Shown here: piece after piece, positions 1 to 35,150 of the stretch | Layout of the letters: each line of letters begins with the position of its first letter | Position numbering within the stretch: the first letter of the stretch is position 1 | Origin: an uncultured Actinomycetes bacterium | Lineage (GTDB): Bacteria > Actinomycetota > Acidimicrobiia > Acidimicrobiales > RAAP-2 | Assembly (NCBI GenBank): GCA_903825765.1 | Contig: CAIKBU010000078.1 | Location: 1 to 35,150, forward strand | Length of the DNA: 35,150 nt | Direction: 5' to 3' | Made by a program: the position numbers and the translations under genes | Notes under the pieces: model-generated | The model's input: the letters and a program-made list of their open reading frames with translations, nothing else | What the model was told of the DNA's origin: nothing | The model's database searches: none

Positions 1-96
1 AACTTCTACAACCACCAACGACGCTGCCAGAAGGCCGGCGGCGTCAGTCCCATTCGTTACGAGTTATCGTTGGCTCGTCTCAACCAAGCTGCATAA
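1..96 (+). CDS. IS3-family transposase, C-terminal end (partial)
   Basis: An open frame enters at base 1 and stops at TAA 94-96, giving 31 residues. They contain FYNHQRR followed by GGVSPIRYE, which matches the tail of the DDE integrase core of IS3-family OrfB transposases (family pattern: WYN.RR...LGG.SP..YE). The start, the DDE residues and the rest of the gene lie outside the window, so intactness cannot be judged. The frame ends about 30 bases before a sequence resembling an IS right end. Confidence 0.75.
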   Translation, partial: NFYNHQRRCQKAGGVSPIRYELSLARLNQAA

Positions 97-125
97 ACCG
101 TGTCCACTATTTCTGGGGAACCTCA
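1..125 (+). mobile_element. Right end of an IS3-family insertion sequence
   Basis: The transposase tail is followed at 101-125 by TGTCCACTATTTCTGGGG and then AACCTCA. This has the form of IS3-family terminal inverted repeats (TGTCC...GGGG, outer end ...TCA). The element therefore probably ends at about base 125, some 15 bases before the terminator hairpin of the leftward XRE-cupin gene. The left end and any target duplication are not visible. Confidence 0.6.
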
Positions 126-139
126 GTGTGACCAAAAAC

Positions 140-174
140 ACCCCCGCTCGCGCTTGGAGCGCACAAGCGGGGGT
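140..174 (-). terminator. Rho-independent terminator of the XRE-cupin operon
   Basis: A perfect 9-bp stem (ACCCCCGCT 140-148 with AGCGGGGGT 166-174) encloses a second small stem (GCGCT 150-154 with AGCGC 158-162). Read leftward, the stem is followed by a T-rich stretch (complement of AAAAA at 134-138). It lies 24 bases beyond the stop of the leftward gene at 198. A near-copy occurs at 9703-9743. Confidence 0.75.
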
Positions 175-197
175 CGTGGTGCGTCTACCTCTTGTAC

Positions 198-923
198 TTA
201 GAGATTGACTTCGAGGTTGAACCAAATGGCTTCAACGACATCGTCGCCGATATTCGCCAACCGGTGCGGGCGAGATGAGTCGAACGAGAGCGAATCGCCA
301 GCGTGGAGCACGTGGGTATCGAAGCCAATGGTGATTTCGAGCGTTCCCTGCAGGACATAGCCGTACTCCGTACCTTCGTGTCGCACTAGGCGCTCGTGGG
401 AGGTGGACGAACCGCCAACTTCGTAGCGCACGAACATGAACTCGGTTTTTCCGCCCCGCGTGGGCGCCAGTGACTCCCACGTCACCCCCGAATCCAAGTG
501 GATCACTTTACGTTCGTGGGGGTGGAGCGGACTCGATGGTGCATTACCGGGGATCGCGCGAAAGATTGACGTTGGACCAGGGGCGGTGACCGGAGCGAGG
601 GCGTCGCTGGACGGCTCACTTGGAAGTGAGAGGCGAGTGGTGGGATCGCCGTCAAACAAATCGTTTGGCACAATGTCCAACGCGGCACAAATGGCAAAAA
701 GCGTGCGTACCGATGGCCGGACTTTTCCCGTTTCGAGTTGGGAAATAAATGAAGCTGAGACGTCAATATCGCGAGCAAGCTGGCGCAATGACATACCGCG
801 GGACAGCCGTCGCTGGCGAATGCGGGGTCCGACGTGACTCGAAGAGGAATCGCTACCGCGGACCGCCACAGGCACTAACCCACTTTCGGACACTGCTACT
901 GAAAGTGGGGATACATTGACCAT
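198..923 (-). CDS. XRE-family transcriptional regulator with C-terminal cupin domain
   Basis: This 241-residue protein has an N-terminal helix-turn-helix of the Xre/Cro type at about residues 34-89 (RIRQRRLSRGMSLRQLA, then SASFISQLETGKVRPS) and a cupin_2 barrel at about 161-236 (HEGTEYGYVLQGTLEI and later SRPHRL). HTH-cupin proteins are usually local regulators that sense a small ligand in the cupin pocket and control adjacent catabolic or transport genes. The ATG at 923 is preferred to an upstream in-frame TTG at 950; a weak GAGAAA precedes it. It is the last gene of a leftward set SDR - bicupin - regulator, with short gaps. The proposed operator is the word shared by the SDR and importer promoters (2623-2633 and 4386-4396). 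The ligand is unknown. Confidence 0.9.
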   Translation of the reverse strand: MVNVSPLSVAVSESGLVPVAVRGSDSSSSHVGPRIRQRRLSRGMSLRQLARDIDVSASFISQLETGKVRPSVRTLFAICAALDIVPNDLFDGDPTTRLSLPSEPSSDALAPVTAPGPTSIFRAIPGNAPSSPLHPHERKVIHLDSGVTWESLAPTRGGKTEFMFVRYEVGGSSTSHERLVRHEGTEYGYVLQGTLEITIGFDTHVLHAGDSLSFDSSRPHRLANIGDDVVEAIWFNLEVNL

Positions 924-974
924 GGATAAAGCTTTCTCGCTACGAATCAACAGAGCTAGCGGACTCGCTCCAGT

Positions 975-1874
975 TTACCTACCCAGCTTGTGTGCCAGGT
1001 GTTCCCATTCGCGACTGAACCGGTAGGAGTGACGTGCCGGTGGCTGTGGAGCCTGGACCTCAATCCAACGAACTCGCCCGGTGCTGCGGTTTTCGAATCC
1101 GTGGTCTGCCCCGGTGCCGGCCCAGAGGACATCCCCGGGATGAAACACCATAAGTTCACCGTCAACCAGCGCGTGCACCTCGCCCTCGACGAAGACGTAG
1201 GCCTCTTCAAAGGGGTGGTCGTGCGGGTGGGCAATCGCGGTGGGCTGGTAGTCAACGATGAACATCGTATGCAACTGGGCGCCGACCTGGTTGTCGACCA
1301 ACATCTTTACCCCAATGCCGCTGTAGGCGAGGAGCGCAGTCGCCATGCTGGGCGAGACGGTCGGGGCATTGACCGGCGAGCCCCCAGCCAATTTGGCGAG
1401 GTTCATCGAGTCGGAGTCAAAACGTGCCGTGTTCTGTCGACGGGGGTCGCGCATATCGGGGATGACGGGGGTTGTTTCGACCAGTGTTTCACCAGTGAAG
1501 AAAGTGTCTTGGCGACGACCGTCATTCAACTCAGCTGACGAGGCCATATTAAGCCACTTCACCGGCCCATCCAACGCTCGCAAGGTATAGGGCGTGCCGA
1601 TAGGGATACAGATGACGTGATCGGGACCTAGCTGGTTGGTCTGTCCTTGGGTGGTGACCAACAGCGTCCCCGAAAAGACGTACATGCTGACTTCAAATGA
1701 GTGCAGCACGGTGTCGACGGAACCACCTTCGGCAAGGTGACCCACGCCCAGGGTCATATGTGGCGAGCCATGTTCGCGTGAGACCAATACCTGTCGAGTG
1801 AAGCCGCGACTGTGGCCTTGGTACGCCGGTACCTCGATAGCGCGATCATCGGCAATGCGGGTGACGAGATTCAT
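975..1874 (-). CDS. Two-domain cupin (bicupin) protein
   Basis: The protein has 299 residues with two consecutive cupin folds. The C-terminal cupin has complete metal-binding motifs: HPHDHPFEEAYVFVEG supplies His218, His220 and Glu224, and DHGFEN supplies His258. The N-terminal cupin (HSFEVSMYVFSG, about residues 58-69) lacks most ligands and is probably structural. One active and one degenerate cupin is the layout of (S)-ureidoglycine aminohydrolase and of several dioxygenases and isomerases, but I cannot assign a specific reaction. TTGGAGA just upstream of the ATG is a good ribosome site. The gene sits 21 bases after the SDR gene and 51 before the regulator, so the three are probably co-transcribed. 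A catabolic enzyme acting on a product of the neighbouring amidohydrolase is an inference. Confidence 0.8.
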   Translation of the reverse strand: MNLVTRIADDRAIEVPAYQGHSRGFTRQVLVSREHGSPHMTLGVGHLAEGGSVDTVLHSFEVSMYVFSGTLLVTTQGQTNQLGPDHVICIPIGTPYTLRALDGPVKWLNMASSAELNDGRRQDTFFTGETLVETTPVIPDMRDPRRQNTARFDSDSMNLAKLAGGSPVNAPTVSPSMATALLAYSGIGVKMLVDNQVGAQLHTMFIVDYQPTAIAHPHDHPFEEAYVFVEGEVHALVDGELMVFHPGDVLWAGTGADHGFENRSTGRVRWIEVQAPQPPARHSYRFSREWEHLAHKLGR

Positions 1875-1895
1875 TTCAGTTCTCCAATTCGACGT

Positions 1896-2609
1896 TTACT
1901 TAACGAGCCATCCGCCGTCCATGGCGAGATTCACGGCGTTTACGCCACCGTTCGTCAGCATGAACTCAACGGCACCAACAACCTCGCCCATGGTCACGAG
2001 TCGACCAAGGGGTGTCCGCGCGATGATGTGACCGTTGTCCTTGTCTTCCCAGTAGGGGCTGTCACCAATAATGCCCGGGTGAATGGCGTTAATGCGAACC
2101 GGCGCGAGCTCGGTGGCGAGCGAATTCACCATGCCCACGACGCCGCCATTCACCGTCGACACCGTGGTTGAACCGGGGTAGGGGCGCTGCATGGCGAGGC
2201 CACCGAAGAGAACAACGGACGCTTGTGGGGTGAAGCGATCACGGAGAACGTGAATGGCTTCGGTGTAGCCCACAAGCTTCAGGGTCACGAGGCGAATGGC
2301 GCCGGCGATGTCGTAGTCCCCAATGGTGTTCGAGTCACGTTCGATGGCACAAATAACGAGGCCATCGACGGGCCCCACACCGGCGAGGGCGTCGCGGATA
2401 GTGGTTGGTTCGCTGAGGTCAACAGCCAGAGGGCGCGTTCCAAGACCAATCTCGTCGACGGCCTTTTGGGCCGACGCCATCGTTCGACCCGACAGGTAGA
2501 CGGTCGTCCCTTGAGCGGCCAGATGGGCCACGAGTTCACGGCCAATGCCTTGTGTTCCGCCGAGCACCACAATGGTGCGGTTGGACCCCGTAGCTGAATT
2601 CCCCGACAT
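1896..2609 (-). CDS. SDR-fold protein lacking the canonical Tyr-x-x-x-Lys
   Basis: This 237-residue Rossmann protein of the short-chain dehydrogenase/reductase superfamily has a nucleotide-binding loop GGTQGIGRELV at about residues 17-27, SGR after the second strand, and the usual late segment RINAIHPGIIGDSPYW. Where classical SDRs have YxxxK, this one reads TVSTVNGGVVGM, with no Tyr or Lys in register, and the strand before it ends LFGGLAMQ without the catalytic Ser. The protein may bind NAD(P) yet not use the standard mechanism, or may be non-catalytic. Similar atypical SDRs are known. The start is supported by AAGGGG upstream of the ATG. It is the first gene of the leftward operon, about 26 bases from a predicted transcription start. 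Confidence 0.85.
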   Translation of the reverse strand: MSGNSATGSNRTIVVLGGTQGIGRELVAHLAAQGTTVYLSGRTMASAQKAVDEIGLGTRPLAVDLSEPTTIRDALAGVGPVDGLVICAIERDSNTIGDYDIAGAIRLVTLKLVGYTEAIHVLRDRFTPQASVVLFGGLAMQRPYPGSTTVSTVNGGVVGMVNSLATELAPVRINAIHPGIIGDSPYWEDKDNGHIIARTPLGRLVTMGEVVGAVEFMLTNGGVNAVNLAMDGGWLVK

Positions 2610-2622
2610 GAGTTCCCCTTAG

Positions 2623-2633
2623 TGTTCAGTGAA
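2623..2633. promoter_or_regulatory. Candidate operator TGTTCAGTGAA (copy 1)
   Basis: The 11-base word TGTTCAGTGAA lies between the predicted -10 box and the start codon of the SDR gene, a position where a bound repressor would block initiation. The identical word recurs between the -35 and -10 boxes of the importer promoter at 4386-4396. It is built around the inverted pair TTCA/TGAA with one central base. The presumed binder is the XRE-cupin regulator encoded in the same operon (inference). Confidence 0.5.
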
Positions 2634-2642
2634 GATAAACAC

Positions 2643-2670
2643 ACTCTACGAGATTGTCCCGCGCCGTCAA
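2643..2670 (-). promoter_or_regulatory. Predicted promoter of the SDR-bicupin-regulator operon
   Basis: On the minus strand, TTGACG (2665-2670) is separated by 16 bases from TAGAGT (2643-2648). They match the -35 and -10 consensus at 5 and 4 of 6 positions. Transcription would start near 2636, about 26 bases before the ATG at 2609. The word TGTTCAGTGAA lies directly on the predicted early transcript. Confidence 0.5.
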
Positions 2671-2689
2671 GTTCTCCATTGAAAAATAT

Positions 2690-2717
2690 CGGCGACATGG
2701 CGCGGTGATTGTCGCCG
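2690..2717. repeat. Inverted repeat in the divergent intergenic region
   Basis: CGGCGACA (2690-2697) and TGTCGCCG (2710-2717) form perfect 8-base arms separated by 12 bases. The site lies within the 267-base gap between the leftward SDR gene and the rightward amidohydrolase gene and could be a second protein-binding site. I could not define a convincing promoter for the amidohydrolase in the rest of the gap, which otherwise holds a strong ribosome site (AAAGGGGGG) before 2877. Confidence 0.35.
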
Positions 2718-2876
2718 TGAGGGTCTTGAGACACGGGGCTGTGGGGCTTCTCATCGATTAGTCCCACGGCTTAAAAAATTCTCTTCGTTAATGAGATGTG
2801 AAGCAACTCTGTACAAATCGTTCATGGGTGCTATCGTTCGGAAGAATTTCCAACTTTCATTCCTTAAAGGGGGGAC

Positions 2877-4316
2877 ATGAATAAGCCAGTTAGTTCAACC
2901 GGAGCTTCACTCGAGCACGGCCGTTCCATTGTGTTTCGCAATGCCACGGTTATGACGATGAATGATGCACATCAGCTACTGAAGGGACACGACGTCTTGA
3001 TTGTGGGCGGCGTGATCACGGCCATTGGGGTGAATCTCGAGGCACCAGCGGACGCACTGGAAATCGACGCTCACGGTGGCATCTTGATGCCCGGCATGAT
3101 TGACACGCACCGCCACATGTGGCAGACCGCGATGCGGGCCTACGGTGCGGACTGGACGTTGTCGCAGTACTTCGTCTGGTTTTACCTCCAGCACGGTCGT
3201 ACCTTCCGTCCACAAGACGTGTACGCCGGCAACTTGTTGTCAGCAGTGGAAGCCATCGACGCCGGTGTTACAACGTCCGTCGACTGGTCCCACGGCCTCC
3301 AGACCATCGAGCACGCCGAAGCGGCCGTTGACGCCCTCGAGGAAGTACCAGCTCGCTTCACCCTGGCGTACGGAAACATTCAGGCCGCACCATGGGAGTG
3401 GTCGACCACGCCAGAATTTAAATCGTTCGTGGCTCGTCGATTCACGGGTAAGGGCGACATGCTGAAGTTCCAGATGGCCTTTGACGTCGTGGCTGGTGAG
3501 GCCTTCCCCGAGCGTGCCGCCTTTGAGGTTGCCCGTGAGCTTGGTGTGCCCGTCAACACCCACGCCGGAGTGCTCGGAGCGAACGGTGACCTCAGTATCC
3601 AACTGATGCACGACAACGGCTACATGACACCGGACACGATTCTGGTGCACTGCTCGACGCTGTCGGATGACTCCTACCAGCGCATCGCCGCTGGCGGTAG
3701 CTCGGTGTCGGTGTCGACGGAAAGTGAACAGAGCGCTGGTCAGGGATATCCATCCTCGTTCAAGCTTCGCGAGTTCAACATCCCGATGTCGCTGTCGAAC
3801 GACACGTCCGTGTGGTGGAGCGCCGACATTTTCTCGGCCATGCGCACAACGTTGGGTGCCGACCGTTCGCGCCAGCACCTGGAAGCGCACGCGAAGGGCG
3901 AGAACGTCATGCAGATCGACCTTCGCTGTGAGGAAGTCGTGGAATGGGCGACGCGCGGTGGATCGAAGGCCTTGGGCATGGACAGCACGATTGGCAGCAT
4001 CGAAGTGGGTAAGCGGGCCGACGTTGTGCTGCTGCACAACGAGAACTCGCCGGTCATGTTCCCCATCATCAATCCCTACGGACACGTCACTCTGCAGGCG
4101 CAGCGCGGCGACGTTCATACGGTGGTTATCGATGGCAACATCGTCAAGCACGAGCACAAGTTGATTGGTATCGACTTGGCTCACGTGCGCGCCACGGTCG
4201 ACGAGACGGTCAGCTACCTCGAGTCATCGTTGGGATCTGAGGCCTGGGAATCTGGCATGCACCCAGACTTGCCGCCAAAGAAGAACATCGCCAACCCGTA
4301 CAAGTACATCGCGTAA
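2877..4316 (+). CDS. Amidohydrolase-superfamily deaminase/chlorohydrolase-like enzyme
   Basis: The 479-residue protein belongs to the cytosolic, metal-dependent amidohydrolases of the guanine deaminase / SsnA / TrzN-AtzB type. The metal ligands are present: the first pair in MIDTHRHMW (His78, His80), His229 in VNTHAG, His258 in LVHCST and Asp309 in SNDTS. The C-terminus has the usual closing strand (IEVGKRADVVLL). The family deaminates or dechlorinates N-heterocycles such as guanine, 8-oxoguanine, cytosine and s-triazines, and sequence alone does not separate these. The ATG is preceded by AAAGGGGGG. The gene heads a rightward set with an ABC importer and an M24 hydrolase, so it probably acts on the imported compound or its product. 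A strong terminator follows, and the importer has its own promoter. Confidence 0.85.
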   Translation: MNKPVSSTGASLEHGRSIVFRNATVMTMNDAHQLLKGHDVLIVGGVITAIGVNLEAPADALEIDAHGGILMPGMIDTHRHMWQTAMRAYGADWTLSQYFVWFYLQHGRTFRPQDVYAGNLLSAVEAIDAGVTTSVDWSHGLQTIEHAEAAVDALEEVPARFTLAYGNIQAAPWEWSTTPEFKSFVARRFTGKGDMLKFQMAFDVVAGEAFPERAAFEVARELGVPVNTHAGVLGANGDLSIQLMHDNGYMTPDTILVHCSTLSDDSYQRIAAGGSSVSVSTESEQSAGQGYPSSFKLREFNIPMSLSNDTSVWWSADIFSAMRTTLGADRSRQHLEAHAKGENVMQIDLRCEEVVEWATRGGSKALGMDSTIGSIEVGKRADVVLLHNENSPVMFPIINPYGHVTLQAQRGDVHTVVIDGNIVKHEHKLIGIDLAHVRATVDETVSYLESSLGSEAWESGMHPDLPPKKNIANPYKYIA

Positions 4317-4331
4317 CGAACGTCGTGCAGT

Positions 4332-4371
4332 AATCAATGCGGGGTCCGAAAGGGCCCCGCATTGATTGTTT
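4332..4371 (+). terminator. Terminator after the amidohydrolase gene
   Basis: A 16-bp stem with a single G-T pair (4332-4347 with 4352-4367, tetraloop GAAA) is followed by GTTT. It lies 15 bases after the amidohydrolase stop and just before the importer promoter, so it separates two transcription units. Confidence 0.85.
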
Positions 4372-4379
4372 AGTATGAC

Positions 4380-4408
4380 TTGACTTGTTCAGTGAACGTG
4401 GTTACATT
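4380..4408 (+). promoter_or_regulatory. Importer promoter with embedded operator (copy 2)
   Basis: TTGACT (4380-4385), a 17-base spacer and TACATT (4403-4408) make a good sigma-70-type promoter. The spacer contains TGTTCAGTGAA (4386-4396), identical to the word at 2623-2633; here it extends to the perfect palindrome GTTCAGTGAAC (4387-4397). GTGAACGT at 4392-4399 is repeated at 4416-4423. Binding between -35 and -10 would repress the importer. The transcript leader is about 85 bases and also holds a small inverted repeat, TGCAC/GTGCA, at 4461-4474. Confidence 0.6.
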
Positions 4409-4499
4409 GTCGATTGTGAACGTTTGATGGACTCGTCGAGTCCGGCGTCTACGACGAGGCTGCACGAACGTGCAGTCTTAGATTTGGGGGGAATACGAA

Positions 4500-5522
4500 G
4501 TGAAAACATCTATTGGAAAGTTGTCACTTGGACTGATGGGTGCAGCATTGCTGTCAACCTCACTCGTCTCAGTGGCGAGCGCAAAGACCGTTGTCAAGCC
4601 GTCGTTCAAGGTCGCATACTTGTCCTACGCAATTGCCAACACCTACGACGCACCAATGCTGGCTGCCGCACAGGCTGCAGCAACCAGCGTCGCCAATGCA
4701 AACGTCAGCGTGACGGTGTTTGACGCTGCGAACAGCTACACGCAGCAGATCTCACAGATCGAGGACGTGACGTCATCGGGTCAGTACAAGGGGATCATCC
4801 TTCAGCCCATCTACGGTCCGGCCGAAATCAGTGCCGTTCAGGCAGCTATGGCTGCCGGAATCAAGGTCGTCAACATTGACCAGATCTTGGGCGGCGACTG
4901 GACGACCACCGCAATTCAGGTTCCTGGTCTCTCGGGCAACGTGGTGTTCTTCCCATCTCTGATTGGTACCCAGCTCGGCACTCAGGCACTCGCCGCTTGT
5001 GGCAAGGTCACTGCATGCAGCGTTGGTCTGATCCACAACTACGACGGCTACGAGCCAGACGCGCAGATCACGGCCTCGATCACGGCCAAGCTTGCTGCGT
5101 CGAAGAAGCCGAAGGTGACGCTGACCAGCCTTGGTGACGGCCTCTACCAGAGTGGCGTCGCCCAGACGGTTGCCGCCGGTGCCATCATTGCGCACCCTGG
5201 TCTGAACGTGATTGTTGGATCCGACCAGGACTGCGTTGGTGCCCAAGCTGCTCTCAACGCTGCCAATAACACCACCACGAAGTTGGTCTGCTACGGCGGT
5301 TCCACTGAGGCGAAGACACAGGTTGCGGCTGGCAAGTGGTTCGCTGACGTTGTGCAGGCTCCTGCCACCGAAGGCACCGTCGGTATGAACCTCTTGGTCA
5401 CCGCCATGCTCGGTAAGGGCAAGGTTGGCGGCACAGTGGCTAACCCAGTTGGTGGTCTGCCAAACGGTGGCATCATGCTGCCAAGCAACATCGACCGATT
5501 CACGGGTCAGTGGACTGCCTAA
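4500..5522 (+). CDS. ABC importer substrate-binding protein, RbsB type
   Basis: This 340-residue secreted binding protein has a Sec signal peptide (charged MKTSIGK, hydrophobic core, predicted cleavage after VASA at about residue 28). It is followed by the periplasmic-binding-protein type 1 fold (FKVAYLSYAIANTYDA, SSGQYKGIILQPIYG, then IVGSDQDCVGAQAAL). No lipobox cysteine is present at the cleavage site, so its anchoring in a monoderm is unclear. The GTG start at 4500 is supported by GGGGGGA upstream. It is the first gene of an importer set with an RbsA-like ATPase and an RbsC-like permease. The family binds pentoses, autoinducer-2, nucleosides or polyols. The gene context (amidohydrolase, bicupin) argues against a plain sugar, but this is inference. 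Confidence 0.9.
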   Translation: MKTSIGKLSLGLMGAALLSTSLVSVASAKTVVKPSFKVAYLSYAIANTYDAPMLAAAQAAATSVANANVSVTVFDAANSYTQQISQIEDVTSSGQYKGIILQPIYGPAEISAVQAAMAAGIKVVNIDQILGGDWTTTAIQVPGLSGNVVFFPSLIGTQLGTQALAACGKVTACSVGLIHNYDGYEPDAQITASITAKLAASKKPKVTLTSLGDGLYQSGVAQTVAAGAIIAHPGLNVIVGSDQDCVGAQAALNAANNTTTKLVCYGGSTEAKTQVAAGKWFADVVQAPATEGTVGMNLLVTAMLGKGKVGGTVANPVGGLPNGGIMLPSNIDRFTGQWTA

Positions 5523-5572
5523 TTAGGTAGTTCCTCGTACCATGCATCACCGCTAGACGTGATTGTCACATT

Positions 5573-7096
5573 ATGAACATTGATGCTCACGTGGGCACCG
5601 CCGGTGGCGACTTTATCGCCACCGGCGTGTCCAAGCACTACGGTGGCGTTCCGGCGCTCACCAATGTTTCGATTCGCCTTGAGCCAGGAAAAGTCCACGC
5701 TCTCATTGGAGAAAATGGGGCTGGAAAATCCACGCTCGGCAAAATTATTGCGGGAGTTATTGCTCCTGATTCTGGAATACTGACCTTTCGCGGTGAACTG
5801 CTCGTCCTTCGTACGCCTCGAGATGCCATCGCCGCTGGCATTGTCACGATTGCGCAAGAACTTACCGTTGTACCAAGCCTGACGGTCGCCGAAAATATCT
5901 TCTTGGGCTCCGAAACCGCGACGGCATCGGTGGTGCATCGCGCCGCCATGCGTCAGCGCTACGACGAGCTCGCGGCGTTGGCGGGATTTGACTTGCACCC
6001 CGACACGGTGGTCGGAGCGCTCTCGACTGCTGAAAAACAGAAAGTTGAGGTGATGCGGGCGCTCTCTCGCAAAGCTTCGATCATCATTATGGATGAACCT
6101 TCGGCCTCGTTATCAACGAGTGAAGTGGGTGTCCTGCACAGCATTATTCGCCACTTGGCCGCAAGTGGTGTGGCCATTGTTCTCATTTCGCACTTCCTCA
6201 ACGAAGTCCTCGATCTCGCCGACACGGTTACGACGTTGCGTGACGGCAGTCTTATTGCAACGGCCCCCGCGCAGGAATGCACCGAGCGAGGTCTCATTGA
6301 AGGAATGTTGGGCCGCTCCCACACGGCGGCGTACCCCGAGAAGGTTTTGGCACCGACCGATGCGCCAGTGGTGCTCGACGTACAGCATCTCAGCGCTCCA
6401 GGAGTGCAGGATTGCTCGCTGCAAGTGCGCGCGGGAGAAATTGTCGGTATCGCCGGCCTGGTGGGTTCGGGTCGCTCTGAATTCGTTCGTGCCATCTTCC
6501 GCGACGCCCCACTCAGCGCCGGGCGCGTCGTGCTCGACGGTACGGAGTTAAAGAAGCGGAGTCCAAGTGTGTCGATTCGTGAAGGCGTTGCCTTCATCCC
6601 CGAGTCCCGCAAGGAAATGGGACTGCTCATGGGGCGTTCGATTCGTGAAAACACCGCCTTGTCGCGGTTGCCGTGGTTGAGTCGGTGGTCGTGGATTTCG
6701 CGCAAGCGTGAATTGGCTGCCGTTACCGAGCAGGTTGCCAAAGTCGGCGTCAAAGCGGCGTCGCTGACCCAATCGGCACGGATGTTGTCGGGTGGCAATC
6801 AACAGAAGATCCTCTTCGCCCGCACGTTGATGTGCACTCCGAAGGTGTTGATTTGTGACGAACCTACGCGAGGCGTCGATGTGGGCTCTAAGCGAGCCAT
6901 TTATGACCTGCTCGTTGCGAAAGCTCAGGAAGGCATGGGCATCGTTGTCGTTTCTTCCGAGCTGGAAGAAATCTTGGGTCTGGCCCACCGCGTGGTGGTG
7001 ATGCGCCACGGACAGATAACGGCATCGCTCGACGGTGACAACGTCAATGAACAAGCAATCCTGGTGGCGGCATTTGCTGACGCCCCCTCAGCATAA
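5573..7096 (+). CDS. ABC importer ATPase with two nucleotide-binding domains, RbsA/MglA type
   Basis: The protein has 507 residues and tandem ATPase domains. Domain 1 has Walker A GENGAGKST (46-54), a diverged signature LSTAEKQKVE (about 150-159) and Walker B IIMDEP. Domain 2 has the degenerate Walker A GLVGSGRSE typical of this family, a canonical signature LSGGNQQK (405-412) and Walker B LICDEP. This asymmetry is standard for RbsA, MglA and XylG, where one site hydrolyses ATP. The gap from the binding-protein gene is 50 bases and the permease begins 8 bases after the stop, so all three are likely co-transcribed. No strong ribosome site precedes the ATG. Confidence 0.95.
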   Translation: MNIDAHVGTAGGDFIATGVSKHYGGVPALTNVSIRLEPGKVHALIGENGAGKSTLGKIIAGVIAPDSGILTFRGELLVLRTPRDAIAAGIVTIAQELTVVPSLTVAENIFLGSETATASVVHRAAMRQRYDELAALAGFDLHPDTVVGALSTAEKQKVEVMRALSRKASIIIMDEPSASLSTSEVGVLHSIIRHLAASGVAIVLISHFLNEVLDLADTVTTLRDGSLIATAPAQECTERGLIEGMLGRSHTAAYPEKVLAPTDAPVVLDVQHLSAPGVQDCSLQVRAGEIVGIAGLVGSGRSEFVRAIFRDAPLSAGRVVLDGTELKKRSPSVSIREGVAFIPESRKEMGLLMGRSIRENTALSRLPWLSRWSWISRKRELAAVTEQVAKVGVKAASLTQSARMLSGGNQQKILFARTLMCTPKVLICDEPTRGVDVGSKRAIYDLLVAKAQEGMGIVVVSSELEEILGLAHRVVVMRHGQITASLDGDNVNEQAILVAAFADAPSA

Positions 7097-7104
7097 GGAA
7101 GAAC

Positions 7105-8106
7105 ATGACTAACACTGCAACGAATGATCTAGCACCCGTTCGCGAGGCGCGACTTGGCATCCGTTTGCCGGCTTTCCTTCGCTCGTGGCGCACGACGGGG
7201 ATTCTGATTCCCTTCCTGGCTCTCTTTGTCGCGCTGTGTTTGAAGAGTGCGCCGTTTCACTCAACGAACAACCTGATCAATATTTTGGGGCAGCAGTCAT
7301 CAACCCTCTGCATTGCTGCCGCCTTCACCCTCGTGCTGGTTGCGGGGGGTATTGACCTCTCCGTTGGTGCGACCTACGGTTTGGCGTCCGTCGTTGGTGG
7401 GGAAGTGGCCATGCACCACTCCGCCGGTCTCGCCATCGTTGCCGCAATGGTGGCGGCCATCGTCGTAGGACTCCTGAACGGACTCATTATTACGGTGGTA
7501 AAGATCAGTCCCCTGATCACGACCCTCGCTATGTCCTTCGTAGTCAGCGGTATTGCGCTGCGTTGCACGCAGGGGAACCTCATTGCACTGCCCTCAAAGG
7601 GAGCGTTCTACCTTCTCTCCAATTTGCACTTCTTGCGTCTGCCGAGTTGCGTCTGGATTACCTTGGCATTTGTGGTCGTGCTGGCGCTGCTCTTGAATCG
7701 CACGACCATTGGTCGCTACATGGTTGCCGCGGGCGGAAACATGGAAGCAGCTCGACTCGCGGGTGTACGCGTCAATGCCATCAAGCTCTCGACCTATGTG
7801 CTCAGTGGCGCAGCCGCAGGCCTCGGCGGTTGCTTGGACCTCTCACGCTTGTTGAGCGCGCAGGCGTCGAGCGGCGGCAATGCATTGACTTTCACGGTGC
7901 TGGCGGCCGTGGTCGTGGGCGGCACATCGATTGCCGGCGGCGAAGGATCCGTCTGGCGATCGATGATCGGCGTGCTCTTCATTGCTCTCATCGGTAATGG
8001 ATTTATTCTCTTGGGTATCAACACTCTCTACCAGCAGATTGTGTTGGGTGTGATTTTGCTACTCGCGGTCGGTTTGGACTCCTGGTTCCGCTACCGCCAG
8101 AACTAA
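7105..8106 (+). CDS. ABC importer permease, RbsC type
   Basis: A 333-residue polytopic membrane protein with about ten hydrophobic segments, of the BPD_transp_2 family (RbsC/XylH). Typical features are GGIDLSVGATYGL near residue 85, which is conserved in this family, and EAARLAGVRVNAIKLSTYVLSG, which contacts the ATPase. There is one permease gene, so it would work as a homodimer with the RbsA-like protein. AAGGAAG lies upstream of the ATG. The M24 hydrolase gene follows after 37 bases, apparently in the same unit. Confidence 0.93.
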   Translation: MTNTATNDLAPVREARLGIRLPAFLRSWRTTGILIPFLALFVALCLKSAPFHSTNNLINILGQQSSTLCIAAAFTLVLVAGGIDLSVGATYGLASVVGGEVAMHHSAGLAIVAAMVAAIVVGLLNGLIITVVKISPLITTLAMSFVVSGIALRCTQGNLIALPSKGAFYLLSNLHFLRLPSCVWITLAFVVVLALLLNRTTIGRYMVAAGGNMEAARLAGVRVNAIKLSTYVLSGAAAGLGGCLDLSRLLSAQASSGGNALTFTVLAAVVVGGTSIAGGEGSVWRSMIGVLFIALIGNGFILLGINTLYQQIVLGVILLLAVGLDSWFRYRQN

Positions 8107-8143
8107 CGAAGTAACGACGTAACCTACGAAGAATGGAGTGCGC

Positions 8144-9490
8144 ATGACGGTGAAGACCTTTGGGCTGAATGGTGTTGACTGGGAGGAGCGCGTCGATTTT
8201 GACCGATTGCGCGAGGCCCGCCTCGGCCGGTTGAACCAGAAGCTGAACGAAAGCCACCTCGGTTCGTTGCTGACCTTTGACTTCAACAACATTCGCTACA
8301 TGACGTCCACGCATATCGGTACGTGGGCTATCGACAAGTTGATTCGCTTCGCCCTCTTGCCCCGTGGTGGCATGCCCGTCGTTTGGGACTTTGGTTCCGC
8401 CGCAAAGCACCACGTATTGCAAAACTCTTGGCTAGACCATGGATCGGGAGCCCGTGAGGGTGTCGAGCCCGAACACGGTTCACGTCCCGGTATTTCGACG
8501 CTTCGCGGTGCCTTCAATCCGGACGCCGGCATCGCCGAAGGTGTCGCCAAGGCTATTAAGCGCGAACTGCAGAAATATGGCCTCGAGCACGAGCCACTGG
8601 GCATCGACGTGGTCGAGATGCCGATTCTGACCGCGTTGCGCAACGAGGGAATTGACGTCGTTGATGGGCAACAATTGTTTCTCGAAGCTCGTCGTATAAA
8701 GACGGTTGACGAAATCACGCTCCTGACGACGGCGGCATCAATGGTCGACGCGGCCTATGACGAACTGTACGCCTTCTTGCGACCCGGTGTTCGCGAAAAC
8801 GAGTGTGTGGGTCTGGTCAATAAGGTCCTGTACGACTTGGGGAGTGAGCACGTTGAAGGGGTGAACGCGATTTCGGGCGAGCGTTGCTCGCCGCACCCGC
8901 ACGTCTTCACTGACCGACTACTGCGCCCCGGTGACCCCGCATTCTTCGACATTCTGCACTCCTTCAACGGCTACCGCACGTGCTACTACCGCACGTTTGC
9001 GGTTGGTAGTGCCAGCGTCGCCCAACGCGACGCGTACACCAAGTGTCGAGAGTTGATGGATAACGCCATCGATCAGGTCAAGCCTGGCGCCACCACGGCC
9101 GACGTCGTTTCGGTGTGGCCGAAGGCGCAAGAGTTCGGTTTCCCAGACGAGATGGCGGCCTTCGCACTGCAGTATGGCCACGGTATTGGCCTGTCCATCT
9201 GGGAAAAGCCTATTTTCTCGCGCCTAGTCTCGCTCGATCACCCAGAGGTACTCGAGGAAGGTATGTTCTTCGCCCTGGAGACCTACTGGCCATCGAAAGA
9301 TGGTTGGGGCGCCGCCCGTATTGAAGAAGAGATGGTGGTCACCGCTACCGGCTGTGAAGTTGTCACCAAATTCCCAGCGGAAGAGCTGTTAGTTGCGGGT
9401 CAGCGCTATTGGACGGTGGACGGGACGCTAAACCGGACTCGTGACGTGCAGTCGCACCTCAACACTCGCTCCGCACGAGGGCTGAACTAG
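8144..9490 (+). CDS. M24-fold (pita-bread) hydrolase with an altered metal site
   Basis: The 448-residue protein has the creatinase/aminopeptidase P layout: an N-terminal domain (LLTFDFNNIRYMTS) and a C-terminal pita-bread domain. Typical M24 metal ligands are Asp, Asp, His, Glu, Glu. Here Asp269 (FFDIL), His346 (GHGIGL), Glu379 (FALETYW) and Glu394 (ARIEEEM) are present, but the second Asp is Cys280 (GYRTCYYRTF instead of GY.SD..RTF). The N-terminal pattern recalls the DMSP lyase DddP, yet the DddP metal and catalytic aspartates are not conserved. A C-N or related bond-cleaving enzyme for the imported substrate is a reasonable guess. The ATG at 8144, with GGAG five bases before it, is preferred to the GTG at 8138. 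Confidence 0.8.
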   Translation: MTVKTFGLNGVDWEERVDFDRLREARLGRLNQKLNESHLGSLLTFDFNNIRYMTSTHIGTWAIDKLIRFALLPRGGMPVVWDFGSAAKHHVLQNSWLDHGSGAREGVEPEHGSRPGISTLRGAFNPDAGIAEGVAKAIKRELQKYGLEHEPLGIDVVEMPILTALRNEGIDVVDGQQLFLEARRIKTVDEITLLTTAASMVDAAYDELYAFLRPGVRENECVGLVNKVLYDLGSEHVEGVNAISGERCSPHPHVFTDRLLRPGDPAFFDILHSFNGYRTCYYRTFAVGSASVAQRDAYTKCRELMDNAIDQVKPGATTADVVSVWPKAQEFGFPDEMAAFALQYGHGIGLSIWEKPIFSRLVSLDHPEVLEEGMFFALETYWPSKDGWGAARIEEEMVVTATGCEVVTKFPAEELLVAGQRYWTVDGTLNRTRDVQSHLNTRSARGLN

Positions 9491-9620
9491 GACCACGCAC
9501 CAGTCTGCACGGGCTTGTCGTTCGACGCGACTCGACGTCCAAGAGCGCGTGCTACCTCCGGCATCCACGTTCTGGGAACGAATCGAGGCGCGATGCCACT
9601 CGAACGCTACCGAGAAATAT

Positions 9621-9639
9621 AGGTACCGGTCCGGTGCCT
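9621..9639 (+). terminator. Weak hairpin after the M24 gene
   Basis: An 8-bp stem with one G-T pair (AGGTACCG with CGGTGCCT, loop GTC) lies 131 bases after the M24 stop. No T-run follows it, so this is only a possible terminator. The rest of 9491-9702 shows no gene, RNA or repeat that I recognise. Confidence 0.25.
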
Positions 9640-9702
9640 GTCACCGCTGGACTGGCCGATGATGCGTGAGTGCTAGAACGAACTCTTGATGGTCAGAACA
9701 AA

Positions 9703-9743
9703 AGCACCCCCGCTCGCGCTTTCCAAGCGCAAGCGGGGGTGCT
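9703..9743 (-). terminator. katG terminator, near-copy of the hairpin at 140-174
   Basis: A perfect 12-bp stem (AGCACCCCCGCT 9703-9714 with AGCGGGGGTGCT 9732-9743) encloses an inner stem (GCGCTT 9716-9721 with AAGCGC 9725-9730). Read leftward it ends in TTTTG just after the katG stop. Both the outer and the inner stem match the structure at 140-174 closely in sequence and orientation. Confidence 0.8.
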
Positions 9744-9748
9744 GCTCG

Positions 9749-12411
<2,663 letters not shown>

Positions 12412-12428
12412 GACGTAACGCTAGCAGT

Positions 12429-12449
12429 TTTCTAGACTAAGTCTAGAAA
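12429..12449 (-). promoter_or_regulatory. Predicted FurA operator (perfect 9-3-9 palindrome)
   Basis: TTTCTAGAC (12429-12437) and GTCTAGAAA (12441-12449) are perfect inverted arms with a three-base centre. The site overlaps the -35 region upstream of the -10-like TAGCGT and begins 18 bases before the furA GTG. The location fits autorepression of furA-katG. The divergent hydrolase gene starts 91 bases away and could also be affected. Confidence 0.75.
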
Positions 12450-12539
12450 TGGAAAGACACCACAAAACGGTGACTGATGGTCACCACGTGATGTCGTGGC
12501 CCTAATTATCCTGAAGACACCGCGTGAACGAGGAGACCA

Positions 12540-13994
12540 ATGACGGCATTGCATGAACAGCTCAACGAATCGTTGCTCGCGACCCTCACGGAGCAGCTCG
12601 AAGCCCGCGTGCGCGACGGTGCCTGTCCTTCGGTGATTGGCAGTGTCGTCTACCAGGGCCGGGTCCTTTTCTCGCACACCGTCGGTGCGTCAGTCATTGG
12701 CGAAGCAACGCCGAACCTCGACACCGTGTACCGCATCGCCTCGGTGTCAAAGGGCTTCACGGCCGCCACGGCCCTGATCTTGCGCGACCGAGGAGTGCTG
12801 TCGCTCGACGCCCCCCTCACGGACTTCTTGCCTGAGTTCCGCCAGGGTGGGGATGGACCTCGGTACGCGCCACCCACGGTCCGACAACTGCTCGCCATGA
12901 GCGGCGGGTTGCCAACCGACGACCCCTGGGCGGACCGCCAAGAGTCGATAACCAATGATGAGTTACGCGCCTTCGCCGCCGGTGGGGTCTACCTCACCAC
13001 CGCACCCGGCAGCACGTTTCAGTACTCCAATCTCGGCTACGCCCTCGTGGGCCACGTCATTGAGACAGTCACGGGACGAAGGTTTTGGGATGTGGCAACG
13101 GACGAAATCCTTCGACCCCTCGGCCTTACGAGTACGGGCTACGAAGCGTCGGTGGTGCCCAGCACCCGCTTGGCCCGTGGGTATCGCCTCGGACCCGATG
13201 ACTGGGTACCCCTTCCCTACTCGGGACCGGGCTCGTTCTCCTGCATCGGGGGACTGTTCTCTAGTACTCGCGACCTCGCGACGTGGGTCGGCTGGCTCGG
13301 CGCCGCCTTGACCGATGAGGTGACCGATAACGACATCTTGTCGTTGGCCTCTCGCCGGGAGATGCAGCAGATTGTGACCGCCATTACGGGGGGCGACAAT
13401 TTGTGGGTGGGTGAACTGCGCAGCCGTTTCGTTGGCTACGGACTCGGACTCATGGCCGAACACGACCGACGTCAAGGACACTTCGTGTCGCATTCGGGGG
13501 GCTACCCCGGCTTTAGCTCGCACATCCGCTGGCACGCCGAGACCGGTCTGGGCGTCGTGGTACTCGAAAATGGCACGTACTCGGGGGCCACCGGGACCGG
13601 TATCACGATGATGCAGACGGTGATTGACGACCTCGGGTTCGCCCTCGCCCCCGTCCAACCACTCCCCGAAACCATGGCGCTGGCCGAACGGGCGAACCAG
13701 TTGATTGCCAACTGGTCCGACACGGATGCCGAGGCGCTCTGTGAACCGAACGTCGCGCTCGATATGCCATTTGCCGAGCGTCGTGGTCTCATCGCCGACG
13801 CCATAGCCGAGGTGGGTGGTCTCACGGAGGCGACTGGCATTGATCGCACCACGATGTCCAGCGACAGTCCGCTCCACCTCGCATGGAGGGTGGCGGGTCG
13901 TCGAGGCGTCCTCTCGTGTGTGATTCGCCTCAGCCCAATTGTTCCCGCGCGCGTGCAGACGCTGTGGGTCTCGGTCGAGGAAACTCCGTCGTAG
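12540..13994 (+). CDS. Serine beta-lactamase-family hydrolase (class C / esterase-like)
   Basis: The 484-residue protein has a complete serine beta-lactamase/DD-peptidase-like fold: SVSK with Ser68 and Lys71 as SxxK, Tyr162-Ser-Asn164 as the YxN motif, and His318-Ser-Gly320 in place of KTG. This trio is typical of class C-related esterases and D-aminopeptidase-like enzymes rather than of true resistance enzymes. No signal peptide is visible (MTALHEQLNE), which suggests a cytoplasmic enzyme. A C-terminal extension from about residue 380 probably forms a separate small domain. GAGGAG precedes the ATG. The physiological substrate is unknown. It is divergent from furA and stands alone. Confidence 0.88.
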   Translation: MTALHEQLNESLLATLTEQLEARVRDGACPSVIGSVVYQGRVLFSHTVGASVIGEATPNLDTVYRIASVSKGFTAATALILRDRGVLSLDAPLTDFLPEFRQGGDGPRYAPPTVRQLLAMSGGLPTDDPWADRQESITNDELRAFAAGGVYLTTAPGSTFQYSNLGYALVGHVIETVTGRRFWDVATDEILRPLGLTSTGYEASVVPSTRLARGYRLGPDDWVPLPYSGPGSFSCIGGLFSSTRDLATWVGWLGAALTDEVTDNDILSLASRREMQQIVTAITGGDNLWVGELRSRFVGYGLGLMAEHDRRQGHFVSHSGGYPGFSSHIRWHAETGLGVVVLENGTYSGATGTGITMMQTVIDDLGFALAPVQPLPETMALAERANQLIANWSDTDAEALCEPNVALDMPFAERRGLIADAIAEVGGLTEATGIDRTTMSSDSPLHLAWRVAGRRGVLSCVIRLSPIVPARVQTLWVSVEETPS

Positions 13995-14204
13995 TCGGCG
14001 CCGAGACGACGTGAACGATTCGTAGAAAGTACTGCGACGCAGTGCCGTGCACCGCCGACGGCGCTCTTGTTGCGCTGTCGACGTTGGCGGGTGCCCTCGA
14101 TCTCTACCGGCCACATCGCCGCAACACGCTGACCTAAGATTTACTCACTTCGGCGGTGCAGAGTGACCGACGCAGGACGGATCTCGACGAAACTGAGTGT
14201 TCCC

Positions 14205-15065
14205 ATGTCTCACGACAATGAAGTGCCATCGCACGTTCTGACCGTACGCGCCCCCGACCACCCCGGCATCGTGGCGCACTTTGCGGAGGCTATAGCCCAG
14301 TGCGGTGGCAACATCGTTGAGCTCGATCAGCACTCCGACACCGAAAGCGCCGACTTTGGGTGTCGGATTGAAATCGCGCCCGGCTTTGATGGTCCGCGAC
14401 TCGAAGCACAACTCGAAGCACTCGCCGCCGAGTTGGAGGCACAGGTTGATTTTCGCGTGCTCGGCGCGCCCGCGGACCGCATTGTGGTGCTGTGTTCGAA
14501 AACGCTGCACTGTCCGAGTGACCTCCTCGCGCGCGCCAGCATTGGTCAGCTCAGTGGTGACGTGGTGGCAGTGGTGAGTGACCAAGAGCACGCTCGCTCC
14601 CTGGCCGAGCGCTACGACGTGCCCTACCACTACCTACCGGTGGGTGAAGACCGCGACGCGCAGGAGCGTGCGCTCGCTGACACCCTCGAAGCGCTCGATC
14701 CAACGGTCGTGGTGCTCGCTCGCTACATGCGCATACTGCCCGAATGGTTGACGCAGCGCTACGCGCAGCGCATGATCAACATCCACCACTCATTCCTGCC
14801 GGCCTTCATCGGGGCGAACCCCTACGCTCGCGCCCACGACCGAGGCGTGAAGCTGATTGGCGCCACCGCCCACTACGTCACGGGTGAACTGGATGCGGGG
14901 CCCATTATCGCCCAGGGTGTGGCACCGGTGTCACACCGTGACGACGTTCGCGACCTCGTCCACTTGGGCGCCGATGTCGAACGTTCAGTGCTCAATACCG
15001 CGTTGCGCTTGCACCTGGAGCGCCGCGTCATGGTCTTTGGCCAGCGCACCTGCATCTTCAACTAG
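14205..15065 (+). CDS. purU: Formyltetrahydrofolate deformylase
   Basis: The enzyme hydrolyses 10-formyl-THF to THF and formate, balancing one-carbon units and supplying formate. The 286-residue protein starts with an ACT domain (VLTVRAPDHPGIVAHFAEAI) and continues with the formyltransferase-like domain. The catalytic triad is Asn192 and His194 in INIHHSFLP and Asp230 in ELDAGPII. The ATG at 14205 places about ten residues before the first ACT strand, as in homologues. An in-frame GTG at 14163, 23 bases after a -10-like TAAGAT (14135-14140), is an alternative start. The gap from 13995 carries no recognised gene. It lies 24 bases upstream of the heliorhodopsin gene on the same strand. Confidence 0.93.
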   Translation: MSHDNEVPSHVLTVRAPDHPGIVAHFAEAIAQCGGNIVELDQHSDTESADFGCRIEIAPGFDGPRLEAQLEALAAELEAQVDFRVLGAPADRIVVLCSKTLHCPSDLLARASIGQLSGDVVAVVSDQEHARSLAERYDVPYHYLPVGEDRDAQERALADTLEALDPTVVVLARYMRILPEWLTQRYAQRMINIHHSFLPAFIGANPYARAHDRGVKLIGATAHYVTGELDAGPIIAQGVAPVSHRDDVRDLVHLGADVERSVLNTALRLHLERRVMVFGQRTCIFN

Positions 15066-15077
15066 GCGATTCACTGG

Positions 15078-15083
15078 TACATT
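15078..15083 (+). promoter_or_regulatory. -10-like box for leaderless heliorhodopsin mRNA
   Basis: TACATT is followed by six bases and then the ATG at 15090, the spacing seen for leaderless actinobacterial transcripts. No Shine-Dalgarno sequence lies in the 24-base gap after purU. No clear -35 box is seen. A separate start from purU is therefore possible. Confidence 0.4.
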
Positions 15084-15089
15084 CGCACC

Positions 15090-15851
15090 ATGAGTACTCC
15101 ACCGACCTTTCAACGCCTTCGTACGTACAACCTGGTGGCTGGGGGACTCCATCTCATCTCCGCCGCCACTATCGTCGCGCTGTCGAACACCTTCGCCCTG
15201 CCCGTGACGGCCTACTACATGGCCGGCCCTCCGGGGACGACGAAGCGTCAGCTGGAACTCTTCGGTGGGCTCCGTCTCGCGTGGATTGTGGCCGCGTTCT
15301 TCCTCCTGTCGGCATTCGCCCACTTCCTCGTGGCCGGTCCCTGTCGTTCGGCGTACGAGCGTGGTCTTGGACTCGAACGCAATATGTTCCGCTGGGCGGA
15401 GTACGCGGTGTCGTCATCGTTGATGATTCTCGCGATAGCCCAGCTGACCGGCATCGCCGACATTTCGGCCTTGATCGCCCTCGTTGGGGTCAACGCTTCC
15501 ATGATCGGCTTTGGCGCTCTGCAGGAGCACTACGAATCACCCGGCGGCAGCCTGTTGCCATTTTGGTTGGGCTGCGGCGCTGGGGTGGTGCCCTGGCTCG
15601 CCATCGGGGTCTACCTCATTGGCCCAGGCGCCCACCAGCACGCCCCCGGCTTCGTTTACGGCATCTACGTCTCGTTGTTCATCGCCTTCAACTGCTTCGC
15701 CCTCGTGCAGTATCTGCAGTATCGACGCATCGGGCGATTCAGTAACTACCTCGTGGGTGAGAAGACCTACCTCGTTTTGTCTCTCGTGGCGAAGTCACTG
15801 TTGGCCTGGCAGATTTTTGCCTCAGCGCTCGCCGCTACCGCCACGCACTAG
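15090..15851 (+). CDS. Heliorhodopsin
   Basis: This 253-residue seven-helix retinal protein belongs to the heliorhodopsin family, which is inverted in the membrane relative to type 1 and type 2 rhodopsins. The retinal-binding lysine is Lys235 in SLVAKSLLAWQIF, and the Schiff-base counterion is Glu104 in RWAEYAVSSS. Family-conserved histidines are at 21 and 78, and the family segments GVNASMI, LLPFWLGC, FVYGIY and FALVQYLQY are all present. The protein is very like the founding member 48C12 as I recall its sequence. Reported members show slow photocycles without ion pumping, which suggests a sensory or regulatory role; the function here is unknown. Neighbours are purU upstream and tRNA-Gly convergent downstream. 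No retinal-synthesis gene (blh, crt) is in the window, so chromophore supply must come from elsewhere. Confidence 0.96.
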   Translation: MSTPPTFQRLRTYNLVAGGLHLISAATIVALSNTFALPVTAYYMAGPPGTTKRQLELFGGLRLAWIVAAFFLLSAFAHFLVAGPCRSAYERGLGLERNMFRWAEYAVSSSLMILAIAQLTGIADISALIALVGVNASMIGFGALQEHYESPGGSLLPFWLGCGAGVVPWLAIGVYLIGPGAHQHAPGFVYGIYVSLFIAFNCFALVQYLQYRRIGRFSNYLVGEKTYLVLSLVAKSLLAWQIFASALAATATH

Positions 15852-15866
15852 GCCAACACCCCTGAG

Positions 15867-15937
15867 AGCGGGCGACGGGAATCGAACCCGCGTGGCCAGC
15901 TTGGGAAGCTGGAACTCTGCCATTGAGCTACGCCCGC
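15867..15937 (-). tRNA. tRNA-Gly (anticodon CCC)
   Basis: The minus strand folds as a 71-nt tRNA. The acceptor stem is GCGGGCG/CGCCCGC with discriminator T, the D arm starts GCTCAATGGCAGAG, the anticodon stem is CCAGC/GCTGG with loop TTCCCAA (anticodon CCC, reading GGG), and the T arm has loop TTCGATT. CCA is not encoded. A good -10 box TAGAAT lies at 15947-15952 on the minus strand, nine bases upstream. It converges with the heliorhodopsin gene. Confidence 0.95.
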
Positions 15938-16008
15938 GTGAGAGCAATTCTACTCGGGCAATCTGCGACCACGAAAGTGCTGGACTGGCGAGTAACGTGG
16001 TCGTGTCT

Positions 16009-16575
16009 ATGGTTCTCTCTGACCGTTCAATTAAAGAAGCGATCGACCAGGGTCGAATCATCATTGAACCACTCGGTCACGAGTGCATTCAGCCCTCGTC
16101 CGTTGACTTGCACATTGATCAACTCTTCCGAGTCTTCCGCAACCACTCGCAACGGGTTATCGATGTGCGCACGCCCCAAGAAGACCTCACCGAACTCATT
16201 GACGTCGGCCCCGACAACCCCATGATTCTTCACCCGGGTGAATTCATGCTGGGGTCAACACTCGAGCGTGTGGCGATCCCCGACGACCTGGTCGCTCGAC
16301 TCGAGGGGAAGAGTTCGCTCGGTCGCTTGGGCCTGGTCATCCACTCGACGGCCGGTTTTATTGACGCGGGCTGGGATGGCCACATAACGCTCGAACTGGC
16401 CAACCTGGCCAACCTGCCAATCACGCTCTACCCGGGCATGAAAATTGGCCAAATCAGTTTCTTTGAAATGACGACTCCCGCTGATCGTCCCTACGGAGCG
16501 AGCGGCCTCGGTTCAAAGTACCGAGGGCAACGTGGCCCAACACCCAGCCGGTACTACGAAAATTTCAACAAGTAG
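16009..16575 (+). CDS. dcd: dCTP deaminase, probably bifunctional (dUMP-forming)
   Basis: The 188-residue trimeric enzyme contains GKSSLGRLGL and the active-site segment HSTAGFIDAGWDGHITLELA, followed by LYPGMKIGQ and GSKYRGQRGPTPSR near the C-terminus. This is closer to the mycobacterial and archaeal bifunctional dCTP deaminase/dUTPase than to the E. coli enzyme (which has VTAHRIDPGW), so it probably converts dCTP directly to dUMP for thymidylate synthesis. The ATG at 16009 gives the normal length. An open frame runs far upstream to 15511 but crosses the tRNA and heliorhodopsin genes and is not coding. It is followed after 24 bases by the Fe-S oxidoreductase gene. Confidence 0.95.
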   Translation: MVLSDRSIKEAIDQGRIIIEPLGHECIQPSSVDLHIDQLFRVFRNHSQRVIDVRTPQEDLTELIDVGPDNPMILHPGEFMLGSTLERVAIPDDLVARLEGKSSLGRLGLVIHSTAGFIDAGWDGHITLELANLANLPITLYPGMKIGQISFFEMTTPADRPYGASGLGSKYRGQRGPTPSRYYENFNK

Positions 16576-16599
16576 TCGTCCGCGTCGCGAAGGGATGTA

Positions 16600-18615
16600 A
16601 TGCTCATTCGTGTTCTCGTTGGGGTGTTCGTCACAGTGGTGGCTTTCGCCATCGCCGGTCGGCGCTTTTGGTGGCTGGCTCGACTGATTCGAAAGGGACA
16701 ACCGGACGATCGTCGTTGGCAGGGGATACGTCGCACGGCCGAGGTTGAAGTGGTCGAGGTTGCGGTCCAGCGCAAATTGCTGGCGTGGACAATCCCCGGT
16801 ATCGCGCACCTCTTCACCATGTGGGGATTCGTGGTACTCACCACGACGGTCATCGAGGCCTACGGCGCCCTGTTCTCGCCGTCCTTCCATATCCCCTTGA
16901 TCGGACAAGACAACTGGCTCGCCTGCACTGAAGATTTCTTCGCGACGACAGTTCTTTTCTCATTGGTGGTATTCAGCGTCATTCGCCTCGTGCAAGCTCC
17001 GGCCCGCCGGGACCGAGCCAGCCGCTTCTACGGTTCGCACACCAGGGCCGCCTGGGCGGTGCTGGGCATGATTGCGCTCGTCATCATCACGCTTCTGCTC
17101 TACCGTGGTGCCCAGATCAATACTGACCACTTCCCCTTTCACCATTCGTCCTGGGCGTTCGCTTCACAGTGGGTGGCGCAACTGCTGCTCCCGCTGGGCC
17201 TCGGGGTCAATCACGTTATTGAGACCGTGTTCCTTCTGGCGAACGTCGCGGTGATTGCCAGTTTTATGGTCTTCATTGCGTACTCCAAGCACCTGCACAT
17301 CTTCCTCGCCCCACTCAACATCGCCTTCGCTCGCCGGCCACGAGCCCTCGGGGCTCTGGACAAAACGCCGTCGATGAACATGGACGAGGTCACGGAGGAC
17401 ACGGTCTTTGGTGTGGGTCGCGTCGAGGACTTCACCTGGAAGCAGATGCTCGACTTCGCCACCTGCACCGAATGCGGACGGTGTCAGTCTGTTTGCCCGG
17501 CCTGGACTACGGGTAAGCCACTGAGTCCGAAGCTGCTCATTATGGGCCTGCGTGACACCATGTTCGCCTCGGCCGACCGGCTCCTTTCGGGTGGCGCCGG
17601 TGACGCCCCGACGCTGGTCCCGACGGTCATTGATCCCGACGTGCTCTGGTCGTGCACCACGTGCGGCGCCTGTGTTGAGGAGTGCCCCGTCGACATCGAG
17701 CACGTCGACACCATTCTCGACATGCGCCGGTACGAGGTCCTTATGGAGTCACGCTTCCCCACGGAGGCGGGGTTGATGTTGCGCAACCTCGAGAACCAGG
17801 GGGACCCCTGGGGCCTGGGAAAGTCGAAGCGACTCGAATGGCTCACCGCCCTCGACTTCGAGGTCCCGGTCTTTGACGGCGAAATCCCCGACGACGTTGC
17901 GTACCTCTACTGGATCGGTTGTGCCGGGGCACTCGATGAGCGCGGCCGCGGTCAGGTCATTTCGACGGCGCGCGTCCTTCACCGAGCCGGTATCTCCTTT
18001 GGTGTCCTGGGGCCTCGCGAAACCTGCAGTGGTGACCCCGCCCGTCGACTCGGGAATGAGTACCTCTTCCAGGAGTTGGCGTCGGCCAATATCGCCACCT
18101 TGCACGCCGCCAAGGCCCGCAAAATCGTGGCCAGTTGCGCCCACTGCTTCAACACGATCAAAAATGAGTACCCCGCCCTGGGTGGCAACTTTGAGGTCAT
18201 TCACCACTCGGAACTCTTGAACGATCTGGTGGCGACGGGCCGGGTGGGACTCGGCAAGTCGACCGACGTCGTGACCTACCACGACCCGTGCTACCTCGGA
18301 CGCCACAACCGTGTCTTCGAGGAGCCGCGCGATGCGGTGGCGGCCGCGAGCGGCACCGTGGTGGAGATGGACCGTAATCGGGAGAAGAGCTTCTGTTGCG
18401 GTGCCGGTGGCGCCCGCCTCTGGATGGAAGAGTCAATTGGCACCCGCGTTAACGCGAACCGTGTCGATGAGGCGCTCGCCACCGGGGCGAATGTGGTGGC
18501 CGCCGCCTGTCCGTTCTGCATCATCATGCTCGACGACGGCGTCAAGGCGCAGGGCCGTGGAGACGACGTTGAGGTGCTCGACATCGCGCAGGTAATTGAA
18601 CGTTCGTTTCAGTAG
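16600..18615 (+). CDS. Membrane-anchored Fe-S oxidoreductase (HdrD/GlpC-like, CCG domains)
   Basis: In this 671-residue protein, about five hydrophobic helices in residues 1-230 resemble the cytochrome b-like NarI/DsrM anchor. Two 4Fe-4S motifs follow (Cys289, 292, 295, 299 in CTECGRCQSVCP and Cys352, 355, 358, 362 in CTTCGACVEECP), and then two CCG domains (GCAGALDERGR with ETCSGD; ASCAHC with DPCYLGRHN and SFCCGAGG). CCG domains hold the non-cubane clusters of heterodisulfide reductase. Actinobacterial and Bacillus FadF-type homologues are thought to pass electrons from ETF or acyl-CoA oxidation to quinone. The partner is not in this window. AGGGATG precedes the ATG. Confidence 0.9.
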   Translation: MLIRVLVGVFVTVVAFAIAGRRFWWLARLIRKGQPDDRRWQGIRRTAEVEVVEVAVQRKLLAWTIPGIAHLFTMWGFVVLTTTVIEAYGALFSPSFHIPLIGQDNWLACTEDFFATTVLFSLVVFSVIRLVQAPARRDRASRFYGSHTRAAWAVLGMIALVIITLLLYRGAQINTDHFPFHHSSWAFASQWVAQLLLPLGLGVNHVIETVFLLANVAVIASFMVFIAYSKHLHIFLAPLNIAFARRPRALGALDKTPSMNMDEVTEDTVFGVGRVEDFTWKQMLDFATCTECGRCQSVCPAWTTGKPLSPKLLIMGLRDTMFASADRLLSGGAGDAPTLVPTVIDPDVLWSCTTCGACVEECPVDIEHVDTILDMRRYEVLMESRFPTEAGLMLRNLENQGDPWGLGKSKRLEWLTALDFEVPVFDGEIPDDVAYLYWIGCAGALDERGRGQVISTARVLHRAGISFGVLGPRETCSGDPARRLGNEYLFQELASANIATLHAAKARKIVASCAHCFNTIKNEYPALGGNFEVIHHSELLNDLVATGRVGLGKSTDVVTYHDPCYLGRHNRVFEEPRDAVAAASGTVVEMDRNREKSFCCGAGGARLWMEESIGTRVNANRVDEALATGANVVAAACPFCIIMLDDGVKAQGRGDDVEVLDIAQVIERSFQ

Positions 18616-18702
18616 TCGAATTCACATCACCGAAACATTCCGCTAACAGTTGCGAAATGCTCAACGAGCAAAGTGGTGGTATCGATCGAGGCCAGCGTTG
18701 CC

Positions 18703-18721
18703 CTCCTTTAGTGAAAAGGAG
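18703..18721 (+). promoter_or_regulatory. Hairpin masking the amt ribosome-binding site
   Basis: CTCCTTT (18703-18709) and AAAGGAG (18715-18721) form a perfect 7-bp stem with loop AGTGA. The right arm is the ribosome site (AAGGAG) of amt, whose ATG is at 18727. When folded, the stem would hide the whole site. This suggests translational control of the ammonium transporter. The rest of the gap (18616-18702) shows no convincing GlnR or AmtR box. Confidence 0.5.
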
Positions 18722-18726
18722 CGCGA

Positions 18727-20142
18727 ATGCTGTACGCCGCGACAAATATCCCCTATCCCGGTTGGCTGAATCCCGCTGACAACACCTGGCAACTCGTGTC
18801 GGCCACGTTGGTCGGTCTCATGAGTCTGCCCGGTCTCGCCGTTCTCTACGGTGGTCTGGTCCGCAAGAAGTGGATCGTCAACACGATGCTGATGTGCTTC
18901 GCGGGCTTCGCCCTCACCCTCGTGGTGTGGATGCTCTGGGGGTACAACATGGCCTTTGGCGTCTTTTCCCACTTCGGTTCCGACGGCTCGTTCTGGAGTG
19001 GCTTCGTTGGCCACTTCGCCCCGCTGACCTCGGCCTTCTCCGAGCAGGGCCAGGCCGTTTCGGGGGCCAACACACTCATCCCCTTCCACTTTCCGACCGC
19101 GACGCTGGCCTACTTCCAGTTCGTCTTCGCCGCCATTACCCCGCTGCTGTTCCTGGGTGGCTTGGTTGGTCGCCTGAAGTTCAAGGCCTGGCTGTTGATT
19201 GTGCCGATGTGGATCACCATGATTTACTGCATCAACGCGTGCCTGCTCTGGGGCGGCGGCTTCTTCGCCCAGAAGGGTGCCGTTGACTTCTCTGGTGGTT
19301 ACGTCATTCACTTGAGCGCCGGTATTGCGGCCTTCGTCGGTGCGGCCATTGTCGGCCCTCGCCGTTGGCAGGACCGTGAGAACGCCTTCCCGAGCAACTT
19401 GATGATGGTGGCCATTGGTATCGGCATCATCTGGCTGGGCTGGAACGGCTTCAACGGAGGCGACCCCTTCTACGCTGGGGCCGACGCGGCCGCCGCCGTC
19501 TTGAACACCAACGTCGCCACGGCCGTCGGTCTGCTCACCTGGATGTTCCTCGACATGTTCTTGTCGAAGCAGAAGAAGGCCACGTTCCTCGGCGCCCTGA
19601 ACGGCATCTTGTGTGGTCTCGTGAGCATCACCCCCTCCGCCGGTTGGGTGAATGGTCTCGGCGCCATGGCCGTGGGCTTCATCGCCACCATCGTGGTCTG
19701 GTTCGCCTGGAACTACCTGTCGAAGGTAAAGCCCTTCTCGAAGGTTGACGACGCCATGGGTGTTATCTACACCCACGGTTTTGCCGGACTCATCGGTGGT
19801 CTCTTGGTCGGTATCTTGGCCGACCCGAAGATGATCGAATACGGCGTGCCGGGCAAGATCTACGACGCCGCTGGCTCCTTCTCCGTCGGTGGCTGGTTCT
19901 ACAACGGTCACTCCTTCCACCAGCTCTGGGAGCAGACGATTGCGGCAGCCTGGATTATTGGCTACACCGCCGTCGGCACCACGATTATCTTCTACATCGT
20001 GAAGGCATTGGTGGGACTGCGCGAGGACGACGAGACGTTGGCTATCGGTGACATCGCCATCCACGACGAAGAAGCCTTCCCCGAGCCCACGTTCGGTGAG
20101 CCCGTCTTGACCCCCAGCCACACCCACTCGGACAACAAGTAA
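18727..20142 (+). CDS. amt: Ammonium transporter
   Basis: This 471-residue Amt/Rh-family channel has about eleven transmembrane helices. The pore twin histidines are His195 (GGYVIHLSAG) and His350 (YTHGFAGLIGG). Other family segments are GGLVRKKW, WGYNMAFG, GWNGFNGG and ITPSAGWV. The cytoplasmic C-terminal tail (about 430-471) is rich in Asp/Glu and ends in a His-rich stretch. It is followed after 9 bases by the PII gene, the conserved amt-glnK pairing in which PII blocks the channel when nitrogen is plentiful. Expression may be tuned at translation by the hairpin over its ribosome site. Confidence 0.97.
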   Translation: MLYAATNIPYPGWLNPADNTWQLVSATLVGLMSLPGLAVLYGGLVRKKWIVNTMLMCFAGFALTLVVWMLWGYNMAFGVFSHFGSDGSFWSGFVGHFAPLTSAFSEQGQAVSGANTLIPFHFPTATLAYFQFVFAAITPLLFLGGLVGRLKFKAWLLIVPMWITMIYCINACLLWGGGFFAQKGAVDFSGGYVIHLSAGIAAFVGAAIVGPRRWQDRENAFPSNLMMVAIGIGIIWLGWNGFNGGDPFYAGADAAAAVLNTNVATAVGLLTWMFLDMFLSKQKKATFLGALNGILCGLVSITPSAGWVNGLGAMAVGFIATIVVWFAWNYLSKVKPFSKVDDAMGVIYTHGFAGLIGGLLVGILADPKMIEYGVPGKIYDAAGSFSVGGWFYNGHSFHQLWEQTIAAAWIIGYTAVGTTIIFYIVKALVGLREDDETLAIGDIAIHDEEAFPEPTFGEPVLTPSHTHSDNK

Positions 20143-20151
20143 GGACCACTC

Positions 20152-20490
20152 ATGAAATTAGTTTCCGCTGTTATCAAGCCCTTCAAGCTCGACGAAGTTA
20201 AGGTCGCCGTGCGCGAGGTGGGCGTCACCGGTATGACGGTGTCGCAGGTTCGCGGCTTCGGTCGCACCGGCGGCCACATCGAGATCTACCGTGGCAAGGA
20301 GTACGAGTTCGACTTCGTCGACAAGCTCAAGGTTGAAATCGTCACCACCGACGAAATGGCTGACGCCGTGGTTGACGCCGTCAGTCACGCCGCTCGCACC
20401 GAGACCGTCGGTGACGGCATGGCGTGGGTGACCGACATTGAGCACGTCGTGCGTTTGCGCACGGACGAGCGAGGACCCGAAGCGGTCTAA
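20152..20490 (+). CDS. glnK: PII nitrogen-regulatory protein with atypical effector site
   Basis: The 112-residue PII protein has the T-loop tyrosine at the classical place (Tyr51 in YRGKEYEFDF) and retains Arg38, Lys58, Arg101 and Arg103. Three normally conserved positions differ: Gln39, which helps hold Mg-ATP and 2-oxoglutarate, is Thr (GFGRTGGH); Pro57 of the FxPK motif is Asp; and Lys90 of the ATP-binding GDGK motif is Met (VGDGMAWV). The protein may respond differently to ATP/ADP or 2-oxoglutarate while still docking on Amt. TAAGGA precedes the ATG. Pairing with amt supports the glnK assignment. No glnD or glnA lies in the window. Confidence 0.93.
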   Translation: MKLVSAVIKPFKLDEVKVAVREVGVTGMTVSQVRGFGRTGGHIEIYRGKEYEFDFVDKLKVEIVTTDEMADAVVDAVSHAARTETVGDGMAWVTDIEHVVRLRTDERGPEAV

Positions 20491-20527
20491 CGCCTCACCA
20501 CTTGGTTTCCCCCAACCAACGAACACC

Positions 20528-20561
20528 CGACGATGCACCGGCCGAGGTCGGTGCATCGTCG
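20528..20561 (+). terminator. Terminator of amt-glnK
   Basis: A perfect 13-bp stem (CGACGATGCACCG with CGGTGCATCGTCG, loop of 8) begins 38 bases after the glnK stop. The T-run is weak (TTGG), but the stem is strong and the gene arrangement with gpmA is convergent. Confidence 0.75.
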
Positions 20562-20571
20562 TTGGCGCACC

Positions 20572-20615
20572 AAAAGCACAAGGCCTCCGCAACGCCAAAG
20601 CGTTGCGGAGGCCTT
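20572..20615 (-). terminator. Terminator of gpmA
   Basis: A perfect 16-bp stem (AAGGCCTCCGCAACGC 20580-20595 with its complement 20600-20615, loop CAAA) lies directly after the gpmA stop. Read leftward it continues into TTTTG. It is convergent with the amt-glnK terminator. Confidence 0.88.
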
Positions 20616-20622
20616 GCTCGTA

Positions 20623-21378
20623 TCAACCAGCTTGGCGAGCGACCGCTTCGGCGGCAGCAGCGGCGGCAGCGGCGTCACCGAGGTACCCACCCTCAACAAC
20701 ATTCAAGTTGCTGTCCAGTCGAATGAGGTAGGGAATCCCGGTGGGAATCTCCAGTTCGGCGATCTCGTCGTCATCAATGTTCTCGAGCACCTTGCGCATG
20801 GCGCGCAGCGAGTTGCCGTGGGCGACGACCAAGACGGCACCACCACGGACTGATTCGCGACGGAGGTCTTCGGCGATGACGTCCGAGAAGTAGGGGGTCA
20901 CACGCGCGACGACATCTTTTAGGCACTCGGTGTACGGGATTTTGCTCGAATCAATGTCGCGGTAACGAGGATCAGTACCTTCCCAACGGGGGTCACCCTC
21001 GGCCATGGGGGGTGGTGGTACATCGTAGGAGCGTCGCCAGAGCTTGAGCTGGTCCATGCCGAACTTCTCGGCCGTTTCCTTCTTGTCCTTGCCGGTGAGG
21101 TCACCGTAGTGACGCTCGTTGAGGCGCCACGAACGTCGCACCGGGAGCCACGAGCGTCCGGCGCTGTAGGTGGCGAGCTGGGCCGTACGGATCGCTCGGG
21201 TCAAGAGAGACGTGTGGAGCATGCGAATGTCGAGGTCTGCTTCGGCGGCAAGCAGTGTTCCGGCGGCGAGCGCTTCGGCCTCACCCTGGGCGTTGAGGTC
21301 AACGTCGTGCCAACCAGTAAAGAGATTGAGTTCGTTCCATTCGGAGCGACCATGGCGTAAGAGAATGAGATCAGGCAT
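20623..21378 (-). CDS. gpmA: 2,3-bisphosphoglycerate-dependent phosphoglycerate mutase
   Basis: The glycolytic/gluconeogenic enzyme interconverts 3- and 2-phosphoglycerate through a phosphohistidine. The 251-residue protein begins [12 protein letters not shown] with catalytic His9, then has [10 protein letters not shown], the substrate segment [11 protein letters not shown], and the second histidine in [11 protein letters not shown]. The C-terminus carries a run of eight alanines before EAVARQAG, an unusual low-complexity tail. The start codon follows directly on a normal N-terminus. It stands alone on the minus strand between two convergent or divergent operons. Confidence 0.96.
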
Positions 21379-21477
21379 CCCACCAGCGTACTAAGTTTGC
21401 CAAAAAAGTACCAAAAGCCTTTATTTTCTTGATGAATGAGAAGTTGAACAAAATCTATTACGACCCGTGAGGTTTTT

Positions 21478-21508
21478 CTTGACAAGACAAGACTCAACTT
21501 TGTACACT
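21478..21508 (+). promoter_or_regulatory. dnaK promoter with HAIR-like HspR site
   Basis: TTGACA (21479-21484), an 18-base spacer and TACACT (21503-21508) form a strong promoter. Overlapping it, CTTGACA (21478-21484), seven bases and ACTCAAC (21492-21498) match the HspR element HAIR (CTTGAGT-N7-ACTCAAG) at 11 of 14 arm positions. Bound HspR would cover -35 and the spacer and repress the operon, whose last gene is hspR. Transcription would start near 21515. Confidence 0.85.
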
Positions 21509-21555
21509 GGACTCATACGGTTTGGCGTTCGGAAAGTCCGCGCACTGAACGTTGA

Positions 21556-23388
<1,833 letters not shown>

Positions 23389-23390
23389 TC

Positions 23391-23891
23391 GTGGACGAAT
23401 CGACATTCAACGAAGCAGTGGCGGCGTCACCAGACGCCGCCACTGCTGAGAACGTGGAGGTCCTCGCGGCCGAACTCCAGCGCGATGAGTACCGTGCGCT
23501 GGCGCAGCAGCTACAGGCCGATTTCGAGAACTACAAGAAGCGCGTGGTGCGTGACGTTGATGACGCCCGCGCGGCCGGCGGCGCTCGGCTCATCAACGCC
23601 GTACTGCCGGTGCTCGACGCCCTCGATCTCGCCACCGCGCACTACGGCGAGGGTGCCAACGACGAGGCGAAGGCCCTCGTGCAGTCGCGGCAGTTGTTGT
23701 TGGACTCGTTGGGCAAGGAAGGTCTCGAGCGACTGGGCGTCGTGGGCGAAGCATTCGATCCCCAGATCCACGACGCCGTCATGCACGTCGATGGTGATGG
23801 TGACGAGCAGGTTATTGACGATGTGTTGCGTATTGGGTATCGCTGGAAGGGGACGGTTCTGCGTCCCGCCATGGTGAGAGTGAAGGGCTAA
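23391..23891 (+). CDS. grpE: Nucleotide exchange factor GrpE
   Basis: The 166-residue DnaK nucleotide-exchange factor has an acidic N-terminal region and long helix, the GrpE segment QLQADFENYKKRVVRD, and the C-terminal wing ending VLRPAMVRVKG. It is shorter than many actinobacterial GrpE proteins because the acidic N-terminal extension is brief. The GTG start at 23391 lies 2 bases after the dnaK stop, and the stop abuts the dnaJ ATG, so the genes are translationally coupled. Confidence 0.95.
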   Translation: MDESTFNEAVAASPDAATAENVEVLAAELQRDEYRALAQQLQADFENYKKRVVRDVDDARAAGGARLINAVLPVLDALDLATAHYGEGANDEAKALVQSRQLLLDSLGKEGLERLGVVGEAFDPQIHDAVMHVDGDGDEQVIDDVLRIGYRWKGTVLRPAMVRVKG

Positions 23892-24968
23892 ATGGCCGAA
23901 CGAGAGTGGTTCGATACGGACTACTACAAAGTCCTGGGTGTCTCCTCGAGTGCGACGGAGAAGGAAATCACGCGCGCCTACCGCAAGTTGGCCAAGGCCC
24001 ATCACCCCGATACCACGAAGGGATCGGAAGAGCGCTTCAAAGAAATCTCCGTCGCGTACGACGTCCTCGGTGACGCCGCCAAGCGCAAGGAATACGACGA
24101 GGTTCGTCGCCTCGGACCGGCGGCCTCGGGATTCGGCCAAGGCCCTCAAGGTGGCGGTGGCAACTTCCAATCGGGTGACTTTGGCGACCTCGGTGACTTG
24201 TTTGGTGGTCTCTTCGGGGGCCAGCGCCGTGCTCGCGCGCAGCGTGGGGTCGACATTGAGGCCGCGCTGCACTTGGCCTTCCGCGACGCGGTCGTCGGTG
24301 TCACGACGGCGGTGGCGGTGCCGAGTAACGAGAAGTGCCGCACCTGTCAGGGTCGCGGGGCGGCGGCCGGTGGTTTTCATAACTGTGAGACCTGTGGCGG
24401 ACGTGGCACCATCAATGACGATCAGGGGCCCTTCGCCATGTCATCGATGTGCCCCACCTGTCACGGACGGGGGATCCGAATCACGAAGGCCTGCACCAGC
24501 TGTCACGGCTCGGGTCGCGAGCCCTCATCGCGAAAGGTCAACGTCCGCATACCAGCTGGCGTGGTTGACGGTCAGCGCATTCGCCTCAAGGGCAAGGGAT
24601 CGCCCGGGGCCAATGGCGGTCCCGCTGGTGATTTGTTCGTTGATGTCCACGTAGCCGTTGACCCTCGTTTCGGGCGACGAGGTCGCCACCTCACGACGAC
24701 GGTCACCGTTGGGGTGACCGCGGCGCTGCTTGGTACTGATGTGGCGGTGCCCACGTTGGATGACGCCGTGACCTTGAAGGTGCCCGCCGGTACCCAGCCA
24801 GGTACCACGATGCGCGTCCGTGGCCGGGGAACCCCCGCTGATGGAAAACACCCCGAGGGAGACCTCCTCGTGACCATCAACGTGACGTTGCCAAAGAAAC
24901 TTACCAAGGACCAGCGGCTCATGATCGAGAAGTTGGCCGCGTCACTCGGTGAGGACCACGCGTCATGA
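23892..24968 (+). CDS. dnaJ: Chaperone DnaJ (Hsp40)
   Basis: The 358-residue co-chaperone stimulates DnaK ATPase and delivers substrates. It has a J domain with the HPD motif (KAHHPDTTKG), a Gly/Phe-rich linker (FGQGPQGGGG), four zinc-finger repeats (CRTCQGRG, CETCGGRG, CPTCHGRG, CTSCHGSG) and the C-terminal substrate-binding domain. It begins on the base after the grpE stop and overlaps hspR by four bases (ATGA), typical of a tight operon. Confidence 0.98.
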   Translation: MAEREWFDTDYYKVLGVSSSATEKEITRAYRKLAKAHHPDTTKGSEERFKEISVAYDVLGDAAKRKEYDEVRRLGPAASGFGQGPQGGGGNFQSGDFGDLGDLFGGLFGGQRRARAQRGVDIEAALHLAFRDAVVGVTTAVAVPSNEKCRTCQGRGAAAGGFHNCETCGGRGTINDDQGPFAMSSMCPTCHGRGIRITKACTSCHGSGREPSSRKVNVRIPAGVVDGQRIRLKGKGSPGANGGPAGDLFVDVHVAVDPRFGRRGRHLTTTVTVGVTAALLGTDVAVPTLDDAVTLKVPAGTQPGTTMRVRGRGTPADGKHPEGDLLVTINVTLPKKLTKDQRLMIEKLAASLGEDHAS

Positions 24969-25363
24969 GTCGCCACGAACGTCCGGTCTACGTCATCTCG
25001 GTCTTCGCCGAGTTGGCGGGGGTGCATCCCCAGACGCTGCGCAACTACGAACGCACAGGACTGCTGCGTCCCGAGCGCACGAGTGGCGGTTCGCGCCGTT
25101 TTTCTGACGCCGACCTCGCGACGTTGCACCGTATTCAAGAATTAACCAACGAGGGTGTCAATCTCGAAGGCGTCCGACGGATCGTCAAGATTGAGGCCGA
25201 AATGGCCGCGCTTCGTGAGGAGCTGACGCAGCTACGCACTGAGGCGCACGCCTCCGTGGCGGCGACCCATCGTCAGTATCGCCGCGACCTCGTTCCGGTG
25301 CAGAACACGATTGCGGTCTTCATCGATGCCCAACAACGCCAACGAATGCAACGGGACCGTTAG
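24965..25363 (+). CDS. hspR: Heat-shock repressor HspR (MerR family)
   Basis: This 132-residue MerR-type DNA-binding protein contains VISVFAELAGVHPQTLRNYE and RTGLLRPERTSGGSRRFS, followed by a coiled-coil helix. HspR needs DnaK as co-repressor and binds HAIR elements, one of which overlaps the dnaK promoter 3.5 kb upstream, giving a feedback loop. The start overlaps the dnaJ stop (ATGA). A weak 5-bp hairpin after it is not a convincing terminator, so read-through to purA is possible. Confidence 0.95.
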   Translation: MSRHERPVYVISVFAELAGVHPQTLRNYERTGLLRPERTSGGSRRFSDADLATLHRIQELTNEGVNLEGVRRIVKIEAEMAALREELTQLRTEAHASVAATHRQYRRDLVPVQNTIAVFIDAQQRQRMQRDR

Positions 25364-25438
25364 ATCCCTGCCCTCGGAGAGGGTGAGTCTCGTTTTTACT
25401 AGGATTGTGGTGAGGAAGTACTCGTCGCAAGGAGCCAC

Positions 25439-26716
25439 GTGCCCGCAACAGTCGTAGTAGGAACGCAATGGGGCGACGAAGGAAAAGGCAAACTCACTGA
25501 CCTTTTGGCGCGCGACATGGATATGGTCGTGCGATACCAGGGTGGTCACAACGCCGGCCACCGCATCGTGGTTGAAGGCGAGGCCTTCGCCCTCCAGCTC
25601 GTGCCCTCGGGCGTGCTCTACCCCCACATCACCCCAGTCATTGGTAATGGTGTCGTGGTAGACCCCGGCGTCTTGTTGACCGAGCTCGACACGTTGGCCG
25701 CCAAGGGCGTCGACGTGTCGCGTGTCGTCGTATCGGGTAACGCGCACCTCATCATGCCGTACCACCAAGAGATTGACCGACTGACGGAGCGCTTCCTCGG
25801 CAAGAATGCGTTAGGGACCACCAAGCGCGGCATCGGACCGACCTACGCCGACAAGTCGGCTCGCGTGGGACTTCGTGTCCAGGACCTCCTCGACCCCAAG
25901 ATCTTTCGCCAGAAGCTCGAGATCGTGCTGCACGAGAAGAATTTGATCTTGAACAAGATCTACAACCGTCCCTCCATCACCCTTGATTCGATTTGTGAGA
26001 AGTACCTCGACGAACTGGCTCCTCGTATTGCCCCCATGGTGGGTGACACCGTGGGGCTCGTCCACGACGCCCTCGCCAGTGGACAGCGGTTGCTGCTCGA
26101 AGGCGCGCAGGCGACCTTCCTCGACCTCGACCACGGCACGTATCCATTCGTGACTTCGTCCAATCCGGTCGCGGGCGGCGCCTGCACCGGTTCGGGTCTG
26201 GGACCTCGGGACCTTTCGGACATTGTTGGCATTGCCAAGGCCTACATCACCCGCGTGGGCGCTGGTCCCTTCCCCACGGAGCTCGACGGCGAACTCGGTG
26301 ATCTCCTCGTCGACCGCGGCCACGAGTACGGTACGAACACGGGGCGCCGTCGCCGCGTCGGCTGGTTCGACGCCGTGATGGCCCGCCAGGCCGCGCGACT
26401 CAACTCGTTGACGGAAATCGCCCTGACCAAGCTCGACGTGCTCGACACCCTCGACGAAATCAAGGTCTGCGTCGGCTACGAAGCCGACGGTGTGCGCTAC
26501 GACTTCCCGCCGTATCACCAGTCGGTGTTGCACGACGTGACACCGATCTACGAGACCCTGCCCGGTTGGCAGAGTGACCTGACGTCGTTCACCTCATTTG
26601 ATCAGTTGCCCCAGGCCGCTCGTGACTACGTGGCCTTCTTGCAAGACACCATTGGCGTGCGCATCTCCGTCGTTGGTGTCGGGCCCGGACGCGAGCAGTT
26701 CGTTCGCCCCTCGTGA
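25439..26716 (+). CDS. purA: Adenylosuccinate synthetase
   Basis: The enzyme makes adenylosuccinate from IMP, aspartate and GTP, the first step from IMP to AMP. The 425-residue protein has the P-loop [11 protein letters not shown] with catalytic Asp13, His41 in GGHNAGH, and the late segment [14 protein letters not shown]. The start is GTG with AAGGAG upstream. It opens a run of purine genes, and purD begins on the last base of its stop codon (TGATG). Confidence 0.98.
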
Positions 26717-27966
26717 TGCGCGTCGTCGTCGTTGGCTCGGGTGGGCGCGAACACGCACTCGCCTGGGGACTCGCCAAAACGGCGGACGTTCTCGTAACAC
26801 CCGGTAACGCCGGGATGGCGGCGCACGGGCTGACCTGTACGACAACCCCGGCCACGGAACTCGACGCGGACCTCGTCGTCATCGGTCCGGAGCAGCCCCT
26901 CGTCGAGGGTCTTGCGCAACAGTTACGAGCCCAGGGAAAGGCCGTTCTCGGTCCGAATGCTGACGGAGCGCAACTCGAGGGTTCGAAGGCCTTTATGAAG
27001 GATTTCCTCGCCGCCGCCGGCGTCCCGACCGCGGCCTACGGGACATTCCACGAGGCCGAGCCCGCCCTCGCGTTTCTCGAGACGATGACCCCGCCCTACG
27101 TCATTAAGACTGACGGCCTCGCCGCTGGCAAGGGTGTGCTGGTGACCGACTCACTCGACGAGGCCCGCGCCGACGTCCAGCACAAACTGGCCGGCGCCTT
27201 CGGCGCGGCCGGCGCCACCATCATTATTGAAGAGGGACTCATCGGTGAAGAGTGCTCGCTGATGGTGCTGTGTGATGGCACCGCGGTCCGTGCGCTCGCT
27301 CCCTCGCAGGACTTCAAGCGCGTCGGTGATGGCGGTACGGGGCCGAACACCGGCGGCATGGGGGCGTATGGCCCTATGCCCCACGTTGCCTCGAGTGTGG
27401 TGGACGACATGATGACGCGGGTGCTCAGCCCGACACTGAGCGAGTTGCAGCGACGCGGCATTGACTATCGCGGCGTGCTCTACGCCGGTGTGATGCTGAC
27501 GGCCAACGGCCCGAAACTGCTCGAGTACAACGTCCGCTTCGGTGACCCCGAAACCGAAGTCCTCATTCCCCTCTACGGCGACCAGGTGGCCGAGTTGCTC
27601 CTGGCCACCGCTACCGGGCGTCTCGATACGGTCGACGTGACCCCGTCGGGCGCCGCCGTGACCGTGGTGTTGGCTTCGCACGGCTACCCCGAGTCGTCAC
27701 GGCGTGGCGACGTCATCACGGGTCTGGCGACGAACGGCCAGTTAGCCGAACCCCTCCCTGGGGTCACGATCTTTCACGCCGGCACGGCGCTCGACGACGC
27801 GGGGCGCTTTGTGACCAATGGCGGTCGTGTTCTCGCGGTCACGGCCCACGCGGTCGATCTCACCACTGCTCGTGAGCGCGCCTATCAGGCCGTGGGCCAG
27901 ATTGATTTCCCCGGTCGCGTGCTGCGACACGATATTGCCGAACTCGCTACGAAAGGCTCCGCATGA
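26716..27966 (+). CDS. purD: Phosphoribosylamine-glycine ligase (GAR synthetase)
   Basis: The enzyme catalyses the second step of de novo purine synthesis, joining glycine to phosphoribosylamine with ATP. The 416-residue ATP-grasp protein starts [19 protein letters not shown] and carries IKTDGLAAGKGV and GGTGPNTGGMGAYGP. The ATG at 26716 overlaps the purA stop and is preferred to the GTG one codon upstream. Its stop overlaps the purB start (ATGA). Confidence 0.97.
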   Translation: MRVVVVGSGGREHALAWGLAKTADVLVTPGNAGMAAHGLTCTTTPATELDADLVVIGPEQPLVEGLAQQLRAQGKAVLGPNADGAQLEGSKAFMKDFLAAAGVPTAAYGTFHEAEPALAFLETMTPPYVIKTDGLAAGKGVLVTDSLDEARADVQHKLAGAFGAAGATIIIEEGLIGEECSLMVLCDGTAVRALAPSQDFKRVGDGGTGPNTGGMGAYGPMPHVASSVVDDMMTRVLSPTLSELQRRGIDYRGVLYAGVMLTANGPKLLEYNVRFGDPETEVLIPLYGDQVAELLLATATGRLDTVDVTPSGAAVTVVLASHGYPESSRRGDVITGLATNGQLAEPLPGVTIFHAGTALDDAGRFVTNGGRVLAVTAHAVDLTTARERAYQAVGQIDFPGRVLRHDIAELATKGSA

Positions 27967-29270
27967 TTCCTCGTTACGCCCCCAAGGACGTGGCCGCACT
28001 CTTTAGTGATGAGCACCGATTCGACACCATGCTCGAAGTGGAGATCTTGGCCGCGGAAGGTTTGGCCGCTCTTGGTGTCTTGCCGAACAACGAGGTGGCC
28101 CAGTTGCGCCCTCGTCGTCCGGTGATTGACGCCGACTTCGTGCGCGAGGTCGAGGAACGCGAACTCATCACGAATCACGACACCGCCGCCTTCGTCGACC
28201 TCGTCCAGTCGCGTATTGGCATGCCCGAGGGGGCGTGGATCCACTACGGCCTCACGTCGTCCGACGTGGTGGACACGGCGCTGTGCGTCACGCTGACCCA
28301 GGCCATGGACATCGTGATTGTTGAAGCCACGGCGTTGCGGGACGCGCTCACGCGTCGGGCACAGGAGGCGGTGTCGTGGCCCATCACGGGTCGCACGCAC
28401 GGTATGCACGCCGAGCCCACCACCTACGGCGCCAAGTTCGCACTCTTTGCCCTGCAGGTCAATCGCGACATCGAGCGCGCCAAGCGCGCCCGTGACGGCA
28501 TTGCCGTTGGCAAGCTTTCGGGTGCGGTCGGCACCTATTCGAACATCAATCCCAGCGTGGAGGCCTACGTGTGCGAGCGACTTGGCCTCACGCCGGTGCC
28601 GGCAACGCAGGTCATTGCTCGCGACCGTCACGCCGAAGTCCTCTACGCCTGCGCTGCTCTCGGCACCGCAATGGAGCAGTTCGCCCTCGAGGTGCGCCAC
28701 CTCGCGCGCTCTGAGGTCATGGAGGCGCAGGAGCCCTTCGCCGCCGGCCAAAAGGGCTCGTCGGCCATGCCGCACAAGCGCAACCCCGTTTTGTCCGAGC
28801 GTCTCTGTGGACTGAGTCGTGTCCTGCGCGGGTACCTGCTCGCCGGACTCGAGGATGTGGCGTTGTGGCACGAACGCGACATTTCTCACTCCAGCGTCGA
28901 GCGCGTTATCTTGCCCGACGCGCTCCAGCTCACCGTGTACATGCTGCGCAAGGCGACCGGTCTGGCCGATGGCCTCGTGCTGTTCCCGGAGCGCGCGCTC
29001 GAAAACCTGCACGTCGGTACGCAGGGGCTGGTCTTCTCCCAGTCCGTTTTGCTCGCCCTCGTCGAGCAAGGACTCTCTCGTGACGACGCCTACCGCATCG
29101 TGCAGTCGGCGGCGCGCAACGCCGTCGAACAACGCCGTCCGTTTCGTGAGGTCGTCGCCGAGGACGAAGCGGTCACCCTTGATGAGGCGGCCTTCGACCG
29201 AATCTTTGACGCCACCCGCATGCTGGCTCACCAGCAGCGTTTCCTCGACGCACTGACGTGGCTCGCGTGA
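27963..29270 (+). CDS. purB: Adenylosuccinate lyase
   Basis: The enzyme acts twice in purine synthesis, cleaving SAICAR and adenylosuccinate with release of fumarate. The 435-residue protein contains HYGLTSSDVVDTAL, GRTHGMHAEP (His146) and the flexible catalytic loop GSSAMPHKRNP (265-275). It overlaps purD by four bases and purC by about four, so it is translationally coupled to both. Confidence 0.98.
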   Translation: MIPRYAPKDVAALFSDEHRFDTMLEVEILAAEGLAALGVLPNNEVAQLRPRRPVIDADFVREVEERELITNHDTAAFVDLVQSRIGMPEGAWIHYGLTSSDVVDTALCVTLTQAMDIVIVEATALRDALTRRAQEAVSWPITGRTHGMHAEPTTYGAKFALFALQVNRDIERAKRARDGIAVGKLSGAVGTYSNINPSVEAYVCERLGLTPVPATQVIARDRHAEVLYACAALGTAMEQFALEVRHLARSEVMEAQEPFAAGQKGSSAMPHKRNPVLSERLCGLSRVLRGYLLAGLEDVALWHERDISHSSVERVILPDALQLTVYMLRKATGLADGLVLFPERALENLHVGTQGLVFSQSVLLALVEQGLSRDDAYRIVQSAARNAVEQRRPFREVVAEDEAVTLDEAAFDRIFDATRMLAHQQRFLDALTWLA

Positions 29271-30166
29271 CGACTCTCGGCCTCACCCACCTCTACAGCG
29301 GGAAAGTTCGCGACCTCTACGCCGTCGGCGACGACCACCTGTTGATGGTGGCCTCGGACCGCCTGAGTGCCTTTGACGTGGTAATGAATGAGCCGATCCC
29401 CAATAAGGGTCGCGTTTTGACGGGACTGACGAACTTCTGGGTGCACGAATTCGACCAGGTGCCGACGGCCCTCGTTTCGTGTGACCCCGACGTCATCGAT
29501 ACGTACGTCCCGGGTTTCGGCGAGGCGGTTGAGCTTCACGGGCGAACGATGTTGGTTCGCAAAGCCGAGATGCTGCCGCTCGAGTGCATCGTGCGGGCCC
29601 GTCTCGCGGGACAAGCGTACGACGAGTACCGCGTGAGTGGCACCGTTCACTTCATGGACGTGCCGGCCGGTCTATCGCTGACAGACCCATTCCCCCGACC
29701 GATGTTCACCCCGAGCACCAAGGCTGAGACCGGTCACGACATGAATATTGACCTGACGACCGCCGCAGCGATCGTGGGGGAGGAGCTACTCGACGCAGCG
29801 GCTGCGCTTTGTCTCGAACTCTTCACCAAGGCCAGTGATCGTCTGGCCACCCAAGGCCTCGTGCTGGCTGATACCAAGTTTGAACTGGGATTTGTCGATG
29901 GCCAGCTCGTCGTATGCGACGAGGTGCTGACGCCCGACTCTTCACGAATCTGGCCGGCTGAAGCGGTGGTCTCGGGCCAAACGCCCCCGTCCTATGACAA
30001 GCAGCCCTTCCGCGACTGGCTCAGCACGCTGGACTGGGATCGAACGCCACCACCACCGATGGTGCCCCAGGACATTGTGGCAATTACCGCTGGACGCTAC
30101 GAGTCAGCCTACGAGCGCATTACGGGCCGTGCAATTACCACGTGGTTCGGCGAAACTAAGGACTAG
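29267..30166 (+). CDS. purC: Phosphoribosylaminoimidazole-succinocarboxamide synthase
   Basis: The enzyme couples aspartate to CAIR with ATP to give SAICAR. The 299-residue protein has SGKVRDLY near the start, ASDRLSAFDVVM, and later LADTKFELGF and DEVLTPDSSRIW. The GTG at 29267 overlaps the purB stop (GTGA); an in-frame GTG at 29258 would add three residues. It is the last purine gene before the sulfate importer interrupts the run. No clear terminator follows. Confidence 0.96.
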   Translation: MTTLGLTHLYSGKVRDLYAVGDDHLLMVASDRLSAFDVVMNEPIPNKGRVLTGLTNFWVHEFDQVPTALVSCDPDVIDTYVPGFGEAVELHGRTMLVRKAEMLPLECIVRARLAGQAYDEYRVSGTVHFMDVPAGLSLTDPFPRPMFTPSTKAETGHDMNIDLTTAAAIVGEELLDAAAALCLELFTKASDRLATQGLVLADTKFELGFVDGQLVVCDEVLTPDSSRIWPAEAVVSGQTPPSYDKQPFRDWLSTLDWDRTPPPPMVPQDIVAITAGRYESAYERITGRAITTWFGETKD

Positions 30167-30170
30167 AAAT

Positions 30171-30182
30171 TTTTCCGGAAAA
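30171..30182. repeat. Palindrome upstream of the sulfate-importer promoter
   Basis: TTTTCCGGAAAA is a perfect 12-base palindrome directly after the purC stop and one base before the -35 box of the next operon. Its placement suits an activator site, but it may be a chance AT-flanked palindrome. Confidence 0.3.
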
Positions 30183-30183
30183 C

Positions 30184-30212
30184 TTGCGCGCGTCGTAGCT
30201 TGTTGCTATTAT
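30184..30212 (+). promoter_or_regulatory. Promoter of the sulfate importer operon
   Basis: TTGCGC (30184-30189), a 17-base spacer and TATTAT (30207-30212) form a good promoter. Transcription would start near 30219, at the first arm of an inverted repeat. Confidence 0.65.
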
Positions 30213-30218
30213 CTACTT

Positions 30219-30245
30219 ATTCACTAGTAAATAGTGAATTACTAG
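30219..30245 (+). promoter_or_regulatory. Overlapping palindromes at the start of the sulfate-importer transcript
   Basis: ATTCACTA (30219-30226) pairs with TAGTGAAT (30232-30239). A second, mutually exclusive pair is CTAGTAA (30224-30230) with TTACTAG (30239-30245). The sites cover the predicted transcription start and first 25 bases, so they fit a repressor operator of two overlapping sites. The alternative is an RNA switch between two hairpins. The binding factor is unknown. Confidence 0.5.
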
Positions 30246-30273
30246 AGATTTGCTACCCCCCAAGGAGACAACC

Positions 30274-31374
30274 ATGTATATCCCCCGTTCCCTCGCCTCG
30301 CGGCTGGTGACAGCAGTCGCTGTGGCGTCGTTGCCGGCCGCTTTGCTCTTGCCCACCACGGCCCAAGCCAGCACTGACACCGTGGCGGTTGTCGGCTACT
30401 CCGTCGCCAAGCCGGCCTTCACCGCCCTCGAGACGGCTTTCGCCCAGACGACCGCCGGCGCCCAAGTCAGCTTCACGAACTCTTTTGGAGCGTCCGACAC
30501 CCAGACCGACAACGTGGTCAATGGGCAGGCCGCTGACTTGGTGAACCTCTCCTACCTGCCCAACATCGAAACGCTGGTCAGTGCGAACAAGGTTCCGTCA
30601 AACTGGGCCAACCAGGAGTTTTCCATCGCCGGCATAAACCCGACATTGACGGGTCGTAAGCAGCAGACGGTCTACAACACGCCGGGCATGCTGACGGACT
30701 CGGTGGTCGTCTTTGTTGTTCGCCAGGGGAACCCGCTGAATATTGGCCGGAACTGGCTCAACCTGGCCGAGCCTCGGAGCAAGAAGCAGCCGGCCATCCA
30801 GATCGTGACGCCGAACCCGGCGACCTCGGGAAGCGCTCGCTGGAACTTGCTCTCGGCGTACGCCGCTGCGGTGGATGCGAACTACTCCCCGTCCCAGTCC
30901 AGTGCTTTCCTCAAGACAATCTTGGCTAAGACCGTGGCCCAGCCCGTAAGTGGCTCGGCGGCGTTGAGCGCCTTCTTGGGTGGTACGGGAAACATTTTGC
31001 TCAGCTACGAAGACGATGCCCTGTCAGCCGTGAAGGCCGGCGCTGCAGTGCAGATTGTCTACCCGAGCAAATCGATTTTAATTGAGAACCCCGCGGCCCT
31101 CACCAACTCGGGTCTGAATAACCCGGGCGCGGTGGCCTTCTACAAGTACATCTTCTCGCCGGCCGGCCAGACCATTTTGGCCAACCTCGGCTACCGCCCT
31201 GTGTTGACCTCGGTGTGGAACTCGGTTAAGTCCACGTTCCAGAGCTACCCGGCGAACGCGTTGAACAAGATCACAACGTTTGACCCGGCGGGCTGGGACA
31301 CCTTGAACGATTCGCTCTTCGGATCATCCGGGTTGATCACTGGACTCGAACAGTACGCCGGCAGTGGCGCCTAA
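30274..31374 (+). CDS. sbp: Sulfate-binding protein of ABC importer
   Basis: This 366-residue extracellular sulfate (or thiosulfate) binding protein has a signal peptide (RSLASRLVTAVAVAS with cleavage near AQAS), then VVGYSVAKPAFTAL, FGASDTQTDNVV and the family motif NPATSGSARWN (usually NPKTSG.ARW). The lipobox cysteine is absent. The ATG at 30274 with AAGGAG upstream is preferred to an earlier TTG. It is the first gene of sbp-cysT-cysW-cysA, and its stop overlaps the cysT start by 11 bases. Confidence 0.93.
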   Translation: MYIPRSLASRLVTAVAVASLPAALLLPTTAQASTDTVAVVGYSVAKPAFTALETAFAQTTAGAQVSFTNSFGASDTQTDNVVNGQAADLVNLSYLPNIETLVSANKVPSNWANQEFSIAGINPTLTGRKQQTVYNTPGMLTDSVVVFVVRQGNPLNIGRNWLNLAEPRSKKQPAIQIVTPNPATSGSARWNLLSAYAAAVDANYSPSQSSAFLKTILAKTVAQPVSGSAALSAFLGGTGNILLSYEDDALSAVKAGAAVQIVYPSKSILIENPAALTNSGLNNPGAVAFYKYIFSPAGQTILANLGYRPVLTSVWNSVKSTFQSYPANALNKITTFDPAGWDTLNDSLFGSSGLITGLEQYAGSGA

Positions 31375-32218
31375 TCGCGTCACCCCCCCGACGCTTCCAA
31401 CGCAACCACCCCGAACGGGGTGGTTGCGTTGGCGCTCGTCTGGGCTTTTCTCTCCGGGGGCCCAAGGGGCAACCCTGCTCTTCTACAGTCTGGTGGTCTT
31501 GGTGCCACTGACCGCCTTGTTCTCAAGTGCCTTCACCCACGGGTGGGGCGTATTTTGGCGTGACGCGACAGCCACCGAAGCCATCCACGCCTATCGCCTC
31601 ACCATTGTGTGCTCGCTGGCCGGGGCGGCCATCAACGCGGTCGCCGGTCTGGCTATCGCCTGGGTGCTCGTCTGTGACACCTTCCCCGGCAAGTCACTGA
31701 TAAATGCACTGATTGACTTGCCGTTCGCGTTACCGACGGTCGTGGCTGGTGTCACGTTCTACACCCTGTACGGGCCGCTCTCGCCGGTGCACCTGACCTT
31801 GACGGGGACGTGGGTTGGCATCACGGTTGCCATTGTCTTCGTGACCCTGCCGTTCACGGTGAGGTCCGTTCAGCCCGTTCTCGAAACCATGACCTTCTCC
31901 GCCGAAGCGGCGGCGGCCACGTTGGGAGCCTCGGGCGTTCGAACCTTCTTCACCATCACTTTGCCGACCTTGTCGCCGGCGATCATCACCGGCGCCGGGT
32001 TGGCCTTCGCTCGGGCCATGGGTGAATACGGCTCGGTGGTGTTCATTTCAAACAACCTTCCGTATCACACGGAAGTGGCGAGCTCGTATATCTATTCACT
32101 CGCTTCTTCGCAGAATCCCGTTGCCGCCGCCGCCACCGCGGTGGCGATGCTCCTCATGGCGCTCGTCGCCCTCACCGCGGTCAGCGTGACGAGTAGGCGA
32201 CTGGTTCGGGGGCGATGA
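31364..32218 (+). CDS. cysT: Sulfate ABC importer permease CysT
   Basis: This 284-residue inner-membrane permease has about six helices and the ATPase-contacting EAA segment (EAAAATLGASGVRTFFTITL). LPFALPTVVAGVTFYTLYG and RAMGEYGSVVFISNN are typical of CysT/CysU. The assigned GTG at 31364 has only a poor ribosome site. A strong hairpin (31397-31432) lies within the first 23 codons, so an in-frame TTG at 31424 is a possible start. It overlaps cysW by four bases. Confidence 0.93.
   Translation: MAPNRVTPPTLPTQPPRTGWLRWRSSGLFSPGAQGATLLFYSLVVLVPLTALFSSAFTHGWGVFWRDATATEAIHAYRLTIVCSLAGAAINAVAGLAIAWVLVCDTFPGKSLINALIDLPFALPTVVAGVTFYTLYGPLSPVHLTLTGTWVGITVAIVFVTLPFTVRSVQPVLETMTFSAEAAAATLGASGVRTFFTITLPTLSPAIITGAGLAFARAMGEYGSVVFISNNLPYHTEVASSYIYSLASSQNPVAAAATAVAMLLMALVALTAVSVTSRRLVRGR
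31397..31432 (+). repeat. 16-bp perfect hairpin at the 5' end of cysT
   Basis: CCAACGCAACCACCCC (31397-31412) pairs perfectly with 31417-31432 across the tetraloop GAAC. It starts 22 bases after the sbp stop. It resembles a terminator stem without a T-run, suiting partial termination or 3'-end protection that would raise sbp mRNA above permease mRNA, while lying inside the predicted cysT frame. Confidence 0.75.
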
Positions 32219-33030
32219 TGAAGACCTCCCCATTGTGGCTGCGCTTCGTCGTAGTCACGTACATCCTGCTCCTCGTCGGGGTGCCCCTCGGTTTCGACTA
32301 TCAGCGCATGTTCGCCCACGGTTGGAGCGGGCTGGTGGCCGCATTTGGCGACCCCATGATGCGCTCGGCGATGTGGCTCACCGTCCGAGTCGTTGTGATG
32401 ACCGTCCCCCTCAACACCGTTGTGGGCGTCGGTGTCGCACTCTGGATTGTTCGCCACCCGTCGTGGCGTTCACGGCTGGTCGACCGCATTATTGATGTGC
32501 CCCTCGCCATCTCGCCCATCATCATTGGCTTAATGCTCGAGTTGGCCTACGCCAGCAACGGGTGGTTTGGCCGCCCCGAAGCCGCCCTGGGACTGCACAT
32601 CATCTTCTCTTTCCCCGGAATCGTGTTGGCCTCCGTCTTCGTCTCATTACCGCTGGTGTCGCGGCAGCTGATCCCGCTCTTGCGTGAACTCGGCGACCAT
32701 CAGGAGCAAACGGCGGCTTCGCTGGGCGCGGGCCCAGTCCGCATCTTCCTCTCGATTACCTTGCGCTCCCTCCTGTGGGCGACGGCCTACGGCGTGTCGC
32801 TGACGACGGCACGGGTACTCGGGGAATACGGGGCTGTCTTGATTGTCTCGGGCAACATCGCGGGGTTAACGCAAACGCTGACCCTGAACATCGGAAGCAA
32901 TTTTGAAAATTATGACGCCTTCCATGGCTTCGTTGGGGCTGGTGTCCTGGCGACAACCTCGATCGTCATTTTGTTGGTGCTGGGCATCGCCCGCCACCGT
33001 GAAAGGAAACGCCATGAGCATCTCGCTTGA
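32215..33030 (+). CDS. cysW: Sulfate ABC importer permease CysW
   Basis: The 271-residue partner permease has about six transmembrane helices and the EAA-like segment QTAASLGAGPVRIFLSITL. LPLVSRQLIPLLRELG and TARVLGEYGAVLIVSGNI are family-typical. The ATG overlaps the cysT stop; a second ATG one codon later is possible. Its 3' end overlaps cysA by 17 bases. Confidence 0.93.
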   Translation: MMKTSPLWLRFVVVTYILLLVGVPLGFDYQRMFAHGWSGLVAAFGDPMMRSAMWLTVRVVVMTVPLNTVVGVGVALWIVRHPSWRSRLVDRIIDVPLAISPIIIGLMLELAYASNGWFGRPEAALGLHIIFSFPGIVLASVFVSLPLVSRQLIPLLRELGDHQEQTAASLGAGPVRIFLSITLRSLLWATAYGVSLTTARVLGEYGAVLIVSGNIAGLTQTLTLNIGSNFENYDAFHGFVGAGVLATTSIVILLVLGIARHRERKRHEHLA

Positions 33031-33946
33031 ACACCTCTCTAAGTCCTTCGGCACTGAGCCCGTTCTCACCGACATCAACGACGTAGTCCCCGACGGCTCC
33101 CTGACGGCACTGCTCGGGCCCTCCGGTTCGGGCAAGTCCACGCTGTTGCGGATGATTGCCGGCCTCGAGACGGTCGACCAGGGGCGCATTGTGCTCCACG
33201 GTCGCGACGTGACCCACACGCCGGCGCGCCGGCGCAACATTGGCTTTTGCTTTCAGGACTACGCCCCCTTCTACCAACTCTCCGTTTTTGACAACATCGC
33301 CTACGGCTTGAAGGTGCGCCGAACCGCCAAAGTGGACATTGAACGAGAGGTCCGCGAACTGCTGGCGCTGGTGCGCCTGGAAGCCTTCGCCGACCGCTAT
33401 CCCCGCCAGCTTTCCGGTGGTCAGCGTCAACGAATGGCGCTGGCCCGCGCGCTGGCCATCAAGCCCGAAGTGTTGCTGCTCGACGAGCCCTTCGCGGCCC
33501 TCGACGCCCAAGTCGGTGGTGAGCTTCGCCAGTGGGTTCGGTCGCTCCAGCACGACCTCGGCATCACGACGTTGTTGGTGACCCACAACCAGGCCGAAGC
33601 GATGGAGGTGGCCGACCGCGTCGTCATCTTGAACCACGGTCGCATCGAACAGGCGGGCGAGCCGTCGGCGGTCTACGACAATCCTGTCAACCACTTCGTG
33701 CGCTCGTTCTTGGGACCGACGACGCCTTTTAACGGGGTTGCGGTGCGACCACACGACCTGACCTTCGTTGACTCGACCGAGGGGGTGGCCGGCGTCGTCG
33801 CTGACGTGATTCGCCTCGGGTTCGAGGTGCGCGTGGTGGTTACCTTCGGCGACGACACGACGTCGTGGGTGCAGCTCACGCACGAGGAAGCCCAACGTCG
33901 GTCGGTGACACTGGGGCAACCGGTTACCGTTGCGGTGCGCCGGTGA
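33014..33946 (+). CDS. cysA: Sulfate ABC importer ATPase CysA
   Basis: This 310-residue ATPase has Walker A GPSGSGKST (from residue 35), the Q-loop GFCFQDYAPF, signature LSGGQRQR (133-140), Walker B LLLDEP (from 154) and switch His191. The C-terminal region is shorter than in typical CysA proteins of about 350 residues, keeping one compact TOBE-like segment. The start at 33014 has AAAGGA upstream and overlaps cysW; the open frame continues further upstream but is not coding. It ends the importer operon, 37 bases before purS. Confidence 0.94.
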   Translation: MSISLEHLSKSFGTEPVLTDINDVVPDGSLTALLGPSGSGKSTLLRMIAGLETVDQGRIVLHGRDVTHTPARRRNIGFCFQDYAPFYQLSVFDNIAYGLKVRRTAKVDIEREVRELLALVRLEAFADRYPRQLSGGQRQRMALARALAIKPEVLLLDEPFAALDAQVGGELRQWVRSLQHDLGITTLLVTHNQAEAMEVADRVVILNHGRIEQAGEPSAVYDNPVNHFVRSFLGPTTPFNGVAVRPHDLTFVDSTEGVAGVVADVIRLGFEVRVVVTFGDDTTSWVQLTHEEAQRRSVTLGQPVTVAVRR

Positions 33947-33983
33947 CGAAAGCGTGGTCGCCGTGCCTACTAGCCTTAGGGGG

Positions 33984-34238
33984 GTGAACTACTCCGTAAC
34001 TGTTGACGTCACCCTCCGAGCCGGGATCGCTGACCCCGAAGGCGCCACCATCGAACGGGCCCTGCCCGCCTTGGGATTTTCCGGGGTGAGTGCTGTTCGG
34101 GCGGGGAAGTCCTTTCGCATGAACGTCGAGGCCGACAATGAAGAAGCGGCTTTGGCCAAGGCCACCTCGTTGGCCCAACGCCTGCTCTCCAACCCCGTGA
34201 TGGAAGACGTCGTCGCTCGTATCACCTCCGAGGCCTAG
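33984..34238 (+). CDS. purS: FGAM synthase small subunit PurS
   Basis: The 84-residue subunit binds PurL and PurQ to form formylglycinamidine ribonucleotide synthase, channelling ammonia. The sequence YSVTVDVTLRAGIADPEG with a later FRMNVEAD is family-typical, and the length is normal. The GTG at 33984 follows AGGGGG too closely for a good ribosome site. A -10-like TAGCCT (33971-33976) seven bases before the GTG could give a leaderless mRNA. purQ follows three bases after the stop. Confidence 0.93.
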   Translation: MNYSVTVDVTLRAGIADPEGATIERALPALGFSGVSAVRAGKSFRMNVEADNEEAALAKATSLAQRLLSNPVMEDVVARITSEA

Positions 34239-34241
34239 CTC

Positions 34242-34916
34242 GTGGCCCGCATTGGCGTCGTTGTCTTCCCCGGCTCAAACTGTGAATACGACGCGGCCAA
34301 TGCCGTCAGTGAACTTGGCGCGACGCCGGTCTTTATCTGGCACAGCGCCAATGACCTCGGCGAGGTGGACGGGGTTATTTTGCCCGGGGGCTTCGCCCAC
34401 GGCGACTATCTCCGACCGGGCGCCTTGGCCCGTTTCTCGCCCGTAATGGCCGCAGTGCAGCACTTTGCCGATAACGGCGGCGCCGTGCTGGGTATTTGCA
34501 ACGGTTTCCAGGTGCTGACCGAAGCGGGTCTACTGCCCGGAGCGCTGCAAAAGAATCGGGGGCTGACGTTTCTGTGCCAGCCCAGCACCCTCGTCGTCGC
34601 CTCGACTCGCTCGGTGCTGACCCGCAACGCCACCGTGGGCCAGCACCTCAGTGTGCCGATCAATCACTTCTCCGGTTCCTACACCTGTGACGACGCCACC
34701 TACGAATCCCTCGTGGCCAACGACCAGATCGTCCTGCGCTACCTCGACAACCCCAATGGTTCGCGCGACAACATTGCTGGCGTCTCGAATGAAGCCGGGA
34801 ACGTTGTTGGCCTCATGCCACACCCCGAACGGGCCATGTCAACGCTGCTGGGTAGTGCTGATGGCCGCGTCCTGCTCGGTGGATTTGTCGGCCTCGCGGC
34901 CACCGCCTCACTCTAA
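34242..34916 (+). CDS. purQ: FGAM synthase glutaminase subunit PurQ
   Basis: The 224-residue class I glutamine amidotransferase releases ammonia from glutamine for PurL. The nucleophile is Cys86 in GICNGFQ, and the His194-x-Glu196 pair in MPHPERAM completes the triad. The N-terminus IGVVVFPGSNCE is typical. The GTG start lies three bases after the purS stop, and purL begins 29 bases after its own stop. Confidence 0.97.
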   Translation: MARIGVVVFPGSNCEYDAANAVSELGATPVFIWHSANDLGEVDGVILPGGFAHGDYLRPGALARFSPVMAAVQHFADNGGAVLGICNGFQVLTEAGLLPGALQKNRGLTFLCQPSTLVVASTRSVLTRNATVGQHLSVPINHFSGSYTCDDATYESLVANDQIVLRYLDNPNGSRDNIAGVSNEAGNVVGLMPHPERAMSTLLGSADGRVLLGGFVGLAATASL

Positions 34917-34945
34917 AAACCTCGACGATACACGGAGCACTCATC

Positions 34946-35150
34946 ATGGACGCCACCGAACCCCTCCACCGCGCCCTCGGCCTCACCGACAGTGAGTTCG
35001 AGGACATCAAGCAGGTCCTCGGCCGCGAGCCGAACCACGTCGAACTCGCGCTCTACGGTGTGATGTGGTCGGAGCACTGCTCGTATAAATCGTCGCGTGT
35101 GCACCTGCGGCGCCTGCCGTCGGCCGGTGCGCACGTGCTGGTGGGTCCTG
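34946..35150 (+). CDS. purL: FGAM synthase large subunit PurL (5' part)
   Basis: The first 68 codons are present, and the gene runs off the window. YGVMWSEHCSYKSS is the hallmark N-terminal segment of the PurL subunit in the PurSQL system. The ATG at 34946 has GGAG about eight bases upstream. It completes purS-purQ-purL and catalyses the ATP-dependent step from FGAR to FGAM. Confidence 0.96.
   Translation, partial: MDATEPLHRALGLTDSEFEDIKQVLGREPNHVELALYGVMWSEHCSYKSSRVHLRRLPSAGAHVLVGP

Follow-up and report, generated by a model that had tools for sequence, protein, structure and literature searches.

A recurrent actinobacterial gene block with a cysteine-variant M24 protein, and its possible role in the catabolism of a small polar compound

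Gene content and borders of the locus

The window, by which we mean the whole 35,150-nucleotide stretch of contig CAIKBU010000078.1 that was analysed, carries eight genes at 198-9490, each exceeding its curated Pfam cut-off in a profile search, which bears out an earlier sequence-only reading of a divergent locus composed of these families. On the reverse strand lie an XRE-cupin transcriptional regulator (198-950; Pfam), which presumably controls the cassette, a bicupin with one complete metal site in its C-terminal domain (975-1874; Pfam, alignment, fold search), and an SDR-fold protein without the YxxxK motif (1896-2609; Pfam, NCBIfam, alignment). On the forward strand follow a PRK08204-like amidohydrolase with an intact metal site but no HxxE Glu (2877-4316; Pfam, NCBIfam, alignment), an RbsB-like substrate-binding protein (4500-5522), an RbsA-like ABC ATPase (5573-7096) and an RbsC-like permease (7105-8106), all three assigned by Pfam and NCBIfam, and a protein of the creatinase/prolidase fold in which Cys282 stands where a metal-ligand Asp would be (8138-9490; Pfam, NCBIfam, fold search, alignments), here called the M24 variant. 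In the public records looked at, proteins of the cassette are labelled "Xaa-Pro peptidase", "cupin" or "SDR".

The left border (1-125, forward strand) is the probable end of an insertion element, of IS3 type by our reading. The last 31 codons of a transposase and its stop codon occupy 1-96 and are followed by a terminal stretch, with bases 91-125 recurring unchanged at the end of another copy of the element on contig C116 (matching PF13333 rve_2, E 2e-7); the window's remnant of 31 amino acids gave by itself no Pfam match. A hairpin at 133-176, identified by folding, is a probable terminator after the regulator gene, and a similar one lies at 9699-9741 (about 60 bases folded in each case, at -30.0 and -36.6 kcal/mol). 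A second copy of the block is found in the same MAG; related MAGs have the block too, and parts of it occur across Actinomycetota beside other importers. The cassette is probably mobile. The sequence-only reading missed both the transposon-like border and an E1 alpha/beta pair elsewhere in the MAG.

An M24 protein with a cysteine at the metal site

M24 metallopeptidases have five metal ligands (D, D, H, E and E). The window's protein, a PF00557 match at 129.4 bits, has four of the five, the second Asp being replaced by Cys, and the resulting set of D271, C282, H348, E381 and E397 is present in all 90 rows of an alignment of relatives that excludes a Halorussus sequence and an M24 paralogue of 29% identity. 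The Halorussus relative (about 35% identical, and the sole haloarchaeal one checked) also has Cys282, and the paralogue has Gln there. Across our phylum sample, in which the M24 variant was found in 31 of 396 genomes including the window's, the same ligand pattern occurs in 31/31 readable rows and Cys282 in 30/30 other genomes.

In a fold search with a model of mean pLDDT only 64.9, the protein matched 4r60 (Z 25.6, rmsd 4.6, 345 residues aligned), and the matches from this weak model also include structures of creatinase, the ectoine hydrolase DoeA, and DddP. DoeA and DddP are catabolic enzymes, not peptidases. They share the M24 fold with the window's protein over nearly its full length, but identity in the fold alignments is about 20%, the second Asp is Cys282 in the M24 variant, and the gene partners differ.

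The bicupin and the SDR

The C-terminal metal ligands of the bicupin (H218, H220, E224 and H258) are present in 47/47 aligned rows, whereas the window's N-terminal cupin, with the alignment read by eye, is without two His residues found in several type-B relatives, in line with the single metal site first read from the sequence. Its fold matches include 1y3t (Z 24.3, rmsd 3.1, 255 aligned), 2phd (Z 23.6, rmsd 3.7, 272 aligned) and 4e2q (Z 22.1, rmsd 3.0, 217 aligned). Quercetinase, the salicylate and gentisate dioxygenases and (S)-ureidoglycine aminohydrolase have a two-cupin fold like that of the window's protein, but identity in the 1y3t, 2phd and 4e2q alignments is 10-15%, and this fold search does not separate dioxygenase from hydrolase. 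In the SDR, the Gly residues of the Rossmann motif (G17, G18, G21 and G23) are conserved in 51/51 rows, and in the same 51/51 V150 and N154 occupy the YxxxK positions; the altered residues that had been claimed for the SDR and for the M24 metal site are real and conserved.

These two genes travel together. On a tree of the M24 variant, gains and losses of the one coincide with those of the other (11 independent pairs, p about 0.001); in this tree the window, L017, L163, L166, L167, L171, L172 and L174 were given their states by hand and three rows had none. Searching from the bicupin gave 15 positive genomes besides the window's, hence 14 regions (the fifteenth match is a fragment at a contig end, in G638), and in 13 of the 14 an M24 variant of at least 50% identity lies in the same stretch.

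A candidate operator

The divergent promoter contains the palindrome GTGTTC-N9-AAACAC (2622-2642), which motif comparison suggests as a candidate operator for the XRE-cupin regulator. With up to 3 mismatches it occurs at the conserved promoter place in 8/11 type-A loci (the misses are L046, L047 and C20) and anywhere in the region in 9/11, the C20 match lying elsewhere; shuffled controls gave a mean of 0.92 and a maximum of 5 of 11. This count leaves out L085, which had no intergenic read, and L117, on the same contig as L047, and it is partly circular, as the motif was read from the same sequences. The 9-base spacer stands out among spacers of 4-15 in type A (best-mismatch sum 23 versus 43-50). 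Among 21 chosen loci of other types, not used for reading the motif, the palindrome lies near the start of the M24 variant in 6 and is absent from 15, and 300 shuffles gave a mean of 0.89 and a maximum of 3, all short of 6. In the C32 stretch of the same MAG, which holds a second M24 variant, no palindrome match better than 3 mismatches was found. Exact matches in the window's own genome fall in two places, the window and C22:17695; as a genome-wide regulon marker the motif was rejected, with 60 forward against 41 reversed-control matches at one mismatch.

Gene neighbourhoods of the M24 variant

Neighbours were counted within 9 kb of the M24 variant in the 30 other genomes that carry it in the evenly drawn phylum sample. 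An absent neighbour can reflect a contig end, as at locus L083. The commonest partner is an E1 of the 2-oxo-acid/acetoin dehydrogenase type, with E1 alpha or a fused E1 in 21/30 and E1 beta or a fused E1 in 21/30, followed by a 6PGDH-like protein (17/30), the XRE-cupin (11/30), the bicupin and the Tyr/Lys-less SDR (10/30 each) and the amidohydrolase (8/30). A binding protein of the Rbs type and an E2 are each found in only 1/30. The window's own RbsB-like protein scores 27.3 bits, against a cut-off of 337 for the ribose-binding protein RbsB (NF007936). A type-B E1 beta scores 336.3 bits, above the PRK09212 subfamily cut-off of 321. No E1 was recognised in the window, which together with the scarcity of E2 near the M24 variant sets the system apart from those of the pyruvate dehydrogenase type; an E1 alpha/beta pair adjoins the second M24 variant on C32.

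Roseobacter plasmids carry runs of SDR, M24 variant, E1 alpha, E1 beta, lipoyl protein, aldehyde dehydrogenase and E2, their SDR being another one (SDR2-type matches) and not the Tyr/Lys-less protein. On the plasmid of Paenarthrobacter sp. R1 the M24 variant adjoins sulfonamide-degradation genes; a sulfonamide link was rejected and the neighbourhood treated as accidental because the parts consulted of two papers (PMC10873849, PMC6868719) make no mention of the M24 variant beside those genes.

The genes do co-occur in many genomes, as expected by the sequence-only reading, which had named a complete lack of co-occurrence in homologous loci as evidence against itself. Of its six families, the importer is of the Rbs type in the window's lineage and in few others besides, and the E1 pair was no part of the set. 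The co-occurrence of neighbours and the co-variation of bicupin and SDR make the locus more than chance, and a conserved order in independent genera also argues against a fortuitous neighbourhood of unrelated genes, an exceedingly improbable reading with nothing but the varying composition between lineages in its favour.

Proposed function

Here, we propose that the locus is a probably mobile catabolic cassette for one small polar, probably cyclic compound, a reading to which we give a probability of about 0.5. On comparative sequence evidence, the importer, bicupin, amidohydrolase, Tyr/Lys-less SDR and M24 variant form a conserved block, of which the M24 variant is the hub. The importer would bring the compound into the cell, where the bicupin (by oxidative cleavage or hydrolysis) and the amidohydrolase (by hydrolysis or hydration) would open it. 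The SDR may work its nucleotide site with non-classical residues, and the M24 variant would cut a C-C or C-N bond at its Cys-modified metal centre to yield a 2-oxo acid or acyloin, which the E1 encoded in trans on C32 could convert to acyl-CoA. Counted against this reading are the lack of an E1 in the window, the lack of a close palindrome match in the C32 stretch, the lack of co-variation between E1 and bicupin on the M24 variant tree (median p 1), the few binding proteins of the Rbs type or E2 nearby, the differing amidohydrolase subfamilies of types A and B, and the other SDR of the Roseobacter loci. A lead towards pyrazine-type degradation was not adopted, and in agreement with the sequence-only reading no described pathway matching the gene set was found in the literature (PMC full text only).

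Could the compound instead be a polyol or cyclitol, taken up like a sugar and oxidised by dehydrogenases to a diketone on which the M24 variant acts as a C-C hydrolase before E1? We consider this unlikely, though several type-C loci, mostly in Microbacteriaceae, combine the M24 variant with an SDR, a second importer of the Rbs type and three zinc alcohol dehydrogenases, for which the best NCBIfam models, all below cut-off, include scyllo-inosose 3-dehydrogenase and L-threonine dehydrogenase, and importers of the Rbs type occur in type A and next door in 3/4 Roseobacter loci. Such alcohol dehydrogenases are absent from the window block, and the amidohydrolase, and the RidA and amidase found near the M24 variant in some loci, would be odd for a pure polyol. 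Nor does this route fit the closest relatives of the amidohydrolase outside the cassette, which (at 59-68% identity) belong to a conserved cluster of aromatic ring-cleavage type with LigB, a LigA-like protein, CaiB, a citryl-CoA lyase-like protein and a PcaR/PcaU-like IclR regulator. That cluster shares the amidohydrolase with the window, but the M24 variant, bicupin and Tyr/Lys-less SDR occur in 0/11 of its loci, and a single query found no LigB match in the window's MAG.

The same relatives bear on the purine- or hydantoin-like substrate first suggested for the locus. Amidohydrolases of the superfamily bind metal through HxH, H, H and D, and the window's protein belongs there by its PF01979 score (90.5 bits) and its invariant ligands (H78 and H80 in 51/51 readable rows, H229, H258 and D309 in 53/53). 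The HxxE Glu, a mark of guanine-deaminase-type enzymes, is replaced by V, M or D at position 232 in 53/53 rows, and the protein scores 79.5 bits against the guanine deaminase cut-off of 375.4 (TIGR02967), so that its earlier assignment as a guanine-deaminase-type enzyme is not supported. For PRK08204 its 372 bits fall narrowly short of 391. Clearly different subfamilies fill this slot in types A and B, and its role may therefore differ between them. A purine-, hydantoin- or amide-like substrate would call for the amidohydrolase to open the ring, the M24 variant to hydrolyse a C-N bond as creatinase does, and the bicupin to act as an aminohydrolase; the DoeA and creatinase folds, RidA in some loci and (S)-ureidoglycine aminohydrolase among the bicupin fold matches are in keeping with this. 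The latter enzyme is a bicupin with its metal in the C-terminal cupin, a ligand pattern that the window's bicupin (metal predicted) has in common with it and also with other bicupins, so that the likeness is not specific. At 26.6 bits the window's bicupin falls far below the cut-off of 200 set for that enzyme (TIGR03214). Because of the ring-cleavage-type home of the amidohydrolase, its absent HxxE Glu and the guanine deaminase and TIGR03214 cut-offs missed by a wide margin, such a substrate is disfavoured; we rejected it as the leading reading and regard it as improbable.

A quite improbable option is that the M24 variant works as a lyase by beta-elimination, in the manner of the DMSP lyase DddP. 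DddP is its best NCBIfam model (NF043017), but at 99.4 bits against a cut-off of 600, and the fold search did match a DddP structure (4s00; Z 22.5, rmsd 4.8, 363 aligned, again with the model of pLDDT 64.9), but its Asp aligns to Cys282 in our reading of the alignment to 4s00_A. Moreover, most of the 80 named carriers, the best 80 of 579 and a set rich in Streptomyces, are recorded under actinobacterial names (Streptomyces and Microbacterium, for instance), and these are not known as typical DMSP users. On the family cut-off and the Asp ligand this candidate was rejected.

Implications

Returning to the catabolic cassette, unusual chemistry is likely because an M24 variant without a canonical metal ligand and an SDR without its catalytic pair are found in every copy examined. 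Tentatively, the M24 variant may represent a new class of prolidase-fold metalloenzyme with a conserved metal-site Cys. Its new C-C or C-N cleavage would supply an E1 of its own and form the core of a catabolic system, so far undescribed, that Acidimicrobiia, Streptomyces, Microbacteriaceae and Roseobacters share; in actinobacteria the bicupin and the Tyr/Lys-less SDR would be a new pair of enzymes that always go together. The gene set is present in many actinobacteria, and Roseobacter plasmids have its core as well. It probably constitutes a single catabolic system, and the identity of its substrate would both mend the misleading "peptidase" labels and name a compound used by these bacteria.

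The cassette and its borders

The sequence-only reading had claimed a packed set of catabolic genes at 198-9490 of the window, and this gene set proved to be real and conserved. Pfam family matches identify eight intact genes: an XRE-cupin regulator, a bicupin and an SDR-fold protein lacking its Tyr/Lys (1896-2609) on the minus strand, and an amidohydrolase, RbsB-like, RbsA-like and RbsC-like importer proteins and an M24 protein (8138-9490) on the plus strand. This last, a creatinase/prolidase-fold protein whose Cys282 replaces a metal-ligand Asp (hereafter Cys-M24), is the hub of the cassette. We found no published account of the gene set among the papers listed from a mainly open-access full-text literature, nor in passages of PMC10873849 and PMC6868719.

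The window corresponds to contig C78 in a MAG of 129 contigs and 1.75 Mb. At the contig edge (1-125), the left border of the cassette is a transposase-like C-terminus, in our reading of IS3 type. Its 35 bases at 91-125 recur unchanged at the end of another copy, on contig C116 (L010:107-141), and the product of that copy has a match to the rve_2 integrase domain; the 31 transposase codons in the window have no Pfam match on their own. On the right, the flanking genes encode a KatG-like peroxidase and a Fur-type protein, and G+C is 58% in the first 9.5 kb versus 62% in the remaining window. The transposase-like end, the identity with C116 and the lower G+C suggest, but do not prove, a mobile origin for the cassette. 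Two similar G+C-rich hairpins (133-176 and 9699-9741), probable terminators, flank the block.

The block is repeated in identical gene order on contig C20 (L008) of the same MAG, which may represent a true second locus or a co-binned relative. The importer is less conserved between the copies (RbsB 53%, RbsA and RbsC 62% identity) than are the enzymes (bicupin 78%, SDR 75%, amidohydrolase 85%, and 87% for an M24 gene that is truncated on C20). Contig C19 (L009) terminates in an XRE-cupin gene and overlaps C20 by 141 bases. The flanks of the C20/C19 block differ from those of the window, with an amino-acid-permease-type gene and, by eye, a prenyltransferase-like gene.

Conserved but altered active sites

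In Cys-M24, residues D271, C282, H348, E381 and E397, along with C250, H253 and H255, are fixed in 90 of 90 rows; a Halorussus relative also has Cys at 282 and differs at 250 and 255. By our reading of the alignment, the DMSP lyase structure 4s00 carries Asp where Cys-M24 has C282. The structure model of Cys-M24, which is mediocre (mean pLDDT 64.9), resembles prolidases (4r60; Z 25.6, rmsd 4.6, 345 aligned), DoeA (6twj; Z 23.6, rmsd 4.2, 340 aligned), creatinase (7yto; Z 23.0, rmsd 4.6, 343 aligned) and DddP (4s00; Z 22.5, rmsd 4.8, 363 aligned).

The SDR keeps its Gly motif and has V150 and N154 at the Y and K positions in 51/51 rows, with R91, D92, N94, K111, Y115, Y144, H177, D183 and K190 each equally invariant (51/51). 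The amidohydrolase retains every metal ligand and lacks the Glu of HxxE. H218, H220, E224 and H258 of the bicupin are present in 47/47 rows, and its model (mean pLDDT 83.1) lies near quercetinase, salicylate/gentisate dioxygenase, oxalate decarboxylase and ureidoglycine aminohydrolase (best-chain Z 24.3 to 22.1), a likeness that does not fix its reaction.

Gene architectures around Cys-M24

Named genomes were scanned with the M24 alignment, and the best 80 of at least 579 relatives were retained. Three architectures occur among these. Type A is the arrangement of the window. Type B (Streptomyces, Micromonospora, Nocardioides and others) has an XRE-cupin gene and the run Cys-M24, E1 alpha, E1 beta, amidohydrolase, bicupin and SDR, E1 being of the 2-oxo-acid/acetoin-dehydrogenase type; its E1 alpha scores 330.9 bits, under the pyruvate dehydrogenase cut-off of 393.85, and its E1 beta 336.3 bits, over the subfamily cut-off of 321. 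Type C, mainly from Microbacteriaceae, combines Cys-M24 with a variable set of partners (zinc dehydrogenases, a different Rbs-type importer, VOC proteins, a fused E1 and E2), and some of these loci additionally hold the bicupin, SDR and amidohydrolase. Within the 55 stretches of at least 18 kb among the best 80 of at least 579 relatives, the XRE-cupin gene was found in 49, the amidohydrolase and SDR in 44 each, and the bicupin in 40.

Four Roseobacter loci on plasmid records encode an SDR of another type, Cys-M24, E1 alpha and beta, a lipoyl protein, an aldehyde dehydrogenase and E2. At 3 of the 4, the sequence examined also includes Rbs-type ABC genes. Paenarthrobacter loci, also on plasmid records, pair Cys-M24 with RidA; in Paenarthrobacter sp. 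R1, a plasmid-borne run of RidA, Cys-M24, 6PGDH and SDR genes (L166:15196-20228) adjoins sulfonamide-degradation genes. Haloarchaeal relatives are 34-35% identical, and the one haloarchaeal stretch read is annotated without E1, bicupin or Rbs-type importer. Contig C32 of the window's own MAG holds an operon (L017:4873-9870) of E1 alpha and beta, a second Cys-M24 (58% identical to that of the window) and an HbpS-like gene, with a Liv-type ABC importer upstream. Another M24 protein, with most of its metal ligands gone, is encoded in the same stretch.

A relative of the window's amidohydrolase (at least 77% identity) is present in 3 of 13 other sampled genomes of the genus: the entire block is found in G250, it lacks the XRE-cupin gene within the 20 kb read in G130, and it is interrupted by a contig end past RbsB in G126. 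Across named genomes, the window arrangement (bicupin, SDR, amidohydrolase, RbsBAC, Cys-M24) recurs in nine loci (L085, L087, L102, L117, L122, L132, L143, L146 and L159; L117 and G130 are one contig), eight of which have the XRE-cupin gene. All nine come from MAGs, filed as Acidimicrobiaceae (5), Actinomycetes (2), uncultured actinobacterium (1) and Acidobacteria (1).

Co-variation of the partners

In an even draw of 396 phylum genomes, Cys-M24 (E 1e-100 or better) occurs in 31, the window's own included. Cys282 is kept in 30 of the 30 others, and D271, H348, E381 and E397 in all 31 readable rows. All 30 neighbourhoods were fetched, and partners within 9 kb were counted at the script's identity thresholds, giving lower bounds owing to contig ends. 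The commonest partner is E1 (21/30), followed by a 6PGDH-like gene (17), XRE-cupin (11), bicupin and SDR (10 each), aldehyde dehydrogenase (9) and amidohydrolase (8), with RidA, an Rbs-type binding protein and E2 at one each and VOC proteins at 0/30. Starting instead from the bicupin (16/396 genomes, the window's own included), Cys-M24 and the SDR were each found in 13 of 14 regions. The counts from both starting points thus show that the bicupin and SDR accompany Cys-M24, which often occurs without them.

On a FastTree phylogeny of Cys-M24 (122 rows, 119 with states), where states record presence in the available stretch and contig ends bring noise, the bicupin state changes 14 times. Of 11 independent pairs, about 10.8 show the SDR changing in the same direction as the bicupin and none the opposite (sign test, p about 0.001). 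E1 and the bicupin show no joint change on this tree (median p 1).

Kinship of the amidohydrolase

Of the 396 phylum genomes, 10, the window's own among them, carry close relatives of the amidohydrolase (E 1e-120 or better). We read eleven Actinomycetota loci (L049, L050, L223 and L232-L239): the phylum search supplied eight of these, the class search two (one, G014, being common to both searches) and a plasmid-collection record the last. Beside the amidohydrolase, in a conserved cluster of ring-cleavage type, are a CaiB-type CoA-transferase and a citryl-CoA-lyase-like gene (11/11 each), a PcaR/PcaU-type IclR regulator (10/11; the one scanned scored 244 bits against a cut-off of 285), and LigB and a LigA-like gene (9/11 each). 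The LigA assignment is our reading; the frame scanned had no Pfam or NCBIfam match. Cys-M24, the bicupin and the Tyr/Lys-less SDR were found at 0 of the 11 loci.

On a 39-row tree rooted on the type-B amidohydrolases and subject to a long-branch warning, the window's clade lies among the rows from these loci, and support for the node in question is modest (SH-aLRT 81). This position fits, and we offer only as a suggestion, recruitment of the window's amidohydrolase from a ring-cleavage-type cluster. A purine-like substrate, as earlier proposed, is unsupported, and this kinship shifts the likely substrate class from purines towards aromatic or other cyclic, enol-type compounds.

A candidate operator

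Type-A loci share the palindrome ATGTTC-N9-GAACAT upstream of the SDR start (2622-2642 in the window), which we propose as a candidate XRE-cupin operator. It stands at the conserved place with at most 3 mismatches in 8 of 11 type-A loci; C20 and L047 have 4 mismatches there and L046 has no site. In shuffled type-A regions, with a site allowed anywhere, 0.92 of 11 had one on average and 5 at most. Among 21 chosen type-B and type-C loci, 6 have a site in the interval that runs from 300 bases upstream of the Cys-M24 gene to 30 bases inside it (300 shuffles: mean 0.89, maximum 3). The 16 kb read around the C32 operon holds no palindrome with fewer than 3 mismatches.

A possible pathway

The cassette is probably catabolic. 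Beyond the observed gene content, conservation, residue patterns and co-variation, we infer a scheme in which RbsABC would import a compound that the bicupin and amidohydrolase would open, with the nucleotide-binding SDR carrying out one step. Cys-M24 might then cleave a bond to yield a 2-oxo acid or acyloin, which E1 would oxidize to an acyl-CoA, and aldehyde products could pass to the aldehyde dehydrogenases present in 9 of the 30 sampled genomes and in five plasmid loci.
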